A stretch of 64,000 nucleotides of DNA from positions 1,813 through 65,812 of the forward strand of contig NZ_FNZV01000011.1 in assembly GCF_900109555.1 (NCBI RefSeq), written 5' to 3'. The notes beneath the pieces are model-generated. The model was not told where the DNA came from. It saw only the letters and a list, made by a program, of their open reading frames with translations, and searched no databases. The position numbers and the translations under genes were made by a program. This document shows, piece after piece, positions 1-64,000 of this stretch. The first letter of the stretch is position 1. Each line of letters starts with the position of its first letter. This DNA comes from Pacificibacter marinus. GTDB lineage: Bacteria; Pseudomonadota; Alphaproteobacteria; Rhodobacterales; Rhodobacteraceae.

Positions 1-2
1 AA

Positions 3-368
3 AGCGGTGACCTGCGCGGCACATCTTATGGCGAACGCGTCTCGGGTGGTGGCGGTGGCGTGGATGCCGTTGTTCTGCGGCTTGCAGCACGCCAAGAGTT
101 CGAGGCGCTTGAGCGCAAGGTCGGTCGCGGCGTGGCGATGCCGATGCGCAAGGTGCGCCCGTCAAAACGTGGGGCGGGGCGCGTGTGCAAGATGATCTCG
201 GACTTGGACGCGGTGCGGGCCGTGTGTTTGCTGGGCCTGTCGATGAGTGAAGTGCTGCGCAAATATGATTGGACGGTCAGCTCGCGCAACAGCGCCGCGC
301 TGAGAGCAGCGCTGCGGGACGCGCTGGACCGCATGCAGGGCTACGGCGTCGCATCCGCAAGAAAATAG
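3..368 (+). CDS. Conserved hypothetical protein, phage-like, 5' end outside window
   Basis: The frame is open from the left edge, so the true start is upstream; the first internal Met is at 60. The visible 121 residues have a glycine run (SGGGGGVDA), a basic middle, and a C-terminal helical part with SMSEVLRKYDW followed by ALRDALDRMQGYG. That part reads like a small helix-turn-helix or DNA-packaging-type domain. I do not recognise a named family. A decayed phage spike gene lies 530 bp to the right, so a prophage or gene-transfer-agent origin is a reasonable inference, but it is not shown by this protein alone. Confidence 0.5.
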   Translation, partial: SGDLRGTSYGERVSGGGGGVDAVVLRLAARQEFEALERKVGRGVAMPMRKVRPSKRGAGRVCKMISDLDAVRAVCLLGLSMSEVLRKYDWTVSSRNSAALRAALRDALDRMQGYGVASARK

Positions 369-897
369 AGCTGCATTTTCCCAAAGGGGGGGGGGAGGGT
401 CAAAAGTCCGGAAGGCTTTTGGCCCTAGACCCGTGCTTCCCTTACGCGGAGATTTTTTTCTGTGAGCGCAGAAAAATTCAACCGAGATTGTGGGGGATGG
501 GCTGTTTGGTGAGGTGGTTTGTGATCCGCGGTACAGGTGAGGGTGTTGGTTTTTTGTTGTGGGTGTGAGGAAGTGCAACAAATACAGTGTGTTATGAGTG
601 TGGTGGTGCTGATGCGATCAGGGCGTCGCCGTCGCTTTGGAACTGCGCACGGGTAAAGCCATCTTAGTGCCGAGTTTAGAGCGCCCTTTTAGATCCGGTG
701 GCTTAGTGTTGGTTGCGCGACAGCTGGCGTAGGTGGCGTTCGAGGAGGTTTGGTCTTCAGTGCAGCAGTCCACGTACCAGATGGTGGCTAGGGTAGGCCA
801 AAATGTCCGTTACGCCGTTGTCGGCATCATCAATACGCAGGTCAAAAGCGCTGTTGAGGCCAAACAACCCGACCGTTTCTGCAGCGCGGGCAGCGGG
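369..897. other. Gene-poor stretch, decayed DNA
   Basis: No convincing gene. A run of ten G residues sits at 386-395. The minus strand at about 760-888 has an open stretch with AETVGLFGLNSAFDLRIDD that looks protein-like but has no start; it lies downstream of the spike remnant and may be another decayed phage segment. Confidence 0.4.
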
Positions 898-1094
898 CTA
901 GATTGCACGGACACGCGACACTCCCAACGGAAGGATCAAGAAATCATCAACCTGAAGGATGCACGGTCACGACGCTGATGGCACCACCGCTTTCAACATA
1001 AAGCGCGACAGCGGTATCCCCAAATCGGTCGCATCGCTTGGCGTGACAGGCATGGCATCGGTTGCAGGACCGGAAAGAGGAATGGGTCACTCAT
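898..1094 (-). pseudogene. Remnant of phage spike base protein (RCAP_rcc01079-like), frameshifted
   Basis: Reading the minus strand from the ATG at 1094 gives MSDPFLFP, then in a second frame LSGPATDAMPVTPSDATDLG, then in a third frame ALYVESGGAISVVTVHPSG, and finally DDFLILPLGVSRVRAI before a stop at about 898. The order (VTPSDxxDL, then ALYVxxGG, then LPLxVxRV) is that of the short spike base proteins found at the ends of rhodobacterial prophages and gene-transfer-agent clusters. At least three frame changes show the gene is dead. The match is from memory of the family pattern, not from a search. Confidence 0.55.
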
Positions 1095-1193
1095 GAGCGG
1101 GTTCCTAACTTTGGTTGCGTGTGTGCCATCAGACGCTCAAAACGCCGATTGTGAGGAACTTATTGAGAGGCCACTACACCTGCATACGGTAGG

Positions 1194-2297
1194 TCATGCT
1201 TTGACCATTTGCTCTTTCAGCGCGTTTTCGTAAGCGCCAAGGATTTGGTGCCATTGAAACGTTTCTTTGTGGCGTTTCAATGCGGCGTTCCGAGCTGGCT
1301 GCACCGCCTCTTTCGGGCCGCATATGGTTTGCATGGCGCGGGCCGCACCTGCCCCGTCCGAGAAATAGAATTGATCTGGCCCCGCCGTCCAGCGGTTGAA
1401 CTTGTTGTCATGGGCGAGCACGGCATTGCCCGCACCGAGAGCTTCGACCAAGGAAGGGTTCGTGCCGCCGACTTGGTGGCCGTGTAGATAGGCGCGTGCG
1501 TGGAACCGCAGTGCCTGAACTATTACGGGGTCATAAATTGCACCAGGGAAAATGACGTTGTCGCCCCCCGCCGCTTTGACAGCGCGATGATAGTCGTTTT
1601 CGGCATCGAATTTACCAAGCACCATGGCCTTGAACCCCTCGGGGAGGGAAGCCGCGCCTTGAACGAGTTCGAGGATGGAGTTCTCCGGCTCGATGCGGGC
1701 AATCGATACAAGATATTTGTCGGAATCAATGCCATATGTCGCCAGGTACGCGGGATCGGCCGCGGTAATTTCATCGCTGCCATAGGGGATCATCACGGGC
1801 GTTTTAAAGCACCGCGCCTGAACGTGTTTGGCGATCTCGGGGTGATCCGCAATCGCCACATGCGCTAAATTTGCGCCGATCAGTTCGTTAAGAAAGAACC
1901 ACACCTTCGGGGCAAAGCCCCACTTCGAGCGCTTCCATTCGATTCCATCCATATTCATCAAAATGCGCCGCCCTTTAAAGCGTTCGAGGACGCAAAACAC
2001 CGCGGTGTTATACCCGAGAACCAGATCAATGCCGGGTTGGGTCAACACATGCCTTATGCATTTGAGATCGAATTCCATCGTGCCAACAGGGCCGCTTCGT
2101 TTGGCTTGGAAATGGGTGCGCGTCACACCTTTCCACATATCCTGTTCGCCATCCTCATAAGCCCCATCGTCGTCCTGGCAATAGACATTTACCGTCCAAC
2201 CCTTGGCCACGAGATAGCGCGACAGGTAGTCTGCGAACGTTTCAAAACCACCATGTGCAGCCGGCACACCGCGTGTTCCAATAATATTCAGATGCAT
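1194..2297 (-). CDS. Glycosyltransferase, DUF1972 plus GT4-type domain
   Basis: Probably transfers a sugar (rhamnosyl or similar) during exopolysaccharide or O-antigen assembly at the inner face of the cytoplasmic membrane. The N-terminus has the DUF1972 signature GTRGVPAAHGGFETF, and the second half has the nucleotide-sugar-binding stretch GGTNPSLVEALGAGNAVLA typical of GT4 enzymes. About 367 residues is normal for the family. I chose the ATG at 2297 because GGGA lies six bases before it; an ATG four codons upstream (2309) is possible but has no Shine-Dalgarno. It stands alone on the minus strand, but the nucleotide-sugar genes beyond 4.9 kb fit the same surface-polysaccharide theme. Confidence 0.85.
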   Translation of the reverse strand: MHLNIIGTRGVPAAHGGFETFADYLSRYLVAKGWTVNVYCQDDDGAYEDGEQDMWKGVTRTHFQAKRSGPVGTMEFDLKCIRHVLTQPGIDLVLGYNTAVFCVLERFKGRRILMNMDGIEWKRSKWGFAPKVWFFLNELIGANLAHVAIADHPEIAKHVQARCFKTPVMIPYGSDEITAADPAYLATYGIDSDKYLVSIARIEPENSILELVQGAASLPEGFKAMVLGKFDAENDYHRAVKAAGGDNVIFPGAIYDPVIVQALRFHARAYLHGHQVGGTNPSLVEALGAGNAVLAHDNKFNRWTAGPDQFYFSDGAGAARAMQTICGPKEAVQPARNAALKRHKETFQWHQILGAYENALKEQMVKA

Positions 2298-2577
2298 TTC
2301 AAATCCCATTCAAAGTCTTGACGTATTTAGGTTGTCCAGCGGATGCGTATTATGATCTGGGGTCGCCTCGATGTTGTTTTCCATCTCAATCTATGCCGAA
2401 GAACGTCGGCTCTTTCATCACCAAGAAGAGCCAAATTTCACATACAGAGCAAAGCCCACACCATCAACACCAAAGCCGGATTCGTCGCTAAACCTTCACG
2501 CAATTGCTTAATATTTATGCGGCGAGAAGTAGGAAGACACTGCATTCTTTTCATCACAGAAAGATCCGTCGACAATA

Positions 2578-2778
2578 CTACCCCTTAGTGACTCGCATTT
2601 TCACGAACCCTAGAAATGCCTGCTCTGCGGAATGCGGGCGCGGATGTCCCGAGGTCGCCCAGTAGGCGCGCCAATCAACCTCCAAGGCATAAACGCGTCC
2701 CATTTGGGCGCGTTGACAGAGAAAACATGGGATGTTCATCGTCGCGAAATCATTCTTGGGGATCACATAAAAAGTCAA
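2578..2778 (-). pseudogene. Gene fragment, possibly C-terminus of a plasmid replication initiator
   Basis: The minus-strand frame is open from about 2835 to the stop at 2578, but its only credible starts are TTG 2778 or an internal Met. The C-terminal part VYALEVDWRAYW then SAEQAFLGFVKMR resembles, from memory, the tail of alphaproteobacterial RPA-type plasmid replication initiators. The N-terminal part matches nothing I know. A short protein without start or Shine-Dalgarno, next to IS debris, is best read as a decayed fragment. The family assignment is weak. Confidence 0.3.
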
Positions 2779-2918
2779 TCTGCGGGTGCCGATCGGGTAA
2801 AAGCCCCCTGCCCTTCCGCGCCAAAAATTTTAATTATTGCGGCGGTTTTGCCAATATGGAGATCGGTTATTATTGCGCACGATCGACTACATAATAGATA
2901 ACGGATAACTATTACCAG

Positions 2919-3098
2919 TTATCGCCTACGTCCATCAATCTCGACATTAGCCGGAATATCCAATCCACCAGCCCTCAAACACTCATACAGCAACTCTTTT
3001 TGAGTCAACCGGCGCCTCTTTGCCTCTGCAGCAAATGCTTCTTTTATCGGCTTAGGGACGTTCGTAAACAAAAACTGGACGCGCGGTGCATCCTTCAT
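2919..3098 (-). CDS. Small DNA-binding-type protein (ribbon-helix-helix-like), probably 5'-truncated by an IS
   Basis: 59 codons from the ATG at 3098 to TAA at 2919. A beta-strand-like start (PRVQFLFTNVPKPIKEAF) is followed by two amphipathic helices (AEAKRRRLTQKELLYECLR), the build of ribbon-helix-helix or partition-associated small proteins. The frame stays open upstream through the IS21 end at 3142-3169 without another good start, so the original gene was probably longer and lost its 5' part to the insertion. It lies upstream of, and in the same direction as, the fragment at 2578-2778. Together they may be the ruin of a plasmid replication/partition module. No specific function is claimed. 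Confidence 0.45.
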   Translation of the reverse strand: MKDAPRVQFLFTNVPKPIKEAFAAEAKRRRLTQKELLYECLRAGGLDIPANVEIDGRRR

Positions 3099-3306
3099 TG
3101 CCGAAGATTTAGCCCGACTGACACTTGGAAAGGGCGTGACTATGTCAATCGCAGAGTAAAAAGAGACCAGATCGCTGCGTAAAACTGGTCCACTGAGTTA
3201 TCGTTTGTCGTGCGCTTTGGCGCGAGGGCTTGTCATATAGCTAACGCGTGCCAAAGCGCATGTTGGCTGTTAGGCCAACATTATTCTGGTCTTAATTGGG
3301 CTTTGA

Positions 3307-4058
3307 TTACTTCTGTTTGTTACGGCTGTGTTTGAGTCTGTAGCTTTCGCCGTTCATCTCGAGAATGTGGACGTGATGGGTTAAACGATCCAACAGTGCG
3401 CCTGTCAGCCGCTCGGAGCCAAAGACCTCGGTCCATTCATCAAATGGCAGGTTTGAGGTGATGATGATGGATCCCTTTTCATAACATTGGGATATGACCT
3501 CGAAGAGCAATTCTGCGCCCGATTTACTGAGCGGAACGAAGCCCAACTCATCAATGATCAGGAGGTCTGGCTGGTCAGTTGCTTTTGAAGACGCTGTAGC
3601 CTTCGCTCATCTTGGGCTTCGATCAGGTCATGCACCAGTGCCGCAGCCGTGGTGAAGCGCACCTTTAGCCCTCGTTGGCATGCGGCCAGGCCAAGTCCCA
3701 AAGCAATGTGTGTTTTGCCCGTGCCTGATGGGCCAAGGGCGATGATGTTCTCCCTGCGATCTACGTAATCGCATCGAGCCAGATCCATCGTCAGCGGCTT
3801 GTTCAAGCTGGGCATGATCTTGAAGTCAAAGCTGTCCAAGCTCTTGGTGCTGGGGAACTTCGCCGCTTTGATGCGCCGTTCAATCATACGCCGTTCGCGG
3901 TCGATCAACTCCCTCTCACACAGGCGGGCCAGATACTGGATATGGTCTTTGTTCTCTGCAGCACAGAGCTGCGCCTGTTTGGAATACTCGCCTTGGAACG
4001 TTGGCAGCCGCAGTTGTTTAAGATGATGCCGCTATAGGATCTGAGGGGCTTCGGTCAT
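3307..4058 (-). pseudogene. istB: istB-like IS21 helper ATPase, nonsense codon and frameshift
   Basis: IstB is the AAA+ helper that directs IS21 transposition. The ATG at 4058 overlaps the istA stop. The reading is MTEAPQIL, then an in-frame TAG at codon 9, then HHLKQLRLPTFQGEYSKQ onward through the Walker A loop GPSGTGKTHIALGLG. Near 3565-3575 the frame shifts; the rest continues as DLLIIDELGFVPLS (Walker B), ITSNLPFDEWTEVFGSERL and LLDRLTHHVHILEMNGES to the stop at 3307. Family identity is clear from the motif order. Two independent lesions make it non-functional. Confidence 0.85.
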
Positions 4059-4451
4059 ACCGCGGCCCCTCCCATCAGGCTCATGTAACTGGATTGACGT
4101 GTTGTGCCAACATTGGCCTTGGGCAAGTATGGATAGAAGTCCAAATCCAATCGTGGTGGCCGCTTCTCAACCCGACACAGCACAAGATGTTTTACGGCGT
4201 CATACCCAATTGCACCCATATCAATTGCCTGCTGGATTGCGCCTTGCACAACACTCATCTCGAACGTCTCCAAAAGGCGCAGGACCTGAACGTATTCTCG
4301 CTTGCCCGGCTTACCCTGGCGGCAGTTCATGCCGCAGCATCTTCGCGATCGTCTTACGATCCTTGTTGAAATAACGCGCCGCTTCTCGAGCAGACATACC
4401 GTCCTTCAAGCAAGCACGGCGCACACGATTATAAATATCCACAGAATACAT
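4055..4451 (-). pseudogene. istA: istA-like IS21 transposase, large internal deletion
   Basis: The start at ATG 4451 has a strong GGAGG upstream and gives the helix-turn-helix N-terminus MYSVDIYNRVRRACLKDG, SAREAARYFNKDRKTIAKM, then stops near 4311. In another frame the IstA C-terminus follows at once (REYVQVLRLLETFEM, IGYDAVKHLVLCRVEKRPP, SYMSLMGG) to 4055. The catalytic DDE core, several hundred residues in an intact IstA, is missing. Confidence 0.8.
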
Positions 4452-4930
4452 CTCCCGCCCTCCGACTAAACGAAGGACACAAACTGGCGGATTTTTACTC
4501 CGCTACAACTGCGATGCGCAGCCGCTTCTGTGACCCATTATTGATCTGCGTTTTACACCGCCTCGGGCGAATGGTTGGATACATGTCAATCGCAGAATAA
4601 AAAGGGACCAATATTCGCGGGTGCTGCGTAAAATGAGGGCCGAGATCAGGTAACGTCCCTTATTCCAGCAACAGCTATAAGAAAACGATATTGCATTCTA
4701 ATAAGCACAGAGAGTCTAAATATTGAGCTGCAGCATGAAATTTTCGCAACAAGTCCGTTTTAAGGTTGGGGCGATTCAGTGGACTAGGTATAGGAACCTA
4801 TAATAAAATTTTAGGTCGAAACGGCAGTATATAGCCGCTCACATTGCTCGTGTTGAAGGCCTCTTGAAAATTAACATCATTCCGATCCGATTATATGGAT
4901 TGGTGTCACCACAAGATAAAGGAAACTTGC
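4452..4930. other. Intergenic region with IS ends and a possible ugd promoter
   Basis: Apart from the IS motifs there is no gene. A TATAAT hexamer at 4799-4804 is preceded by only a weak -35 (about 4775-4780). It lies beside a short inverted repeat TAGGT-N6-ACCTA (about 4785-4800) and could start transcription of ugd. This is a guess from sequence only. Confidence 0.3.
4583..4610. repeat. Second copy of the IS21-type end, in direct orientation
   Basis: Positions 4583-4610 repeat 3142-3169 with two mismatches in 28 bases (core ATGTCAATCGCAGA then TAAAAAG and GACCA), and both copies are followed by a CTGCGTAAAA motif. The two ends of one IS should be inverted, not direct, so this copy is probably the orphaned end of a second, largely lost element. 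Confidence 0.7.
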
Positions 4931-6097
4931 ATGAAAATCGCCGTTGCAGGAATTGGCTATGTTGGTCTGTCGAATGCCGTTCTTTTGGCGCAGCACCATG
5001 ATGTGCTTGCGGTGGATGTCTCGGCGGATCGTGTTGACCTGGTTAATGCGCGCAAAAGCCCGATTGTTGACGCAGAGCTTGAACAGTTTTTAGCCGAAAA
5101 AGACCTGCGCTTGAGCGCAACATTGGACGGTGCTGCGGCATATACGGACGCTGACTATGTCATTGTTGCGGCCCCCACAAATTACGATGCGGACACCAAT
5201 TACTTTGATACGTCCTTGGTTGAGCAAGTTATTAATTTGGTTATTTCGGTTAACAAGACAGCGACAATCGTGGTTAAGTCTACAGTGCCTGTGGGCTTTA
5301 TTAATCGCATTAGAGAAGACTATGACACTGACCAAGTGATCTTTAGCCCCGAGTTTTTGCGTGAAGGCCGCGCACTTTACGACAACTTGCATCCCAGCCG
5401 TATCATCGTTGGTGAACGTTCGGAACGCGCCAAAACATTTGCCAATATGCTGCTTGAAGGCGCTATCAAAAAAGATGTGGACCTGTTGTTCACCGATGCC
5501 GATGAAGCTGAGGCGATCAAGCTGTTTGCCAACACCTATCTGGCAATGCGGGTCGCGTTTTTCAACGAACTCGACAGCTACGCAATGGCGGGTGGGATGG
5601 ACAGCAAGCAAATCATCGAAGGCATAGGGTTGGACCCGCGCATCGGGTCGCATTACAACAATCCGAGCTTTGGTTACGGCGGTTACTGTCTTCCCAAAGA
5701 CACCAAACAACTGCTGGCGAACTACTCTGAAGTGCCGCAAAATTTGATCCGCGCCATCGTCGACGCGAACCGCACACGCAAAGATTTTCTGTCCGATCAA
5801 ATCATCGCCCACAAACCCAAAATCGTCGGTATCTACCGCTTGGTGATGAAGGCAGGTTCAGACAATTTTCGCCAGTCTTCAATCCAAGGCATCATGAAGC
5901 GGATTAAAGCCAAGGGCATCGAGGTTATAGTTTATGAACCCGTGATGAAAGACGCAGACTTTTTCGGCTCGCGGGTTGTGAATGATTTGGACGCGTTCAA
6001 ATCAGAGGCCGACGTGATCGTCGCCAACCGCATCACGGATGACATCGATGATGTGACAGACAAAATATTTAGCCGCGACCTGTACCACGCGGATTGA
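4931..6097 (+). CDS. ugd: UDP-glucose 6-dehydrogenase
   Basis: Oxidises UDP-glucose to UDP-glucuronate with two NAD+, in the cytoplasm, for acidic polysaccharides. The Rossmann start is [19 protein letters not shown]. The substrate region includes [11 protein letters not shown], and the catalytic cysteine is Cys253 in [10 protein letters not shown]. 388 residues is the usual size for the short Ugd type. The start at 4931 is chosen over an upstream in-frame codon because AGGAAA lies just before it and the Rossmann strand begins at once. The next gene, 15 bp downstream, encodes the enzyme that uses its product. Confidence 0.95.
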
Positions 6098-6112
6098 TTT
6101 AAGGATTCTAAA

Positions 6113-7120
6113 ATGCGTACAGCACTTGTCACCGGATCAGCCGGCTTTATCGGCTCTTTTGTGTGTCGCCGCCTGTTGGATGATGGGTTTCGCGTGATCG
6201 GTGTCGATTGCATGTCTGATTACTATGATGTGACCCTAAAAGAGCGCCGCAATGCGCAGCTTTTGCAGTCTGAAAACTATCGCTTTATTGAGGACAAGGT
6301 TGAGATGCCTGACCTCTTGATGTCGCTGTTTGCCGATGAAAAACCCGATGTGGTTGTGCATCTCGCAGCGCAAGCAGGTGTACGCTATTCGATAGAAAAC
6401 CCTCGATCCTATTTGGAAAGCAACATAATCGGCACGTTCGAGTTGCTTGAAGCCGCACGCGCCTACCCGCCCCAGCACATGATGCTGGCATCGACATCGT
6501 CGGCCTTTGGCGCGAACACTCAAATGCCCTATGCGGAAACAGATAAAGCCGACCATCAAATGTCGTTTTATGCCGCAACTAAAAAATCGACCGAAAACAT
6601 GGCGCATTCTTATGCGCATTTGTTCGACCTGCCGATCACCATGTTCCGGTTTTTCACCGTTTACGGCCCGTGGGGGCGCCCCGATATGGCGCTATTCAAA
6701 TTTACTAAGGCGATCTTGGAAGACACGCCGATTGACGTTTATAATCACGGTGAAATGAAGCGCGATTTCACTTATGTCGAGGATCTCGTGCAGGCCATTC
6801 GCCTGCTGATTGATACGCCGCCTGTGCGCCCTGTTGACGGCGTTGTGTCTGAGGGCGACAGCCTATCCCCCGTCGCGCCGCACCGTGTGGTCAACATCGG
6901 CAATTCGGATGCCGTGCAGCTGGTCGACTTTATCGAGGCAATTGAAACAGCTACAGGCAAAACCGCCCAACGAAACTTGATGCCAATGCAAGCAGGCGAT
7001 GTCCCCGCCACTTGGGCCAATGCGGACCTGCTGAAATCACTCACCGGCTACGCGCCAAAAACAGCCGTGCCCGAAGGCGTCGCCAAGTTCGTCGAGTGGT
7101 ATCGTGAGTATTATAAATGA
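6113..7120 (+). CDS. UDP-glucuronate 4-epimerase (NAD-dependent epimerase/dehydratase)
   Basis: Converts UDP-glucuronate to UDP-galacturonate, following directly on Ugd. It is an extended SDR: NAD loop GSAGFIGS at residues 8-15, the VDCMSDYYDVTLKERR stretch typical of the CapI/LspL type, and the catalytic pair in SFYAATKKS. The DNA-binding-pocket-like GPWGRPDMALFKFTKAIL stretch is also characteristic of this class. 335 residues is the normal length. Other UDP-sugar epimerases are possible, but the ugd neighbour and these stretches favour glucuronate. Confidence 0.88.
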   Translation: MRTALVTGSAGFIGSFVCRRLLDDGFRVIGVDCMSDYYDVTLKERRNAQLLQSENYRFIEDKVEMPDLLMSLFADEKPDVVVHLAAQAGVRYSIENPRSYLESNIIGTFELLEAARAYPPQHMMLASTSSAFGANTQMPYAETDKADHQMSFYAATKKSTENMAHSYAHLFDLPITMFRFFTVYGPWGRPDMALFKFTKAILEDTPIDVYNHGEMKRDFTYVEDLVQAIRLLIDTPPVRPVDGVVSEGDSLSPVAPHRVVNIGNSDAVQLVDFIEAIETATGKTAQRNLMPMQAGDVPATWANADLLKSLTGYAPKTAVPEGVAKFVEWYREYYK

Positions 7121-7231
7121 CTTGTACTCGCCACAAACATGCCCAAAATTAAATGTGGCACCTAATTTTCGCCTAAACTATCACCATATTTATATAAGTT
7201 TACCTCACGTCATCAAAATGAGATAAAAGTG

Positions 7232-7260
7232 TTGAAAGTCTCGATCAAATGAGGTGTTAA
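7232..7260 (+). promoter_or_regulatory. Possible rfb operon promoter
   Basis: TTGAAA at 7232-7237 and TGTTAA at 7255-7260 with 17 bases between, 24 bp before the rfbC start. They lie in an AT-rich 164-bp gap that separates the rfb genes from the epimerase. Moderate match to the sigma-70 consensus. Confidence 0.4.
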
Positions 7261-7284
7261 AATCCCAAATGAAAAGAGAGATCT

Positions 7285-7848
7285 ATGTTGATTGCAGAAA
7301 CCCCACTACTTGATGTTTATTGCATCACCCCACCCCGCTTTGGCGACCATCGAGGGTTTTTCTCTGAAAGCTGGAACAAAAAAGCGCTGGCCAATGCAGG
7401 CTTAATCCTACCCGACTTTGTGCAGGACAATCATTCTATGTCACGCGAAGTTGGGACCGTACGCGGACTGCATTTTCAAAGCCCGCCGCATGCACAGGGA
7501 AAGCTTGTGCGATGTGGTCGCGGGGCGATTTTTGATGTGGCCGTTGATGTGCGCAAAGGCTCCTCTACCTACGGGCAGTGGGTGGGCGAAAAACTGTCTT
7601 TTGAAAACGGGAAACAGCTTTGGGTGCCTGCTGGGTTTTTGCATGGTTTCATGACGCTCGAACCTGACAGTGAAATCACTTACAAATGCACCGATCATTA
7701 TGCGCCCGAATGCGATGGCGCAGTGAAATGGGACAGTTGTGGCATTGAATGGCCCCTTGAGGGCATCACGCCAATCATCTCGGACAAAGATGAAAAGGCG
7801 CAAGCATTTTCTGATTTTGTGACACCGTTTACAAAGGCCAACACATGA
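7285..7848 (+). CDS. rfbC: dTDP-4-dehydrorhamnose 3,5-epimerase
   Basis: Third step of dTDP-L-rhamnose synthesis: double epimerisation of dTDP-4-keto-6-deoxyglucose. The cupin fold carries the family residues in [24 protein letters not shown] (catalytic His) and [10 protein letters not shown]. 187 residues is the normal length. The start at 7285 has AAAGAGAG upstream. First of four genes joined by 4-base overlaps (rfbC-rfbB-rfbD-rfbA). Confidence 0.95.
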
Positions 7849-9122
7849 AGATTTTAGTGACAGGTGGCGCAGGATTTATCGGCTCAGCGGTGGTTCGTTT
7901 GGCTGTGGGACGTGGACATGAGGTGGTGAATGTTGATGCGCTGACCTATGCGGCGTGTTTGGACAATGTGGCTTCAGTGTCGGAAAGCCCGCTTTATGCT
8001 TTTGAACACGTAGATATTCGAGATCGAGCTGGATTAGACACTGTTTTTGCCAAACATAGACCTGATGTGGTTATGCATTTGGCGGCAGAAAGCCACGTAG
8101 ATCGCTCTATTGATGGGCCAGGGGATTTTGTCGAAACCAATATCACCGGCACGTTTAATATGCTGGAAGCAGCGCGCAAATATTGGGTTGAAGCAGGCAA
8201 GCCTGACACATTTCGGTTCCACCACATTTCCACCGATGAAGTGTTTGGGTCGCTGCCCAATGACCCTGATGTGCTGTTCACCGAAGACACACCTTATGAT
8301 CCGCGCTCGCCGTATTCTGCGTCTAAAGCCAGTTCAGATCATCTTGTGCGCGCTTGGCATGAAACCTATGGTTTGCCAGTTGTTTTGACCAACTGTTCGA
8401 ACAATTACGGCCCATTTCATTTCCCCGAAAAATTGGTGCCGGTGATTATTCTGAATGCGCTGGCGGGCAAAGCTTTGCCGATTTATGGCGATGGCGGCGT
8501 GCTGTTCACCGAAGACACACCTTATGATCCGCGCTCGCCCTATTCTGCGTCTAAGGCCAGCTCAGATCATCTTGTGCGCGCTTGGCATGAAACCTACGGT
8601 TTGCCAGTTGTTTTGACCAACTGTTCGAACAATTACGGTCCCTTCCATTTCCCCGAAAAATTGGTGCCGGTGATTATTCTGAATGCGCTGGCGGGCAAAG
8701 CTTTGCCGATTTATGGCGATGGCGCGAATATTCGGGATTGGCTATTCGTTGAAGACCACGCGGATGCGCTTTTGCTGGTCGTCGAAAAAGGCGCGCTTGG
8801 ACGCAGCTATAATATTGGCGGCGAAAACGAGCGTACAAACCTTGAATTGGTCAAGACGCTTTGTGCGATTTTGGACGCGAAACGACCCAAATCCAGTGGC
8901 AGCTATGCCGATCAGATTTCCTTTGTGACGGATCGCCCCGGCCATGATGCGCGCTATGCGATCGACCCTAGCCGCATTCGGGGCGAGCTGGGGTGGCGGC
9001 CATCTGTGACCGTCGAAGAAGGCTTGGAAAAAACCGTGGATTGGTATCTCACAAACGAAACATGGTGGCGCTCTTTGCAGCAACGCCACGGTGTTGGCGA
9101 GCGATTGGGCGTCAAAACATGA
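7845..9122 (+). CDS. rfbB: dTDP-glucose 4,6-dehydratase with internal 76-residue tandem duplication
   Basis: Second step of dTDP-L-rhamnose synthesis. The NAD loop is [12 protein letters not shown] and the active-site triad T130-D131-E132 is in STDEVFG. At 425 residues it is 76 longer than a usual RfbB. Residues 143-218 and 219-294 are the same segment repeated, each with the catalytic YxxxK (Tyr157/Lys161 and Tyr233/Lys237) and each ending [10 protein letters not shown]. Without one copy the protein would be about 349 residues, the normal length. The repeat should disturb the fold, so activity is doubtful unless one copy loops out. It overlaps rfbC and rfbD by four bases each. Confidence 0.93.
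8271..8726 (+). repeat. In-frame 228-bp tandem duplication inside rfbB
   Basis: Copies are 8271-8498 and 8499-8726. I find seven base differences between them, all in third codon positions and all silent (for example CCG/CCC at a Pro and TTT/TTC at a Phe), so the encoded 75 residues are the same apart from the junction. Confidence 0.95.
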
Positions 9123-9970
9123 TCCTTGTTTTTGGAAAAACCGGACAAGTCGCCACGGAACTTCAGACGCTTTTGCCCGATGCGACATTCCTTGGACGCG
9201 ATCAAGCTGATTTGACCGATCCCTACGCGTGCTTTGCCGCTATTATGACTTTGAAACCTGAGGCGGTCATCAATGCGGCCGCTTACACAGCAGTGGATAA
9301 GGCCGAAGAAGACGAAGATACTGCGGCTTTGGTCAATGGGACGGCGCCTGCGGAAATGGCTAAAGCGTGTGCCGCGTTGGATATTCCTTTCGTGCATATT
9401 TCCACCGATTACGTGTTTGATGGGACGGGCGACATGCCTTTTGCCACCGATCATCCGACTGCCCCGCTGGGAGCTTACGGGCGCACAAAATTGATGGGCG
9501 AAGACGGCATCCGCAACGTAGCGGGCAGTTTTGTCATTTTGCGCACCTCTTGGGTGTTTTCGGCGCATGGTGGTAATTTTCTAAAATCAATGCTGCGGCT
9601 TGGCGCGGGGCGTGACAAGTTGACTATTGTGGCTGACCAAATCGGTGGGCCAACACCAGCCCGCGCTATTGCTGAGGCCTGTGTCAACATTGCCGAGCGC
9701 CTTAAAAAAGACCCAAATACAGCTGGAACGTATCATTTTTCTGGGGCACCCGATGTCAGCTGGGCCGATTTTGCACGGGCAATTTTTGACGCGGCTAAGA
9801 TCACTTGTGTGGTCGAAGATATCCCAACATCAGCCTATCCCACACCAGCCAAGCGGCCTGCGAACAGCCGGATGGATTGCTCAACTACGACCGACGTTTT
9901 TGGCATTACCCGCCCCAACTGGCGGGACGCTGTTCGCATCACACTTCAAGAACTGGAGAATTCCCAATGA
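9119..9970 (+). CDS. rfbD: dTDP-4-dehydrorhamnose reductase
   Basis: Last step of dTDP-L-rhamnose synthesis, NAD(P)H-dependent reduction at C4. The N-terminus [14 protein letters not shown] is the cofactor loop, ISTDYVFDG holds the active-site Thr/Asp, and YGRTKLMGE gives the YxxxK pair. 283 residues is normal. The ATG at 9119 overlaps the rfbB TGA, which decides the start; the same frame is open further upstream inside rfbB but makes no sense there. Confidence 0.94.
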
Positions 9971-10863
9971 CACAGCGCAAAGGTATCATCTTGGCTGGCG
10001 GCTCAGGGACGCGGCTTTATCCGCTGACCATGGCGATTTCAAAGCAGCTTATGCCGATCTATGACAAGCCCATGATCTATTATCCTTTGTCTGTGTTGAT
10101 GCTGTCCGGAATTCGCGAAATTGCGATTATCACCACGCCACAGGATCAAGATCAATTCAAACGGCTTTTGGGTGATGGATCTCAATGGGGTCTTACGATC
10201 ACTTATATCACGCAGCCGTCGCCAGACGGATTAGCTCAGGCCTATATTCTTGCAGAAGATTTTCTGGATGGCGCGCCATCCGCGATGGTGTTGGGTGACA
10301 ACATTTTCTTTGGTCACGGGCTACCTGAAATGCTTGCTGCCGCTGACAGCAAAGACAATGGCGGTACGGTTTTTGGGTATCATGTCGCCGACCCTGAACG
10401 CTATGGCGTGGTGAAATTCGACGATGACGGAACAGTGGAACAAATCATCGAAAAGCCAGATGTGCCGCCGTCGAATTATGCGGTCACAGGGCTGTATTTC
10501 CTTGACGGCGATGCACCGCGTCGCGCGAAACAGGTCAAGCCATCTCATCGTGGCGAATTGGAAATCGTGACACTTTTGGAAAGCTATTTGCACGATGGCA
10601 CCCTATCGGTTGAGCGGATGGGGCGCGGCTATGCTTGGCTTGATACAGGTACGCATGGGTCGCTTTTGGATGCGGGTAATTTCGTGCGCACTCTTTCAAC
10701 TCGCCAAGGTATGCAATCGGGTTGCCCCGAAGAAATCGCTTATATGCTGGGTTGGATCGATGACGCCAAAATGGCCGAACACGCTGAGATATTTAAGAAA
10801 ACAGATTATGGGAAATATTTGAAAAGTCTTCTGCGCACAGGCCCAACATCAGACATGATATAA
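9967..10863 (+). CDS. rfbA: Glucose-1-phosphate thymidylyltransferase
   Basis: First step of dTDP-L-rhamnose synthesis: dTTP plus glucose 1-phosphate gives dTDP-glucose. The nucleotidyltransferase loop is LAGGSGTRLYPLT near residue 10, followed by SKQLMPIYDKPMIYYPL and VLGDNIFFGHGL. 298 residues is the normal length. The ATG at 9967 overlaps the rfbD stop by four bases. Last gene of the operon; a terminator-like hairpin follows. Confidence 0.95.
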   Translation: MTQRKGIILAGGSGTRLYPLTMAISKQLMPIYDKPMIYYPLSVLMLSGIREIAIITTPQDQDQFKRLLGDGSQWGLTITYITQPSPDGLAQAYILAEDFLDGAPSAMVLGDNIFFGHGLPEMLAAADSKDNGGTVFGYHVADPERYGVVKFDDDGTVEQIIEKPDVPPSNYAVTGLYFLDGDAPRRAKQVKPSHRGELEIVTLLESYLHDGTLSVERMGRGYAWLDTGTHGSLLDAGNFVRTLSTRQGMQSGCPEEIAYMLGWIDDAKMAEHAEIFKKTDYGKYLKSLLRTGPTSDMI

Positions 10864-10865
10864 AG

Positions 10866-10886
10866 GCTGCCGTACGCAGCATTTTT
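10866..10886 (+). terminator. Terminator after rfbA
   Basis: GCTGC (10866-10870), five-base loop CGTAC, GCAGC (10876-10880), then ATTTTTC. Short stem but well placed, three bases after the rfbA stop; it may also serve the converging LacI-type gene. Confidence 0.55.
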
Positions 10887-10939
10887 CTTGGTTGGACCCG
10901 TCTGCGGTTTGGTGTTTCCCTTGTTGCTCGTTAAGCTGC

Positions 10940-11953
10940 TTAAAGTTGTGTCGCTGGGTAAAGTTCAGGTTGCACCATTTCTAAGACTGGGGGACTTTGT
11001 GTTTCCAGTAAAGCAAAGGCGCGTTGGACCAACATTTGGTGTCTTTGTCGCATCATATGCACCGGAAATCGTAACAATTGTCCAAGGGGTTCATAGTCGA
11101 AACATCCGATGGCACAGGCGGTCAATTCGTCTTGTGGCAAGGTTGCGAGAAACCGCAATGTGCCTTCGAAGACAGAATCTGAGTTGATAAACAATCCGCC
11201 AGGTAATCCGCCAAGCCGTTGATAAAGCGCGCTGATGGTATCTGTCGCCGCATCCATGTCATAGCTGGTCGCCAAGATTTGCGCGGGGTCAACTTGGCCT
11301 ACATGTGCATACATCGCGGCACGAAATCCTTCGACGCGATTGGCCGTTGAGGGAAGGGACTGATCGCCGCCTAGAAAATAAACTGTGTCCTGAGGTCCGG
11401 TCCCGAGATGGGACATTGAACGAATGATTTCGCGGGTCAATATGTTGGCGCCAGTGCGGTTATCAGTCACCACTGAGGGTGCTAGGGCACAGGGTTGGTC
11501 AACAAAAACATGTGGAATATGTGCGGCTTGGCATTGGCGACTGAGGTCTTCAGGTGACACGGTTCCGACAAAAAATATAGCGTCGATAGACCATGCCATG
11601 AGGTCTGCAACTGTGGTGCGTTCTTCTTCGGGATTACGCTCTGTGGTGATGATGACAGGGCACTGGCCGCGTGCGCGTACTTCGCGTGAAAATGTATTGG
11701 CAATGTTCGAGAAAAACCGATTGTGTTCGGGCATCAACAACGCGACCAGCCCCGAACGAGATGTGCGCAGGGCGCGTGCTTGCAGATTCGCCGAATAGCC
11801 GTGCTCGCGCGCGACTTCGATGATTTTTTCGGCAGTGGCTGCGCTGATCCTGCGCTTTTTCCATGTGCCGTTTAATGCTGCACTTACCGTTGAGGGCGAG
11901 GCCCCAACACGTTCGGCAATATCATAAATCGTATTTTTTTGTATTTTTTTCAT
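10940..11953 (-). CDS. LacI-family transcriptional regulator
   Basis: 337 residues with the LacI helix-turn-helix at the N-terminus (TIYDIAERVGASPSTVSAAL) and a periplasmic-binding-protein-like effector domain. It is divergent from the sugar ABC operon starting at 12184, so it most likely represses that operon and responds to its sugar or a phosphorylated product. The shared 230-bp region holds two matching palindromes (12034-12053 and 12110-12129). The ATG at 11953 has no strong Shine-Dalgarno. Confidence 0.9.
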   Translation of the reverse strand: MKKIQKNTIYDIAERVGASPSTVSAALNGTWKKRRISAATAEKIIEVAREHGYSANLQARALRTSRSGLVALLMPEHNRFFSNIANTFSREVRARGQCPVIITTERNPEEERTTVADLMAWSIDAIFFVGTVSPEDLSRQCQAAHIPHVFVDQPCALAPSVVTDNRTGANILTREIIRSMSHLGTGPQDTVYFLGGDQSLPSTANRVEGFRAAMYAHVGQVDPAQILATSYDMDAATDTISALYQRLGGLPGGLFINSDSVFEGTLRFLATLPQDELTACAIGCFDYEPLGQLLRFPVHMMRQRHQMLVQRAFALLETQSPPVLEMVQPELYPATQL

Positions 11954-12004
11954 ACAGTTATGACTTTCTCGGTTGCCTCAATCCACGATATTTTTCATGG
12001 TATC

Positions 12005-12033
12005 TTGACAGTGTGCCTACATTAAGTGTTAAT
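12005..12033 (+). promoter_or_regulatory. Promoter of the LacI-controlled sugar operon
   Basis: TTGACA (12005-12010), 17 bases, then GTTAAT (12028-12033). The first operator starts on the next base, so a bound repressor would cover the start site. Confidence 0.6.
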
Positions 12034-12053
12034 TTGCAACATCGATTGTGCAT
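12034..12053. promoter_or_regulatory. LacI-type operator O1
   Basis: TTGCAACATCGATTGTGCAT, an imperfect palindrome that agrees with O2 at 16 of 20 positions, directly downstream of the -10 hexamer. Confidence 0.6.
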
Positions 12054-12109
12054 GTCATGATCGCACTGCCACATTCTCGGAAACGGGTTTGTGGTTTTTA
12101 AAGCCTCAT

Positions 12110-12129
12110 TTGCACAATCGGTTGTGCAA
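12110..12129. promoter_or_regulatory. LacI-type operator O2
   Basis: TTGCACAATCGGTTGTGCAA: perfect 8-base half-sites TTGCACAA/TTGTGCAA around TCGG. It lies 76 bp from O1, in the 5' leader of the operon, a spacing that would allow looping. Confidence 0.65.
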
Positions 12130-12183
12130 TAGGGTAATTTAAATGAGATAGGCATGTGGGCCACGCCTGCATGGAGGGAGGAT

Positions 12184-13170
12184 ATGATGAAAAAACTGAC
12201 CACACTGGTGAGCGCTCTTGCTTTGACCGCAGGCTTCGCGTCGACTGCTGCAGCTGAAACAAGCATGGGCATTGTTGTAAAAATTGGCGGCATTCCATGG
12301 TTTAATGCGATGGAAGATGGCATTGAACGTCGGGCTAAAGAGCTTGGCATTGACGCCGAAATGATTGGCCCTGTGTCCGCAGATCCTGCGTTGCAGGTGC
12401 AAGCGATTGAAGATTTGATAGCCAAAGGCGTTGACGTGATTGGTGTTGTACCAAATGACGAAGCCGCGCTTGAGCCCGTTTTGAAAAAAGCACGTGATGC
12501 GGGTATTATCGTGATTTCGCATGAAGGCCCTGGTCTGAATAACGTTGACTGGAACTTTGAACTTGCATCAGCGTCAGGCTTTGGCGAAGCGCATGCCAAA
12601 CTGTTCTCGGAAATGACACCGGACGCCGGCACATACGCGGTATACGTTGGCTCGCTGACAGTGCCATTGCACAATGCTTGGGCCGATTCTGCCATTGCAT
12701 GGATGGAAGAAAACCGTCCTGACATTAAAATTGTCGGCGACCGCTACGGCGTTGCAGAAAACGTGGATGACAGTCGTTCAACCGCATTGGATTTGATCGC
12801 TGCGAATGCTGATCTTAAGGGTTTTCTTGCCTTTGGTAGCCAAGGTCCAATCGGGGCAGGGCGCGCTGTAGAAGAGCGTCGCAAAGTTGGTGAAATCCAA
12901 GTGCTTGGGCCATTTTCCCCAGGCCAAGGCCGCAAGATGGTACACGCTGGCGTGCTGACGGGTGGCTACATGTGGAACCCCGCACAAGCGGGCGAAGTGT
13001 TTGTAACTTTGGGTGACATGCTGGTTAACGGCGAAACTCTTGAAGCGGGCATGGATATTCCAGGTCTTGGCATCATCAATCCTGACGTTGAAGCCAAAGA
13101 TATCATCACCGACAACTTGCTCGAGATTAACGAGCAGACTGTGGACGAGTTGGCCGACAAAGGTCTCTAA
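12184..13170 (+). CDS. Sugar ABC transporter substrate-binding protein
   Basis: Periplasmic binding protein of the ribose/rhamnose/autoinducer-2 type (PBP type 1). The signal peptide ends near TAAAE at about residue 24, and the mature part starts with SMGIVVKIGGIPWFNAMEDG, the usual first strand and helix. 328 residues. Two adjacent ATGs (12184, 12187) follow a GGAGGGAGG; either may be used. First gene of an operon with one ATPase, two permeases, an epimerase and a kinase. The ligand is unknown; the enzymes suggest a ketose or a short polyol. A hairpin after the gene may raise its mRNA level over the rest. Confidence 0.9.
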   Translation: MMKKLTTLVSALALTAGFASTAAAETSMGIVVKIGGIPWFNAMEDGIERRAKELGIDAEMIGPVSADPALQVQAIEDLIAKGVDVIGVVPNDEAALEPVLKKARDAGIIVISHEGPGLNNVDWNFELASASGFGEAHAKLFSEMTPDAGTYAVYVGSLTVPLHNAWADSAIAWMEENRPDIKIVGDRYGVAENVDDSRSTALDLIAANADLKGFLAFGSQGPIGAGRAVEERRKVGEIQVLGPFSPGQGRKMVHAGVLTGGYMWNPAQAGEVFVTLGDMLVNGETLEAGMDIPGLGIINPDVEAKDIITDNLLEINEQTVDELADKGL

Positions 13171-13182
13171 GTTTCCTCCCAG

Positions 13183-13211
13183 CGGACGGGTTGCCCTATG
13201 GCGCCCGTCCG
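13183..13211 (+). terminator. Intercistronic hairpin between binding protein and ATPase
   Basis: CGGACGGG (13183-13190) pairs with CCCGTCCG (13204-13211), 13-base loop, then TAATTTTCT. Probably a leaky terminator or mRNA-stabilising stem that keeps binding protein in excess over the membrane parts. Confidence 0.55.
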
Positions 13212-13234
13212 TAATTTTCTCACAGGAGTTTTCT

Positions 13235-14740
13235 ATGACAACTGCCCCGGCAGATCAGTTTGCCCTGCGCTTACACAAGGTATCCAAGGCCTTTGGTGGC
13301 GTGCAGGCGTTGAACCAAGTCGATTTCGAAGTCCGCGCAGGTGAGGTGCATTGCCTAGCTGGTGAAAATGGCTGCGGAAAGTCGACTTTGATCAAGGTCG
13401 TAACAGGTGTGCATCAACCTGAAAAAGCCGAGTTGATTGAACTGTTCGGTGAAGCCGTTGGACAGATTAGTCCAGTGCTGGCCCGTCAACTTGGTGTCTC
13501 TGTTATTTGGCAAGATTTGGCTCTTTTTCCACATATGACTGTGGCTGAAAATATCGCGTTTGACGACATGGTTGGGCTGCGTCCGCGCTCGGTTAAATAC
13601 CGCGAAATGATCACACGGTCCGGTGATGTTTTGGCGCGTCTTGGTGTGCAGATGGATTTGTCTGCACCGCTCAACGATCTGCCGATTGCTCAGCGACAAG
13701 TGGTGGCGATTGCCCGCGCGTTGATGAACGATGCCAAATTGATTTTTATGGACGAACCGACAGCGTCTTTGACGCAATCGGAAACAGATCGCTTGCTCGA
13801 CATCGTGCGCAAACTGTCAGCGGACGGGGTTGCTATTGTTTTTGTCAGCCACCGTTTGGCCGAAGTTTTGGACATCGCCGAACGCGTCACTGTGGTGCGC
13901 GATGGCAATTTGGTCGGCGTTTATCCGACCGAGGGCATGACGCAAGCGCGGCTTGGTGAATTGATGACAGGGCATTTGATCGAGAATGCTGTCGTCGCCC
14001 GCGATTTGCCCGACGCACCTGTGGTGTTTGAGGCCGAAGGCCTCGCGCGGCACGGTGAATTTAGCGATGTATCGTTGAAAATCCGTGCGGGAGAGGTGCT
14101 GGGCCTGACTGGATTGATCGGGGCAGGGCGCACCGAATTGGCCCATGTGATGATGGGCATGCGCAGTGCTGATTCTGGCCACATGTTATTGAATGGCGCG
14201 GCCTATGCGCCATCACATATTCGCAGCGCAATTAAGCAAGGTATGGCCTATGTGTCCGAGGATCGCTTGTCGCTTGGTTTGCTGCAAAAACAATCCATTG
14301 CAGATAATACGGTGATCTCTGTGCTGCACAAATTGACCACTGCTACAGGGTTGATTTCATACACGCGTAAGGCGGATTTGGTCCGCCATTGGATACGCGA
14401 ATTGGGCGTCAAAATAGGCGCGCCCGAGGATGCGATTTCAACGCTGTCTGGTGGCAACCAACAAAAAGTCGTCTTGGCCAAATGGCTGGCAACTGAACCT
14501 AAATTACTGATCCTCGACAGTCCCACCGTGGGCGTTGATGTGGGCGCGCGTGCGGGAATTTTTCGCATTGTGCGTGCGCTGGCCGACGAAGGGCTGGCGA
14601 TCTTGCTTATTTCTGATGAGGTGACCGAGGTCATGTTCCATTCCGACCGCATTTTGCACATGGCCGATGGTCGAATTGTGCAAGAATACGATCCCCGCAC
14701 GATCACTGTGCCGCAACTTGAGGAGCGGATTTATGCGTAA
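13235..14740 (+). CDS. Sugar ABC transporter ATP-binding protein, two ABC domains
   Basis: RbsA-type energiser with fused nucleotide-binding domains, 501 residues. Domain 1 has Walker A GENGCGKSTLIKV and Walker B LIFMDEPTAS. Domain 2 has the degenerate loop GLIGAGRTELAHVM, signature LSGGNQQKVVLAKWL and LLILDSPTVGVDVGA, in which Ser replaces the usual catalytic Glu. The start is ATG 13235 with AGGAG nine bases before it; the same frame is open upstream but reads antisense-like sequence. It overlaps the first permease by eight bases. Confidence 0.92.
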   Translation: MTTAPADQFALRLHKVSKAFGGVQALNQVDFEVRAGEVHCLAGENGCGKSTLIKVVTGVHQPEKAELIELFGEAVGQISPVLARQLGVSVIWQDLALFPHMTVAENIAFDDMVGLRPRSVKYREMITRSGDVLARLGVQMDLSAPLNDLPIAQRQVVAIARALMNDAKLIFMDEPTASLTQSETDRLLDIVRKLSADGVAIVFVSHRLAEVLDIAERVTVVRDGNLVGVYPTEGMTQARLGELMTGHLIENAVVARDLPDAPVVFEAEGLARHGEFSDVSLKIRAGEVLGLTGLIGAGRTELAHVMMGMRSADSGHMLLNGAAYAPSHIRSAIKQGMAYVSEDRLSLGLLQKQSIADNTVISVLHKLTTATGLISYTRKADLVRHWIRELGVKIGAPEDAISTLSGGNQQKVVLAKWLATEPKLLILDSPTVGVDVGARAGIFRIVRALADEGLAILLISDEVTEVMFHSDRILHMADGRIVQEYDPRTITVPQLEERIYA

Positions 14741-15725
14741 CATTCTGCGCAGCTATACGATTGAAACACGTTTGGCGGTTGTATTGGCACTGATTTGCAT
14801 CGCTTTATCAGTGACCGCACCGCAGTTTGCCACACTGCCCAATTTGTCGTCTTTGATGAACCAAAGCGCGGTGAATCTGATTTGGGCCGTTGGTCTTTTG
14901 GTGGTTTTGATCGCCGGTGGGATCGACATTTCTTTCGCCGTAGCTTCATCTGTCGTGCAATATTTGGCAGCTAAATTATTGATGAGTGTCGGCGGCGGCA
15001 ATTGGGTGTTGGGATTTTTATTCTGCGGTTCTTTGGGCATCCTGTTGGGCTTGCTCAATGCGTGGTTGATCCACGGGTTTCGCATCATTTCCATTGTGGT
15101 GACGATTGCCACATTCAACGCATTTTTTGGCCTGCTGATGTTCTTTTCAGGTGGTCGAAACATCTATAATTTACCTGATTGGTGGACGGCGCGGATATTC
15201 ATTTTCGAACACCAAAATGACCAAGGCGTTTGGTCCGAACTGAACCTTTCTGTTGGCGTGATGGTTGTCTGTGTCATTGCCACTTGGGTTTTGATCCGAC
15301 GTACCAACATTGGCCGACAGCTTTATGCTTTTGGTGACAACCCCGAGGGCGCCCGGCGTGCGGGGGTGAACATTGCCGTCATGCAAGGTGTGGCATTTGG
15401 ATGGATGGGTCTGATGGCTGGCATCGCAGGTTTGATGCAGGTGAACATCTTTCAAGAGGTGGTGCCTAATGCGCTTTATGGTCGTGAACTTGATGTTTTG
15501 GCGGCTGTGGTTCTTGGCGGTGCGCGTCTTGGCGGTGGCAAGGGGACCATTTTGGGCTGTGTGTTGGGGGTGATGTTTGTTGCGGTCACTCAGAACGGGT
15601 TGAACCTTTTGGGGGTCTCGCCCTTTGCGTTCCAGATGATCATCGGTGCGGTCATTTTGGTTGCGATTTCAACATCAAACATGGATCTTTCGCAAATTAT
15701 GCGCCGCAAGGAGGCACGCTCATGA
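14733..15725 (+). CDS. Sugar ABC transporter permease 1
   Basis: BPD_transp_2-type inner-membrane permease, 330 residues, with about nine hydrophobic segments (for example LIWAVGLLVVLIAGGIDISF, the family's first conserved loop). AVVLGGARLGGGKGTILG is the conserved cytoplasmic segment near the C-terminus. GGAG lies before the ATG at 14733, which overlaps the ATPase stop. Forms the channel with the next gene product. Confidence 0.9.
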   Translation: MRNILRSYTIETRLAVVLALICIALSVTAPQFATLPNLSSLMNQSAVNLIWAVGLLVVLIAGGIDISFAVASSVVQYLAAKLLMSVGGGNWVLGFLFCGSLGILLGLLNAWLIHGFRIISIVVTIATFNAFFGLLMFFSGGRNIYNLPDWWTARIFIFEHQNDQGVWSELNLSVGVMVVCVIATWVLIRRTNIGRQLYAFGDNPEGARRAGVNIAVMQGVAFGWMGLMAGIAGLMQVNIFQEVVPNALYGRELDVLAAVVLGGARLGGGKGTILGCVLGVMFVAVTQNGLNLLGVSPFAFQMIIGAVILVAISTSNMDLSQIMRRKEARS

Positions 15726-16720
15726 CTTATCTTCGTCGCCTTACATCAGGCCCTAAGGGCGAAAATGCGGGGCTGTTTTTGATTTTGGCCGTGCTTATTT
15801 TGGGATTTTCCATTGCCTCTCCACGCTTTTTAACGGGTGCCAATTTGGGGTCTATGGGGTTTCAAATGCCTCTGCTTGGGTTGCTCACGCTTGCGATGCT
15901 TGCGCCTATTTTGTCAGGGGGATTGAACCTTGCCATTGTGTATACCGCCAATATTTGCGGGCTGACGTTGGCGTGGACGATCATGCATTTTGGTGGTGCA
16001 GATGCCGGCATTTTTGCATTCGTTTTAGGATGTGTTGCCGCGGTGATTGTTGGTGCATTGGCTGGTGCAATGATGGGCGCTGTGATCGCTTACGTTGGTG
16101 CGCATCCTATTCTTGTGTCGCTTGCGATGATGATTTTCTTGCGCGGATTGGGTGAGTTTCTCACACGGGGCAGAGATATATCGGGCTTTCCCGACTACAT
16201 GCGCGTGTTGGGGCACGGGTCATTGATGGCTGTGCCTATTCCGCTGATTTTGTTTGGTCTGGTGGCTTTCGCTTGGCATATTTTGCTGCGCCGCACCCCG
16301 CATGGATTTTCCACTTATATGACGGGATCAAACATGCAAGCTGCTCAATACGCTGGGTTAAATGCCAAGCGCACGCTTGTGTTGATCTACGCTTTGTCTG
16401 GCGTGCTCTGCGCGATTGCCGGCATTTTGATGGCCGCTCGGTTTAATTCAGTTCGGGTGGGTCACGGCGAAGCGATGCTGTTGATCACTGTGCTGGCTTG
16501 TTTCTTGGGGGGCATCGATCCGTTTGGGGGGCATGGGCGCGTTGTGCCTGTGATCTTGGCGTTGATCATTTTGCAGGTGTTGTCCTCTGGGCTGAACCTG
16601 ATTGGGGCGAACCAACATTTGGCAACTGCCGTTTGGGGCCTGTTTTTGATCGCCGTTATGGTGTTGCGATCTGATCAGTCCCGGCAACTTATTTTACTGT
16701 TTTCTCGAAAGGATACGTAA
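15722..16720 (+). CDS. Sugar ABC transporter permease 2
   Basis: Second BPD_transp_2 permease, 332 residues, all hydrophobic segments. LAPILSGGLNLAIVYTANI corresponds to the GGIDIS loop of its partner, and LACFLGGIDPFGGHGR to the C-terminal loop. Start and previous stop overlap in ATGA. Two different permeases in one operon suggest a heterodimeric channel. Confidence 0.9.
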   Translation: MTYLRRLTSGPKGENAGLFLILAVLILGFSIASPRFLTGANLGSMGFQMPLLGLLTLAMLAPILSGGLNLAIVYTANICGLTLAWTIMHFGGADAGIFAFVLGCVAAVIVGALAGAMMGAVIAYVGAHPILVSLAMMIFLRGLGEFLTRGRDISGFPDYMRVLGHGSLMAVPIPLILFGLVAFAWHILLRRTPHGFSTYMTGSNMQAAQYAGLNAKRTLVLIYALSGVLCAIAGILMAARFNSVRVGHGEAMLLITVLACFLGGIDPFGGHGRVVPVILALIILQVLSSGLNLIGANQHLATAVWGLFLIAVMVLRSDQSRQLILLFSRKDT

Positions 16721-17568
16721 TGGAAGGCTTTGGTGTACACACAAGCATGTGGACAATGAATTGGGACCGCGACGGTGCAGAGCGTGCTGTCAAAGGGGCC
16801 AAAAAATATGGGGTCGATTTCATCGAAATTCCAATGTTGCGCCCTGAAGATATCGACACAGATCACACTGCGAAGCTGATCGAAAAAAACGACCTGCGGG
16901 CCGTCTGTTCTTTGGGCTTGCCCGAACAATACTGGGCCTCTGTAAACCCAGAAGGCGCGATTGATTACCTTAAGCTGGCGATAGATAAAACAAAGGCATG
17001 TGGCGCGGAAGCATTGTCTGGCGTGACCTTTGGCGGCATTGGTCAGCGCAGCGGCACATGGCCAACTGAGGCCGAATACGACAATGTGGCCAAAGTGTTG
17101 GACGCTGGGTCTGCCTATGCAAAATCGGTTGGTCTGTTGTTCGGAATCGAGCCTGTGAATCGCTATGAAAACCACCTGATCAATACAGGTTGGCAGGCAC
17201 GTGACATGATTGAACGTGTGGGGTCCGATAACATCTTTATCCACCTTGATACGTATCACATGAACATCGAAGAAAAGGGCGCTGGCAACGGCATTCTGGA
17301 TGCGCGCGATTATTTGCGCTATATTCACCTATCAGAAAGTGATCGCGGCACACCGGGTGAAGGATGTTGCGATTGGGACGAAATTTTTGCCACACTCAAA
17401 GCCATTGATTTCAAAGGCGGGTTGGCGATGGAGAGCTTTATCAATATGCCACCAGAAATTGGCTTTGGTCTGGCCGTTTGGCGTGCTGTGGCAGACAGCC
17501 ACGATGAAGTGATGTCAAAAGGCTTGCCATTCTTGCGTAACAAAGCCGCGCAATATCGGTTGATTTGA
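16720..17568 (+). CDS. Sugar 3-epimerase, D-tagatose/D-psicose 3-epimerase family
   Basis: TIM-barrel, metal-dependent ketose 3-epimerase-like enzyme of 282 residues. By spacing, the four metal ligands of the family are all present: Glu144 (in IEPVNRYE), Asp177 (HLDTYH), His203 (IHLSES) and Glu238 (AMESF). The intervals 33, 26 and 35 are those of tagatose 3-epimerase. Likely interconverts C3 epimers of the imported ketose or its degradation product. The start overlaps the permease stop by one base. The actual substrate (C4, C5 or C6 sugar) cannot be read from sequence. Confidence 0.82.
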   Translation: MEGFGVHTSMWTMNWDRDGAERAVKGAKKYGVDFIEIPMLRPEDIDTDHTAKLIEKNDLRAVCSLGLPEQYWASVNPEGAIDYLKLAIDKTKACGAEALSGVTFGGIGQRSGTWPTEAEYDNVAKVLDAGSAYAKSVGLLFGIEPVNRYENHLINTGWQARDMIERVGSDNIFIHLDTYHMNIEEKGAGNGILDARDYLRYIHLSESDRGTPGEGCCDWDEIFATLKAIDFKGGLAMESFINMPPEIGFGLAVWRAVADSHDEVMSKGLPFLRNKAAQYRLI

Positions 17569-18200
17569 TGGCGATCGACACGACATTGGAGGGCCTCGTC
17601 GATGAGGCCCTTCGCTTGCTTGAACAGCCCGAACGGCAGTTTTTGGCCATCGCTGGCGCACCGGGATCGGGCAAAAGCACCACCGCTGATATGCTGCAGG
17701 CACGTTTGGATGAGATCCACCCAAATGCGGTGGAAATCTTGCCCATGGACGGGTTTCATTTTGATGACGCCGTGTTGAACGCGCGGGGGCGCCGCCCATG
17801 GAAGGGTGCACCTGACACGTTTGATGTCGGCGGGCTTGTGTCTGTGATTCAGCGTTTGCGCGCCAACGAAGATGCTGTTGCGGTGCCTGTATTTGACCGC
17901 GCCCTTGAGATTTCGCGCGGCTCCGCCCGCTTAATTGGGCAGGACACGAAACTGATAATTGTCGAGGGCAACTATCTTTTGTTGGATCGTGCCCCTTGGA
18001 CGCAATTGGCAACACTGTTTGATGTCACCGTGATCGTTGATGTTCCACCAGAGGTTCTGGCCGAACGTCTGCGCGCGCGCTGGGTTTCGTATGACCTAAG
18101 CGATGATCAGATTCGTGAAAAACTGCAAAGCAATGATTTGCCCAATGGGGCCACTGTGCGCAATGAAAGCCGCTCGGCGGATTTTACCTTGCACCAATAA
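17568..18200 (+). CDS. P-loop sugar kinase, FrcK/uridine-kinase-like
   Basis: 210 residues with P-loop AGAPGSGKSTTADM near residue 30, then a substrate region LPMDGFHFDDAVLNARG, the GxPDTFD stretch (GAPDTFDVGG) and IIVEGNYLLL. These are hallmarks of the PRK/uridine kinase group and of the FrcK protein found in rhizobial fructose ABC operons. It probably phosphorylates the imported sugar or its epimer. The true start is ATG 17568 (TGATG junction), not the TTG one codon before. Last gene of the operon. Confidence 0.8.
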   Translation: MAIDTTLEGLVDEALRLLEQPERQFLAIAGAPGSGKSTTADMLQARLDEIHPNAVEILPMDGFHFDDAVLNARGRRPWKGAPDTFDVGGLVSVIQRLRANEDAVAVPVFDRALEISRGSARLIGQDTKLIIVEGNYLLLDRAPWTQLATLFDVTVIVDVPPEVLAERLRARWVSYDLSDDQIREKLQSNDLPNGATVRNESRSADFTLHQ

Positions 18201-18227
18201 ATATCATGACTGTATGCACGGCATCCT

Positions 18228-18866
18228 TTAAGACAGGCGTGCCGTGATGCTGTCGGCGAACGTTGATAAAATAATACAACAAGACACCGCGCCAGCATCC
18301 AAGGTGCCGCGTGACCGTTCGCCCAAGCGCGCGGCGCGGCCCAGCTTTGCGACCAGATCAACGGTGCTATCGCGCCCAATTTCTGCGGCAATTTTCATCG
18401 CAGCCAGTGCTTCGGAAAATGATTTTCCTTGTGATATGGCGGCGTCAAAGGCATCGACGGCGGGCACAAATGTATCGATCATGGTTTTGTCACCGACTTT
18501 GGCCGCACCAATGTCTTGTACCCCCTCAAGACCCGCACGGATCATCGATGCAAAGGCGACGGCATCGATGGTTTCTGTTGTCCCTAAGTCGTCTGCCATG
18601 TCCGCAAATGTCATGCCATACAGCGGTCCCATAGACCCGCCAATTTCTCCCATTAAAACGTCTGATAGAACGCCTAAAGCGTCTGTGAGTGTGCCTAGGG
18701 GATCAAGACGATCAGCAGCACGACCAAAGCCTTTGGCCATATTAACACCGTGATCTCCATCGCCAATTTTACCATCAATTTCAGATAGGTGCGCTTTATT
18801 TTCTACGATGACGGCCGCGATGTCTTGGATAATGACGCCTGCGCCTGTGTTTGAAATGCTTTGCAT
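18228..18866 (-). CDS. dhaL: Dihydroxyacetone kinase subunit L (DhaL-type)
   Basis: ADP/ATP-binding subunit, 212 residues. IDGKIGDGDHGVNMAKG near residue 30 carries the metal-binding aspartates, and IGGSMGPLYGMTF and GRDSTVDLVAKLGRAARLG are conserved DhaL stretches. The start is ATG 18866 with GAGG upstream, eight bases after the dhaK stop. It converges on the LacI-controlled operon (27-bp gap). With DhaK it makes an ATP-type kinase; homologs of this pair phosphorylate dihydroxyacetone, or L-/D-erythrulose in tetritol pathways. Confidence 0.88.
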   Translation of the reverse strand: MQSISNTGAGVIIQDIAAVIVENKAHLSEIDGKIGDGDHGVNMAKGFGRAADRLDPLGTLTDALGVLSDVLMGEIGGSMGPLYGMTFADMADDLGTTETIDAVAFASMIRAGLEGVQDIGAAKVGDKTMIDTFVPAVDAFDAAISQGKSFSEALAAMKIAAEIGRDSTVDLVAKLGRAARLGERSRGTLDAGAVSCCIILSTFADSITARLS

Positions 18867-18874
18867 GGGGGACC

Positions 18875-19867
18875 TCAAAGTGCAGGGCTTGCGGTTTCGA
18901 CAGCGAGACATGATTTCAGGTCATCGTCCAGCGCCATAACCGTCAGTGTCGCGCCAACCATTTCGAGAGAGGTAAAGTAATTGCCAACCAGTTGGAAATG
19001 TACTTTCAACCCGCGCGCTTCAATCTGTTGTTCGATGCGGTTGTACAGCACGTAAAGTTCGTTGATCGGGGTCGCGCCCAATCCCGACACCAGCACGGCA
19101 ACTTCGGTGCCTTTTAATAGGGTGTGATCCTCAAGAACTGTTCGCACCATGTCTTCAGCTATTTGATTGGCGGGTTTAAGGTTTTCCACGCGCAAGCCCG
19201 GTTCGCCGTGGTGACCAATGCCGACTTCCATTTTACCAGATGCAATTTCGAAATTGGGATGACCAACTTGTGGCAAGGTGCATGGGCCCAAGCCAACGCC
19301 TATGGACCGGCAGTTGTCTATGGCTTTTTGTGCGGCTGCAATCACATCTGGTAAAGGTGCGCCCGTTGATGCTTTGGCCCCTGCGATTTTCCACATGAAA
19401 ATTTCGCCAGCAACCCCGCGGCGCTTTTCGCGTTCGCTGGCTGGGGCGGAGCACACGTCATCGTTGGCGACGACTGTCTCGATTGTGATGCCGTCTTTTT
19501 TAGCCATTTTACGAGCCATTTTGACGTTCATGTTATCGCCGGCATAGTTGCCATAAAGCACGGCAACGCCTGCACCTCCATCGACAGATTTAATTGCGTC
19601 ATAAAAGCTTTTGGCGGTGGGGGATGAAAACAATTCACCCACTGCGACGGCATCGACCATATTTTTGCCTGCGTAGCCGATAAAGGCGGGTTCATGCCCT
19701 GAGCCGCCCCCTGTAACAATGCCCACATGACCAATTTTAGGGGTGGTATGAGACAGCACGACGCGTGGATTGGTGTCGTGAATCCGTACCATATTGTGGT
19801 GCGCGCGTACAAAGCCTGCAACAGTTTCGTCTACAATGTCGTCGGGGTCATTTATAAAACGCTGCAT
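18875..19867 (-). CDS. dhaK: Dihydroxyacetone kinase subunit K (DhaK-type), possibly an erythrulose kinase
   Basis: Substrate-binding subunit, 330 residues. VTGGGSGHEPAFIGYAG near residue 55 is the family signature, and His220 in GIGHHGEPGL is placed like the histidine that binds the ketose covalently as a hemiaminal. It is followed by dhaL in the same operon. No PTS DhaM or DhaR is nearby, so the pair is probably ATP-dependent. Next to a ketose epimerase and a sugar importer, a tetrulose or other short ketose is as likely a substrate as dihydroxyacetone; this is inference. Confidence 0.88.
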   Translation of the reverse strand: MQRFINDPDDIVDETVAGFVRAHHNMVRIHDTNPRVVLSHTTPKIGHVGIVTGGGSGHEPAFIGYAGKNMVDAVAVGELFSSPTAKSFYDAIKSVDGGAGVAVLYGNYAGDNMNVKMARKMAKKDGITIETVVANDDVCSAPASEREKRRGVAGEIFMWKIAGAKASTGAPLPDVIAAAQKAIDNCRSIGVGLGPCTLPQVGHPNFEIASGKMEVGIGHHGEPGLRVENLKPANQIAEDMVRTVLEDHTLLKGTEVAVLVSGLGATPINELYVLYNRIEQQIEARGLKVHFQLVGNYFTSLEMVGATLTVMALDDDLKSCLAVETASPAL

Positions 19868-20216
19868 TGTTCAATCCTATTTTATGAAAAATCCACAATG
19901 GACGACGAGCTTGGCAGCACGAAATATGCTGCCAGGGTTGTAGGAAAATCATATCGCCACGATGGTAAGATCGTAAGGTTTGACAAAGCACCTTGCAAGA
20001 ATTTTGCCATTTAAAGCGCTGAAATCTTTTGAATGCAGAGCGGCAAAAGCAATCTAAATTTATGCGTTAAACACGGCATATGTGGTTTGAAGATCACAGC
20101 TTATATTATGCTTGGCGCAATCTTGACAAAAACAATCGGGTTAATGTAGTGAGTCGCCAACAGTAGCAAGCACACCTCCTTGGTCGCCAGCGAACGCTAA
20201 CACCAAGGGAATTTTT
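19868..20216. other. Divergent intergenic region between dhaK and the heme receptor
   Basis: 349 bp without a gene. It carries the TTGACA hexamer and overlapping iron-box-like motif at 20123-20138 and a Shine-Dalgarno (AAGGGA) before the receptor start. Nothing else recognised. Confidence 0.5.
20124..20138. promoter_or_regulatory. Iron-Rhodo-box-like site before the heme receptor
   Basis: TGACAAAAACAATCG fits TGA-N9-TCA except for the last base, and resembles the perfect site before hemP (TGATAAAAATAGTCA). It overlaps a TTGACA -35 hexamer (20123-20128), as expected for iron-dependent repression by RirA or a related regulator. Confidence 0.45.
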
Positions 20217-22262
20217 ATGACCACGCACACAAGCTTGCGAGCACTTGTAACAGCTTTGGCCGTTGCGCCTGTCTTTGCAACATCCGCCATCGCACAAGAT
20301 TCTGTCGATACATCATTCGGCGACTATATCGGAACTGTCACGTTGGGCGAAAGCCGTCGTGGTATTCAAACCGACACAGCCACCTCACAAACCGAAATCT
20401 CGCAAGAGGAATTGGATGCACGCCAAGCGTCAACGCTTGCTGAACTGCTTGGGACCATTCCGGGCGTGACATTGTCCAACGCGGCCACACCGCAAGGGTC
20501 ATCTTTGAACATTCGTGGTCTCGGTGCAGATGCAGGGGTGTATGGGTCCAACACGAAAGTGTCCGTTGTTATTGATGGTGTCGCAAAAGGCCAAGAGGAA
20601 CTGTACCGTCAAGGCAGTATGTTGACGATGGAACCAGAGCTGTTCAAAAACGTCAAAGTTATCCGCGGCCCGGGCGAAAGCTTTAGGTTCTCTGCGGGGG
20701 CCGTTGGCGGGACTGTTGAAGCAGTCACCAAAGATGCTGCTGATTTCTTGGTGGATGGTGATACATTTGCCGTGCGCCAAAAGCTGTCGTACGGAACCAA
20801 CGCTGATGGTGTAATGAGCAGCACTATCCTTGCATGGGCCCCTAATGACAAATTGGATATTTTGGCATTTTACGGCTACCGCAAGAACGAAAACTACACC
20901 GATGGATCAGGGGCCGAGCAGCCGGATACAGCGTTTGAACTGCCATCCAGTTTGGTCAAACTCAAGTACCAAGCGACAGATGCGTTGAGTCTGACGGCGT
21001 CTGTTTCGAAAACGAAAAACCATCTTACAGATGTCAGCTATGACTATATCGGGTCGATAATGGTGGCACGTGTCGATGCGGATATCGAAGATACCACGGC
21101 CTATTTTGCGCTAAATTATAACCCCCTCGACAACGATCTTTTGAATCTTACGGCTAAACTTACCTATTCGGATGAGTTGATTGAAAACATATCTGATACG
21201 ACCACTTCAGACATTTACAATGCTGACAATCGCACAGAGCGTTTAGCATTCTTGGTAGAGAACGAAGCGATCTTTTCGACAGGTACGATTGATCACACTG
21301 TGCTGACTGGTATTGAAATTGGCAAACGCACACGGACCTCGATCAGCCATACAGGCGCCAATGTTAATTCCACTCCAGGGGGCACAGACGAATATATCGC
21401 GTTTTACGCCAGCGATGAAATGATGCTTGGCAACTTGACGGTGACGCCACAATTGCGATTTGAGCACCAAAAGCTGACATCGATCGGCAACACTGCCGAA
21501 TACCGAAGTGTGGCTGGTCCTGCGGATGGCACAGAGCATGAAAAAGACGCCTTTGTTGGTGCTTTGTCAGCGCGCTATGCTTTGACTGATACCTTGGCTG
21601 TATTCGGTACTTTGGCTTATAATGAAAATATGCCGATCTTGGATGACTTGCGGGATGCTGCAAAAATCGGCGTTTCAGAAAAAGCGACCACTGTTGAACT
21701 TGGTGTGTCTTATGATGCGGTTGATGTGTTCGCCCAAAATGACTCTGTGAAAGCAAAACTCACAGGCTTTAAGACACGGGTTTGGGACAACACAACATAC
21801 ACCAACACCGCATCAGATGAGATCGACCTGCATGGTCTCGAATTCGAAGCCTCATATGTCAACACTGCGTACTACATGGATTTCAATGCATCCATGACGC
21901 GCGGTGAATGGTCTGATGGCGCGTATTTCAACAACGCACCGGCTGACACAGTACAGGTAACGTTGGGCAAGCGGTTCATGGATGATCAACTTGATCTTGC
22001 CGTTGAGGTTAAACACGGTTGGGCTAATTCTAGGACATCTGGAAGCCCTAGGTCATCTACAAACTCTGGGGCAACAGGCCCAAGTGCGGACTATGATGTT
22101 GTAGGGTTGACAGCAGCTTACCGTCCACAAAGCGGTTGGGCTGAGGATCTCGAAATACGCGCATCCGTCGACAACTTGTTTGACGAATACTACCAACCTT
22201 ATCTGAGCGGCCGTCCTGCACTAGGGCGCAATCTCACACTGTCACTCGTCAAAACATTTTAA
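20217..22262 (+). CDS. hmuR: TonB-dependent heme receptor
   Basis: Outer-membrane beta-barrel importer, 681 residues. A signal peptide ends at about residue 27 (ATSAIAQ). The plug domain follows (LAELLGTIPGVTLSN, SLNIRGLGADAGVYG, VIRGPGESFRFSAGAVGG), then a barrel with many alternating strands and a terminal Phe. The heme role comes from the following hmuSTUV genes. I do not find the FRAP/NPNL boxes seen in many heme receptors. The start at 20217 has a good Shine-Dalgarno. A hairpin separates it from hmuS. Confidence 0.87.
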   Translation: MTTHTSLRALVTALAVAPVFATSAIAQDSVDTSFGDYIGTVTLGESRRGIQTDTATSQTEISQEELDARQASTLAELLGTIPGVTLSNAATPQGSSLNIRGLGADAGVYGSNTKVSVVIDGVAKGQEELYRQGSMLTMEPELFKNVKVIRGPGESFRFSAGAVGGTVEAVTKDAADFLVDGDTFAVRQKLSYGTNADGVMSSTILAWAPNDKLDILAFYGYRKNENYTDGSGAEQPDTAFELPSSLVKLKYQATDALSLTASVSKTKNHLTDVSYDYIGSIMVARVDADIEDTTAYFALNYNPLDNDLLNLTAKLTYSDELIENISDTTTSDIYNADNRTERLAFLVENEAIFSTGTIDHTVLTGIEIGKRTRTSISHTGANVNSTPGGTDEYIAFYASDEMMLGNLTVTPQLRFEHQKLTSIGNTAEYRSVAGPADGTEHEKDAFVGALSARYALTDTLAVFGTLAYNENMPILDDLRDAAKIGVSEKATTVELGVSYDAVDVFAQNDSVKAKLTGFKTRVWDNTTYTNTASDEIDLHGLEFEASYVNTAYYMDFNASMTRGEWSDGAYFNNAPADTVQVTLGKRFMDDQLDLAVEVKHGWANSRTSGSPRSSTNSGATGPSADYDVVGLTAAYRPQSGWAEDLEIRASVDNLFDEYYQPYLSGRPALGRNLTLSLVKTF

Positions 22263-22277
22263 ATGATGGCGAGCAGG

Positions 22278-22301
22278 TGCGGCGTGTCCTCGTGCGCCGC
22301 A
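22278..22301 (+). terminator. Intercistronic hairpin after the heme receptor
   Basis: TGCGGCG (22278-22284) pairs with CGCCGCA (22295-22301) around a 10-base loop. No T-run, so attenuation or mRNA processing is likelier than full termination. Confidence 0.45.
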
Positions 22302-22343
22302 TCTACTTATTCCCAGAAACTTCTCACGCGCTAGGACAATGCA

Positions 22344-23405
22344 ATGACCGCCACACTTTCTTCCGCTGATATTCGTACAGCCAAACGCGACGCCACTGGT
22401 GTGCGCGATCGTGACCTTGCAGACAATCTGGGCATCTCAGAAGCGCAGCTCGTCGCGGCCTTTACAGGTGCAGACGGTGATCACCGCGTGACGCGGATTG
22501 CACATCACCCGGATGATGTCATGCCGCGGATCACAGCACTGGGAGAGGTCATGGCGCTGACTCGCAACGAGTCTTGTGTGCATGAACGTGTTGGTACGTT
22601 TTTGGATTACCGCTCTGGTGCGCACGCATCGATGGTGCTGGGCCCAGACATCGACACACGCATTTTTCCAAAACATTGGGCGTTTGGATTTGCTGTGGAA
22701 ACCAAAACAGACAAAGGCACGCGTCAATCATTGCAGTTTTTCGATCACGCTGGGGATGCTTTGCAAAAGATTTATCTGCGTGACACGTCAAATCATGACG
22801 CATGGCCTGCGCTGATTGATGTGCTAAAAACCAATGACCAAAGCTATACAATTTCTGTGGTGCCGCGCAAAGACACTGAAGGCGCAAAGGTCAAAGCCGA
22901 CAATCGCGAAACCTTGCTGACATCGTGGGCGGCCCTGACGGACACGCATCAGTTCAATCGCCTGTGTTCTAAACTTGGCATGAATCGCCTTGGTGCATAT
23001 CGTTTGGCATCGGGTGAGAAATGGGTGCGCCCTGTTCAGCCTGATTGCATTGAAGCATTTATGAACGCCGTATCACAAGCACGCCAAAAGGTGGTTTTGT
23101 TTGTCGGCAATGCTGGCAACATTCAAATTCACTGGGGCACGCTCGACACGATCAAGCCCATGGGCCCGTGGTTGAATGTACTGGACCCAAATTTCAACCT
23201 TCATCTGCGCAACGATCATGTCGCCGAAGTCTATGTTGTTGAAAAGCCAACAAAACGCGGGCCTGCCATGTCTTTGGAAGCGTTCGATGCAAAAGGCGGA
23301 TTGCTGTTTCAATGCTTTGGTCAACGCGATGGCGAGGACGATGATTTGGCGCAATGGCATGGCATTTTAAGTGCCTTGCCATCTCTTGAAGAGGTGATGG
23401 CATGA
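22344..23405 (+). CDS. hmuS: Hemin-degrading/heme-trafficking factor HmuS
   Basis: Cytoplasmic heme-handling protein that receives heme from the importer and may open the ring. 353 residues with the ChuS/HmuS duplicated fold. The first half contains GEVMALTRNESCVHERVG and the second half NAGNIQIHWG followed by WLNVLDPNFNLHLR, both typical. It overlaps hmuT by four bases, so the genes are cotranscribed. Confidence 0.93.
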   Translation: MTATLSSADIRTAKRDATGVRDRDLADNLGISEAQLVAAFTGADGDHRVTRIAHHPDDVMPRITALGEVMALTRNESCVHERVGTFLDYRSGAHASMVLGPDIDTRIFPKHWAFGFAVETKTDKGTRQSLQFFDHAGDALQKIYLRDTSNHDAWPALIDVLKTNDQSYTISVVPRKDTEGAKVKADNRETLLTSWAALTDTHQFNRLCSKLGMNRLGAYRLASGEKWVRPVQPDCIEAFMNAVSQARQKVVLFVGNAGNIQIHWGTLDTIKPMGPWLNVLDPNFNLHLRNDHVAEVYVVEKPTKRGPAMSLEAFDAKGGLLFQCFGQRDGEDDDLAQWHGILSALPSLEEVMA

Positions 23406-24250
23406 AATCTGTTTTATTCGCAGTGATGCTTGCGCTTCCCACTTGGGCAAGTGCCGACAGCTACCCAAATGCGCAGTCTATTGTGTCTATCGGTGGCCCT
23501 GTGACCGAGATTATTTTCGCTTTGGGTCAAGGCGACCGCGTCGTGGCGCGTGACACTACATCTGTGTTTCCGCCCGAGGTGAATGAATTGCCGGATGTCG
23601 GCTATATGCGCCAATTGTCCTCCGAAGGGGTCTTGTCCGTTGGTCCCGATTTGATTGTGACCCGTGACACGGCCGGTCCACCCGAAACGCTGGAACAATT
23701 GCGTGCTGCTTCGATCCCTGTTGTGGAAGTGCATGACGCCTATTCCAAAACGGCGGTGTTGGACGCCGTGGATGTGATCGGCACTGCGCTTGGTGTGCAA
23801 GAGGCGGCCCAAGCGTTGCATGCACAGATTTCTGCGGAATTTGAAACGTTGGAACAGTCGGTTTCACAGCAAAAGCGCGCGCCGCGTGTTTTGTTTGTTC
23901 TATCCAATCAAGATGGACGTTTGAATGTTGCTGGGCGCGGCACGGGTGCGGATGGCATTATCACGCTTGCAGGAGCGGAAAATGTCATGGGCGCAGCTTT
24001 TGAAGGCTATAAAATCATCAACAACGAAGCCTTGATCACTGCCGCGCCAGATGTGGTTTTGATGATGGAAGGTCGCGCAGATCATGCGGGCAAAAAAGAT
24101 GACATTCTGGGCCTGCCAGCTTTGGCTTTCAGCCCTGCGGCTGTAAACGACAGCTTTGTTTTGATCGATTCTGCGGCGCTTGGGTTTGGCCCGCGCACGG
24201 CGCAGTTTGCAAATGATTTGAATCGCGCTCTGAACGCGGCAACGGATTAA
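23402..24250 (+). CDS. hmuT: Heme ABC transporter substrate-binding protein HmuT
   Basis: Periplasmic heme carrier, 282 residues. Signal peptide to about residue 18 (WASADS), then SIVSIGGPVTEIIFALGQGDRVVARD, the usual first lobe of class III binding proteins. The heme-ligand region is LPDVGYMRQLSSEGVLS, with Tyr in the position typical of HmuT. Follows hmuS with ATGA overlap. Confidence 0.92.
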   Translation: MKSVLFAVMLALPTWASADSYPNAQSIVSIGGPVTEIIFALGQGDRVVARDTTSVFPPEVNELPDVGYMRQLSSEGVLSVGPDLIVTRDTAGPPETLEQLRAASIPVVEVHDAYSKTAVLDAVDVIGTALGVQEAAQALHAQISAEFETLEQSVSQQKRAPRVLFVLSNQDGRLNVAGRGTGADGIITLAGAENVMGAAFEGYKIINNEALITAAPDVVLMMEGRADHAGKKDDILGLPALAFSPAAVNDSFVLIDSAALGFGPRTAQFANDLNRALNAATD

Positions 24251-24252
24251 AT

Positions 24253-25338
24253 ATGTCTGTGACGTCTTTTCCTTCGACTAGCAAAGCACCGACCCAAGTT
24301 GGGGATCGGCGTGCCCGTGGCGCGTTGATTCAAACGACGCTGGTTGTCGCGTTGATCTGTGTGATGCTGCTCAGCCTTGGATGGGGCGCTGCGTCCAGCA
24401 CCGATGTGATCGGGGCGCTTGGCGCTAAGTTCGGCGTCGGAACGGCAAACCTGCGCGATATGGCTATCGTTTGGGATATTCGGATGCCCCGTATGGTGAC
24501 TGGTGCGCTTGTGGGCGCAGCTTTGGCTGTGTCTGGTGCCGTGATGCAGGGGTTGTTTCGCAATCCTTTGGCTGATCCGGGTCTTGTCGGTGTCAGCGCT
24601 GGTGCGGGGCTTGGCGCAGTCGCAGCCATCGTGTTGGGGGGTCTTTTGCCTGCCGCATTTCAGGCTATCACGGGATCTTATCTTGTTCCCTTTGCCGCTT
24701 TTCTTGGGGGGTGGGCTTCTACTTTGGTCTTATACCGCATCGCCACCCAAGGCGGGCGAACATCAGTGGCAACCATGTTGCTTGCAGGCATCGCTTTGGG
24801 GGCACTGACTGGGGCAGTCACCGGATTTATCGTGTACCGCGCCACGGATGATCAACTGCGTGATTTGACGTTTTGGGGTATGGGATCATTGGCTGGGGCA
24901 ACTTGGCTTAAGTTGATGACAGCTGGCCCTATTATCATTTTTACGCTGCTATCCGCACCATTTTTGGCCCGTTCGCTTGATGCTTTGGCTTTGGGCGAAC
25001 CTGTTGCCGCGCATCTTGGGGTTGATGTGCAAAAAATGAAACGCCTTGCCGTGCTTAGCGTCGCGGCCTCTGTCGGGGCCTGTGTCGCGATTACGGGCGG
25101 TATTGGTTTCATCGGCATCGTAGTGCCGCATCTGTTGCGGCTGGTTCAAGGCCCTGTGCACCGCACGCTTTTGCCCAATGCAGCATTGCTTGGAGCGATT
25201 GTTTTGCTTGTGGCGGACATGTTTAGCCGTGTTGTTGTGTCTCCCGCCGAGCTGCCCATCGGGATCGTAACGGCGACGTTGGGTGGACCGTTCTTTCTTT
25301 GGATACTTCTCAAAAATCGTGCAATTCTGGAGAGTTAA
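24253..25338 (+). CDS. hmuU: Heme ABC transporter permease HmuU
   Basis: FecCD-type inner-membrane permease, 361 residues, about ten hydrophobic segments. Family stretches are RMVTGALVGAALAVSGAVMQ, FRNPLADPGLVGVSAGA and GFIGIVVPHLLRL. It works with HmuT and HmuV. Starts two bases after hmuT; the next gene begins three bases on. Confidence 0.93.
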   Translation: MSVTSFPSTSKAPTQVGDRRARGALIQTTLVVALICVMLLSLGWGAASSTDVIGALGAKFGVGTANLRDMAIVWDIRMPRMVTGALVGAALAVSGAVMQGLFRNPLADPGLVGVSAGAGLGAVAAIVLGGLLPAAFQAITGSYLVPFAAFLGGWASTLVLYRIATQGGRTSVATMLLAGIALGALTGAVTGFIVYRATDDQLRDLTFWGMGSLAGATWLKLMTAGPIIIFTLLSAPFLARSLDALALGEPVAAHLGVDVQKMKRLAVLSVAASVGACVAITGGIGFIGIVVPHLLRLVQGPVHRTLLPNAALLGAIVLLVADMFSRVVVSPAELPIGIVTATLGGPFFLWILLKNRAILES

Positions 25339-25340
25339 TC

Positions 25341-26150
25341 ATGCTGGACGCCAAGAATATTTCTGTCGCATATGGTAATCGCCTTGTGCTTGATGACGTG
25401 AATTTCATAGCCCAAGCGGGGCAAGTTACAGCTATCGTTGGTCCGAATGGTTCTGGTAAAACAACGCTTTTGAAAGCCATCACGGGTGAAGTTAAATGTA
25501 GCGGCGAGACCCGTTTGGATGGGCGCATCTTGGCACAGATGTCGCATGCGGATTTGGCGACACGCCGTGCCGTGTTGCCGCAATCTGGTAATGTTGCTTT
25601 TCCCTTTACGGTTTTAGAACTCGTGCGTTTGGGGCTGACCAATGGGTGTGCCACAACCGATGTGGCCGCAATGGATGCCTTGCCACACGCCGCTTTGGCC
25701 CGTGTGGGGCTGAGCGGGTTTGAGGGCAGATATGTGCAAGAATTGTCTGGCGGCGAAAGGCAGCGCGTGCAGTTGGCGCGTGTCTTGCTGCAAATTTGGG
25801 AACCCGTTTTAGATGGTGTGCCGCGGTGGTTGTTTTTGGATGAACCTGTCTCGGCCTTGGATATTGGGCACCAGTTGATGGTGATGCAAATTGCGCGCGA
25901 TTTTGCTGAGGCGGGCGGCGGAGTGATTGCTGTCATGCATGATCTCAACCTGACAGCCATGTTTGCCGATCATGTGACTTTGCTCAATCAGGGCCGGGTG
26001 AAAGGGGATGGCCAACCCCACGAAGTGTTCACCGATGATCATTTGTCAGCGTGCTATGGCTGTGCTTTGCGTACAAACACGCCGCCCCCCTTTGGTGGAA
26101 CATGGTTGTTGCCACAAGCCGCGTCGCAATGGATGGAGGTGGCAGAATGA
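25341..26150 (+). CDS. hmuV: Heme ABC transporter ATP-binding protein HmuV
   Basis: ATPase of the heme importer, 269 residues. Walker A GPNGSGKTTLLKAI near residue 35, signature ELSGGERQRVQLARVL, Walker B WLFLDEPVSALD, switch His in VMHDLN. The start is ATG 25341, two bases after the hmuU stop; the open frame upstream overlaps hmuU and is not used. Confidence 0.93.
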   Translation: MLDAKNISVAYGNRLVLDDVNFIAQAGQVTAIVGPNGSGKTTLLKAITGEVKCSGETRLDGRILAQMSHADLATRRAVLPQSGNVAFPFTVLELVRLGLTNGCATTDVAAMDALPHAALARVGLSGFEGRYVQELSGGERQRVQLARVLLQIWEPVLDGVPRWLFLDEPVSALDIGHQLMVMQIARDFAEAGGGVIAVMHDLNLTAMFADHVTLLNQGRVKGDGQPHEVFTDDHLSACYGCALRTNTPPPFGGTWLLPQAASQWMEVAE

Positions 26151-26524
26151 CCGATATCCAAACCATTCCAGTGTTCAGATCACCTGATTTGGATGTCACG
26201 TCGCAATACTATGCCGAACAATTGGGCTTTGTACCCGAGCGGGTCTTGAGCGATTATTTGATCGTGCGGCGCGGGCCGATTGAGCTGCATTTTTGTCCGC
26301 ATGACTACGAAACAGATCGCCCGACTGAGCAACGTTGTTACATTCGCGGCGCTGATATTGATGCGATTCATGACGATTTTGTCGCGCGCGGTCTTAATGG
26401 ATTTCGTCAGTTTGAGCGTACGGCATGGAATATGTTTGAGTTCTACGTGTCAGACCCATTTGGGCTTTTACTTGTCTTTGGGCGCTCTGCCACCGAAGGC
26501 CACCCGCCTGCGTCTCTTAAGTGA
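26147..26524 (+). CDS. VOC-family protein (glyoxalase/bleomycin-resistance type)
   Basis: 125 residues with the vicinal-oxygen-chelate fold: two beta-alpha-beta-beta-beta halves, PVFRSPDLDVTSQYYAEQLGF at the start (shown in part) and NMFEFYVSDPFGLLLVFG at the end. Candidate metal residues are His in ELHFCPHD and Glu in MFEFY. The ATG overlaps the hmuV stop. Why such a gene is in a heme operon is unclear; heme binding, ring-product handling or resistance are all possible. Confidence 0.75.
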   Translation: MTDIQTIPVFRSPDLDVTSQYYAEQLGFVPERVLSDYLIVRRGPIELHFCPHDYETDRPTEQRCYIRGADIDAIHDDFVARGLNGFRQFERTAWNMFEFYVSDPFGLLLVFGRSATEGHPPASLK

Positions 26525-26943
26525 TGGAGCTTACATTGAAACATACCCTTAAAATCCTCAGCGTGATCATTTTGTCCGGCGCTTGTGCGCCTGTATGGGC
26601 GGCAGAGACCACGCAGATTGAACTGAACAGCACCACGCAATCTGGCGATGCGTGCCGTCTCACATTTACGGCCAATGCCCCGTTTGGGTTGGCCGCATTG
26701 GAAACCCAAACGGTTTTGTTTGACACTCAAGGGGCCGTGAGCACATTCACTTTGTTTGACTTTGGTGAGGTGCCTCAAAACGGTTTACGTGTCCGTCAAT
26801 TTGATGTGCCGGGCACTCAATGTGGCGACATCGGTTTGATTTTGTTCAATGGGGTTGAGCGCTGTTCCACATCAGATGGCGCAAGCTGCGAACACGCTTT
26901 GACATTTGCATCGCGCGTTGATGCTATAGAGGTCCAACAATGA
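26524..26943 (+). CDS. Secreted four-cysteine protein of unknown function in the heme operon
   Basis: 139 residues. The signal peptide ends near APVWAAE (about residue 27). The mature part is short, beta-rich, and has four cysteines (DACRL, TQCGDI, ERCSTS, ASCEH), suited to two disulfides in the periplasm. There is no proper lipobox, although a Cys occurs in the signal region. I recognise no family. It overlaps the VOC gene by one base and exbB by four, so it is part of the uptake operon and may assist heme transfer or the TonB machine. Confidence 0.7.
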   Translation: MELTLKHTLKILSVIILSGACAPVWAAETTQIELNSTTQSGDACRLTFTANAPFGLAALETQTVLFDTQGAVSTFTLFDFGEVPQNGLRVRQFDVPGTQCGDIGLILFNGVERCSTSDGASCEHALTFASRVDAIEVQQ

Positions 26944-27545
26944 TTAATCTTGCTCTAGAACGCCTTACATCCATCGTTGATATGGGCGGGCCTGTTGTTG
27001 CAATCTTGATTGGGTTTTCGCTGATTGCTTTGGCCTGCATCATCTGGAAACTGGGTGTGTTTTTGATCGAAGGCATTGGCGGCGGTGTTTCGCGTGGGTT
27101 TGCACGCACCATATTGGATCAGGTGAAAGACGCTGAACATCGTGGTGTTGCCAATGATGATTTGCGCGCCCGTACGGCAGCGCGGATTGAACGTGAATTT
27201 GAACGTGCGGGCGCGGGCTTGCGTCTATTGGATGTCATCGCACAAGTCGCCCCACTTTTGGGCCTATTTGGTACGGTTCTTGGTATGATTGCCGCTTTTC
27301 GGACTTTGCAAGAAGCCGGAGGGACCGCCGATCCTGCGGTGCTTGCGGGCGGGATTTGGGTCGCTTTAGTGACCACTGCCGCTGGTCTGGTGGTTGCGAT
27401 GCCTGCGTCTATGGCGCTGTCATGGTTTGATGGTCGACTAGAGCGCCATGATCGCGCTTTGCGGGATGCGCTTGAAGATATCTTGGCCCCTGATGTGTTT
27501 GGAGCACCTCACCCGAATGTCGATCTGCGCGCTGCTCATGTCTAG
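26940..27545 (+). CDS. exbB: MotA/TolQ/ExbB proton channel protein
   Basis: Pentameric inner-membrane channel that powers TonB. 201 residues, three transmembrane segments: about 15-40 (GPVVAILIGFSLIALACIIW), about 100-120 and about 135-155. The conserved stretch VAPLLGLFGTVLGMIAAFRT precedes the second and third helices. Followed by two exbD genes and tonB with overlaps, so this is a dedicated heme TonB system. Confidence 0.9.
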   Translation: MINLALERLTSIVDMGGPVVAILIGFSLIALACIIWKLGVFLIEGIGGGVSRGFARTILDQVKDAEHRGVANDDLRARTAARIEREFERAGAGLRLLDVIAQVAPLLGLFGTVLGMIAAFRTLQEAGGTADPAVLAGGIWVALVTTAAGLVVAMPASMALSWFDGRLERHDRALRDALEDILAPDVFGAPHPNVDLRAAHV

Positions 27546-27927
27546 GGGCGCACGCGGGCGACGGGGGCGTTTGTCGCTGACATCGCTTATCGACGTGATT
27601 TTCCTATTGCTGCTGTTTTTCATGTTGTCGTCCACATTTTCAAAATTCGGCAGCGTCGAATTGAACGTTGGCGGTGGAAATGCCAGCACGGATTTTCAAG
27701 ATGCGGCGCTGGTGTTTGCGCGCTTGTCTGCAGATGGTGTGACGATTAACGGACGCAGTACCACGCTTGACGCGTTACCCGCCGCTCTGGATCCGCTGCG
27801 TCGAGGGGGCGACTTGCGACTTTTGCTGTCGGTGTCTGAGGGCACGAATGCGCAAAGTTTGATCGATGCGTTGCGTGTGTTTCATGCCGTGCCAAATGCA
27901 CGTTTTGCCATTTTGGAGGATTCATGA
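27538..27927 (+). CDS. exbD: ExbD-type biopolymer transport protein 1
   Basis: 129 residues with one N-terminal membrane helix and a periplasmic domain. Asp19 in SLIDVIFLLLLFFML is the protonatable residue equivalent to ExbD Asp25 of E. coli. The ATG at 27538 lies eight bases inside the end of exbB. First of two unlike ExbD proteins. Confidence 0.88.
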   Translation: MSRGARGRRGRLSLTSLIDVIFLLLLFFMLSSTFSKFGSVELNVGGGNASTDFQDAALVFARLSADGVTINGRSTTLDALPAALDPLRRGGDLRLLLSVSEGTNAQSLIDALRVFHAVPNARFAILEDS

Positions 27928-28322
27928 GCTTTGTATCTGGTCGTCGCGCATCCAAAACAGAACCGACTTTGCCATTGATCAATGTTGTGTTCTTGATGCT
28001 TATTTTCTTTCTGGTTGCGGCTCAAGTTGCACGGCCTTTGGATTCGGATTTGTCCTTGGTTCAAACCGATGATCCTGATGTGGTGCCACCTGCAGATGCG
28101 CTTGTGGTGCACAAAGATGGATCGCTGACCTGGCAAGGTGCGCCAACCACTGTAGACGCCATGCTTAAAGCCACGCGAGAGGGCCAAGATGACGCCGCGC
28201 CTGTCCGTATTTTGCCCGATCGTGATGCGCCCGCGAAAAAGCTGTTGGACATTGCACGGGCTGTGCGTGCGCTAAGTCCTGAGGGAAAAATCATGGTCAT
28301 CACACAAAGAGGTCTAGAATGA
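27924..28322 (+). CDS. exbD: ExbD-type biopolymer transport protein 2, proton-carrying Asp replaced by Asn
   Basis: 132 residues with the same layout as ExbD 1: basic N-terminus, one membrane helix and a periplasmic domain with LSPEGKIMVITQRG. In the helix the motif reads PLINVVFLMLIFFLV, so Asn20 (codon AAT) stands where ExbD has its essential Asp. It probably pairs with ExbD 1 as a heterodimer in which only one subunit carries protons. Overlaps both neighbours by four bases. Confidence 0.87.
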   Translation: MSFVSGRRASKTEPTLPLINVVFLMLIFFLVAAQVARPLDSDLSLVQTDDPDVVPPADALVVHKDGSLTWQGAPTTVDAMLKATREGQDDAAPVRILPDRDAPAKKLLDIARAVRALSPEGKIMVITQRGLE

Positions 28323-29113
28323 AGACGCTTTGGATTTGTACCGCTCTGGGTTTGTCCGCCGCGCTACACGTGGCTGGGGCTGCATTGACAAAACCATCTG
28401 CCGCGCCCGTTTTAGAAGGGGGCACAGTTGCTGGCGAACTGGCTCTTGGGATCGGATTTGATGATCTTGTTAAAGCCACCGCTGGGGCTAAAAGCCAACC
28501 TGTTGTACCCAAGCCCACCCAAATGGCTGCTGCAACGTCGCGGTTAACGCCAGTTGAGGCTAAGCCTATGCCCGCACAATTAAGTGCCACGTCTGCGCAG
28601 GCTGCGATTGCCCCAGTTCAGCGGCTCAAAGCGGTCGAACCGCCTAAAGCGGAGCCCGTTAAAGCGTCGCCCCCGCAACCCAAACCTGTCCCGCGTGAAA
28701 AGCCGAAACCCAAGAGTGAACCGGCAATTGCGCAGCGCGGAAACGCTGCGGTTAATACGCGCAAAGGGCAGGCGCAGGGCACGCAAGCAGGCACTCAAGC
28801 TGAGGTGACAAAAGGTGCGCGTGAATCTACAGCGAAGATTGCAGGGGATGGGGCTATTAAGTCCTATCAATCCAAAGTTTTGCGTCGAATCGCGCGGGTT
28901 CCCAAACGTGCGGCAGGGGCGCGCGGCAAGGCGCTTGTGGGTATCACGATTGCGGCGTCTGGCCAAATAGCAAACGCGCGGATCGTGAAAAGTTCTGGTC
29001 ATGCAGGCATAGATAAAGTTGCGTTGGCTCAAATTAAGCGCGCTGGACCGTTTACACCAACGCCGACTGGAAAATCTTTGAACGTTGTTGTGCGGTTTGA
29101 CAGTAAAAGCTGA
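28319..29113 (+). CDS. tonB: Energy transducer TonB
   Basis: 264 residues. An N-terminal membrane anchor (LWICTALGLSAALHVAGAAL), a long Pro/Lys/Ala-rich spacer (about 60-150, with repeated KPxP-type runs) that spans the periplasm, and a C-terminal TonB domain (YQSKVLRRIARVPKRA, GKALVGITIAASGQI, KRAGPFTPTPTGKSLNVVV). It contacts the TonB box of the receptor. Last gene of the operon that begins with hmuS. Confidence 0.9.
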   Translation: MKTLWICTALGLSAALHVAGAALTKPSAAPVLEGGTVAGELALGIGFDDLVKATAGAKSQPVVPKPTQMAAATSRLTPVEAKPMPAQLSATSAQAAIAPVQRLKAVEPPKAEPVKASPPQPKPVPREKPKPKSEPAIAQRGNAAVNTRKGQAQGTQAGTQAEVTKGARESTAKIAGDGAIKSYQSKVLRRIARVPKRAAGARGKALVGITIAASGQIANARIVKSSGHAGIDKVALAQIKRAGPFTPTPTGKSLNVVVRFDSKS

Positions 29114-29153
29114 TCTTTTTCTGTGTTGCGCACATTTTTACGATTCCATTAGT

Positions 29154-29168
29154 TGATAAAAATAGTCA
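29154..29168. promoter_or_regulatory. Iron-Rhodo-box-like site before hemP
   Basis: TGATAAAAATAGTCA is an exact TGA-N9-TCA, the motif described for iron-responsive regulation in rhodobacteria. It lies in the 180-bp gap between tonB and hemP, so hemP probably has its own iron-controlled promoter. Confidence 0.6.
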
Positions 29169-29292
29169 GGTATGGTATTTACAGTTTATACAGTCAAAAG
29201 TTCTAAAAGCCATGCCAAGCGGCCAGCCACACAAACAGAACACTTGCTTCGCTCTATACCAAGCCCTCACGACGCACTGGGGGGACGATCTC

Positions 29293-29472
29293 ATGTCCGA
29301 TAAGGCTTTTAAAATGAACGCACAAACACCTCACGAACTTGCCCCGACATCAGAGCCGCCCATCGATGCGCGCGTGTTGATTGGCGATGGTATAACACGC
29401 CAAATATATCTTGATAATCAAGTGTATACGTTACGGATTACACGGGCTGGCAAACTTATTTTGACGAAGTAA
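29293..29472 (+). CDS. hemP: Hemin uptake protein HemP
   Basis: 59 residues. The C-terminal HemP motif is complete: IYLDNQVYTLRITRAGKLIL. HemP/HmuP proteins are short cytoplasmic factors needed for expression of the heme receptor in several proteobacteria. The ATG at 29293 has GGGG nine bases upstream; the longer upstream frame is not convincing. Confidence 0.88.
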   Translation: MSDKAFKMNAQTPHELAPTSEPPIDARVLIGDGITRQIYLDNQVYTLRITRAGKLILTK

Positions 29473-29758
29473 ACAACTGATCCAAATTCCGTTGTATCGC
29501 AGCGGAACCCGAGCGAGACTTCTGTTGCGTTACCCAATTGACCGATATTTTGGGTAAAAACATCGCGGCTCATGCAGAATATGATTTCTGCGTTGAACTA
29601 TGCGGCCAAAATGGTTGCGGCAGGGCGCAGCTAAACTATTGGGTGCTGGACGCAGGTCCATGTTTTGAAACTTTGCTTTTTATTTGAATAACCGCTTATG
29701 CTAGCGCACTCTGTTTGCGCTGGCATGAAACGTGCCCGCTGTTTTAAAAGGACGAGGC
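29473..29758. other. Intergenic region, no gene recognised
   Basis: 286 bp. A 20-codon ATG frame at 29572-29634 has no Shine-Dalgarno or family match. GGACGAGGC just before 29759 is the ribosome site of the next gene. Confidence 0.4.
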
Positions 29759-31129
29759 ATGTTTCTTTCGGTTTTTGATATATTCAAGGTCGGCATAGGC
29801 CCATCCTCATCGCACACCATAGGTCCGATGATTGCAGGCAATCGTTTCATCCAAAAGCTCATACAGGCCAACTGTAAACCACACCGTTTGCGTGTCGTTT
29901 TACATGGATCTTTGGCTTTCACTGGCAAAGGTCACGCTACAGATCGTGCGGTGATGCTTGGCTTGGCAGGATTTAGACCTGATGATTATGATAAAGCTCT
30001 GGCAGATCAGTGCCTAAGCGACATTCTTGCCACCAAAACGATCACGCCGCAGACCTTGCCGCAGGTTCAGTTTGATCCCGAAACAGATTTGATATTTGAC
30101 TACGGCCCGCCACTGTCTGGTCATGTCAACGGATTGCAACTGAGCGGGCTCGATATCAACGGAAACGTACTGCTGCACGAGGTATATTATTCTATCGGTG
30201 GTGGGTTTGTTTTGTCCGCAGATGAGCTTGACAGCCCGCCGGATGATGCGGGGGCTAAGGTATCTTATCCATTTGAAAGTGCTAACGAAATGCTGCGCAT
30301 GTCGCGCGCATCAAATATGAGCATTGGGCAGATGAAACATGCCAACGAGCTTGCGCGTTATTCACCCAAAGAATTGGAAGACGGGGTTCAACGGCTTTGG
30401 CAGGTGATGTCCGATTGTATTGATCGCGGCATGGCAACGGGTGGGATTTTGCCCGGCGGCCTCAATGTGCGTCGCCGTGCGCTTGGCCTGTACGATGGGT
30501 TGCAAAAAAACAAAAATAACAGTGGTGAACCACCGCATAGGATCGTTGATTGGATCAACCTATATGCCATGGCTGTGAATGAAGAAAACGCCGCTGGCGG
30601 ACAGGTTGTGACTGCGCCCACCAATGGGGCCGCTGGTGTTGTGCCCGCCGTCATGCGCTATTGGCTTGAACATGTGCCCGGCGCAACAGAGGCAGGGCTG
30701 CAAGATTTCTTATTAACCGCAGCGGCCATCGGGGGATTGGTGAAACACAACGCATCAATCTCAGGCGCAGAATGCGGATGCCAAGCCGAAGTGGGCAGCG
30801 CATCTGCGATGGCCGCAGCGGGGCTGGCTGCGGTTTTGGGTGGCACACCTGAGCAGGTGGAAAATGCTGCCGAAATCGCATTGGAACATCACCTTGGACT
30901 GACTTGTGACCCAGTTGGCGGTTTGGTGCAAATTCCATGTATAGAACGCAACGGTATGGGCGCACTCAAAGCGATTGCGGCCGCATCATTGGCACTTAGT
31001 GGCGATGGGACGCATTTTGTAAGCCTTGATGCATGCATCCTAACGATGCGTGAAACAGGGCGCGACATGAGTGACAAATACAAAGAAACATCCATTGGCG
31101 GTCTGGCCCTAAATGTTCCCGCGTGTTGA
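29759..31129 (+). CDS. sdaA: L-serine ammonia-lyase, iron-sulfur type
   Basis: Deaminates L-serine to pyruvate with a [4Fe-4S] cluster; single-chain form of 456 residues. The beta-type N-terminal domain begins SVFDIFKVGIGPSSSHT. The catalytic domain has AGGQVVTAPTNGAAGVVPA and the cluster cysteines in ISGAECGCQAEVGSA and LTCDPVGGLVQIPC. I chose ATG 29759 because GGACGAGG precedes it and the family begins MFLSVFD. Stands alone between the heme and apiose loci. Confidence 0.93.
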   Translation: MFLSVFDIFKVGIGPSSSHTIGPMIAGNRFIQKLIQANCKPHRLRVVLHGSLAFTGKGHATDRAVMLGLAGFRPDDYDKALADQCLSDILATKTITPQTLPQVQFDPETDLIFDYGPPLSGHVNGLQLSGLDINGNVLLHEVYYSIGGGFVLSADELDSPPDDAGAKVSYPFESANEMLRMSRASNMSIGQMKHANELARYSPKELEDGVQRLWQVMSDCIDRGMATGGILPGGLNVRRRALGLYDGLQKNKNNSGEPPHRIVDWINLYAMAVNEENAAGGQVVTAPTNGAAGVVPAVMRYWLEHVPGATEAGLQDFLLTAAAIGGLVKHNASISGAECGCQAEVGSASAMAAAGLAAVLGGTPEQVENAAEIALEHHLGLTCDPVGGLVQIPCIERNGMGALKAIAAASLALSGDGTHFVSLDACILTMRETGRDMSDKYKETSIGGLALNVPAC

Positions 31130-31308
31130 GGCTAAACGCAAACTGAATTTAACTTAAAGTAGGCAACTGTGCCGGATGACTGCTATCCCACAGGGATTTT
31201 TTGACGTGTGCGCAATACTTATTGTGGATTCAAAAGGGCTTAGAAATGAGCGGTTTTTAGGTCAGTATTAATGACCTAGTTGGCGAATTTCAATACACGA
31301 GGCATGCC

Positions 31309-32673
31309 CTACTTGATACCGCCACCATCACGAATCCAACCGAAATAGTCTGGGCTACCCATTTGGCCGCCTTTTAGCGCCAGTTCCAATCCATCCATTG
31401 CACCGTCTGCATGTGCCTTAAACAATGACGCTCCTGGAATTGTAGGCGCCAATGCAGACAGCGCAAAAATCCCAAGTTGACGCGTGGCAAACCCTGATGT
31501 GTCGCCGCCAGAAATCACAGCACGGCGAATTTTGCTTTGCGTCAGAATGCGCAGCAAAGCAGTGCCCAAAGCTTCGCCAATACGTTGATTGACCTCTGAG
31601 CTGGTTTTGCCGGACTGTTTTACAGCGGCGATAAATTGCGTCACAGCGGGATCATCAGGCCCCTCTGCGGTAAAGATCAGTGGATCGCGTCCCTTAGATA
31701 TAGAGGCAAGACTGGCTGTGACGATATTGTCGATTTCAGTGTCTAAAGTGAGTATATCACCGCAAGCTTGAGTTGCATCGAACCGGATCGCATCAAACCC
31801 ATTGGCGCGGGACCATGCGATTTGGTCCGCTGTGGTGGGCGATACGGAACCAGAGATCGTCACCATGCCTTGTGCCCGTCCAGCACTGCTTAGCGGGGTT
31901 TGTTCTGGCAAAACGCCTGTGTCAATCCAGTGCCGGACCAAGGCAAATTCGACCCCTTGTGAGCCCACAACAAACGGGTTTTGTGCGCGATTTTCCCAAA
32001 GCTGTCGACCTGCGGCGCTTTCGGTTTGGGCATCAATGCAATCCATGGTGAAGGCTTGAATGTGATCGGGCGTATTGGCTGTTTTAGGGGCGCGATTTGC
32101 GGCGATATCTTCAACAGACCAAAGAGAGGTTTCAAGGCGATCTGATTGTAGTGAAATGTGGCGCGCCACATCGGATTCTGTCATTGGAGTCACTGGATGG
32201 CGGGCCATGACAGGATGGCGATCAAGCCGGTATACCGTATCCCCGTGCCCGGAAAAAAAGTGGCCAAACATTTGAAAACGCCGCATTTGTGGAGCCGCCA
32301 CAAGGATGGGAAGCTGAGCGGAATTTGTGAGATCAGCAGCTATTTCAATAGCGCGCCCTATGGAGCCTGCGGTGGGGGATGAGTCCAATGTGGAACATAT
32401 TTTATAGTGAAAGAGTTGCGGTGATAGATCGAGCAAAGCTTTGAATGCATGAGGTAGATTTTGATCCATCCACTCCGGCGATTGAGCCCGTGCAGTTGAG
32501 GCCACACCTATGGCTTTTAAATGCGCATAGCGTGCCAGTTGATCTACGGTTGGCACATCCAAAAACAACATCGCAGGCAGGCCTGCGAATGCCAGAACCT
32601 CCATCACGGCCGCGGCTCCGGTGAAGTCGTCACCATACCACGCGAGCAAGAGGTCTTTGGAGCGTTGTGTCAC
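31309..32673 (-). CDS. oiaK: Four-carbon acid sugar kinase family protein, probable 3-oxo-isoapionate kinase
   Basis: DUF1537-type kinase of 454 residues. The N-terminal domain starts LLLAWYGDDFTGAAAVMEVL, and the C-terminal nucleotide-binding domain has VISGGDTSGFATRQLG. The family phosphorylates four-carbon acid sugars; in D-apiose pathways a member (OiaK) makes 3-oxo-isoapionate 4-phosphate. That assignment rests on the neighbours: apnO divergent, then apnL, apsD and, 10 kb on, the RuBisCO-like protein that uses the phosphate. The region upstream holds two regulator-type sites shared with the divergent apnO. Confidence 0.82.
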   Translation of the reverse strand: MTQRSKDLLLAWYGDDFTGAAAVMEVLAFAGLPAMLFLDVPTVDQLARYAHLKAIGVASTARAQSPEWMDQNLPHAFKALLDLSPQLFHYKICSTLDSSPTAGSIGRAIEIAADLTNSAQLPILVAAPQMRRFQMFGHFFSGHGDTVYRLDRHPVMARHPVTPMTESDVARHISLQSDRLETSLWSVEDIAANRAPKTANTPDHIQAFTMDCIDAQTESAAGRQLWENRAQNPFVVGSQGVEFALVRHWIDTGVLPEQTPLSSAGRAQGMVTISGSVSPTTADQIAWSRANGFDAIRFDATQACGDILTLDTEIDNIVTASLASISKGRDPLIFTAEGPDDPAVTQFIAAVKQSGKTSSEVNQRIGEALGTALLRILTQSKIRRAVISGGDTSGFATRQLGIFALSALAPTIPGASLFKAHADGAMDGLELALKGGQMGSPDYFGWIRDGGGIK

Positions 32674-32685
32674 ATTTAATTCCTT

Positions 32686-32695
32686 TGGTATACCA
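32686..32695. promoter_or_regulatory. Possible FadR/GntR operator (oiaK side)
   Basis: TGGTATACCA, a perfect palindrome 12 bases upstream of the oiaK start. It shares the GGTAT/ATACC half-sites with the sites at 32740, 40828 and 41973. Confidence 0.45.
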
Positions 32696-32739
32696 TTCTT
32701 GCGAATGCGCTTGACTTAAAAATATGCTTAGTATCTTAT

Positions 32740-32751
32740 CATACCAGTTGT
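32740..32751. promoter_or_regulatory. Possible FadR/GntR operator (oiaK-apnO gap)
   Basis: CATACCAGTTGT: one exact CATAC half and a degenerate second half, placed between the divergent oiaK and apnO genes. Confidence 0.4.
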
Positions 32752-32800
32752 CAATTCTGGTCGATTATTAAATATAGACCAAAAAATAGGGAGATGCAGT

Positions 32801-33628
32801 GTGACGAAATTAGCATTGTTTGGAGCTGGCGGGAAAATGGGCGTACGCCTGTCACGCAACTTGGTGAATTCGGATTTCGAGACAGCACATGTCGAAGTGT
32901 CCCAAGAGGGCCGCGACCGTTTGCAGGCTGAATTGGGCCTGTCTTGTGTCGATTCTGATGCGGCCTTGGCTGGTGCTGATGTAATCGTTCTGGCTGTGCC
33001 TGACACTGTCATAGGAAAAGTTGCCGCCTCTATTATCGATAAAGTGCCCTCTGGCGCGATGATCGTTTGCTTGGATGCCGCTGCGCCTTTTGCCGGTCAT
33101 TTGCCCAAACGCGCCGACGTTACATATTTCGTCAGCCACCCATGCCATCCGCCAATCTTTAATGACGAAGACACTGTAGAAGGGCGCAACGACCGCTTTG
33201 GTGGAATCGCTGCCAAACAGGGCATCGTGAACTCTTTGATGCAAGGGCCAGAAGCCGATTACGCACTTGGCGAAAAAGTTGGCACAACGATTTTTGCGCC
33301 TGTGGCCAATTCTTATCGCGTCACTGTCGAACAAATGGCACTGCTCGAGCCTGGCTTGTCCGAAACAGTTGTGGCGACACTTTTGGACGTGATGAGAGAA
33401 GCCATGGACGAAGTTGTTGCACGCGGCGTGCCCAAAGCCGCAGCGCGTGATTTCTTGCTTGGTCATATGAATATCTTGGCAGCTGTTATTTTCAAAGAAG
33501 TTGACGGCGTATTTTCAGATGCGTGCAACAAAGCTATCGAATTTGGCAAACCTGTTTTGATGAAAGACGACTGGAAACGCGTTTTTGAACCCGAAGAAAT
33601 CGCGGCAAGCATTGAGCGCATTACCTAA
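32801..33628 (+). CDS. apnO: D-apionate oxidoisomerase-like dehydrogenase
   Basis: NAD(P)-dependent enzyme of 275 residues. Rossmann loop LFGAGGKMGVRLSRNL at the N-terminus, then a helical 6-phosphogluconate-dehydrogenase-like domain (MNILAAVIFKEVDGVFSDA). In D-apiose catabolism ApnO oxidises and rearranges D-apionate to 3-oxo-isoapionate, and this protein has the size and layout of that family. It starts with GTG after GGGAG. Divergent from oiaK, convergent with apnL; a strong hairpin follows. Confidence 0.82.
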   Translation: MTKLALFGAGGKMGVRLSRNLVNSDFETAHVEVSQEGRDRLQAELGLSCVDSDAALAGADVIVLAVPDTVIGKVAASIIDKVPSGAMIVCLDAAAPFAGHLPKRADVTYFVSHPCHPPIFNDEDTVEGRNDRFGGIAAKQGIVNSLMQGPEADYALGEKVGTTIFAPVANSYRVTVEQMALLEPGLSETVVATLLDVMREAMDEVVARGVPKAAARDFLLGHMNILAAVIFKEVDGVFSDACNKAIEFGKPVLMKDDWKRVFEPEEIAASIERIT

Positions 33629-33648
33629 AATTAACCAATATAAACAAA

Positions 33649-33680
33649 GCCCTCAGCATCTTTCACGCGACGCTGAGGGC
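33649..33680. terminator. Bidirectional terminator between apnO and apnL
   Basis: GCCCTCAGC (33649-33657) pairs with GCTGAGGGC (33672-33680), 14-base loop, AT-rich on both sides, in the gap between converging genes. Confidence 0.7.
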
Positions 33681-33721
33681 GGCACTATTTAAAGCTGTAA
33701 GTTCACAATTGGCAGTACGGA

Positions 33722-35467
33722 TCAGTCAGATTTACGCGAAAATCGCCATTCAAATGGGCCAAATCCATCCTTTGACATAGGCATTAAATTGGCTGTCAAA
33801 TCTGTATCCCCCACACACAAATACGCACCGCCGCCTTCGCGCTTTGCTATCTTGACGGGTTGTCCAGCCAACGCAGCAAGCTGTTTCAACGCATCCGTGA
33901 TCGGGCCAGTTTTTTGTCCGTCAGTCACCACACCTCGAGGTCCGTAAAGGGCGGCGGGGGTCCAAATCGCGATATCTGCAGGGGCCAAAGCACAGGCCAA
34001 ACCTACGACATAGGCCGCACCAAATTGACCACGATGACGTGGGTCATCATCAGCCATACAGACACGCAGGCCCTCAGGGTTGGGAATGGTGCGATCGCCA
34101 TATGGATTTTGCCGCATGGCAATGCTAGCTGGTCCAATTCTATAGGCGCGAGCGCCAATGATATCACGCGCCGTGCGGGTGATATGTGGGATGGCTTCAA
34201 GGGTTTCCATTACCGACAAATCATCGGCGGCATGGACAATGGGACACAGCCCATGACTGATGAAATCAAGCTGATCAATAGGCGGGCGCTTGCGGTTTAA
34301 TTCAGGGAAAAAACTCACAACGCCGCCCCCTCGTGAGATATTTGGAAACGCCTTGGCTGCGGCGCTATGGACCAGATCCAGCGGCGGGCAGGGCGGCCAT
34401 TGTGACCCGGGCGGTGTTGACCCGCGATCTACAGAGGGGCAGATTAAAACGCTGGCAGGGGCAAAGCCCGTTTCGGCCATTTGAACCGCCAATGCCATCA
34501 ATTCAGGTGCGGGATCGGCATCACACTGGCAAATCAATTCCAGATCAAAGGCAACGTCAGGACAAGCATTTTGTGCCTGTGCAAAGGCTTGGAATTGGTC
34601 AGATGTGGCGCCAATGTCCGTATCCAAATGACACAAAAGCCGCTGGGGATTTACATGGGACAAGTCCGTTGGATTGGTCGCCAAATGCCGTGCATCGTTG
34701 GGTGTGATCACCAATGCCATTTGCGGAAATATGGCGTTTTCATGGGGGGCTGGGGCATCCAACTCAACCGCCGAACCCGACATTTTCCACGTTATTTCAA
34801 CGGATTGCGTAACAGATGCACCGTTTTCAATTTTGTAGGGCCATGGTTTGGCCAAAGGGCGATTGTACGTTTTATAAGACGCATCCCCCCATTGGCGCTG
34901 GTCTTCCATTTCAAAGGTATCCCCCTTGAATTGGCAGGTCACAACATGGCCACCGACATGGTGGGCCAGACTGGTGATGTCCATAAAGGGTTGCCATGGT
35001 TCAATGAGCGCAGGAAATTGGGCGGATTCGACTGTTCCATCGCTGTGCCCCACACGCACAGGGCAACCGGCGACATGTTCAATCGGATGCAGTACCGTAA
35101 ATCCCGTGCGGTTGGTTTCAAATGCGCCAGAGGCGTGACCCGTGACAGACATTTTCAACCCATTTGTGCTGGCATGAATGTCGATATCTACATCAAGAGT
35201 CGCGCCTTGGTTGCCGTAGCGTGCATGATACGACAGGTGTAGATCTGTTTCGGTTTGCAGAATGACCTCATCGGACATCACTGGCGCAAGCGTGCCCCAA
35301 TCACGATCTCGTACCACAAAAGCGATGTTGCGAATGGCCTCTAATGTATCCAGTTTTACATGACGAATGGCACCGTTTTCATAGGAAAACGACAGGTCGC
35401 CGATAGAGAATACTTGGCTTTCCATCGGTGGTTGGTTGGTACCATAGAGGGCGAAATTACGGGGCAT
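33722..35467 (-). CDS. apnL: Probable D-apionolactonase
   Basis: 581 residues, no signal peptide, so cytoplasmic. Conserved stretches remembered for this family: NRTGFTVLHPIEHVAGCPV, FEMEDQRQWGDASYKTYNRP and YGDRTIPNPEGLR. In the D-apiose pathway ApnL opens apionolactone to D-apionate; it follows the dehydrogenase that makes the lactone. Its ATG overlaps the apsD stop (TGATG), which shows cotranscription. I see no classic catalytic motif, so the call relies on family pattern and context. Confidence 0.78.
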   Translation of the reverse strand: MPRNFALYGTNQPPMESQVFSIGDLSFSYENGAIRHVKLDTLEAIRNIAFVVRDRDWGTLAPVMSDEVILQTETDLHLSYHARYGNQGATLDVDIDIHASTNGLKMSVTGHASGAFETNRTGFTVLHPIEHVAGCPVRVGHSDGTVESAQFPALIEPWQPFMDITSLAHHVGGHVVTCQFKGDTFEMEDQRQWGDASYKTYNRPLAKPWPYKIENGASVTQSVEITWKMSGSAVELDAPAPHENAIFPQMALVITPNDARHLATNPTDLSHVNPQRLLCHLDTDIGATSDQFQAFAQAQNACPDVAFDLELICQCDADPAPELMALAVQMAETGFAPASVLICPSVDRGSTPPGSQWPPCPPLDLVHSAAAKAFPNISRGGGVVSFFPELNRKRPPIDQLDFISHGLCPIVHAADDLSVMETLEAIPHITRTARDIIGARAYRIGPASIAMRQNPYGDRTIPNPEGLRVCMADDDPRHRGQFGAAYVVGLACALAPADIAIWTPAALYGPRGVVTDGQKTGPITDALKQLAALAGQPVKIAKREGGGAYLCVGDTDLTANLMPMSKDGFGPFEWRFSRKSD

Positions 35468-36489
35468 CAGATGTCGGACAGGTTTATTGCGGTGCCTGTT
35501 TCGGCCGATAGATAGGCTGCTTCAACTAGGGCTAATGTCTTAAGATTGTCCGTGCCTGAGGTTTCAGGCTCGGTACCCGTCGCAATGCATGTCACAAAAT
35601 GCTGTTGGATGGTTTGCACGCTTTCTTGAATGTTGTGCCATGGTTTTTCGGCCCACGGCAATAGGGGCGGCGACACATCAATTTCACTGTCCGTCTTGCC
35701 CTGCACCGTCAATTTATAGCCAGCGTCCAAGCGCAGAGTGCCTTCGGTGCCATCAATTTCAAGCAGCGATTGTGGAAAGGTTTCGGGTTTGCGCTGGGTC
35801 GCATAGGAACAATCGACAATGCTGGTTGCGCCGCCGTCGTGTGATAACATCATCGTAGCCACATCTTCGCCTTTGATATTAGGGTTGATGCGTCGCGTGG
35901 TGGCAGAAATTTGGCTGACATCGCCAACAAAAGCGCGGGCAATGTCTAGAATATGGATGCCCAAATCTTCGATGATGAACCGTTTGCCTTTGGCCAAATA
36001 AGGTTGGCCTGAAAACACATCATAGCCAGAGCGAAAGCTGACGCGACAGAAGAATGGCGTGCCAATCGCACCAGAGCGCACGGCTTTTAGGGCTGCTTGG
36101 ATGGGCAACTGCCACCGAAAGTTTTCGTGCACCATCAGCGTTTTGCCCGCATTCTTCGCGGCAACAACCATGGCGCGGGCATCTTGCATCGTTTCCGCAA
36201 AGGGCTTTTGGCAAATGATGTGAACACCCGCTTGTGCGGCCATTTCGACCAAAGGACGATGCGAAGGGGCGGTTGTGGCAATATCGACAAAGTCAAAACC
36301 GCCACTGGCAAACATTTCAGCAGCGTCCGAATATGTGCGTGTGACGCCAAATTTTTCGGTGCAAAACTTTAAGCGCACAGGATCACGATCACACAAGGCA
36401 ACGATATCGACACCCTCAATATCGCGCCACGCATGTAATTGATTTTCCGCGAAAAATCCGCAGCCGATCAAAGCACCTTTCATCGTCAT
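35467..36489 (-). CDS. apsD: Gfo/Idh/MocA oxidoreductase, probable D-apiose dehydrogenase
   Basis: 340 residues. Rossmann loop ALIGCGFFAENQLHAW, then the family's sugar-site motif HIICQKPFAETMQDA (a QKP form of the usual EKP), then the beta-sheet substrate domain with IEDLGIHILDIARAF, whose His is a typical catalytic residue. ApsD oxidises D-apiose to apionolactone with NAD+. Three bases downstream of the permease gene, and overlapping apnL. Two ATGs (36489, 36483) are possible. Confidence 0.8.
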   Translation of the reverse strand: MTMKGALIGCGFFAENQLHAWRDIEGVDIVALCDRDPVRLKFCTEKFGVTRTYSDAAEMFASGGFDFVDIATTAPSHRPLVEMAAQAGVHIICQKPFAETMQDARAMVVAAKNAGKTLMVHENFRWQLPIQAALKAVRSGAIGTPFFCRVSFRSGYDVFSGQPYLAKGKRFIIEDLGIHILDIARAFVGDVSQISATTRRINPNIKGEDVATMMLSHDGGATSIVDCSYATQRKPETFPQSLLEIDGTEGTLRLDAGYKLTVQGKTDSEIDVSPPLLPWAEKPWHNIQESVQTIQQHFVTCIATGTEPETSGTDNLKTLALVEAAYLSAETGTAINLSDI

Positions 36490-36492
36490 CTC

Positions 36493-37557
36493 TTATTTCC
36501 CCAATGCGGCTTGCGCTTGCAATGCGACGCGCGCTTGCAGTTTTTGTTGAGCTTGATCAATCACTACGGCGGCGATGATCACAAGACCTTTGATGACGGT
36601 TTGCCAAAAGGATGACACGCCCATCATCACCAAACCATCTGACAGCACACCGATCACACAGGCCCCAATGATAGTGCCAGCAATGCGACCCCGTCCACCG
36701 GACATTGACGTACCGCCCAAAACCGCAGCGGCGATGGCATTTAATTCGAACGTATCGCCAGTGGCAGGGTGAGCGGCCACTAGTTGCGAGGCGATGATCA
36801 ACCCGACCAGAGCAGCACAAAACCCCGAGAACAGATAGACGAAATATTTGGTTTGATTGACTTTAATCCCAGACAGGCCCGCCGCGCGTTCATTGCCACC
36901 AACGGCATAAATATGACGCCCCAACGGGGTGCGCGCCGCGATATATGCGGCCAAAATGCCTACGGTGATTAAGATACAAATCGAGACAGGAATGCCAAAG
37001 ACTTCGCCCGCGCCAATCCAACGGAACGTATCAGACCCGTACTCAGGATTACCGTGCAGGTTTGGAAATGTACGCCCGTCAGAGCTGAGCATCGCAGCCC
37101 CGCGTGCAACATAAAGCGTGCCCAACGTGGCGATAAATGGGGCCACATGCAGCTTGGTGATCAAAAACCCGTTCACCGCGCCAACGCCGATGCCCACCAA
37201 CATCACCAGCAAACAGATTTCAAGCGTGTTGAACTGCATCGACCACCCAAGACCGATATCAATGCCGTTTAAAATCAAATAACCCGCAACCATACCGCAC
37301 AGCCCGACGATAGAGCCCACCGATAAATCGATCCCGCCTGATACGATGACAAAAGTCATACCGATGGCCAAAATAGCATTCAATGCCACGTGTTTTGACA
37401 TGATGACCATATTGGCGGTGGACATGAAATTAGGTGCATTGATGGCGAAGAAAACAAATACCAAAATCAATGCGATAAAGGTGCGCGCTTTGAGGAAAAT
37501 CAACAAAGCGTCTGAACTTGAGCGGGCCTTTGCGGCGATCGATTGGTCAGCCATCAC
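36493..37557 (-). CDS. Sugar ABC transporter permease (probable D-apiose importer)
   Basis: RbsC-type permease, 354 residues, about ten hydrophobic segments. GMTFVIVSGGIDLSVGSIVG and AVLGGTSMSGGRGRIAGT are the two conserved loops. The ATG overlaps the ATPase stop by four bases. Only one permease gene, so a homodimer is expected, unlike the two-permease system at 14.7-16.7 kb. The ligand is inferred from the downstream apiose enzymes. Confidence 0.9.
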   Translation of the reverse strand: MMADQSIAAKARSSSDALLIFLKARTFIALILVFVFFAINAPNFMSTANMVIMSKHVALNAILAIGMTFVIVSGGIDLSVGSIVGLCGMVAGYLILNGIDIGLGWSMQFNTLEICLLVMLVGIGVGAVNGFLITKLHVAPFIATLGTLYVARGAAMLSSDGRTFPNLHGNPEYGSDTFRWIGAGEVFGIPVSICILITVGILAAYIAARTPLGRHIYAVGGNERAAGLSGIKVNQTKYFVYLFSGFCAALVGLIIASQLVAAHPATGDTFELNAIAAAVLGGTSMSGGRGRIAGTIIGACVIGVLSDGLVMMGVSSFWQTVIKGLVIIAAVVIDQAQQKLQARVALQAQAALGK

Positions 37558-39092
37558 GCAGACTCCTTATTTTTAGAAATGGTTTTGTGGCCAATGGCCG
37601 AAGCTTCGACGAGCGCTGTATTCGTGGCCGTTTCACGAGAGAATTCACCCGTGATTTTGCCATTCGACATCACTAAGATGCGATCTGATAAAGACATAAC
37701 TTCGTCCAAATCCGACGTGACAAAAATGATGCCCAAACCATCTGCAGCCAGTTTGCGCATGACGCGGAACACTTCGGCTTTGGCGCCGATGTCGATGCCG
37801 CGAGAGGGTTCATCCATCAGTAATACTTTGGGGTCAGTCATCAGCGCTTTGGAAATCACCACCTTTTGCTGGTTGCCGCCTGACAGCGACGACACGGCAT
37901 GTTCGGGCGATGCTATTTTGACCGTCATGCGCTTGACGAAATCTGCAACGATGCGCTTTTCTTTTTTAAGGTTCATTTGAATGCCGCGGGTGAATTGCCC
38001 CAAACTGGACAGGGTCATGTTCTCGCGGATTGACAGGATTTGCACCAAACCGTCGTTTTTGCGATCCTCTGGAATCAACGCAAGGCCGCGCTTGATACGT
38101 CCTGAAACGGTTTTTGTTTTTAGCTGCGTGCCATCGATAAAAATCTGACCGCTGGCATGAGGATGACGCCCAATGGCGCATTCTAAAAATTCGGATCGTC
38201 CCGCGCCCATAAGGCCGTAAATCCCAAGGATTTCACCCTTGCGCAAAGACAGAGATACATCATCCACAAGCATCCCGCCACCAACGCGCCCAAGGGACAC
38301 ATGTTCGGCACGAAACACTTCGTCGCCGTAGGGATGTTCGATTTCTTTGGCAAAATCTTTACCGCTTTCACCGATCATATTGCGCACGATCCAGTCCACA
38401 TCGACGCCATCCATAGATTGCGCGCCTGTGATGACGCCATCGCGCAACACGGTGATATAATCGCCAATCTGGATCAGCTCTTCGAGCCGGTGGGAAATAT
38501 AAACGATGCCCACGCCATTGCGTTTGAGGTCGGCAATAACGCGAAATAGAATTTCGACCTCGGCGGCGGACAGCGCAGATGTCGGTTCGTCCAAGATAAG
38601 AATTTTGGCATCTTGGGCCAAAGATTTAGCAATTTCAACGATTTGCTGTTGTCCGACTCGCAAGTCGCCCACGAGATCTTCAGGGTCGATGTCTTGTTCC
38701 AGTCGCTTCATCAAAGCGCGCGCTGTCTCACGTTGCGCAGTTTTATCGATGTCGATTCCGCCGCGTGTTTTCTCACGAGCAATGTAGATATTTTCGGCCA
38801 CGGTCATATTGGGAAACAAGTTCAGTTCTTGAAATACGATGCCGATGCCACGCTTGGCTGCATCTTCGGTCGTTTTAAATATAACCTGCTCGTCATCGAT
38901 AAGAACTTTGCCATCCGTCAATTGTTCGACGCCAGCGATGACTTTCATCATCGTTGATTTGCCCGCGCCGTTTTCACCGACAAGCACATTCACTGCGCCC
39001 ATGCGTAGATCAAAATCGACGTTGCTGAGTGCGACTGTGCCGGGATATACTTTGGTGCCACGACGAATGGACAGGCCAATTGGATGTTCCAT
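37554..39092 (-). CDS. Sugar ABC transporter ATP-binding protein, two ABC domains
   Basis: RbsA-type, 512 residues. Domain 1: GENGAGKSTMMKVIAG, signature VGQQQIVEIAKSL, ILILDEPTSALSAAE. Domain 2: GIYGLMGAGRSEFLECAIG, LSGGNQQKVVISKAL, VLLMDEPSRGIDIGA. Here both Walker B motifs keep Glu, unlike the paralog at 13.2 kb. It starts one base into the end of the DUF2291 gene, so the transporter genes form one transcript. Confidence 0.92.
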   Translation of the reverse strand: MEHPIGLSIRRGTKVYPGTVALSNVDFDLRMGAVNVLVGENGAGKSTMMKVIAGVEQLTDGKVLIDDEQVIFKTTEDAAKRGIGIVFQELNLFPNMTVAENIYIAREKTRGGIDIDKTAQRETARALMKRLEQDIDPEDLVGDLRVGQQQIVEIAKSLAQDAKILILDEPTSALSAAEVEILFRVIADLKRNGVGIVYISHRLEELIQIGDYITVLRDGVITGAQSMDGVDVDWIVRNMIGESGKDFAKEIEHPYGDEVFRAEHVSLGRVGGGMLVDDVSLSLRKGEILGIYGLMGAGRSEFLECAIGRHPHASGQIFIDGTQLKTKTVSGRIKRGLALIPEDRKNDGLVQILSIRENMTLSSLGQFTRGIQMNLKKEKRIVADFVKRMTVKIASPEHAVSSLSGGNQQKVVISKALMTDPKVLLMDEPSRGIDIGAKAEVFRVMRKLAADGLGIIFVTSDLDEVMSLSDRILVMSNGKITGEFSRETATNTALVEASAIGHKTISKNKESA

Positions 39093-39748
39093 TATGGCCC
39101 CTCAAACGTCAGCATAGTCGGTACGACTTCGGGCTTTGTGGTGGCATTTTTGTAGCTAAAGACGCCTTCAAATGAAACTGTCTGACCTGTTACATCAGTC
39201 TCTGGGTCGGGAATCTCTAGACGTTCATGTGCCATAGCATTCAACCCGCCAGCGAGCTTGGCAAATTCAATCTGATCACGAAAATCGGTAAAGGTTAAAA
39301 AGGGCATTGCATCCCGCAGCGCAGTGCCGCGAATGACGGGGCCAAGCTGAATCGTGAGATCGGCGACGCCATCCGCATCGGTGTCGATTTGCAGTTTGGC
39401 CGCACGACTTTTGAGTTTGGCTTCAACAACAATACCTGAGCCGCTGACAGCGAAATTCCATGGATTTGCTTCGCCTTCGGGTCGCAAACCGTGGGCCTGC
39501 CCCGCAGCCTCTGGATCTTGGGCCTGGGCGGCGCGCAGATCGGAAATTGATACAAGATTGTTGGTCACGGTCGGTAATACTTGTGCGTCCCAGACATCGC
39601 GCGCGTAGGCAGCCATCCGAACCTCATCAGTTTGGTTGGCTTCGACTTCGGTCGCGGAATTAGGGTCTGGGTTTTCGACGATTTTGCAGCCGGCGGTTGC
39701 TGTTGCCAAACCAAAAGCCAGAGCTGGGATAAGAAATGTATGGCGCAT
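39092..39748 (-). CDS. DUF2291 family periplasmic lipoprotein
   Basis: 218 residues. The N-terminus MRHTFLIPALAFGLATATAGC has a lipoprotein signal (TAGC), so the mature protein is anchored in a membrane and faces the periplasm. DUF2291 proteins occur in sugar ABC operons of this type, and their function is not established. It is between the binding protein gene (68 bp upstream) and the ATPase, so it probably helps the importer, for example in binding-protein docking or ligand channelling. Confidence 0.8.
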   Translation of the reverse strand: MRHTFLIPALAFGLATATAGCKIVENPDPNSATEVEANQTDEVRMAAYARDVWDAQVLPTVTNNLVSISDLRAAQAQDPEAAGQAHGLRPEGEANPWNFAVSGSGIVVEAKLKSRAAKLQIDTDADGVADLTIQLGPVIRGTALRDAMPFLTFTDFRDQIEFAKLAGGLNAMAHERLEIPDPETDVTGQTVSFEGVFSYKNATTKPEVVPTMLTFEGP

Positions 39749-39816
39749 GATGTCTCCACGCTGCGACCTTGGGACCCGCCTAAAAAGCCAGTCCCAAGGT
39801 TTTCAAGTTTTAGAGA

Positions 39817-40776
<960 letters not shown>

Positions 40777-40827
40777 CTAAGTCTCAGCCAAGCGGAGACC
40801 GCGGCTGAATGGAGGTATCTTGTCTGA

Positions 40828-40839
40828 CATACCAGTACG
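40828..40839. promoter_or_regulatory. Possible FadR/GntR operator before the importer operon
   Basis: CATACCAGTACG: CATAC-CA-GTACG, one mismatch from the inverted repeat CATAC-N2-GTATG seen before oiaX. Confidence 0.5.
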
Positions 40840-40960
40840 ATGTCAACAGGTATAATGAGTACATATGCAGATCGTGAATTTGTTGGTATGACGTCAAAAT
40901 ACTTGGTCAGAAATTACAATGTTTTTCATCAAAACAAGACCCAAAACACCGCTAAAAGGG

Positions 40961-40991
40961 AAAAACCGCCCGCAAATAAAATTGCGGACGG
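40961..40991 (-). terminator. Terminator of the FadR/GntR regulator gene
   Basis: On the minus strand CCGTCCGCAA (40991-40982) pairs with TTGCGGGCGG (40975-40966), followed by TTTTT (40965-40961). Intrinsic terminator about 100 bp after the stop codon. Confidence 0.7.
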
Positions 40992-41087
40992 TCCAAAGTC
41001 AACTGTTGTTGTGCAGGGTGATGTCACGGGTTGGGATGGTAAATGAAAGGGAATAAGGCACGAAACACTCTGCGTAACGTGAGGGCG

Positions 41088-41897
41088 CTAGCTCACTTCA
41101 TATAGTGGATCAGAGCGGCTGAGATGATCAGACATCATCTTAAGTGCGCCATCACCATCACGCCGCTCCAAGCAATCGACAAGACGATCGTGTTCAAGCA
41201 GGGTCGTATTTTCACGCCCTGACCACAGCAGAAGTGGTTTGTAATATTGAAACAGCCACGACAACATAGCTTGGGTGACTGCTTGGATAAGCGGGTTGCC
41301 CGTCATTTCAGAAATCGCGACATGAAAGGCAATATCGGCTTCGATAAAGGCTTGGTCTTGCCCCAACTTGCTGCGTTGATCTTCGATCAGCTCTCTAAGA
41401 ATGGCCGTTTGTTCAGGGGTACAATTTTGCGCGGCAATCTGCACCGAACTGGCTTCGATAATTTTTCTAAGCTGTTTGAGGTGATCCAGATTGGCGGGTT
41501 CTGTTGACAGTAAAAGTTTGGCGATATTGTCAACTTGATCAAAAGCGATGTCTGCCGTCAGCTTGTTGACCTTACTGCGCTCGCCATGTGAAATCGAAAT
41601 GACGCCCTTGTTTGCCATCATTTGCAAAGCTTCACGTACAGCAGGGCGGCCCACAGCAAACCGTTCCATCAAAGCCCGCTCAGAAGGCATGGCATCGCCA
41701 GGCGCAAGTTCGCCAGATTTGATCATATCCCACAATCGATCAAACACCTGATCGGACAATTTTTGTCGAATAATAGGCTTTTGTGATGCGGGTGTGGGAG
41801 GCGTTGGTTTCGAGGTCATTGGCTTGGTATTATCCTTGGGCTGCTCTGACTGTTGCACACATATGATGTGTTGACTACATGATTGATTGCCGCCCAT
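41088..41897 (-). CDS. GntR-family (FadR subgroup) transcriptional regulator
   Basis: Up to 269 residues. The winged helix-turn-helix follows a Pro-rich lead (DRLWDMIKSGELAPGDAMPS, ALMERFAVGRPAVREALQMM), then an all-helical FCD ligand domain with EADIAFHVAISEMTGNPLI (metal-binding Asp and His). It sits between the importer operon and oiaX, each with a CATAC-N2-GTATG-like site, so it is the likely apiose regulator. The ATG at 41897 has GGAG; a shorter start at 41819 is possible. Confidence 0.88.
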   Translation of the reverse strand: MGGNQSCSQHIICVQQSEQPKDNTKPMTSKPTPPTPASQKPIIRQKLSDQVFDRLWDMIKSGELAPGDAMPSERALMERFAVGRPAVREALQMMANKGVISISHGERSKVNKLTADIAFDQVDNIAKLLLSTEPANLDHLKQLRKIIEASSVQIAAQNCTPEQTAILRELIEDQRSKLGQDQAFIEADIAFHVAISEMTGNPLIQAVTQAMLSWLFQYYKPLLLWSGRENTTLLEHDRLVDCLERRDGDGALKMMSDHLSRSDPLYEVS

Positions 41898-41972
41898 CTA
41901 CGCTCCACACATGATATTTTGGTGATTAATGCCCATTTTCCATGGCTTTAATGGGCTAAGAGGAAAATATTG

Positions 41973-41984
41973 CATACTGGTATG
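41973..41984. promoter_or_regulatory. Possible FadR/GntR operator before oiaX
   Basis: CATACTGGTATG, a perfect CATAC-N2-GTATG inverted repeat, 40 bp before the chosen oiaX start and 76 bp from the divergent regulator gene. Confidence 0.55.
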
Positions 41985-42023
41985 ATGAGTATTAGAGTTG
42001 CCGTAAATAAAAAAGGGCACGAG

Positions 42024-43274
42024 ATGACCAGTACATCCATCAACGTCACATACCGACTTGAAACATCCGGCGATATCCAAGCATTGGCCGCAAAAATTGC
42101 ATCTGACCAGTCCACGGGCACCTTTACCGAATTGCCGGGAGAAACCGCCGAAGTTCAAGCACGCTGTGCTGCGACCGTTGTACAGATTACGCATTTGCCC
42201 GCAACAATCACTCCATCGATTCCCGATGCTACGGGCCATGGCCCCTATAAACGTGCCGATGTCGTGATTGCCTATCCTTTGGAAGCTGTCGGCACAGATA
42301 TAGCTGCTTTGATGACGATCACCATCGGCGGTGTTTTTGCTGTCAGCGGCTTATCTGGCGTGCGTGTGATGGACATCGATTTCCCGCCTGAATGGGCCTG
42401 TCATCCGGGACCACAATTCGGCATTGCGGGATCTCGGCGTTTGACAGGTGTGATAGAGGGGCCGATTATTGCCTCGATCATAAAACCCTCACTGGGGCTA
42501 TTGCCGGATGAAGCTGCAGCCGTGATCAAACAGTTATGTGACGCCGGCGTGGACTTTATCAAAGACGATGAAAAACTGATGAGCCCAGCCTATTCACCGC
42601 TTGAAGCGCGGGTCAAAGTGATCATGCCTGTGATTAAGGATCACGAACAAAAGACCGGTAAAAAGGTGATGTACGCGTTTGGAATTTCGTCAGCAGATCC
42701 CGATGTGATGATGCGCAATCATGATTTGGTAGTGCAAGCCGGTGGAAATGCTGCTGTGATCAACATCAATTCCATCGGTTATGGTGGCATGTCCTTTTTG
42801 CGCAAACGCTCAAGCCTGTGTCTGCATGCGCATCGTAACGGTTGGGATATTTTGACGCGTCATCCGGGTCTGGGAATGGAATTTCGGGCCTATCAAAAAA
42901 TCTGGCGTCTCTTGGGCGTCGATCAGTTTCAAATCAACGGCATTCGCGCCAAATACTGGGAACCCGATGACAGTTTTGTGCGCTCTTTTGGTGATGTGAT
43001 GACACCTATTTTTTCCGAAAATGACCGTGCCTTGCCTGTAGTTTGTTCTGGTCAATGGGGCGGGCAGGCGGTGGAAACCTACCAGCGCACAGGGCGCAGT
43101 TTGGATCTGATGTATCTGGGCGGTGGCGGCATTCACGGTCACCCAATGGGCGCCGCCAGCGGTGTTGCCGCAATCCGTCAAGCATGGGATGCGGCGCGTG
43201 ATGATGTGAGCCTTGCGCAAAAGGCCAAGGATCATCCTGAACTTGCAGCAGCTTTGGCCAAGTGGCAAGAGTAG
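42024..43274 (+). CDS. oiaX: RuBisCO-like protein, probable 3-oxo-isoapionate-4-phosphate decarboxylase
   Basis: 416 residues with the RuBisCO large-subunit fold: Lys154 in SIIKPSLGL (general base position), and Lys180-Asp-Asp182-Glu183 in DFIKDDE (carbamylated lysine and Mg2+ ligands). In D-apiose catabolism OiaX removes CO2 from 3-oxo-isoapionate 4-phosphate to give L-erythrulose 1-phosphate. The start is ATG 42024 with AAGGG upstream; earlier in-frame starts lie over the operator. It is apart from the other enzyme genes but next to their regulator. A CO2-fixing or methionine-salvage RLP is less likely here. Confidence 0.84.
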   Translation: MTSTSINVTYRLETSGDIQALAAKIASDQSTGTFTELPGETAEVQARCAATVVQITHLPATITPSIPDATGHGPYKRADVVIAYPLEAVGTDIAALMTITIGGVFAVSGLSGVRVMDIDFPPEWACHPGPQFGIAGSRRLTGVIEGPIIASIIKPSLGLLPDEAAAVIKQLCDAGVDFIKDDEKLMSPAYSPLEARVKVIMPVIKDHEQKTGKKVMYAFGISSADPDVMMRNHDLVVQAGGNAAVININSIGYGGMSFLRKRSSLCLHAHRNGWDILTRHPGLGMEFRAYQKIWRLLGVDQFQINGIRAKYWEPDDSFVRSFGDVMTPIFSENDRALPVVCSGQWGGQAVETYQRTGRSLDLMYLGGGGIHGHPMGAASGVAAIRQAWDAARDDVSLAQKAKDHPELAAALAKWQE

Positions 43275-43298
43275 TTTCTATTCAATAAGATAGGGACG

Positions 43299-43326
43299 GG
43301 CGCACGGTATTATATTTCCGCGCGCC
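43299..43326. terminator. Hairpin between converging oiaX and derI
   Basis: GGCGCACGG (43299-43307) and CCGCGCGCC (43318-43326), one mismatch, 10-base AT-rich loop. Confidence 0.45.
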
Positions 43327-43342
43327 TGCTGACATATTAATT

Positions 43343-43792
43343 TTAGCTGTATTTGTCATCTAGGGCAGCGATCGCATCAACGTTGCCAGCGGACGATCCT
43401 TTGGGATCAAAATTGCTGTTCAAAAACGTATCGGCGATGGCTTTTGCCAATTCAGGCCCAATGACGCGCGCACCCATAGTGATAATATGCGCGTTGTTGG
43501 ATGTAGCAGCTTTGCCCGCAGAATACGTGTCATGACACTGCGCGGCGCGAATGCCCGATACTTTATTGGCGGCCAAACACACACCGATGCCCGTGCCGCA
43601 GACCAAAATTGCGCGATCATATTCGCCTGCAATCACGGCTGAGGCAACACGGTCAGAAAGATTGGCGTAAAACGCATCTGGTCCTGTGCCCGTGCGGGAA
43701 ATTTCAGAGACGTCATGAGATGTGGACAGGTGTTGCGCTAGAATTTTAGCAAGGCCTTCACCAGCGCTATCGCCTGCAACTGCAATTTTCAT
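43343..43792 (-). CDS. derI: RpiB/LacA-LacB family isomerase, probable D-erythrulose-4-phosphate isomerase
   Basis: 149 residues of the RpiB fold. [20 protein letters not shown] at the start, [25 protein letters not shown] (shortened: [13 protein letters not shown]) with the catalytic Cys, and [16 protein letters not shown]. In tetrulose and apiose pathways this family converts D-erythrulose 4-phosphate to D-erythrose 4-phosphate. It follows lerI by 27 bp. A true ribose-5-phosphate isomerase B is the alternative, but the neighbour favours DerI. Confidence 0.82.
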
Positions 43793-43819
43793 AAGATGTT
43801 CCTTTGTCGAAATATAAGT

Positions 43820-44587
43820 TCAAAGTGTCGCGGCGCATTTGGCGAGAATGTTGAGATATCCATCGACATCCCAAGCCGCGCGTCCGATGAAAAGCCCATC
43901 AATATGGGGACACTGGATGAGCTCTTCGCAATTATTTGGATTGACTGAACCGCCGTACAGACAGGGCACTGTGCGGCCCAAAACAGAGTGAGCCACAGCA
44001 ATAATTTCGGCTTGGCGCGCATCCGCGTAGTCTGATGTCGCGGGAATACCATTCGCGCCAATGGCCCAAACAGGTTCATAGGCCAGCAGGATTTGCGCGT
44101 CTTTTTGCGCCTCTGACAACTTGCCTAAAGCGCCGCGCACTTGAGTCTCAAGGACGTCTGCGGCGCGGCCTGCTTCGCGTTCAGTCAAAGTTTCGCCAAT
44201 GCAAATCAACGGTGTCATGCCATGACGCACGGCAGCTTCGACTTTCAAACCGACGGTTTCATTCGTTTCGCCAAAGAATTCACGGCGCTCGGAATGGCCC
44301 AACTCGACGATTTGAGCGCCGCAATCTTTGACCATCAAAGGCGACACTTCGCCCGTCCATGCGCCAGCGTCAGCCCAGTGCATATTTTGCACGCCTACCT
44401 TGACGGATGTGTCTGCGAGCACATTCTTAACCTCGCGCACCGTGGTAAATGAGGGGATAACAAAGCGCTGAATGCGGGGATCACGGATCACATCAGCAGC
44501 GACCAAACCTTGGGCAAAGCTCAATGCTTCGACCAAGGTTTTGTTCATTTTCCAACTGGTGCCGATCCAAATGTTTGGGTGTGTCAT
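43820..44587 (-). CDS. lerI: Triose-phosphate-isomerase family protein, probable L-erythrulose-1-phosphate isomerase
   Basis: 255 residues of the TIM family. WIGTSWKMNKTL carries the family Lys (Asn/Lys of NWKMN becomes SWKMN), ELGHSERREFFGE the catalytic His, LLAYEPVWAIGANGIPAT the catalytic Glu, and CLYGGSVNPNNCEEL the phosphate loop. LerI converts L-erythrulose 1-phosphate to D-erythrulose 4-phosphate. The SWKMN variant and the derI neighbour point away from housekeeping glycolytic TpiA. Overlaps the DeoR gene by four bases. Confidence 0.83.
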   Translation of the reverse strand: MTHPNIWIGTSWKMNKTLVEALSFAQGLVAADVIRDPRIQRFVIPSFTTVREVKNVLADTSVKVGVQNMHWADAGAWTGEVSPLMVKDCGAQIVELGHSERREFFGETNETVGLKVEAAVRHGMTPLICIGETLTEREAGRAADVLETQVRGALGKLSEAQKDAQILLAYEPVWAIGANGIPATSDYADARQAEIIAVAHSVLGRTVPCLYGGSVNPNNCEELIQCPHIDGLFIGRAAWDVDGYLNILAKCAATL

Positions 44588-45366
44588 GTGCTTTTGATCC
44601 CTTGGGTTACGGCAAACGTTAGCTTCAAATTCGCCTGATCTATCGCCGTTAAACTGTCTGCGTCTGGCTTGGCATCCGTTATCACGGCATCGAATTCTGA
44701 CAAATCTGCAAGCTTGTGAAGCGCCGTGCGACCAAAGCGATTGTGATGGACCAACAAATAGGTTTTTGCCCCAGCTGCGATCATCGCACGCTTGGCGCGC
44801 ACCACGGTTTCATTCATGTGAAACACTTCAAGACCGCTGACAGCTGGCGCAGAAATAAAGGCAACATCGGCGCGCAACGCGGTCAACGCCGCTTCGGTCA
44901 TCATGCCAAAGTAGCCGTTGAACTTGGCCGAATACACGCCACCTGTCGCAATCAATGTGATGCCCGTTTCATTTTTTAAAGACTCTAATATAGCTGCATT
45001 GTTGGTGATCACCGTCAGCGGGCGTCTTTCTGGCAAACGTGCCCCTAGCGTTGCCGCCATCGAGCCGTCGTTGATCATAACTGTCATACCCGGTTCGATC
45101 AGGGTTAGCGCGGTTTCGGCCATCGCATTTTTGGCATCACGATCTTGCTGAGCCCGAAACCGAAAGTCGCTTTCAAACTGCGTGCCCGCATCAATGGTGC
45201 CGCCACCGCGAATTTTACGCATAACACCTGCGGTCTCAAGATCGTCGAGATCGCGGTGGATGGTCATTTTGGACACCGTGAATCGCTGCGCCAGATCGTC
45301 CAAATCCACCGCTCCGTTGGACACGAGCAGGTCCATGATGGCTTGTTTTCTGTCCTCGCGTTTCAT
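44584..45366 (-). CDS. DeoR-family transcriptional regulator
   Basis: About 260 residues from ATG 45366 (a longer TTG start at 45411 is possible; neither has a clear Shine-Dalgarno). The helix-turn-helix is DLDDLAQRFTVSKMTIHRDL, followed by the DeoR sugar-phosphate sensor domain (MINDGSMAATLGARLP, VITNNAAILESL). First gene of the deoR-lerI-derI operon, so it probably autoregulates and responds to a tetrulose phosphate. The apiose locus thus has two regulators. Confidence 0.87.
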   Translation of the reverse strand: MKREDRKQAIMDLLVSNGAVDLDDLAQRFTVSKMTIHRDLDDLETAGVMRKIRGGGTIDAGTQFESDFRFRAQQDRDAKNAMAETALTLIEPGMTVMINDGSMAATLGARLPERRPLTVITNNAAILESLKNETGITLIATGGVYSAKFNGYFGMMTEAALTALRADVAFISAPAVSGLEVFHMNETVVRAKRAMIAAGAKTYLLVHHNRFGRTALHKLADLSEFDAVITDAKPDADSLTAIDQANLKLTFAVTQGIKST

Positions 45367-45456
45367 GGTGGGTTTGTCCGTCGGTGTGTGGGCATTGCTC
45401 GTGCAGGTCAAAATGGAATGTATTTTCAGATAAAATCTAACATATACACTCTCAAA

Positions 45457-45474
45457 AACAACATTATATTTGTT
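45457..45474. promoter_or_regulatory. Possible DeoR operator
   Basis: AACAACATTATATTTGTT has AACAA/TTGTT half-sites in the AT-rich region upstream of the DeoR gene; another TTTTGTTAA follows. Low-complexity sequence, so tentative. Confidence 0.3.
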
Positions 45475-45499
45475 ATTTTGTTAACTTCAAAAGTTTCAG

Positions 45500-45821
45500 G
45501 GTTCTGTCGCAAAGATTTTGGGTTTGAGGTTTGCGCTACCCTGTGTCTTATCGAGACCTTGATGAAATAATGGAAGAGCGTGGCGTGGATGTTGACCATG
45601 CGACCCTAAATCGTTGGGTGGTATTACGAGGCGCATGTTGGGCTTTAAACATTTCCATTCCGCATCCGCTACGTTCGATGGGATCGAGACTGCGCACATG
45701 ATCCGCAAAGGGCAATTCGATGACAATGGTATGAACGCTTTTCAGCAGTTAGCCAGCTCGCAGCATAATTACGTCCAGCGTAAGCCTGTTCTCAACTCAT
45801 CTGAAAATTTGCGACAGATCC
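45500..45821 (+). mobile_element. IS6-family insertion sequence remnant (transposase pseudogene)
   Basis: Left inverted repeat GGTTCTGTCGCAAA (45500-45513), right repeat TTTGCGACAGATCC (45808-45821), 13 of 14 matching. Between them are transposase pieces YRDLDEIMEERGVDVDHATL and, after a deletion with frame change near 45620, RRMLGFKHFHSASATFDGIE. The catalytic middle is gone, and 322 bp compares with about 800 bp for an intact element. Confidence 0.8.
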
Positions 45822-45879
45822 GCCAACAATTCTTATCGTCTGGCCGCTGGAACCCACGTGTCTGAGACGTTTAAAATTT

Positions 45880-45908
45880 AAAGGCTGGCGCAATCTACGC
45901 CAGCCTTT
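45880..45908. terminator. Bidirectional terminator after dctM
   Basis: AAAGGCTGGCG (45880-45890), loop CAATCTA, CGCCAGCCTTT (45898-45908). A perfect 11-base stem with A/T ends, 19 bp after the stop of the TRAP operon on the minus strand. Confidence 0.85.
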
Positions 45909-45926
45909 CGTGTTTGTTCGAACCTC

Positions 45927-47231
45927 TTATCCCAAGATCATATCGGGAAAGAAGGTCACAATGCCGGGGAACATCGCAAGCAAGATGACAAAGAGGATCA
46001 TGATCACCAAGAACGGGAACGTGACCCGTGCGATATAGGCAGTGCTGCGCCCTGTGATGTTTTGAATCACAGCAAAGTTGAACGCGACAGGCGGCGTGAT
46101 TTGCGCCATTTCAACGACCAGAACCATAAAGATGCCAAACCAAACTTTGTCGAACCCAGCGGCTTCCACCAAAGGCAAAACAACAGGCAGGGTCGTCGCA
46201 ATCATAGAAAAGCCTTCAAGCACAGTACCAAGCACGAGGTACAAAGCAATCAAGGCAATGATCAGCAAAATCGGTTGCAAGTCCATCGCGGTGACGACAT
46301 TGGCCACAGCGGCAGGAATACCTAAGGTCGACGTGATATTGCCTAAAACAGACGCGCCCAAAATGATTATGCCCATCACGGAACAGGTCTGAACAGCCCC
46401 CAAAACCACATCGCGCAGAACTTTGAGCGAAATGGACCCTTGGGACCACGACACAAGGAATGCGCCGAGAACACCCAAGGCCGCGGCCTCTGACGGGGTG
46501 GCAAGACCGCCGTACATCGATCCCAAAACGCACAGGATTAAGAACAAGGCTGGCGCCAATTCTTTGAGCGCCGCGAAGCGTTTGCGCAATGGCATATGAC
46601 GCAAGGCGCGTTCACTTTCGGGGATCAGGCTTGGTTTAAGCGTGGTGCGGATCATGATGTAGGCCGCGAATGTCAGCGACAGCAAAATACCTGGAATGAA
46701 CCCTGCTGTGAACAAACGCAGCACAGATTCATTAGCCAAAACGCCGTACATGATCATCACAGTCGATGGAGGGATCAAGAATCCCAACGTGCCAGCGCCC
46801 GCTAGGCCGCCAATCGCCAATTCGGGATCATAGCCGCGTTTGAGTAATTCTTTCAGCGTCATGCGTCCCACGACTTGCGTGGTCGCAGCCGAAGAACCCG
46901 AGATGGCCGCAAAGATAGAGCAACCCACAATGTTCACATGCAATAGGCGACCCGGCAGCAGCCCTGCCCATGGTGCCAAACCCGAGAATAGGGATTCAGA
47001 CAGGCGCGTGCGGAACAGAAATTCGCCCATCAAAATGAACAATGGCAAAGCGACAAGATCAGGTGTGGTCAGAATGTTGAATACATACTGTGGGAATAAT
47101 TTGTCCACGGGAATACCCGTGAAAAGTAACGCAAGACCGATGGCAGTTGTCAGCAATGAAATGCCGATCCAAGCGCCCGATGCGAGCGTGCCAAACAAAA
47201 GCCCGAAAAGGCTGGAGACGATAGCGCCCAT
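45927..47231 (-). CDS. dctM: TRAP transporter large permease (DctM-type)
   Basis: Inner-membrane transport subunit, 434 residues, about twelve hydrophobic segments. GMTLKELLKRGYDPELAIGG in part (RMTLKELLKRGYDPELA), AGTLGFLIPPSTVMIMYGVL and LVVEMAQITPPVAFNFAVI are classic DctM stretches. Sodium-driven uptake of an acidic solute together with DctP and DctQ. Last gene of the dctPQM operon, 53 bp after dctQ, and closed by a strong hairpin. Confidence 0.94.
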   Translation of the reverse strand: MGAIVSSLFGLLFGTLASGAWIGISLLTTAIGLALLFTGIPVDKLFPQYVFNILTTPDLVALPLFILMGEFLFRTRLSESLFSGLAPWAGLLPGRLLHVNIVGCSIFAAISGSSAATTQVVGRMTLKELLKRGYDPELAIGGLAGAGTLGFLIPPSTVMIMYGVLANESVLRLFTAGFIPGILLSLTFAAYIMIRTTLKPSLIPESERALRHMPLRKRFAALKELAPALFLILCVLGSMYGGLATPSEAAALGVLGAFLVSWSQGSISLKVLRDVVLGAVQTCSVMGIIILGASVLGNITSTLGIPAAVANVVTAMDLQPILLIIALIALYLVLGTVLEGFSMIATTLPVVLPLVEAAGFDKVWFGIFMVLVVEMAQITPPVAFNFAVIQNITGRSTAYIARVTFPFLVIMILFVILLAMFPGIVTFFPDMILG

Positions 47232-47284
47232 GGTATTTCCTTAGTGTTTTTGGTTTTTTGTGGAACGCTGTGCGCGCGCCAAAA

Positions 47285-47872
47285 CTATTCGATGGCGCTG
47301 GCAGCGCCTAAATCAAGATTATTTACGGTGCCACCGGTGAGGCTGGTCACAAGACGCGCGATCATTTGAAACGCCAAAACACCAGCGCCCAAAGTCAAAA
47401 CGGCTTGGGGAATCCACAAGGGCGTAAAGCTGTCGGAGACTTCACCATAGCCGTAGGTGCGCATGGTGAAATTGAACAACCAAATGGTCAAAGATGTCGA
47501 AATTACCGTGCCCAAAAGCGACGAAAATGTTTCAAACATCCGTGTCAACCACTGCCGTTTTGAGGACATGGTCAGCTCGACCCGCAATTGCAGACCGGCA
47601 CGCAGGGTCATGCCAGATCCCAAAAGAAATGCAGAGCCCATAAAATACGCGCTGTATTCCCAACCGATATGTGTGCCATTTGGCAAGAAAGGCAGGATGC
47701 GGCTTAGACTTGCTAACGCTGTGTCTACCAGAACCAGCAAAGTCAAAGCGACGATGCAAAGCCCAGCGATCCAAGCGCCAATCAGCGAAACCACATCTGC
47801 GGCCCTTTGCAGGGCCGCAGGTAGTCCGACGGATTTATGTAAGTCTTTAGATCCGTTGAATTTTTCAATCAT
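47285..47872 (-). CDS. dctQ: TRAP transporter small permease (DctQ-type)
   Basis: 195 residues, four transmembrane helices, including LIGAWIAGLCIVALTLLVLVD near the N-terminus and the conserved TLRAGLQLRVEL loop between helices 2 and 3. It pairs with the large permease. The gene is 12 bp downstream of dctP. Confidence 0.9.
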   Translation of the reverse strand: MIEKFNGSKDLHKSVGLPAALQRAADVVSLIGAWIAGLCIVALTLLVLVDTALASLSRILPFLPNGTHIGWEYSAYFMGSAFLLGSGMTLRAGLQLRVELTMSSKRQWLTRMFETFSSLLGTVISTSLTIWLFNFTMRTYGYGEVSDSFTPLWIPQAVLTLGAGVLAFQMIARLVTSLTGGTVNNLDLGAASAIE

Positions 47873-47884
47873 TTTAAGTCAATC

Positions 47885-48865
47885 TTATTTGGAGGCTTTA
47901 TAAGCATCTACGATAGGAAGTGCAGCGGGGACACGTTCAAAGAAAGCCTCTTGAACGCTGGCCGCTTTTTCAGCAATCTCGCCCAAAAGTTCATCGGACA
48001 AAGGCACCAAAGTCATACCGTTTTCGCTCATTGTTTTGATGCTGTCCAAATCGCCCTGACGAGATACATCCCAGAATGTTGGCTCAAGATCGGCTGCCAC
48101 GGCTTCGATGGCGGCACGGTCTTCGTCTGAGATTGAATTCCATGTATCGAGATTGATGGTGACAGCGTTGGAACCCCATGTGTGGTTGGTTGGGTAGATG
48201 TAGTCTAGGAATTCCCAGAACTTGCCGTCAACACCTGACGTTGCGGAGGTCGCAACACCGTCAACGCGACCCGATGCCAAAGCTGGCAGCAATTCGCCCC
48301 ATGGCATAACCACGCCCGCCATGCCGACAGCTGTTACGATGTCGACTGTGTTTTTATCAGCGCCACGAACTGGGATGCCTTTGAAGCCATCGATATCTTC
48401 GACTTCAACTTTGAGGTAAACATACTGCGCAGGGGACGGCACCATGTAGAGAATTTTTTGGTTGTACTGTTCCGCGAGCTTTTCGAACTCAGGACGCAAG
48501 AACGCGTGGTAGTCTTTCAACTCATCCATTGAGCTGACAAGGAATGGCACGCCTTCTGCGCCGAACAATGGGTTCAGGCCCACTTGTTGGCTGATGTTGA
48601 TGTCAGCCATGTCGACAAGACCGTCACGCACAGCACCCAGTTGATCGGGACCTTTAAAGCCCAATGAGCCTGCAGCGTTCACTGTGATTGTCACTTCGCC
48701 GTCTGTGGCTTTGGCCACTGCGTCTGCAAAAACTTTAGCGTTTTCGACTTGGAAGTTGCCTTCTGGCAGAACGTCTGAGAGGCGTAATTTGGTTTCTGCA
48801 GTGGCGACGTTGGCGAGAGCGATAACGGTTGCTGCGCCCAATGCGATAGATTTCAAGATGGTCAT
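47885..48865 (-). CDS. dctP: TRAP transporter substrate-binding protein (DctP-type)
   Basis: 326 residues. The signal peptide ends at ANVATAETKL. The first strand is LRLSDVLPEGNFQVENAKVF, and the family helix near FGAEGVPFLVSSMDELKDY and the ligand-site part VKVEDIDGFKGIPVRGADKN (ending in the conserved Arg) follow. The start is ATG 48865 with GGGAG upstream; the longer frame is not supported. Divergent from the LysR gene. Ligand probably an organic acid, identity unknown. Confidence 0.92.
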   Translation of the reverse strand: MTILKSIALGAATVIALANVATAETKLRLSDVLPEGNFQVENAKVFADAVAKATDGEVTITVNAAGSLGFKGPDQLGAVRDGLVDMADINISQQVGLNPLFGAEGVPFLVSSMDELKDYHAFLRPEFEKLAEQYNQKILYMVPSPAQYVYLKVEVEDIDGFKGIPVRGADKNTVDIVTAVGMAGVVMPWGELLPALASGRVDGVATSATSGVDGKFWEFLDYIYPTNHTWGSNAVTINLDTWNSISDEDRAAIEAVAADLEPTFWDVSRQGDLDSIKTMSENGMTLVPLSDELLGEIAEKAASVQEAFFERVPAALPIVDAYKASK

Positions 48866-49102
48866 TTCACATCTCCCTAAGTTGTTGATGCTTGCGTTGT
48901 CGGTATTATTGTATCCGACTTCTGCAAAGCCTGTCCGTTGTGGATTATTTGTGCCTGCAAACCGTAGCGATTCAGACGGGCTCTGAATAAGACCACTTTG
49001 ATCTGACGTGATTGCGTTTGTATATGTTACCGCCATATTGTTGACATGCGAGGCACACAGGCCTAGCGCACCTAAGTCACTTTTGACGCGAAAGGAAACC
49101 TT

Positions 49103-50008
49103 ATGGATATCAGACGGCTTAATGCATTTGTAAAGATTGTCGACATCGGAAGCATCACACGTGCCTCAGCAATCTTGCATATTGCTCAACCCGCGCTGAG
49201 CCAACAGATTGCGGCATTAGAGACGCATTTTGGTAAGCCTTTGTTGTTGCGCTCCAAACGCGGTGTTGTGCCCACGGAAGCAGGCAAGGTTTTGTATCGC
49301 CACTGCCAGCTTATTCTTAAGCAAATGGACCAAACGGAACTTGAAATAGCAAGCGCATCCGAAGAAATTTCCGGTGTCGTTTGCGTGGGGCTTGCACCTT
49401 TGGGTTTGGGGTCTTTGTTGGCGGCTCAATTGATCAAAACCATCCATGAAGATTTCCCCGGAATTATTCTTTACATCAATGAGAACGTCGGCGGCGGTGC
49501 CATGAGCGAATTGGTGATGACTGGCAAAATGGATGTCGCTTTGCTGTTTGACCCTGGAAATTTACCCAGCCTGTCTTTTAAGCGCATTTGTACAGAAGAG
49601 TTACACTTTGTGACGGCTGACACGGCTTTGCTGGACGGGTTGACCGAAATCTCCTTGGTGGATGCAATTGCAACACCGCTTATTTTGCCCAGTAAAATTC
49701 ACACCATTCGCCAAGTGATCGACACGACTTTGGCGCGTGCGGGTCTGACAAAACGTGCGATTGCCGAAACGGAATCGATTTCTGTGCTGTCCAACGCCAT
49801 TGGTGAGGGGCTGTGCGCGACGATTCTGCCGCAATCGGCGGCAAAAGCTGTTCAACGACGCATCCCAGAAGCGCGCAGCGTGCGCATTCATAAGCCGAAC
49901 ATGAAGGTCAATATGTCGATCTGCGTGTCAGCTCAGTTGCCCCTGTCCGAAGCGGCGGCTGTGGTTCAAGACCATCTTACGCGATTGGCAACCGAACTGT
50001 CCGTATAA
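49103..50008 (+). CDS. LysR-family transcriptional regulator
   Basis: 301 residues. The helix-turn-helix is at residues 3-60 (RLNAFVKIVDIGSITRASAI, AQPALSQQIAALE), followed by a PBP-type effector domain. Divergent from dctPQM (237-bp gap) and upstream of the aldolase and carboxylase genes, so it probably controls the island's uptake and first steps. The closest remembered group is Nac/CbbR-like regulators, but the effector is unknown. Confidence 0.9.
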   Translation: MDIRRLNAFVKIVDIGSITRASAILHIAQPALSQQIAALETHFGKPLLLRSKRGVVPTEAGKVLYRHCQLILKQMDQTELEIASASEEISGVVCVGLAPLGLGSLLAAQLIKTIHEDFPGIILYINENVGGGAMSELVMTGKMDVALLFDPGNLPSLSFKRICTEELHFVTADTALLDGLTEISLVDAIATPLILPSKIHTIRQVIDTTLARAGLTKRAIAETESISVLSNAIGEGLCATILPQSAAKAVQRRIPEARSVRIHKPNMKVNMSICVSAQLPLSEAAAVVQDHLTRLATELSV

Positions 50009-50089
50009 GTCGCTCCTGCGCGGCGCGACTTTGATTGCTTGATTTTACATAAGGAAACCGCCCGAGGGTGAACCCGAGCGGCGAGGTGT

Positions 50090-50116
50090 GCCCCATGCAA
50101 CTGTAAAACATGGGGC
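50090..50116. terminator. Terminator between the LysR and RraA genes
   Basis: GCCCCATG (50090-50097) pairs with CATGGGGC (50109-50116), 11-base loop with a short A-run. Placed between converging genes. Confidence 0.6.
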
Positions 50117-50138
50117 GGGGGTCACTTTTGAAAGGGCG

Positions 50139-50813
50139 CTACAGGTCTGTTGTCAGGCCTTTGGCTTTCAAAACAGCCTCAAGATTGCACACGTCGATAA
50201 TGGTGCGACCTGATTTGTAGGCCTCGATGTATTCTGCTTCGGCGTCTTCGCGGGCTTGCGACAATTTCGCGGCCTCAGCGGCGTCTTCTTTGCGCACCAT
50301 CACAAGACCATCCGCATCACCGCAGATCACATCACCGGGGCGAATGGTTTCGCCGCCAACGATGATATCGCCGTTCACTTGACCAAGTGTTTCTTTGACA
50401 GTGCCTTTGATGCACACGGACATCGAAAACACAGGCAAACCAAGTGCGATCAGCTCTTGAGTGTCACGCACGCCAGTGTCTGTCACAACGCCAGCGATGC
50501 CTTTTGCCACACAGGCGTTGCCCAAAACGTCGCCAAAGCTGCCCGCTTCTTCATAGGCGCCACCAGAGACAACAATCACGTCACCCGCTTTGGCATAATG
50601 GATCGCGAGTTGCAGCATGAGGTTGTCACGCGGCGCTGAAACGGTTGTAAAAGCCGGACCACACACCCGCATGTCGCGGTGAATGGGTTTGATGGTTGAA
50701 TTCAACGCGCCCAAACGTCCCTGAGCTTCGTGAATGGTCGCGCTGCCAAATTTAGCAAGCGCAGCCACGTCTTCTGCGGCAGCCCGTTCAATTTTCGTAA
50801 TGATATGTGGCAT
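50139..50813 (-). CDS. RraA/LigK-type 4-hydroxy-4-methyl-2-oxoglutarate aldolase family protein
   Basis: 224 residues. Class II pyruvate-aldolase of the RraA fold. GDVIVVSGGAYEEAGSFGDV is the pocket loop and VVTDTGVRDTQEL holds the Arg-Asp pair (substrate and metal). Such enzymes cleave 4-hydroxy-4-carboxy-2-oxoadipate or methyl-oxoglutarate and can decarboxylate oxaloacetate. The start is ATG 50813, with GGGAAAAG before it. Length and catalytic residues suit an enzyme rather than the RNase inhibitor RraA. Confidence 0.85.
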   Translation of the reverse strand: MPHIITKIERAAAEDVAALAKFGSATIHEAQGRLGALNSTIKPIHRDMRVCGPAFTTVSAPRDNLMLQLAIHYAKAGDVIVVSGGAYEEAGSFGDVLGNACVAKGIAGVVTDTGVRDTQELIALGLPVFSMSVCIKGTVKETLGQVNGDIIVGGETIRPGDVICGDADGLVMVRKEDAAEAAKLSQAREDAEAEYIEAYKSGRTIIDVCNLEAVLKAKGLTTDL

Positions 50814-51068
50814 GTCGATCTTTTCCCTCAATTTTGCGTCTCTATTCAGAGATCGCCTTCACGAGCAGAGTAAGAGACGCGACAGCCGAAGGATAAGAGC
50901 ACCTGCGTCTGACGTGATCGGCTTTTGCAATGTTTGATTTGACTGCTGATCCATTGCGAAAACGAAGATTAAAAAAGGCGGTCATCTGAAACTGGTCTGA
51001 CATCATTGCGAAGCCACGGTGCTAAAGTCTGTGACAACAAACACAAACAATTAGGGACCAACTTGTCC

Positions 51069-51503
51069 ATGTTGATCGAAATTGACGCCATAATTGCACA
51101 AATGAAATGGGCCGCCGCGCGTGGCCTATCCGAGTTTGCTGTAAATACATCTGGCGCGCGCATTCATATACGTCGTAGCGGCGCACTGACTGCATCTGCC
51201 GCATCGCAAACGACGCACAATCATGTGCCGTCTTCTGCCGAAACGGAGGCCCCCACGCCCAATGCCGCAAAGACCGTTGACGCACCCATGGCTGGTATTT
51301 GCCACCTGTCGGGGGACAGTGATAGCGCGCCGTTTGTCTCTGTTGGTGACGCGATTGGTGTCGGTCAAACGATTTGTTTGATTGAGGCCATGAAGGTGAT
51401 GACCTCTATCACCGCAACCACTGCTGGCACAGTTAAAGCCATTCTTGTCGAAGATGGTGTCTCAGTTGATGCAGGCACGGCCTTGATTGAGGTGAGCTCA
51501 TGA
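51069..51503 (+). CDS. Biotin carboxyl carrier protein
   Basis: 144 residues. The N-terminal helix-strand unit (IDAIIAQMKWAAARGLSEFA) resembles AccB. An Ala/Thr/Pro-rich linker (about 40-70) leads to a biotinyl domain with Lys109 in CLIEAMKVMTSI, the biotin site. First gene of a six-gene operon with biotin carboxylase, PxpB, PxpC, a second carrier-like protein and PxpA. Annotation pipelines would call it acetyl-CoA carboxylase AccB, but the neighbours suggest a special-purpose carboxylase. AGGGA lies 11 bases before ATG 51069. Confidence 0.9.
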   Translation: MLIEIDAIIAQMKWAAARGLSEFAVNTSGARIHIRRSGALTASAASQTTHNHVPSSAETEAPTPNAAKTVDAPMAGICHLSGDSDSAPFVSVGDAIGVGQTICLIEAMKVMTSITATTAGTVKAILVEDGVSVDAGTALIEVSS

Positions 51504-52867
51504 GTGCTCCTAAGAATACAGTGTTGATCGCCAACCGTGGCGAAATCGCGCTGCGTATTATCCGCGCCTGCCGCCGTTTGGGCCTGCGCTCTGTCTGCGC
51601 TTTTTCAGAAGCAGATCGCGGTGCACAATATTTGGATTTGGCGGATGCATCCATCTGTATTGGACCTGCATCGGCCACCAAAAGCTATCTCAATATTCCG
51701 GCCATTTTGGCTGCGGCTGATATTATGGGTGCGGATATGATCCACCCAGGATACGGTTTTCTATCTGAAAACGCTGACTTTTCTGAAGCGGTTGCGCAGG
51801 CGGGTCTGACCTTGATCGGGCCGAGCGCTGACGTGATGCGACGCATGGGCGACAAGGTTGCAGCCAAAACTGCCATGATTGAAAGTGGTGTGCCTTGCGT
51901 GCCTGGTCCTGACAGCGTGCTGCCCGATGACATCGCCGAAATCACTCGAATCGCGCAAGACATTGGATACCCAGTCATCCTGAAAGCCGCTGGCGGCGGC
52001 GGTGGTCGTGGCATGCGTATCGTCAAATCTAATGATGCTTTGGCGGATGCCTTTATGTTGACCAAACAAGAAGCGCAGCGGTTTTTCAGCAATCCAGACA
52101 TCTATATGGAAAAGTTTCTCGAAAAGCCGCGCCATGTTGAAATTCAAGTGATTTGCGATTCTCACGGCCATGCCCTGTGGCTTGGCGATCGTGATTGTTC
52201 GATGCAACGTCGCCATCAAAAGATGATCGAAGAAGCGCCTGCGCCCGGAATTGATCGCGACTTGATTGCCAAAATCGGCGAACGCTGTGCAGCCTCTTGT
52301 CGTGAAATCGGTTATGTTGGTGCGGGCACGTTCGAGTTTTTGTACGAAAACGGCGCGTTCTTTTTTATCGAAATGAACACCCGTATTCAGGTTGAACATC
52401 CTGTCACTGAAATGGTCACCGGCCTAGATATAGTTGCGCTGCAAATCGATGTGGCCCGCGGTGCGCAGTTGTCGATCACTCAAGATGACGTCCAAACCGT
52501 TGGTCATTCCATTGAATGCCGGATCAACGCCGAAGACCCGATTACATTCGCACCAAGCCCCGGTCCAATCGATTATATGCATGTGCCCGGCGGCCCCGGT
52601 GTCCGCGTCGATACGCATATCGCAACGGGGTCAAGCATCTCGGCGAGTTACGATTCGATGGTGGCCAAAGTCATCACCCATGGTGCCACCCGTGACGAGG
52701 CTTTGGCCCGTGCGCGCAGTGCGCTGAACGAAATGCGAATTGAGGGTGTCAGCACAAATATTCCGCTGCACTGCCAGCTTTTGGACGATGACGGATTTGC
52801 CAAAGGGGGCGTGAGTATTCACCACCTTGAACACTGGTTGGAAAAACGGGAGCTTGATCATGAGTGA
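51500..52867 (+). CDS. Biotin carboxylase (AccC-type)
   Basis: 455 residues, ATP-grasp enzyme that carboxylates biotin on the carrier protein with bicarbonate. N-terminal VLIANRGEIALRIIRACRRL, glycine-rich ATP loop KAAGGGGGRGMRIV, catalytic EMNTRIQVEHPVTEMVTG, then the C-domain. Length and motifs match AccC. The ATG overlaps the carrier gene by four bases, and its end overlaps pxpB by eight. It probably serves this operon's CT-like PxpBC rather than fatty-acid synthesis. Confidence 0.93.
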   Translation: MSAPKNTVLIANRGEIALRIIRACRRLGLRSVCAFSEADRGAQYLDLADASICIGPASATKSYLNIPAILAAADIMGADMIHPGYGFLSENADFSEAVAQAGLTLIGPSADVMRRMGDKVAAKTAMIESGVPCVPGPDSVLPDDIAEITRIAQDIGYPVILKAAGGGGGRGMRIVKSNDALADAFMLTKQEAQRFFSNPDIYMEKFLEKPRHVEIQVICDSHGHALWLGDRDCSMQRRHQKMIEEAPAPGIDRDLIAKIGERCAASCREIGYVGAGTFEFLYENGAFFFIEMNTRIQVEHPVTEMVTGLDIVALQIDVARGAQLSITQDDVQTVGHSIECRINAEDPITFAPSPGPIDYMHVPGGPGVRVDTHIATGSSISASYDSMVAKVITHGATRDEALARARSALNEMRIEGVSTNIPLHCQLLDDDGFAKGGVSIHHLEHWLEKRELDHE

Positions 52868-53513
52868 TACAAAACTATCGCTCATTGGCAGCCGCGCTGT
52901 CTTATTCGAAGCGGATTGCCCGTTCGATTTGGCGCACCAAGAACGCATTTGGGCGCTCACCGCAGCGGCGTCTCAATGGGATGGCGTTGTTGAGGCCGTG
53001 CCAGGTATGACCAATTTAACGTTGCTTTTGGCCGATGTGCCACAAGACCTGACACGGATTGAACGTGATCTTGCGGCGCTCTGGGCCAAAGGTACGCGCC
53101 GCGAAGTGGATGGAAAATTGCTTGAGATTGACCTGACCTATGGTGGGGCAGGTGGCCCGCATCTAGCGGACGTGGCCGAGATGACGGGCATGTCTATCGA
53201 TGCGGTGATCAAGATGCACAGCACGCCAGATTATACCGTTTATGCCGTCGGCAGTCATGCTGGATATTGCTATCTTGGCGGGCTTGATAAGCGTCTTGAG
53301 ACACCGCGCCGCAAAGTGCCTTTGCCGCGTTTGCCCGGTGGGTCTTTGTCTGTTGCGGGTCTGCAAACCGGCGTGTCTGCCTCGGCTGGTCCAAGCGGTT
53401 GGAACACGATTGGCAGTGCAGATATTTCCTTTTTTGATCCGTTTAGAGCCACGCCTGCGTTGCTACAACCCGGCGATCGCATTCGCTTTTTACCAGTCGA
53501 GGTGAACGCATGA
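52860..53513 (+). CDS. pxpB: 5-oxoprolinase subunit PxpB (KipI/allophanate hydrolase subunit 1 family)
   Basis: 217 residues, CT_C_D domain: VEAVPGMTNLTLLLADV near residue 45, TPDYTVYAVGSHAGYCYLGG, then RLETPRRKVPLPRLPGGSLS (in part) and SGWNTIGSAD. With PxpC it forms the carboxyltransferase-like half known from urea amidolyase and 5-oxoprolinase PxpABC. The start is ATG 52860, eight bases inside the biotin carboxylase gene. Confidence 0.9.
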   Translation: MSDTKLSLIGSRAVLFEADCPFDLAHQERIWALTAAASQWDGVVEAVPGMTNLTLLLADVPQDLTRIERDLAALWAKGTRREVDGKLLEIDLTYGGAGGPHLADVAEMTGMSIDAVIKMHSTPDYTVYAVGSHAGYCYLGGLDKRLETPRRKVPLPRLPGGSLSVAGLQTGVSASAGPSGWNTIGSADISFFDPFRATPALLQPGDRIRFLPVEVNA

Positions 53514-54487
53514 TCGAAGTTCTTTCTCTTCCCCCCTTAGCAACCGTGCAAGATCTTGGGCGTGACGGATTTTGGCAGCAAGGTCTGGGGCGCGCTGGTG
53601 CCATGGACCCGATGAGCCACAGTCTTGCCAACCTTATGCTTGGCAATGATGCAAATGCGGCAACACTTGAAATCCCTTTGTCGCCTGCGCGGTTCCAATT
53701 TGTTGAACGCACTGCATTCGCGCTTGTGGGTGCTGCGTGTGATGCGCGGCTTGACGGGCGCGCTTTGCCACGGGTTTTTGCGGGCATCGCGGATAAAAAT
53801 CAGGTGCTTGAACTAGGTGTGATGACACAGGGTGCGCGGGTGTATTTGGCACTCAGCGGCGGCATTGATGTTGCTGTTGTACTTGGATCGCGTAGCACAC
53901 AGTTGCGCGAAGGTTTTGGCGGTTTTGAAGGCCGTGTTTTGGCACAGGGCGATCGACTTGTGCCCGCGACTAACAGTCTCCCTAAATTGCCTAAAAACGG
54001 GCTAAGCCTAAGCTTGCCGCCTCTGCGCTCTGAGCAATCCTCGGATATCGTTTTACGGGCCTTGCCATCCACCGAGCATGACAGTTTTAGTTCCGAGGCC
54101 CTTTCCGCATTTTGGTCTGCCCCCTATGTCATTACGCCGCAAAGCAATCGCCAAGGCTATCGTTTTGAAGGTCCCGAGCTTGATCGCGCGTCACAAGGCG
54201 AGTTGCGGTCTCATGGGATTGTGCCGGGTATCGTGCAGGTTCCTGGCGGCGGGCAACCGATTATTCAGCTTGCAGATTCCGCGACCATGGGGGGCTACCC
54301 CAAAATTGCGGCGGTGATTGAACAAGACTTGTGGCGGATCGGCCAAGCACGCCCCGGTGATGCAGTGAGATTTGAAAAGATCACGCTTGAGGCTGCGGCC
54401 CAAGCAGTGGCCGATGAGGCCAGTTTGCGCGTGCAGTACTGCGATGATCTGGACGTGATGCGCACTCAGATAACGGGTTGGACCTGA
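53510..54487 (+). CDS. pxpC: 5-oxoprolinase subunit PxpC (KipA/biotin-dependent carboxyltransferase family)
   Basis: 325 residues, CT_A_B domain. TVQDLGRDGFWQQGLGRAGA and MDPMSHSLANLMLGND at the N-terminus, then GIVPGIVQVPGGGQPIIQLA and TMGGYPKIAAVIEQDL, all family hallmarks. Partner of PxpB (ATGA overlap). In this setting, beside a biotin carboxylase and carrier, it may truly use carboxybiotin. Confidence 0.9.
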   Translation: MIEVLSLPPLATVQDLGRDGFWQQGLGRAGAMDPMSHSLANLMLGNDANAATLEIPLSPARFQFVERTAFALVGAACDARLDGRALPRVFAGIADKNQVLELGVMTQGARVYLALSGGIDVAVVLGSRSTQLREGFGGFEGRVLAQGDRLVPATNSLPKLPKNGLSLSLPPLRSEQSSDIVLRALPSTEHDSFSSEALSAFWSAPYVITPQSNRQGYRFEGPELDRASQGELRSHGIVPGIVQVPGGGQPIIQLADSATMGGYPKIAAVIEQDLWRIGQARPGDAVRFEKITLEAAAQAVADEASLRVQYCDDLDVMRTQITGWT

Positions 54488-54488
54488 T

Positions 54489-54893
54489 ATGTTTACACAG
54501 ACTGAACTTGATCGTTTGATCGATGCTATGCGGGCGAATGGGGTCTCATCTCTTGAAGTTGAGGCGCAAGACCAACAGCTGCATCTTGACCTTGCACCCG
54601 CGCCGTTTCCCGAGGTGCCGTTGCCCGCGGTTGCTCCCGTTTCTACGCGGGTTGTTCCCGCCAAAAGCCCTTGTATTGGTCGGTTTGTGCCACGGGGTAT
54701 CGATGACGGCCTGATGCATCTTGAGAGCGCACAAAAGGTCGAGGCCGGAGAAACGCTTGGCTACGTTGTCCAACAACACGCCCGTGCGGTGGTCGCTGCC
54801 CCAGCGGCCGGAACACTGATCGGGGATGCGCCACAATCCGGCACAATTTTTGGATATGGCGACACGATTATTCGCCTTGAGGTGACATCATGA
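54489..54893 (+). CDS. Biotinyl-domain protein lacking the biotin lysine
   Basis: 134 residues with the same plan as the carrier at 51069: an N-terminal helix-strand unit (DRLIDAMRANGVSSLEVEA), a Pro-rich linker and a biotinyl/lipoyl fold (KVEAGETLGYVVQQHARAVV, AAPAAGTLIGD). Where the active carrier has EAMKVM, this one reads VQQHARA, so no biotin can be attached. It may be a structural or regulatory subunit. One base after the pxpC stop; its end overlaps pxpA. Confidence 0.8.
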   Translation: MFTQTELDRLIDAMRANGVSSLEVEAQDQQLHLDLAPAPFPEVPLPAVAPVSTRVVPAKSPCIGRFVPRGIDDGLMHLESAQKVEAGETLGYVVQQHARAVVAAPAAGTLIGDAPQSGTIFGYGDTIIRLEVTS

Positions 54894-55666
54894 ACATCGA
54901 CATAAATTCTGATTTGGGCGAAGGGTTCGGCCCCTACACCATCGCCAACGACGCCGAGCTTATGCGACATATCAGTTCGGCAAATGTGGCCTGCGGCTAT
55001 CACGCTGGCGATCCTGTCATCATGGACCGCACCATTCGTCTGGCCAAAGAGCACGGTGTCGATTTGGGGGCGCATGTAAGCTTTCCTGATTTGATGGGCT
55101 TTGGCCGCCGCAAGATCGATATGGCGTTGCCTGAATTGGAAGCACATATTCTGTATCAACTCGGGGCGCTGCATGGCTTGGCGCGCAGAGCAGATCATAA
55201 AATCACCCATATGAACCCGCATGGGGCTTTGGGAAACCTTGCCAGCTCTGACCCTGATGTCGCTTTGTCCGTGGCTTCTGCCACCATGGCATTTGATCCT
55301 GATATCGCTTTTCTTGTGCTGCCTGGCAGTGCGTTGGAAAAAGCGGCTTTGGATTTGGGCGGACAAGTTGTGCGGTTGTTTTTGGCAGATCGCGGCTATC
55401 TGCCCAACGGTCAACTGGCTCCACGTTCGCAGGCTGGCGCTGTCATTCATGATCCCGCGCTTGTTGCGGAACGCGTCTTGAGTGTTTTGAAAACCGCCCA
55501 AGTTACCACTGTTACAGGCGAGGTTATCCCGATGCCGGTGCAGTCTATTCTCATCCACTCCGATACCGCTGGCGCCGTCGGTCTTGCGACGCGTTTGCGA
55601 CACGACATCACCACTGCAGGCGGGGCGATCACGCCACTGTCGCAACAAAAACAACCTCACACTTAA
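54890..55666 (+). CDS. pxpA: 5-oxoprolinase subunit PxpA (LamB/YcsF family)
   Basis: 258 residues. INSDLGEGFGPYTI at the start, ANVACGYHAGDPVIMDRTIR, GVDLGAHVSFPDLMGFGRR and HMNPHGALGN are the family's acidic and histidine motifs. In PxpABC it completes ATP-dependent opening of 5-oxoproline to glutamate. Here it closes an operon with biotin-carboxylase parts, so the lactam substrate may differ. Confidence 0.92.
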   Translation: MNIDINSDLGEGFGPYTIANDAELMRHISSANVACGYHAGDPVIMDRTIRLAKEHGVDLGAHVSFPDLMGFGRRKIDMALPELEAHILYQLGALHGLARRADHKITHMNPHGALGNLASSDPDVALSVASATMAFDPDIAFLVLPGSALEKAALDLGGQVVRLFLADRGYLPNGQLAPRSQAGAVIHDPALVAERVLSVLKTAQVTTVTGEVIPMPVQSILIHSDTAGAVGLATRLRHDITTAGGAITPLSQQKQPHT

Positions 55667-55693
55667 GATCGAGCAAAAAGAAGGACATTTTAG

Positions 55694-56467
55694 ATGGCAT
55701 TTTCAGAGTACAAAACAGCCCTCGTCACCGGAGCTTCCTCCGGTATGGGCTGGGGCATCGCAGAACGTTTGCGTGCCAAGGGTCTGACAGTTCACGCTGT
55801 GGGTCGCAACGCCGAGAAATTGGAAGAACTCAAAGACCTTTGTGGGGTTATCCCGCACGCGGTTGATATTTCCGACACAGCCGCGATTACTGAATTGGTC
55901 GACGGTTTGGATATCGACGTTCTGGTAAACTGTGCTGGCGTGTCACGTCCGGGTAGCATTTTACAGTCGGATGCGTTCGACATCGACGAGCAAATCGACG
56001 TAAACCTGCGCGCTGGTCTGCATCTGTGCCGTTTGATCCTTCCGGGTATGATGGAGCGGGATTCAGGTCATATCGTTAACATCACTTCGATGGCGGGCTT
56101 GTATGAATTTGGCGGGCACATTGCCTATCACGCCACCAAAGCGGCGATGCACACTGTTTCACGTCAGCTTCGCGTTGATGCCTTTGGGCGTCGTGTGCGT
56201 GTGACTGAAATCAGCCCCGGTCGTGTGGAAACTGATATCTTTGCGCGTGTTGAAAATATCTCTTCTGAAGAAGCAAAAGCCAAATATTTTGAAGGTATGG
56301 AAATGCCGCAGGTGTCTGATATCGCGGATGCAGTTGAATACGCCGTTGATACACCCAATTACGTCAACATTGGTATGATCGAACTGCTGCCAACACTGCA
56401 AGTTCCTGGTGGTTTGCGCACTGGTAAACGGGTTGGCGACGAAGTCATCCTGACAGGCAAAAAGTAA
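55694..56467 (+). CDS. SDR family oxidoreductase
   Basis: 257 residues, classical SDR. Cofactor loop GASSGMGWGIAERL near residue 14, NCAGVSRPG, Ser in NITSMAGL, and catalytic Tyr-Lys in AYHATKAAM. 27 bp after pxpA, with AAGGA upstream, so probably the same transcript. Likely oxidises or reduces a hydroxy/keto acid intermediate of the island. Specificity is unknown. Confidence 0.88.
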   Translation: MAFSEYKTALVTGASSGMGWGIAERLRAKGLTVHAVGRNAEKLEELKDLCGVIPHAVDISDTAAITELVDGLDIDVLVNCAGVSRPGSILQSDAFDIDEQIDVNLRAGLHLCRLILPGMMERDSGHIVNITSMAGLYEFGGHIAYHATKAAMHTVSRQLRVDAFGRRVRVTEISPGRVETDIFARVENISSEEAKAKYFEGMEMPQVSDIADAVEYAVDTPNYVNIGMIELLPTLQVPGGLRTGKRVGDEVILTGKK

Positions 56468-56532
56468 ACGATATTCTTTGGCTCCCGCGCATTTTTGCGG
56501 GGGCCCCATCTACACGAGAAGCAGGGCATCTT

Positions 56533-57768
56533 ATGCCCAACATTTGCAGGAAGAAGATCTTGACCTCTATTAAACTCGCCGCCCGTGTCACCAATATCCG
56601 ATTGTCCCCTTCGACCGCCGCCGCTCAAAAGGTGCGCGACCTCAAGGCTGAGGGCCGCGAAATTCTGAACCTTACGGTGGGCGAACCCGATTTTGATACA
56701 CCGCAAAGCGTCAAAGACGCAGCGATCGCCGCAATCAATGCTGGCGATACAAAATATACATCCGTCAACGGTACTGTCGCGCTGCGCAAAGCCATTCAAC
56801 ACGACTATAAAACACGGTTGAACATTGATTGCAGCCTAGATGAAATCTGTGTTGGCGGTGGTGCGAAACAAGTGTTGTTTGTGGCTTTGATGGCCACTGT
56901 GGAAGAGGGTGACGAAGTCATCATCCCAGCGCCTTACTGGGTATCTTACCCTGATATGGTCATTGCCAATGGCGGCACGCCAGTGATCGTGAAATGTGGT
57001 GAAGACGTTGGATTCAAACTGACACCTGAGATTTTGGAAGCGGCGATCACGCCAGCAACCAAATGGGTTATTTTGAATTCCCCATCCAACCCAACAGGCG
57101 CGGCCTACAACGCTGAAGAACTGCGCGCGCTTGGCGATGTTTTGGTGAAACACCCGCATGTCTTGGTGATGTGTGATGAAATTTATGACCGCATTTGGTA
57201 CGCTGATTTTGACGCGTGCAGCATCTTGGGTGTCTGCCCAGAGCTGAAAAACCAAGCTTTGGTGTCTAATGGCGTGTCCAAATCTTACGCCATGACAGGG
57301 TGGCGGATTGGTTATGCGGTTGGGCCGTTGCAATTGATCAACGCGATCAACAAGTTGCAGTCTCAGATGTCTTCGTGTCCGTCCTCTGTAAGTCAAGCCG
57401 CAGCCGCGTTTGCTTTGACCGCCGATCAGTCGGGCGTCACAGAAGCTGTTGAAGTGTACCGCGCGCGTCGCGATCGTGCGCATGAATTGATCAACGCCAT
57501 TCCGGAACTGAGCTGTACACTGCCAGACGGTGCATTTTATCTGTACCCTTGTTGTGCGGGCGCGATTGGCAAAACGACTCCGTCGGGCACAAAAATCGAG
57601 AGTGATCTTGATTTTGGCCTCTACCTTTTGGACACTGCGGGCGTTGCGTCGGTTCATGGCGGCGCTTACGGGCTTGAGCCATATTTCCGGATTTCGACAG
57701 CCACATCGATGGAAGAAATCGAAGCGGCTTGTGCCAAAATTGCAGAAGCCTGTGCGGCTTTGACCTAA
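56533..57768 (+). CDS. Class I/II PLP-dependent aminotransferase (aspartate-aminotransferase-like)
   Basis: 411 residues from ATG 56533; a TTG at 56563 after AGGAAGAAG would give the more usual N-terminus. Fold-type I markers: LTVGEPDFDTP, YTSVNGTVALRKAI, LNSPSNPTGAAYNAEELRAL, CDEIYDRIWY, and the PLP lysine in SNGVSKSYAMTGWRIGYAVG, with a late Arg in YFRISTA. Probably transaminates an amino or keto acid made by the PxpABC-type operon just upstream. A terminator follows. Confidence 0.9.
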   Translation: MPNICRKKILTSIKLAARVTNIRLSPSTAAAQKVRDLKAEGREILNLTVGEPDFDTPQSVKDAAIAAINAGDTKYTSVNGTVALRKAIQHDYKTRLNIDCSLDEICVGGGAKQVLFVALMATVEEGDEVIIPAPYWVSYPDMVIANGGTPVIVKCGEDVGFKLTPEILEAAITPATKWVILNSPSNPTGAAYNAEELRALGDVLVKHPHVLVMCDEIYDRIWYADFDACSILGVCPELKNQALVSNGVSKSYAMTGWRIGYAVGPLQLINAINKLQSQMSSCPSSVSQAAAAFALTADQSGVTEAVEVYRARRDRAHELINAIPELSCTLPDGAFYLYPCCAGAIGKTTPSGTKIESDLDFGLYLLDTAGVASVHGGAYGLEPYFRISTATSMEEIEAACAKIAEACAALT

Positions 57769-57776
57769 AAAAATGA

Positions 57777-57800
57777 CCCCAAGGTCATTTGGCCTTGGGG
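57777..57800 (+). terminator. Terminator after the aminotransferase
   Basis: CCCCAAGG (57777-57784) pairs with CCTTGGGG (57793-57800), 8-base loop, with AAAAAAAT before and an AATTTTT tract shortly after. The rest of the gap to 58067 shows no gene. Confidence 0.7.
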
Positions 57801-58067
57801 TTGCCTCTAATTTTTCGCCATTTTCTGCTGCAACTGCGGTGTCTCTTGCGTGCATATAGCACGTCGGATTTTTTGATGCATCATCGGTGCCACTGCAACG
57901 GGGTTTCCATACCAAGGACGCGGCAAGGTCATCGTCAAACGCGATGCCATCACCTGAGATGCGTATTATCCCCTCTCAAATCCTCCCCCCATACTGAATC
58001 TGTAAACACATAGCGAGCTTTGAGCCAATCAAGCCGAAATCGTCACTTTTAAGACAGGGAAAAAGAC

Positions 58068-59696
58068 ATGTTACATAAAAAATCAAAATTCAGCGGTGCG
58101 CCAAAGCGCGTTCTGACATCAATGTTGCTAGCTGGCACGATACTGACGGCGGCCGGCGTGACACACGCTGCTATGGCCAGTGAGAAAGTCGTGATCGCAG
58201 TCAGCCCACTTGGTGCAGATTCCAACCTGTATTGGACCACCACTGGCGCATTTATCTTTCCGTCGATGCAGACCCTCGTGGGCAATGATGCGGCGACTGG
58301 TAAATACGACAACAGCCAGCTTGCCGAAAGCTGGGAACACAACGAAGACTTTACGTCTTGGACGTTCAAGCTGCACCCAAATGCCGAATTCAACGGTGAG
58401 TGGGGTCCTGTGACGGCTGCAGACGTTGTGCACAGCTTCAACATTCACACCGGTGATGACGCAAAACTCAGTGGTATTAAGCAGCTTAAAACGGCGACGA
58501 TCACTGCCGTTGACGATCACACTGTGCGCTTTGATCTGCCAAGCCCCGTGCCGAACTTCTTGTTCTCGCACGCAGGTCGCGGTTCACTTGTGATTTACAG
58601 CAAAGCGCAGTTCGAAGCAGAAGGCATTGAGGGTTATGAAACTGCGCCAGCTGGCTCTGGTCCGTTCCAATATGAAGGCCGCGAAGTGGGTCAGTCACTG
58701 ACCTTTACCACGATCAAAGATCACTGGACTGGCGTATCTCCTGAGTTTGACGAAATCGAATTCCGCTGGGTGTCCGAGCCTTCTACACGTTTCGCGATGT
58801 TGTCAGCTGGCGAAGCGCATGCCGTGACATTGCCACGTGATTTGCGTGAAGATGCCGCTGAGGCTGGCCAATCTGTTTTGTCTTCAAGTGCTGGCGCGAT
58901 GCAGTCGACCATGTTGTTCACGGGTCAGTTCATGAACCCCGAAGCCGAAGAAACACGTGACGCGCGCACCTATGCTTGGGCTGATGTTCGCGTCCGCGAA
59001 GCTGTGAACCGTGCGCTGGATCGTGATGGTATCTTGGAAGTTCTCTACGGCGAAGGTGTTGAGGCCTTGCCTGTTTACACGATGGATCCACGTTTCCCTG
59101 GGTATTCGCAAGATTTGGCAGATCGTTTCGATGCGGACTACGGCTATGACCCTGAAAAGGCGATGGCTTTGCTCAAAGAAGCTGGTTACCCAGACGCCTT
59201 TGACAACGCGGCTATTCCGTTGGTCGTGACAAGTTTGGCCGGCAACCCTGAGTTCGCTCAAATGGCGGAACTTGTGCAGGCTTACTTGGACGTTGTCGGT
59301 ATCCAAACCGAAATGCGTGAACAAGACTGGGCCACTGGCAACACCGCGATTCGTGGCTTTACAGCTGATTTTGTGACACCAATGCGTAACGCGCCTGTGC
59401 GTCCTGCCGCTCTTGGTGTGCAAATCTTCTTTACAGATCAAGCCAGCCCGCACCTCAACGTGGGTGATCCAGAGATTAATGATTTGGGTGCCAAATTGGT
59501 GTCAGAAACAAATCCAGCTCTGCGTGATGAATTGCTGCAAGGCATGTTCACCCGTATCTTTGACGGTTACGCGCACATTCCAATGGCGGCCGTGCCTGCC
59601 TCTGTTGTCGTGAACAGTGATCTGGTCGAAGGATGGTCTTTCCCTGGATCCACGTCTTCAGGTCTGAGCCACTATGAGCTGATCGACTTGAAATAA
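58068..59696 (+). CDS. Peptide/nickel-type ABC transporter substrate-binding protein
   Basis: DppA/OppA-type (SBP family 5), 542 residues. The signal peptide ends at about THAAMASE (residue 36). NSQLAESWEHNEDFTSWTFK and VKHSF-like VVHSFNI near residue 125, and VREAVNRALDRDGILEVLYG near residue 310, are family motifs. First gene of a five-gene importer operon. Ligands of this family include peptides, opines and other amino-acid derivatives; fitting ones here would be lactam-derived compounds, but that is a guess. Confidence 0.92.
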   Translation: MLHKKSKFSGAPKRVLTSMLLAGTILTAAGVTHAAMASEKVVIAVSPLGADSNLYWTTTGAFIFPSMQTLVGNDAATGKYDNSQLAESWEHNEDFTSWTFKLHPNAEFNGEWGPVTAADVVHSFNIHTGDDAKLSGIKQLKTATITAVDDHTVRFDLPSPVPNFLFSHAGRGSLVIYSKAQFEAEGIEGYETAPAGSGPFQYEGREVGQSLTFTTIKDHWTGVSPEFDEIEFRWVSEPSTRFAMLSAGEAHAVTLPRDLREDAAEAGQSVLSSSAGAMQSTMLFTGQFMNPEAEETRDARTYAWADVRVREAVNRALDRDGILEVLYGEGVEALPVYTMDPRFPGYSQDLADRFDADYGYDPEKAMALLKEAGYPDAFDNAAIPLVVTSLAGNPEFAQMAELVQAYLDVVGIQTEMREQDWATGNTAIRGFTADFVTPMRNAPVRPAALGVQIFFTDQASPHLNVGDPEINDLGAKLVSETNPALRDELLQGMFTRIFDGYAHIPMAAVPASVVVNSDLVEGWSFPGSTSSGLSHYELIDLK

Positions 59697-59794
59697 AGTC
59701 AAAGTCGAAATCGAAGTTAAAGCCGCACAGCCTGCGGAGCCTCTGAATGGGGCTCCGCACAGCGCTGATGTGCAAAAAATTCAAGGAATACGCA

Positions 59795-60715
59795 GTGTTA
59801 AAATATCTCGCAAGACGGGTCGCTTCGAGCCTGTTTGCGCTTTTGGTCATCACCGTCATCGTGTTTTTGCTATCGCATCTGTCGGGAAATCCCGTGGACG
59901 CGCTCTTGCCCGATGACGCCAGCCAAGAGCAAATCGATGCCTTTATTCGGGACTGGGGTTTGGACAAACCTTTGTGGCAGCAATATGCGACCTTTTTGGG
60001 CAACGCTGTGCATGGCGACTTTGGCACCTCACTGAAATGGCAAGGCGAAGACGCCATGGGGTTTGTTTTGGACCGTATGCCAGCGACACTGCAATTGGGT
60101 GGTTTGGCCATTCTCATGAGTGTTGTGATTGCTTTGCCTTTGGGCGTAGCGGCGGCTGTTTATAAGGGAACGCCGATTGACAACAGCGCGCAGATGTTTG
60201 CGCTTTTGGGGCAATCCATGCCGAACTTTTGGCTGGGCATCGTGTTGATTTGGGTGTTTTCTGTTTGGCTTGGCTGGTTGCCAACCTCGGGCATGGGCAC
60301 GATTTACCACGCCATTTTGCCTGCCATCGCCATCGCATGGTTCCAAGTGTCTGCGCTTGCGCGACTCACACGGTCGGCCATGCTCGAAGTGCTGGACGCC
60401 GAATATATTAAACTGGCCCGCGTCAAAGGCGTCTCGGAAAGCGTGGTCATTTGGAAACATGCACTGCGTAACGCAGCCGTTGTGCCGCTGACCTATTTTG
60501 GCATCTTGGCCGCGTCGATCCTCACGGGCTCGGTTGTGATTGAAACCGTGTTCTCATGGCCCGGCATGGGATGGGTTGCGATTGAAGCGATCCGTGGTCG
60601 CGACTTCCCAGTCGTGCAAGCCGTGATCATCGCCTACGCCGTCATTTATATGATCTCAAACCTTGTCGTAGATCTGCTCTACGTCGCTATTGATCCGAGG
60701 ATCCGAAATGATTGA
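59795..60715 (+). CDS. ABC transporter permease, DppB-type
   Basis: 306 residues from GTG 59795, which has AAGGA seven bases upstream; an earlier ATG frame at 59747 lacks one. VITVIVFLLSHLSGNPVDALLP is the usual first helix plus loop, and LARLTRSAMLEVLDAEYIKLAR followed by ARVKGVSE is the EAA region that contacts the ATPase. Six transmembrane segments expected. Confidence 0.9.
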   Translation: MLKYLARRVASSLFALLVITVIVFLLSHLSGNPVDALLPDDASQEQIDAFIRDWGLDKPLWQQYATFLGNAVHGDFGTSLKWQGEDAMGFVLDRMPATLQLGGLAILMSVVIALPLGVAAAVYKGTPIDNSAQMFALLGQSMPNFWLGIVLIWVFSVWLGWLPTSGMGTIYHAILPAIAIAWFQVSALARLTRSAMLEVLDAEYIKLARVKGVSESVVIWKHALRNAAVVPLTYFGILAASILTGSVVIETVFSWPGMGWVAIEAIRGRDFPVVQAVIIAYAVIYMISNLVVDLLYVAIDPRIRND

Positions 60716-61583
60716 TTTTTCCGTCAATAGAGTATCCGCAATGCGTTTTTGGGTGCGGTTGTGGTCTTTGCCTCTTGTCCCCATTACGATCTTGCTCGTC
60801 GTCTTTATCATCCCAGCATTTTTCGCCGATTTCATCGCGCCCCATGATCCGTATGTGCCAAATCTGCGCGCGCGGCTGCAACCGCCTGTCGGCTTTGGTG
60901 GCACGTGGGAATACATCTTGGGCACCGACCGATTGGGGCGTGATATCCTCAGCCGCATTTTGCACGGCGCTTGGTATGTTTTGGCCGTTTCAATGATCGG
61001 CATTGCTGTTGGCGTCGTCGTTGGCACCACTTTGGGACTGATCGCGGGCTATGCTCGTGGCTGGTTCGATGGCTTGGTGATGCGTCTCGTCGATATTTCC
61101 CTGGCTCTGCCTGCGATGCTTTTGGCCCTGGCATTGGCTGCTGCCATCGGCGCAAGCTTTCTGTCCGTCGTCATCGTTGTGGGATTTGCCCTTTGGGCCT
61201 ATTTCGCGCGGCAAGTGCGAGCCGAGGTTTTGTTGTTGCGCAACAGTGATTTCGTGGCGCGGTCTCAAGTGGCAGGGTCGTCTCATACACGCATCTTGTT
61301 TCGCCACATTTTGCCGAACGTTATGAACACCATCGTGGTTTTGGCGACCTTGCAGGTTGGCATCGCGATCATGCTCGACGCGTCTTTAAGCTTTCTCGGC
61401 ATAGGCATTCCGCGCCCCACGCCAACATGGGGTCTACTGGTTTCAGATGGCCGCGATTTCATTGCCACAGATTGGTGGATTTCGTTCTTTCCTGGTCTCG
61501 CAATTCTTCTGACTGTGATGTCGGCAAATATGCTTGGGGATTGGTTGCGTGAACAACTCGACCCAAGACAAAGGCAGATTTGA
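60708..61583 (+). CDS. ABC transporter permease, DppC-type
   Basis: 291 residues from ATG 60708. HDPYVPNLRARLQPP then GTDRLGRDILSRILHGAW is the N-terminal signature of DppC/OppC proteins, and LLLRNSDFVARSQVAGSSHT is the EAA-type loop. Overlaps the DppB-type gene by eight bases. Confidence 0.91.
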   Translation: MIDFSVNRVSAMRFWVRLWSLPLVPITILLVVFIIPAFFADFIAPHDPYVPNLRARLQPPVGFGGTWEYILGTDRLGRDILSRILHGAWYVLAVSMIGIAVGVVVGTTLGLIAGYARGWFDGLVMRLVDISLALPAMLLALALAAAIGASFLSVVIVVGFALWAYFARQVRAEVLLLRNSDFVARSQVAGSSHTRILFRHILPNVMNTIVVLATLQVGIAIMLDASLSFLGIGIPRPTPTWGLLVSDGRDFIATDWWISFFPGLAILLTVMSANMLGDWLREQLDPRQRQI

Positions 61584-61584
61584 T

Positions 61585-62577
61585 ATGACACAAACACAAG
61601 ATACACCACTTCTTGAGGTCAAAGATCTCCGCGTTGAAATTTCAACCAAAGCGGGTTCGTTTTATCCCGTCAACGGCCACAATTTCACGCTGAACAAAGG
61701 CGAAACTTTGGGCATCGTGGGCGAATCCGGTTCGGGTAAATCTATGACAGCCACCTCGCTTGTGCGGCTTTTGCCGAAACATGCAGCCAAGGTGAAATCC
61801 GGCAGTATCAAGCTGGAAGGGCGCGAGCTTTTGGACCTGTCCGAAGCTGAAATGCGCAAGGTGCGGGGCAGTGAAATCGCGATGATTTTGCAAGACCCGC
61901 AAACCTCGCTGAACCCGTCGTTCACCGTGGGCGAACAGATATCTGAAGCCTTTCGGTTGCATGCGCCAGGCCCCAAGAAAACGATGCGCGCCCGCGCGAT
62001 TGACGCGCTGCGTAAAGTGAAAGTGGCCGCCCCTGAACATCGTGTGGATTGCTATCCAAACGAGTTGAGTGGGGGCATGCGGCAACGGGTTGTGGGGGCG
62101 ATTGCGATTTCGTGCGAGCCGAAAATCATCATCGCCGATGAACCGACGACGTCGCTGGATGTGACCGTGCAAGCGCAGTATTTGCGCCTGCTCAAAGAGC
62201 TGCAAGACGACACGGGGATGGGCATCATATTCATCACCCACGACTTTGGGATCGTAGCCAATTTGTGCCACAAAATCGTGGTCATGTATTTTGGTCGCAT
62301 CGTGGAGTCCGGATCGGTGGAGCGCATTTTTGCCAATCCTGCGCATCCGTACACCGAAGCGTTGATCGGTGCCGTGCCCAAGTTGCGCGGACACAAAGGG
62401 CGTTTGACGACCATCAAAGGCCAGCCTCCTGCGCCGATGGAACCGTTGCAAGGCTGTCCTTTTGCGCCGCGTTGCGAAAAGGCGGACAGTCGCTGTTTCG
62501 CAGAGTTGCCCCCCACGCTTGACGCGGATGGCGACGGCGAACATTTAGCAAGCTGCTGGAGGGTCTTAGACCAATGA
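61585..62577 (+). CDS. ABC transporter ATP-binding protein, DppD-type
   Basis: 330 residues. Walker A GESGSGKSMTATSLVR, signature NELSGGMRQRVVGAIAI, Walker B IIIADEPTTSLDVTVQ, switch His in FITHDFG, and the C-terminal oligo_HPY cysteine region GCPFAPRCEKADSRC that may hold an iron-sulfur cluster. The start is ATG 61585, one base after the DppC-type stop. Confidence 0.94.
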   Translation: MTQTQDTPLLEVKDLRVEISTKAGSFYPVNGHNFTLNKGETLGIVGESGSGKSMTATSLVRLLPKHAAKVKSGSIKLEGRELLDLSEAEMRKVRGSEIAMILQDPQTSLNPSFTVGEQISEAFRLHAPGPKKTMRARAIDALRKVKVAAPEHRVDCYPNELSGGMRQRVVGAIAISCEPKIIIADEPTTSLDVTVQAQYLRLLKELQDDTGMGIIFITHDFGIVANLCHKIVVMYFGRIVESGSVERIFANPAHPYTEALIGAVPKLRGHKGRLTTIKGQPPAPMEPLQGCPFAPRCEKADSRCFAELPPTLDADGDGEHLASCWRVLDQ

Positions 62578-63551
62578 TCAAGACACCTATTCTTGAAGTC
62601 GAAAACCTGTCCAAGCATTTCGAAGTGCAAACAGGTATTTTCAAACGCGAAACCAAAATCGTCAAAGCCGCTACGGATTTGAACTTTCACATCTCTGAGG
62701 GTGAAACGCTGGCCTTGGTTGGTGAATCCGGTTGCGGCAAGACCACCACGACACGGCTTTTGTTGAAATTACAGACGCCCACAGCGGGGCGCGTTTTATA
62801 CGACGGCCAAGACATCAACACGCTGAACGGGCAGGGGCTCAAAACCTATCGCTCTAAAGTGCAAGCGGTGTTCCAAGACCCATGGTCGTCGATCAACCCG
62901 CGTGTGCGTATTGGTGATTTCATCGCTGAACCTTTGATCGTGAACGAAAAAGTTGACTCAAACGAGGTCGATCGCCGCGTGAATGCGGCTTTGGACGCCG
63001 TAGGGTTGCGTCGCCAAGATGCCCGCAAATTCCCGCATGAGTTTTCAGGCGGTCAAAGGCAACGGATCGCCATCGCCAGTGCAATTATCACGCGGCCGCG
63101 TTTGGTGATTTTGGATGAACCTGTGTCGGGATTGGACGTGTCCATTCGCTCGCAGATCATCAATCTGTTTAAAGACCTGCAAGCCGAATACGCGCTGAGC
63201 TATATATTGGTGGCGCATGATTTGGCCACCACACGCTATCTCGCAGATCGTGTGGCGGTGATGTATCTTGGTCAGATGGTTGAGCAGGGCAACACGGACG
63301 ACGTGTTTGACGCGCCTGCGCATCCTTACACTGAGGCTTTGCTCTCAGCGGCCTTATCCGCAGATCCCACAGAAAAGCGCACCGAAATCCCGATGACGGG
63401 CGAGGTGCCTTCGCCGCTCAATCCACCAAGCGGCTGTGCGTTTCATCCTCGGTGTCACAAGTGCATTGGCGACATTTGTAAGACGCAATCGCCTGTACCG
63501 TTTTTGCAGGACCCGAACCGCACGGTCAGCTGTCACTTATACGACCAATAA
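62574..63551 (+). CDS. ABC transporter ATP-binding protein, DppF-type
   Basis: 325 residues. Walker A GESGCGKTTTTRLLL, FQDPWSSINPRVRIGD, signature FSGGQRQRIAIASAI, Walker B LVILDEPVSGLDVSIR, VAHDLATTRYL, and the C-terminal CAFHPRCHKCIGDIC cysteine region. ATGA overlap with DppD-type gene. Completes the importer. Confidence 0.94.
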   Translation: MIKTPILEVENLSKHFEVQTGIFKRETKIVKAATDLNFHISEGETLALVGESGCGKTTTTRLLLKLQTPTAGRVLYDGQDINTLNGQGLKTYRSKVQAVFQDPWSSINPRVRIGDFIAEPLIVNEKVDSNEVDRRVNAALDAVGLRRQDARKFPHEFSGGQRQRIAIASAIITRPRLVILDEPVSGLDVSIRSQIINLFKDLQAEYALSYILVAHDLATTRYLADRVAVMYLGQMVEQGNTDDVFDAPAHPYTEALLSAALSADPTEKRTEIPMTGEVPSPLNPPSGCAFHPRCHKCIGDICKTQSPVPFLQDPNRTVSCHLYDQ

Positions 63552-63619
63552 AGGCGTGCCGCGCTTTGTGCGTGGCCCGCATAGAACTTCAATCAAAACC
63601 TAACCCAGAAAGATCACTG

Positions 63620-64000
63620 ATGATTATCACTTGCGTTACCAACGAAGTTTACCCCGATGCATCCTCTGAAAGTTTGCCCAAAATTTTTGGGCGCGCCCAA
63701 GAGCAAGGCATCGGTTCATTTGAGTTGAGACTCGTTGAAGGCAAACGTTTCCCAATGTTTGAAGCCGATGCATTCGCGCGTTTAAAAGAACAGTCTAAAG
63801 AATTTGGCATCAACTATACGGCCGTGTCTCCCGGCTTGTTCAAAGTGCCTTTGAAAAGTGAACTGACAGCGCTGCACACCAATTACTTGTTGCCAATGAG
63901 CTTGGACTTGGCGGATGAAATGGGCATCAAAACGTTGATTTTGTTTGGCCCAACGCGTGCTGAAAACCCTGCGGCCAACGAGTTTGACGAGGTTGTTGCC
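63620..64000 (+). CDS. Sugar phosphate isomerase/epimerase-type TIM-barrel protein, cut by right edge
   Basis: 127 residues visible, running out of the window. MIITCVTNEVYPDASSES, ARAQEQGIGSFELRLVEGKR in part, and MGIKTLILFGPT look like the first strands of an AP-endonuclease-2/xylose-isomerase-like barrel. The ATG at 63620 follows AGAAAGA. It is 68 bp after the ABC operon and may join it. The metal ligands lie beyond the edge, so the reaction cannot be judged. Confidence 0.65.
   Translation, partial: MIITCVTNEVYPDASSESLPKIFGRAQEQGIGSFELRLVEGKRFPMFEADAFARLKEQSKEFGINYTAVSPGLFKVPLKSELTALHTNYLLPMSLDLADEMGIKTLILFGPTRAENPAANEFDEVVA

What the first reader, a model, noticed from the sequence alone, without database searches (positions are those of the whole stretch)
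51069..55666. Six-gene biotin carboxylase / PxpBCA operon: a possible biotin-dependent lactam- or amide-opening enzyme
Carrier protein, biotin carboxylase, PxpB, PxpC, a second carrier-like protein and PxpA overlap end to end. PxpB and PxpC are the carboxyltransferase-like domains of urea amidolyase, and PxpA belongs to 5-oxoprolinase. This layout suggests an enzyme that first carboxylates an amide or lactam nitrogen with carboxybiotin, then opens the ring. Classical PxpABC has no such partners. With the TRAP and Dpp importers, SDR, aldolase and aminotransferase around it, the operon may feed an unknown cyclic N-compound into central metabolism. Family roles are known; the combined reaction is inference.
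Basis: partly seen in the sequence, partly recalled or inferred. Interest (0 to 1): 0.72.

Follow-up and report, generated by a model that had tools for sequence, protein, structure and literature searches.

The report
Biotin-coupled lactam-opening enzyme operon
A bacterial operon joins a dedicated set of biotin (CO2-carrying) proteins to the parts of a known ring-opening enzyme, and its conservation in other bacteria suggests the ring is opened by first attaching CO2 to it, with the help of a look-alike carrier that has lost its biotin site.

Summary
The six genes are there: biotin carrier (BCCP1, EAMK motif), biotin carboxylase (BC), PxpB, PxpC, a second carrier-like protein (BCCP2) and PxpA. 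Housekeeping accB/accC lie elsewhere in the genome. BCCP2 has the AccB fold but no biotinyl lysine (absent in 39 of 40 aligned rows): a bacterial counterpart of plant BADC proteins. The set recurs in alpha- and betaproteobacteria in several gene orders, usually with an aspartate-type aminotransferase, an RraA-type aldolase and an SDR. Its PxpC is sister to the E. coli PxpC clade; its BC groups with housekeeping AccC, apart from two other BC lines beside PxpBC. A solved structure (9yx5) has a mycobacterial PxpBC pair bound to a biotin carboxylase complex. Best reading: a biotin-dependent lactam N-carboxylase/hydrolase, perhaps for a substituted 5-oxoproline. Against: urea carboxylase's catalytic Lys is Arg here; some close relatives keep PxpABC (three with BCCP2) without a BC beside it; E. 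coli pxpBCA has no BC beside it; no biochemistry. New variant of a known kind.

The parts
51069..51503 (+). BCCP1: biotin carboxyl carrier, AccB-like N-terminal segment, biotinylation motif EAMKV (Lys109)
   Evidence: Pfam Biotin_lipoyl 1.8e-17; Lys in 20 of 20 aligned BCCP1
51500..52867 (+). biotin carboxylase, dedicated paralogue (52% identical to own housekeeping AccC)
   Evidence: TIGR00514 658.7 bits; identities; tree
52860..53513 (+). PxpB-like carboxyltransferase C/D subunit; loop GSHAGYCYLGG instead of GFxPGF; Arg150 (154 in the numbering) at the site of urea carboxylase Lys1605
53510..54487 (+). PxpC-like carboxyltransferase A/B subunit, Gln253 clade marker
   Evidence: (model md29fc70d2110, pLDDT 93.4; 5dud Z 40.8, 5i8i Z 36.3)
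54489..54893 (+). BCCP2: biotin-less AccB-fold protein (BADC-like), His97 at the biotinyl-Lys site
54890..55666 (+). PxpA, LamB/YcsF family lactam hydrolase
55694..56467 (+). SDR oxidoreductase, frequent neighbour
56533..57768 (+). aspartate aminotransferase family (PRK06107, 663 bits, cut-off 617), frequent neighbour
50139..50813 (-). RraA/HMG-CHA aldolase family, divergent from the operon, frequent neighbour
   Evidence: (3noj 3.2e-45)
49103..50008 (+). NAC-like LysR regulator, neighbour in some loci
   Evidence: PRK11233 288.5 bits, cut-off 309
45927..48871 (-). TRAP importer DctM-DctQ-DctP; DctP nearest to 2pfy/2pfz

Best explanation
The operon encodes a biotin-dependent lactam (cyclic amide) N-carboxylase/hydrolase. 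BC uses ATP and bicarbonate to carboxylate biotin on BCCP1; the PxpB-PxpC pair, the urea-carboxylase-type carboxyltransferase, moves the carboxyl group to the lactam nitrogen; PxpA opens the activated ring; the N-carboxy amino acid loses CO2. BCCP2, an AccB-fold protein without biotin, is a scaffold that holds AccBC-type subunits on PxpBC, as BADC proteins do in plant acetyl-CoA carboxylase. The substrate is probably a substituted (for example hydroxylated) 5-oxoproline brought in by the TRAP importer; the amino acid formed would be transaminated by the aspartate-type aminotransferase and cleaved by the RraA-type aldolase (for example 4-hydroxyglutamate, then 4-hydroxy-2-oxoglutarate, then pyruvate + glyoxylate). 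Shown: genes, homologies, conservation, loss of the biotin site, trees. Inferred: the reaction, complex, scaffold role and substrate.
For: The gene set recurs in Rhodobacterales, Rhizobiales, Acetobacter and Burkholderiales, in several orders. BCs of these operons form one clade of 22 rows (SH-aLRT 99*), apart from type B BCs (10 rows, 100*) and type D BCs (2 rows, 100*); I infer that BC joined PxpBC-like genes more than once (quick tree; non-operon BCs labelled by frame length). PxpC tree: a 31-row type A clade, 100/99*. 9yx5 title: long chain acyl-CoA carboxylase complex with MSMEG_0435-MSMEG_0436 bound; its chains match PxpC and PxpB, and the entry also holds AccA3. PxpC model matches K. 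lactis urea amidolyase, Z 36.3. BCCP2: fold Z 12.0 to E. coli BCCP in the BCCP-BC complex; Lys absent in 39 of 40 rows against present in 20 of 20 BCCP1; dN/dS 0.32 and 0.22 in two pairs. RraA 18/24, AspAT 20/24, SDR 16/24 within 6 kb of type A; 0 of 80 for each beside PxpC without BC outside the clade (HMMs trained on type A). DctP best PDB matches 2pfy/2pfz.
Against: Urea carboxylase's general base Lys1605 (PMC5770610, passages) aligns with an Arg that type A shares with all 70 PxpB rows outside the two BC-linked clades. The sister clade includes E. coli PxpC, whose pxpBCA has no BC beside it and is annotated 5-oxoprolinase; by recall, B. subtilis PxpABC was reconstituted from purified proteins without BC. 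L154, L158 and L020 keep BCCP2 without a BC beside it, and the genomes of L154 and L158 have one stand-alone BC frame each; L037 and L040 have no BC or carrier nearby. RraA/SDR/AspAT are absent near Acetobacter L035, L036 and MAG L034 (also L027, on a 3.4 kb contig). The 2pfy/2pfz = pyroglutamate receptor link is recalled; 6wgm scores almost as well.
Confidence: 0.58

Rival explanations
1. A classical ATP-dependent PxpABC 5-oxoprolinase: PxpBC itself activates 5-oxoproline with ATP and PxpA hydrolyses it; the BC, BCCP1 and BCCP2 are accessory (for example rate or bicarbonate supply) and dispensable.
For: Sister clade is that of E. coli PxpC, which shares PxpC residues E189/N213/H235 with the window; the Arg at the Lys1605 site is shared; relatives without a BC beside them exist. 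PMC13274462 (passages) says PxpBC are assumed to phosphorylate 5-oxoproline; PMC8453981 (passages) says co-purified PxpB and PxpC show ATP hydrolysis.
Against: BC and BCCP1 kept under several gene orders; separate BC lines beside PxpBC; clade markers at PxpB 132 (Phe to Ser, Ala or Gln) and PxpC 253 (Leu to Gln) hint at a changed pocket; a HyuAB fusion with oxoprolinase architecture already exists in the genome.
Confidence: 0.22
2. The biotin proteins form an ordinary acyl-CoA carboxylase half with the housekeeping carboxyltransferase and only share the operon by chance or co-regulation.
For: BC scores over the accC equivalog cut-off and groups with AccC-like proteins; three frames with Carboxyl_trans matches exist elsewhere in the genome.
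Against: Those Carboxyl_trans frames lie on other contigs than the window, and none is annotated around the Paracoccus, Burkholderia and Microvirga operons shown; the genome already has accB-accC; PxpBC is itself homologous to a biotin carboxyltransferase. My HMM set held no acyl-CoA carboxyltransferase model, so the other loci were not checked for one.
Confidence: 0.08
3. A carboxylase for an open-chain amide, urea- or guanidine-like compound, PxpA serving as the hydrolase of the carboxylated product.
For: PxpC folds as urea carboxylase CT; the Paraburkholderia cluster L150 lies beside hydantoinase/oxoprolinase genes.
Against: The urea-carboxylase-like Lys is in types B/D, not in type A; DctP is nearest to receptors recalled as pyroglutamate binders; the closest PxpC clade includes E. 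coli's.
Confidence: 0.1

Closest known systems
PxpABC prokaryotic 5-oxoprolinase (E. coli pxpBCA, B. subtilis)
   Same: Same three subunit families; PxpC is sister to the E. coli PxpC clade; same relative order pxpB-pxpC-pxpA as E. coli
   Different: BC, biotin carrier and biotin-less carrier in the operon; changes at PxpB 132 and PxpC 253; aldolase/aminotransferase/SDR neighbours
Urea carboxylase / urea amidolyase (K. lactis 3va7, 5i8i)
   Same: BC + BCCP + the same carboxyltransferase fold; two-step activation by N-carboxylation then hydrolysis (proposed here)
   Different: Separate polypeptides; Arg in place of Lys1605; PxpA in place of allophanate hydrolase; extra BCCP2
PDB 9yx5, M. smegmatis long chain acyl-CoA carboxylase complex with MSMEG_0435-MSMEG_0436 bound
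   Same: A PxpC/PxpB homologue pair bound to a complex that holds AccA3, a BC-BCCP protein (title and chain matches)
   Different: AccA3 serves acyl-CoA carboxylases; only the title and chain names were seen, not the coordinates
Plant BADC proteins
   Same: BCCP relatives that lack the biotinylation motif and act with BC and BCCP (PMC11926652, abstract and passages)
   Different: Bacterial, in an operon with PxpABC; the paper calls BADC unique to the plant enzyme
P. aeruginosa PA0492-PA0496
   Same: PA0493-PA0496 operon with AccB-like and AccC-like (55%) products of unknown precise function (PMC6249292, passage); that PA0492/0495/0496 are PxpA/PxpB/PxpC is recalled
   Different: Recalled as the PxpA-BCCP-BC-PxpB-PxpC (type B) order, without BCCP2

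Membership tests
PxpABC 5-oxoprolinase | PxpA, PxpB, PxpC subunits by curated models | tested here: inconclusive
   PxpB TIGR00370 and PxpA NF003814 over cut-off; PxpC equivalog NF045499 283.9 bits against 500, broader TIGR00724 over cut-off
PxpABC 5-oxoprolinase | ATP-dependent hydrolysis of 5-oxoproline by the three subunits alone | not testable with these tools
   No biochemistry available
Urea carboxylase | Single-chain BC-CT-BCCP protein over TIGR02712 cut-off | tested here: not met
   Separate genes; best TIGR02712 score 487.7 (BC) against 1303.85
Urea carboxylase | CT general base Lys1605 | tested here: not met
   Arg150 of the window PxpB (154 in the call numbering), and Arg in all clade A PxpB rows read
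Biotin-dependent carboxylase (broad) | BC with intact motifs, BCCP with biotinyl Lys, a CT-fold partner | tested here: met
   GGGGGRGM, EMNTRIQVEHPVTEM, ECRINAEDP present (that these are catalytic BC motifs is recalled); EAMKV; CT_A_B/CT_C_D
Biotin-dependent carboxylase (broad) | Biotin- and bicarbonate-dependent activity | not testable with these tools
   -
Acetyl-CoA carboxylase | BC and BCCP over equivalog cut-offs, with a carboxyltransferase | tested here: not met
   BC over cut-off, BCCP1 81.1 against 115.2 (TIGR00531), BCCP2 no match; Carboxyl_trans matches only on other contigs; housekeeping accB/accC elsewhere
BADC (biotin-less BCCP) | BCCP fold without biotinyl Lys motif | tested here: met
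   hhalign BCCP2 vs BCCP1 E 1.8e-21; fold Z 12.0; no Lys in 39 of 40 rows, none with AMK
BADC (biotin-less BCCP) | Binds BC-BCCP and helps assembly | not testable with these tools
   -

The most novel reading that the evidence does not exclude
BCCP2 is an adaptor that plugs AccB/AccC-type subunits into PxpBC, and PxpBC pairs in general, E. coli's included, are cryptic biotin carboxyltransferases that borrow AccBC: the ATP step of prokaryotic 5-oxoprolinase would be lactam N-carboxylation, and type A operons are the version with a private biotin supply and a new substituted-lactam substrate.
Probability: 0.2. Interest if true: 0.85.

Novelty: new variant of a known kind. Interest (0 to 1): 0.62.

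Why it matters
How PxpABC uses ATP is not settled in the texts I saw (PMC13274462 passages: phosphorylation is assumed). A family of operons that supplies its own biotin carboxylase, plus the 9yx5 complex, makes a carboxylation mechanism directly testable. It would be a biotin enzyme for opening lactams, a chemistry of interest for lactam (nylon-type) breakdown, and it shows a bacterial biotin-less carrier like plant BADC, which the paper I saw (PMC11926652, abstract and passages) treats as unique to plants. It also points to an uncharacterised catabolic route of marine and soil bacteria.

Tried and rejected
The idea that these are the only accB/accC genes: rejected. A single origin for all BC-linked PxpBC, suggested by a first tree without E. 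coli-type rows (60-row clade, SH-aLRT 92): not kept after E. coli-type rows were added and the BC tree showed separate lines. A Pro-to-Ala change at PxpB site 138 (call numbering) as a mark of BC coupling: it fitted much of the first set but Burkholderia, Variovorax, Microvirga, Acetobacter and L152-type operons with BC keep Pro. E189/N213/H235 of PxpC first looked specific to type A but are shared with E. coli PxpC. My early note that BCCP2 never has the Lys was wrong: L018 has one, without the AMK context. Papers: searches listed no paper whose title or abstract describes this operon; the library is only part of the literature, and Niehaus et al. 2017 is not held, so its content is recalled. 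This does not show that it is unpublished.

Row cuts and repeats: of the class matches I fetched 80 regions holding 81 unfused copies and one long frame (L142); other frames over 1,150 aa, taken as BC-fused urea carboxylases, and three short fragments were not fetched. 21 loci counted as 'no BC' end near a contig end and may hide one. L017 repeats L016, L135 has the contig length of L059, L151 and L170 have the contig lengths of L033 and L021; L032's record is titled a cyanobacterial MAG but its operon looks alphaproteobacterial. Of the phylum matches I fetched 19, plus one; of these 20 loci 8 have BC and BCCP2, 2 BCCP2 only, 10 neither.
Full report
What is there. Six ORFs on the + strand at 51069-55666 form one block: BCCP1, BC, PxpB, PxpC, BCCP2, PxpA, with family matches as listed in the observation check. 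With the start codons chosen here, overlaps are 4, 8, 4 and 4 bp, with 1 bp between PxpC and BCCP2; an SDR begins 27 bp after PxpA and an aspartate-aminotransferase-family gene follows. Divergently upstream is an RraA/HMG-CHA-aldolase-family gene, then a NAC-like LysR and a TRAP importer.

The genome. It has four biotin carboxylase domains: the window's, a 452 aa frame on C30 beside a 176 aa biotin-carrier frame (sequences), a 718 aa frame and a 1159 aa frame. The window BC is 52% identical to the own AccC. There is one PxpC and one PxpA, and one HyuA-HyuB fusion of 1239 aa with the architecture of the other known oxoprolinase type (recalled); its substrate was not tested.

BCCP2. It has no Pfam or NCBIfam match, but phmmer finds E. 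coli AccB at 3.4e-7, hhalign of 24 BCCP2 against 20 BCCP1 gives E 1.8e-21 over 135 columns, N-terminal segment included, and the model (pLDDT 90.1) matches E. coli BCCP of the BCCP-BC complex best (4hr7_G, Z 12.0, rmsd 2.1, 77 aligned; the N-terminal 50 residues were barely tested there). At the biotinyl-lysine column BCCP1 has K in 20 of 20 rows; BCCP2 has K in 1 of 40 rows (L018, no AMK context), otherwise 13 different residues (the 40 include the window and two repeats, L151 and L170). dN/dS is 0.32 and 0.22 in two close pairs, against 0.47 and 0.35 for BCCP1, so the gene is not decaying. NCBI labels it 'hypothetical' in Paracoccus and, wrongly by this evidence, 'biotin carboxyl carrier' in Burkholderia and Microvirga.

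Conservation. A PxpC search gave 48 named loci; 23 carry BC and BCCP2 beside PxpC. Orders seen: the window's, also in Burkholderia pyrrocinia, Microvirga terrae and Variovorax; PxpB-PxpC-PxpA-BCCP1-BC-BCCP2 in Acetobacter; BCCP1-BC-BCCP2-PxpB-PxpC-PxpA in five unnamed alphaproteobacteria (L152, L153, L156, L159, L161). In a class survey drawn without regard to BC, PxpC occurs in 84 of 289 genomes; of 82 unfused PxpC copies read, 20 including the window have a BC gene within 4.5 kb on the same strand, 2 a carrier only, 60 neither. Sixteen of the 20 are another type, PxpA-BCCP(about 78 aa)-BC-PxpB-PxpC (type B; L074 without PxpA in reach), several from the same genera; two are type D (L095, L099) and one, L113, is a divergent type A. 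In the window's own family sample 31 of 248 genomes have a PxpC at E 1e-40 or better, and only the window's and one other (G362, 68%) exceed 50% identity, so the operon is patchy there.

Trees. With E. coli-type rows included, the type A PxpC clade holds 31 of 70 rows (100/99*; one row, L151, repeats L033): 26 with BC and BCCP2, 3 with BCCP2 only, 2 with neither; its sister is a clade of 10 rows with E. coli K-12 PxpC (joint 100/100*); types B, D and a urea carboxylase form a separate clade of 12 rows (100/98*). Type A BCs form one clade (99*) nested among AccC-like proteins; type B BCs another (100*); type D BCs a third, near PCC/urea-carboxylase-like BCs (a quick tree, labels of non-operon BCs by frame length). 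I read this as BC having joined PxpBC-type proteins more than once.

Physical link elsewhere. The PxpC model returned PDB 9yx5, titled 'Structure of the long chain acyl-CoA carboxylase complex from Mycobacterium smegmatis with MSMEG_0435-MSMEG_0436 bound'; its chains V and W match our PxpC and PxpB and the entry also holds AccA3. I saw only titles and chain names. Searches listed no paper on it.

Active-site reading. PMC5770610 (passages) names Lys1605 as the likely general base of the K. lactis carboxyltransferase. Counting in the printed alignment places it at 'GTK', which aligns with Arg150 of the window PxpB (numbered 154, where PxpB numbers run 4 higher); Arg is in all 70 rows outside the two BC-linked clades and in all clade A rows read, while types B, D and urea carboxylase have Lys, and three BC-less rows of that clade Leu. 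So type A is not simply a split urea carboxylase. Two changes mark clade A: PxpB residue 132 (Phe in the E. coli-type rows and 99% of the other stand-alone rows) is Ser, in a few rows Ala or Gln, and PxpC residue 253 (mostly Leu elsewhere) is Gln. Whether they line the pocket was not tested.

Neighbours and substrate. Within 6 kb of 24 BC-bearing clade A loci (L017 dropped): AspAT 20, RraA 18, SDR 16, DctM 11, LysR 8, DctP 7; beside 80 PxpC without BC outside the clade: 0, 0, 0, 8, 1 and 5 (HMMs were trained on type A, so distant homologues could be missed). Burkholderia adds PEP carboxylase and D-glycerate dehydrogenase, Microvirga a 2-hydroxyacid dehydrogenase and an alpha-hydroxy acid oxidase. 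DctP's best solved relatives are 2pfy and 2pfz, recalled as the Bordetella DctP7/DctP6 receptors; PMC13274462 (passage) says DctP6 and DctP7 were solved with 5-oxoproline. An aldolase of the HMG/CHA family after a transaminase would fit a 4-hydroxy-2-oxo acid, hence a hydroxylated 5-oxoproline; this is inference.

Results against. Relatives without BC: L037 and L040 (each genome has one stand-alone BC frame, 460 and 498 aa), L020 (a MAG that also holds a type B operon, L144) and two genomes of another class, L154 and L158, that keep BCCP2, PxpABC, AspAT, LysR and SDR with a single stand-alone BC frame in the genome. Either they use housekeeping AccBC, with BCCP2 as adaptor, or biotin is not needed. 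This is the weakest point of the reading.

Verdict. I file it as a new variant of a known kind: a PxpABC-type enzyme with its own biotin carboxylase system and a biotin-less carrier.

Noticed in passing
L070, L072, L073, L075, L077, L083, L095, L099, L104, L105, L110, L118 (genomes G066, G164, G244): Three alphaproteobacterial genomes of one family carry four or five PxpC copies each, some as tandem PxpB-PxpC pairs, some with a BC of a third lineage (type D).
   Followed up: partly
L150:6550-11400: Paraburkholderia sabiae plasmid: PxpB-PxpC-accB-accC-BCCP2 beside HyuA/HyuB hydantoinase/oxoprolinase genes, with PxpA split over two frames and unannotated.
   Followed up: partly
L020, L144: An Albidovulum MAG holds a type A operon lacking BCCP1 and BC and, elsewhere, a type B operon behind what looks by eye like a sugar ABC importer.
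   Followed up: partly
L148:9365-9838, L149:9361-9777: Public annotation calls the biotin-less BCCP2 a biotin carboxyl carrier protein although the biotinyl lysine is missing.
   Followed up: yes
window 63617-64000 and L143:6153-6953: Two proteins alike by eye, the first a weak xylose-isomerase-like TIM-barrel match (22.0 bits, cut-off 31.1), lie a few kb apart downstream of the Dpp importer.
   Followed up: no
G000:C22, L188:2355-6074: A 1239 aa HyuA-HyuB fusion, the architecture recalled for eukaryote-type 5-oxoprolinase, is present elsewhere in the genome.
   Followed up: partly
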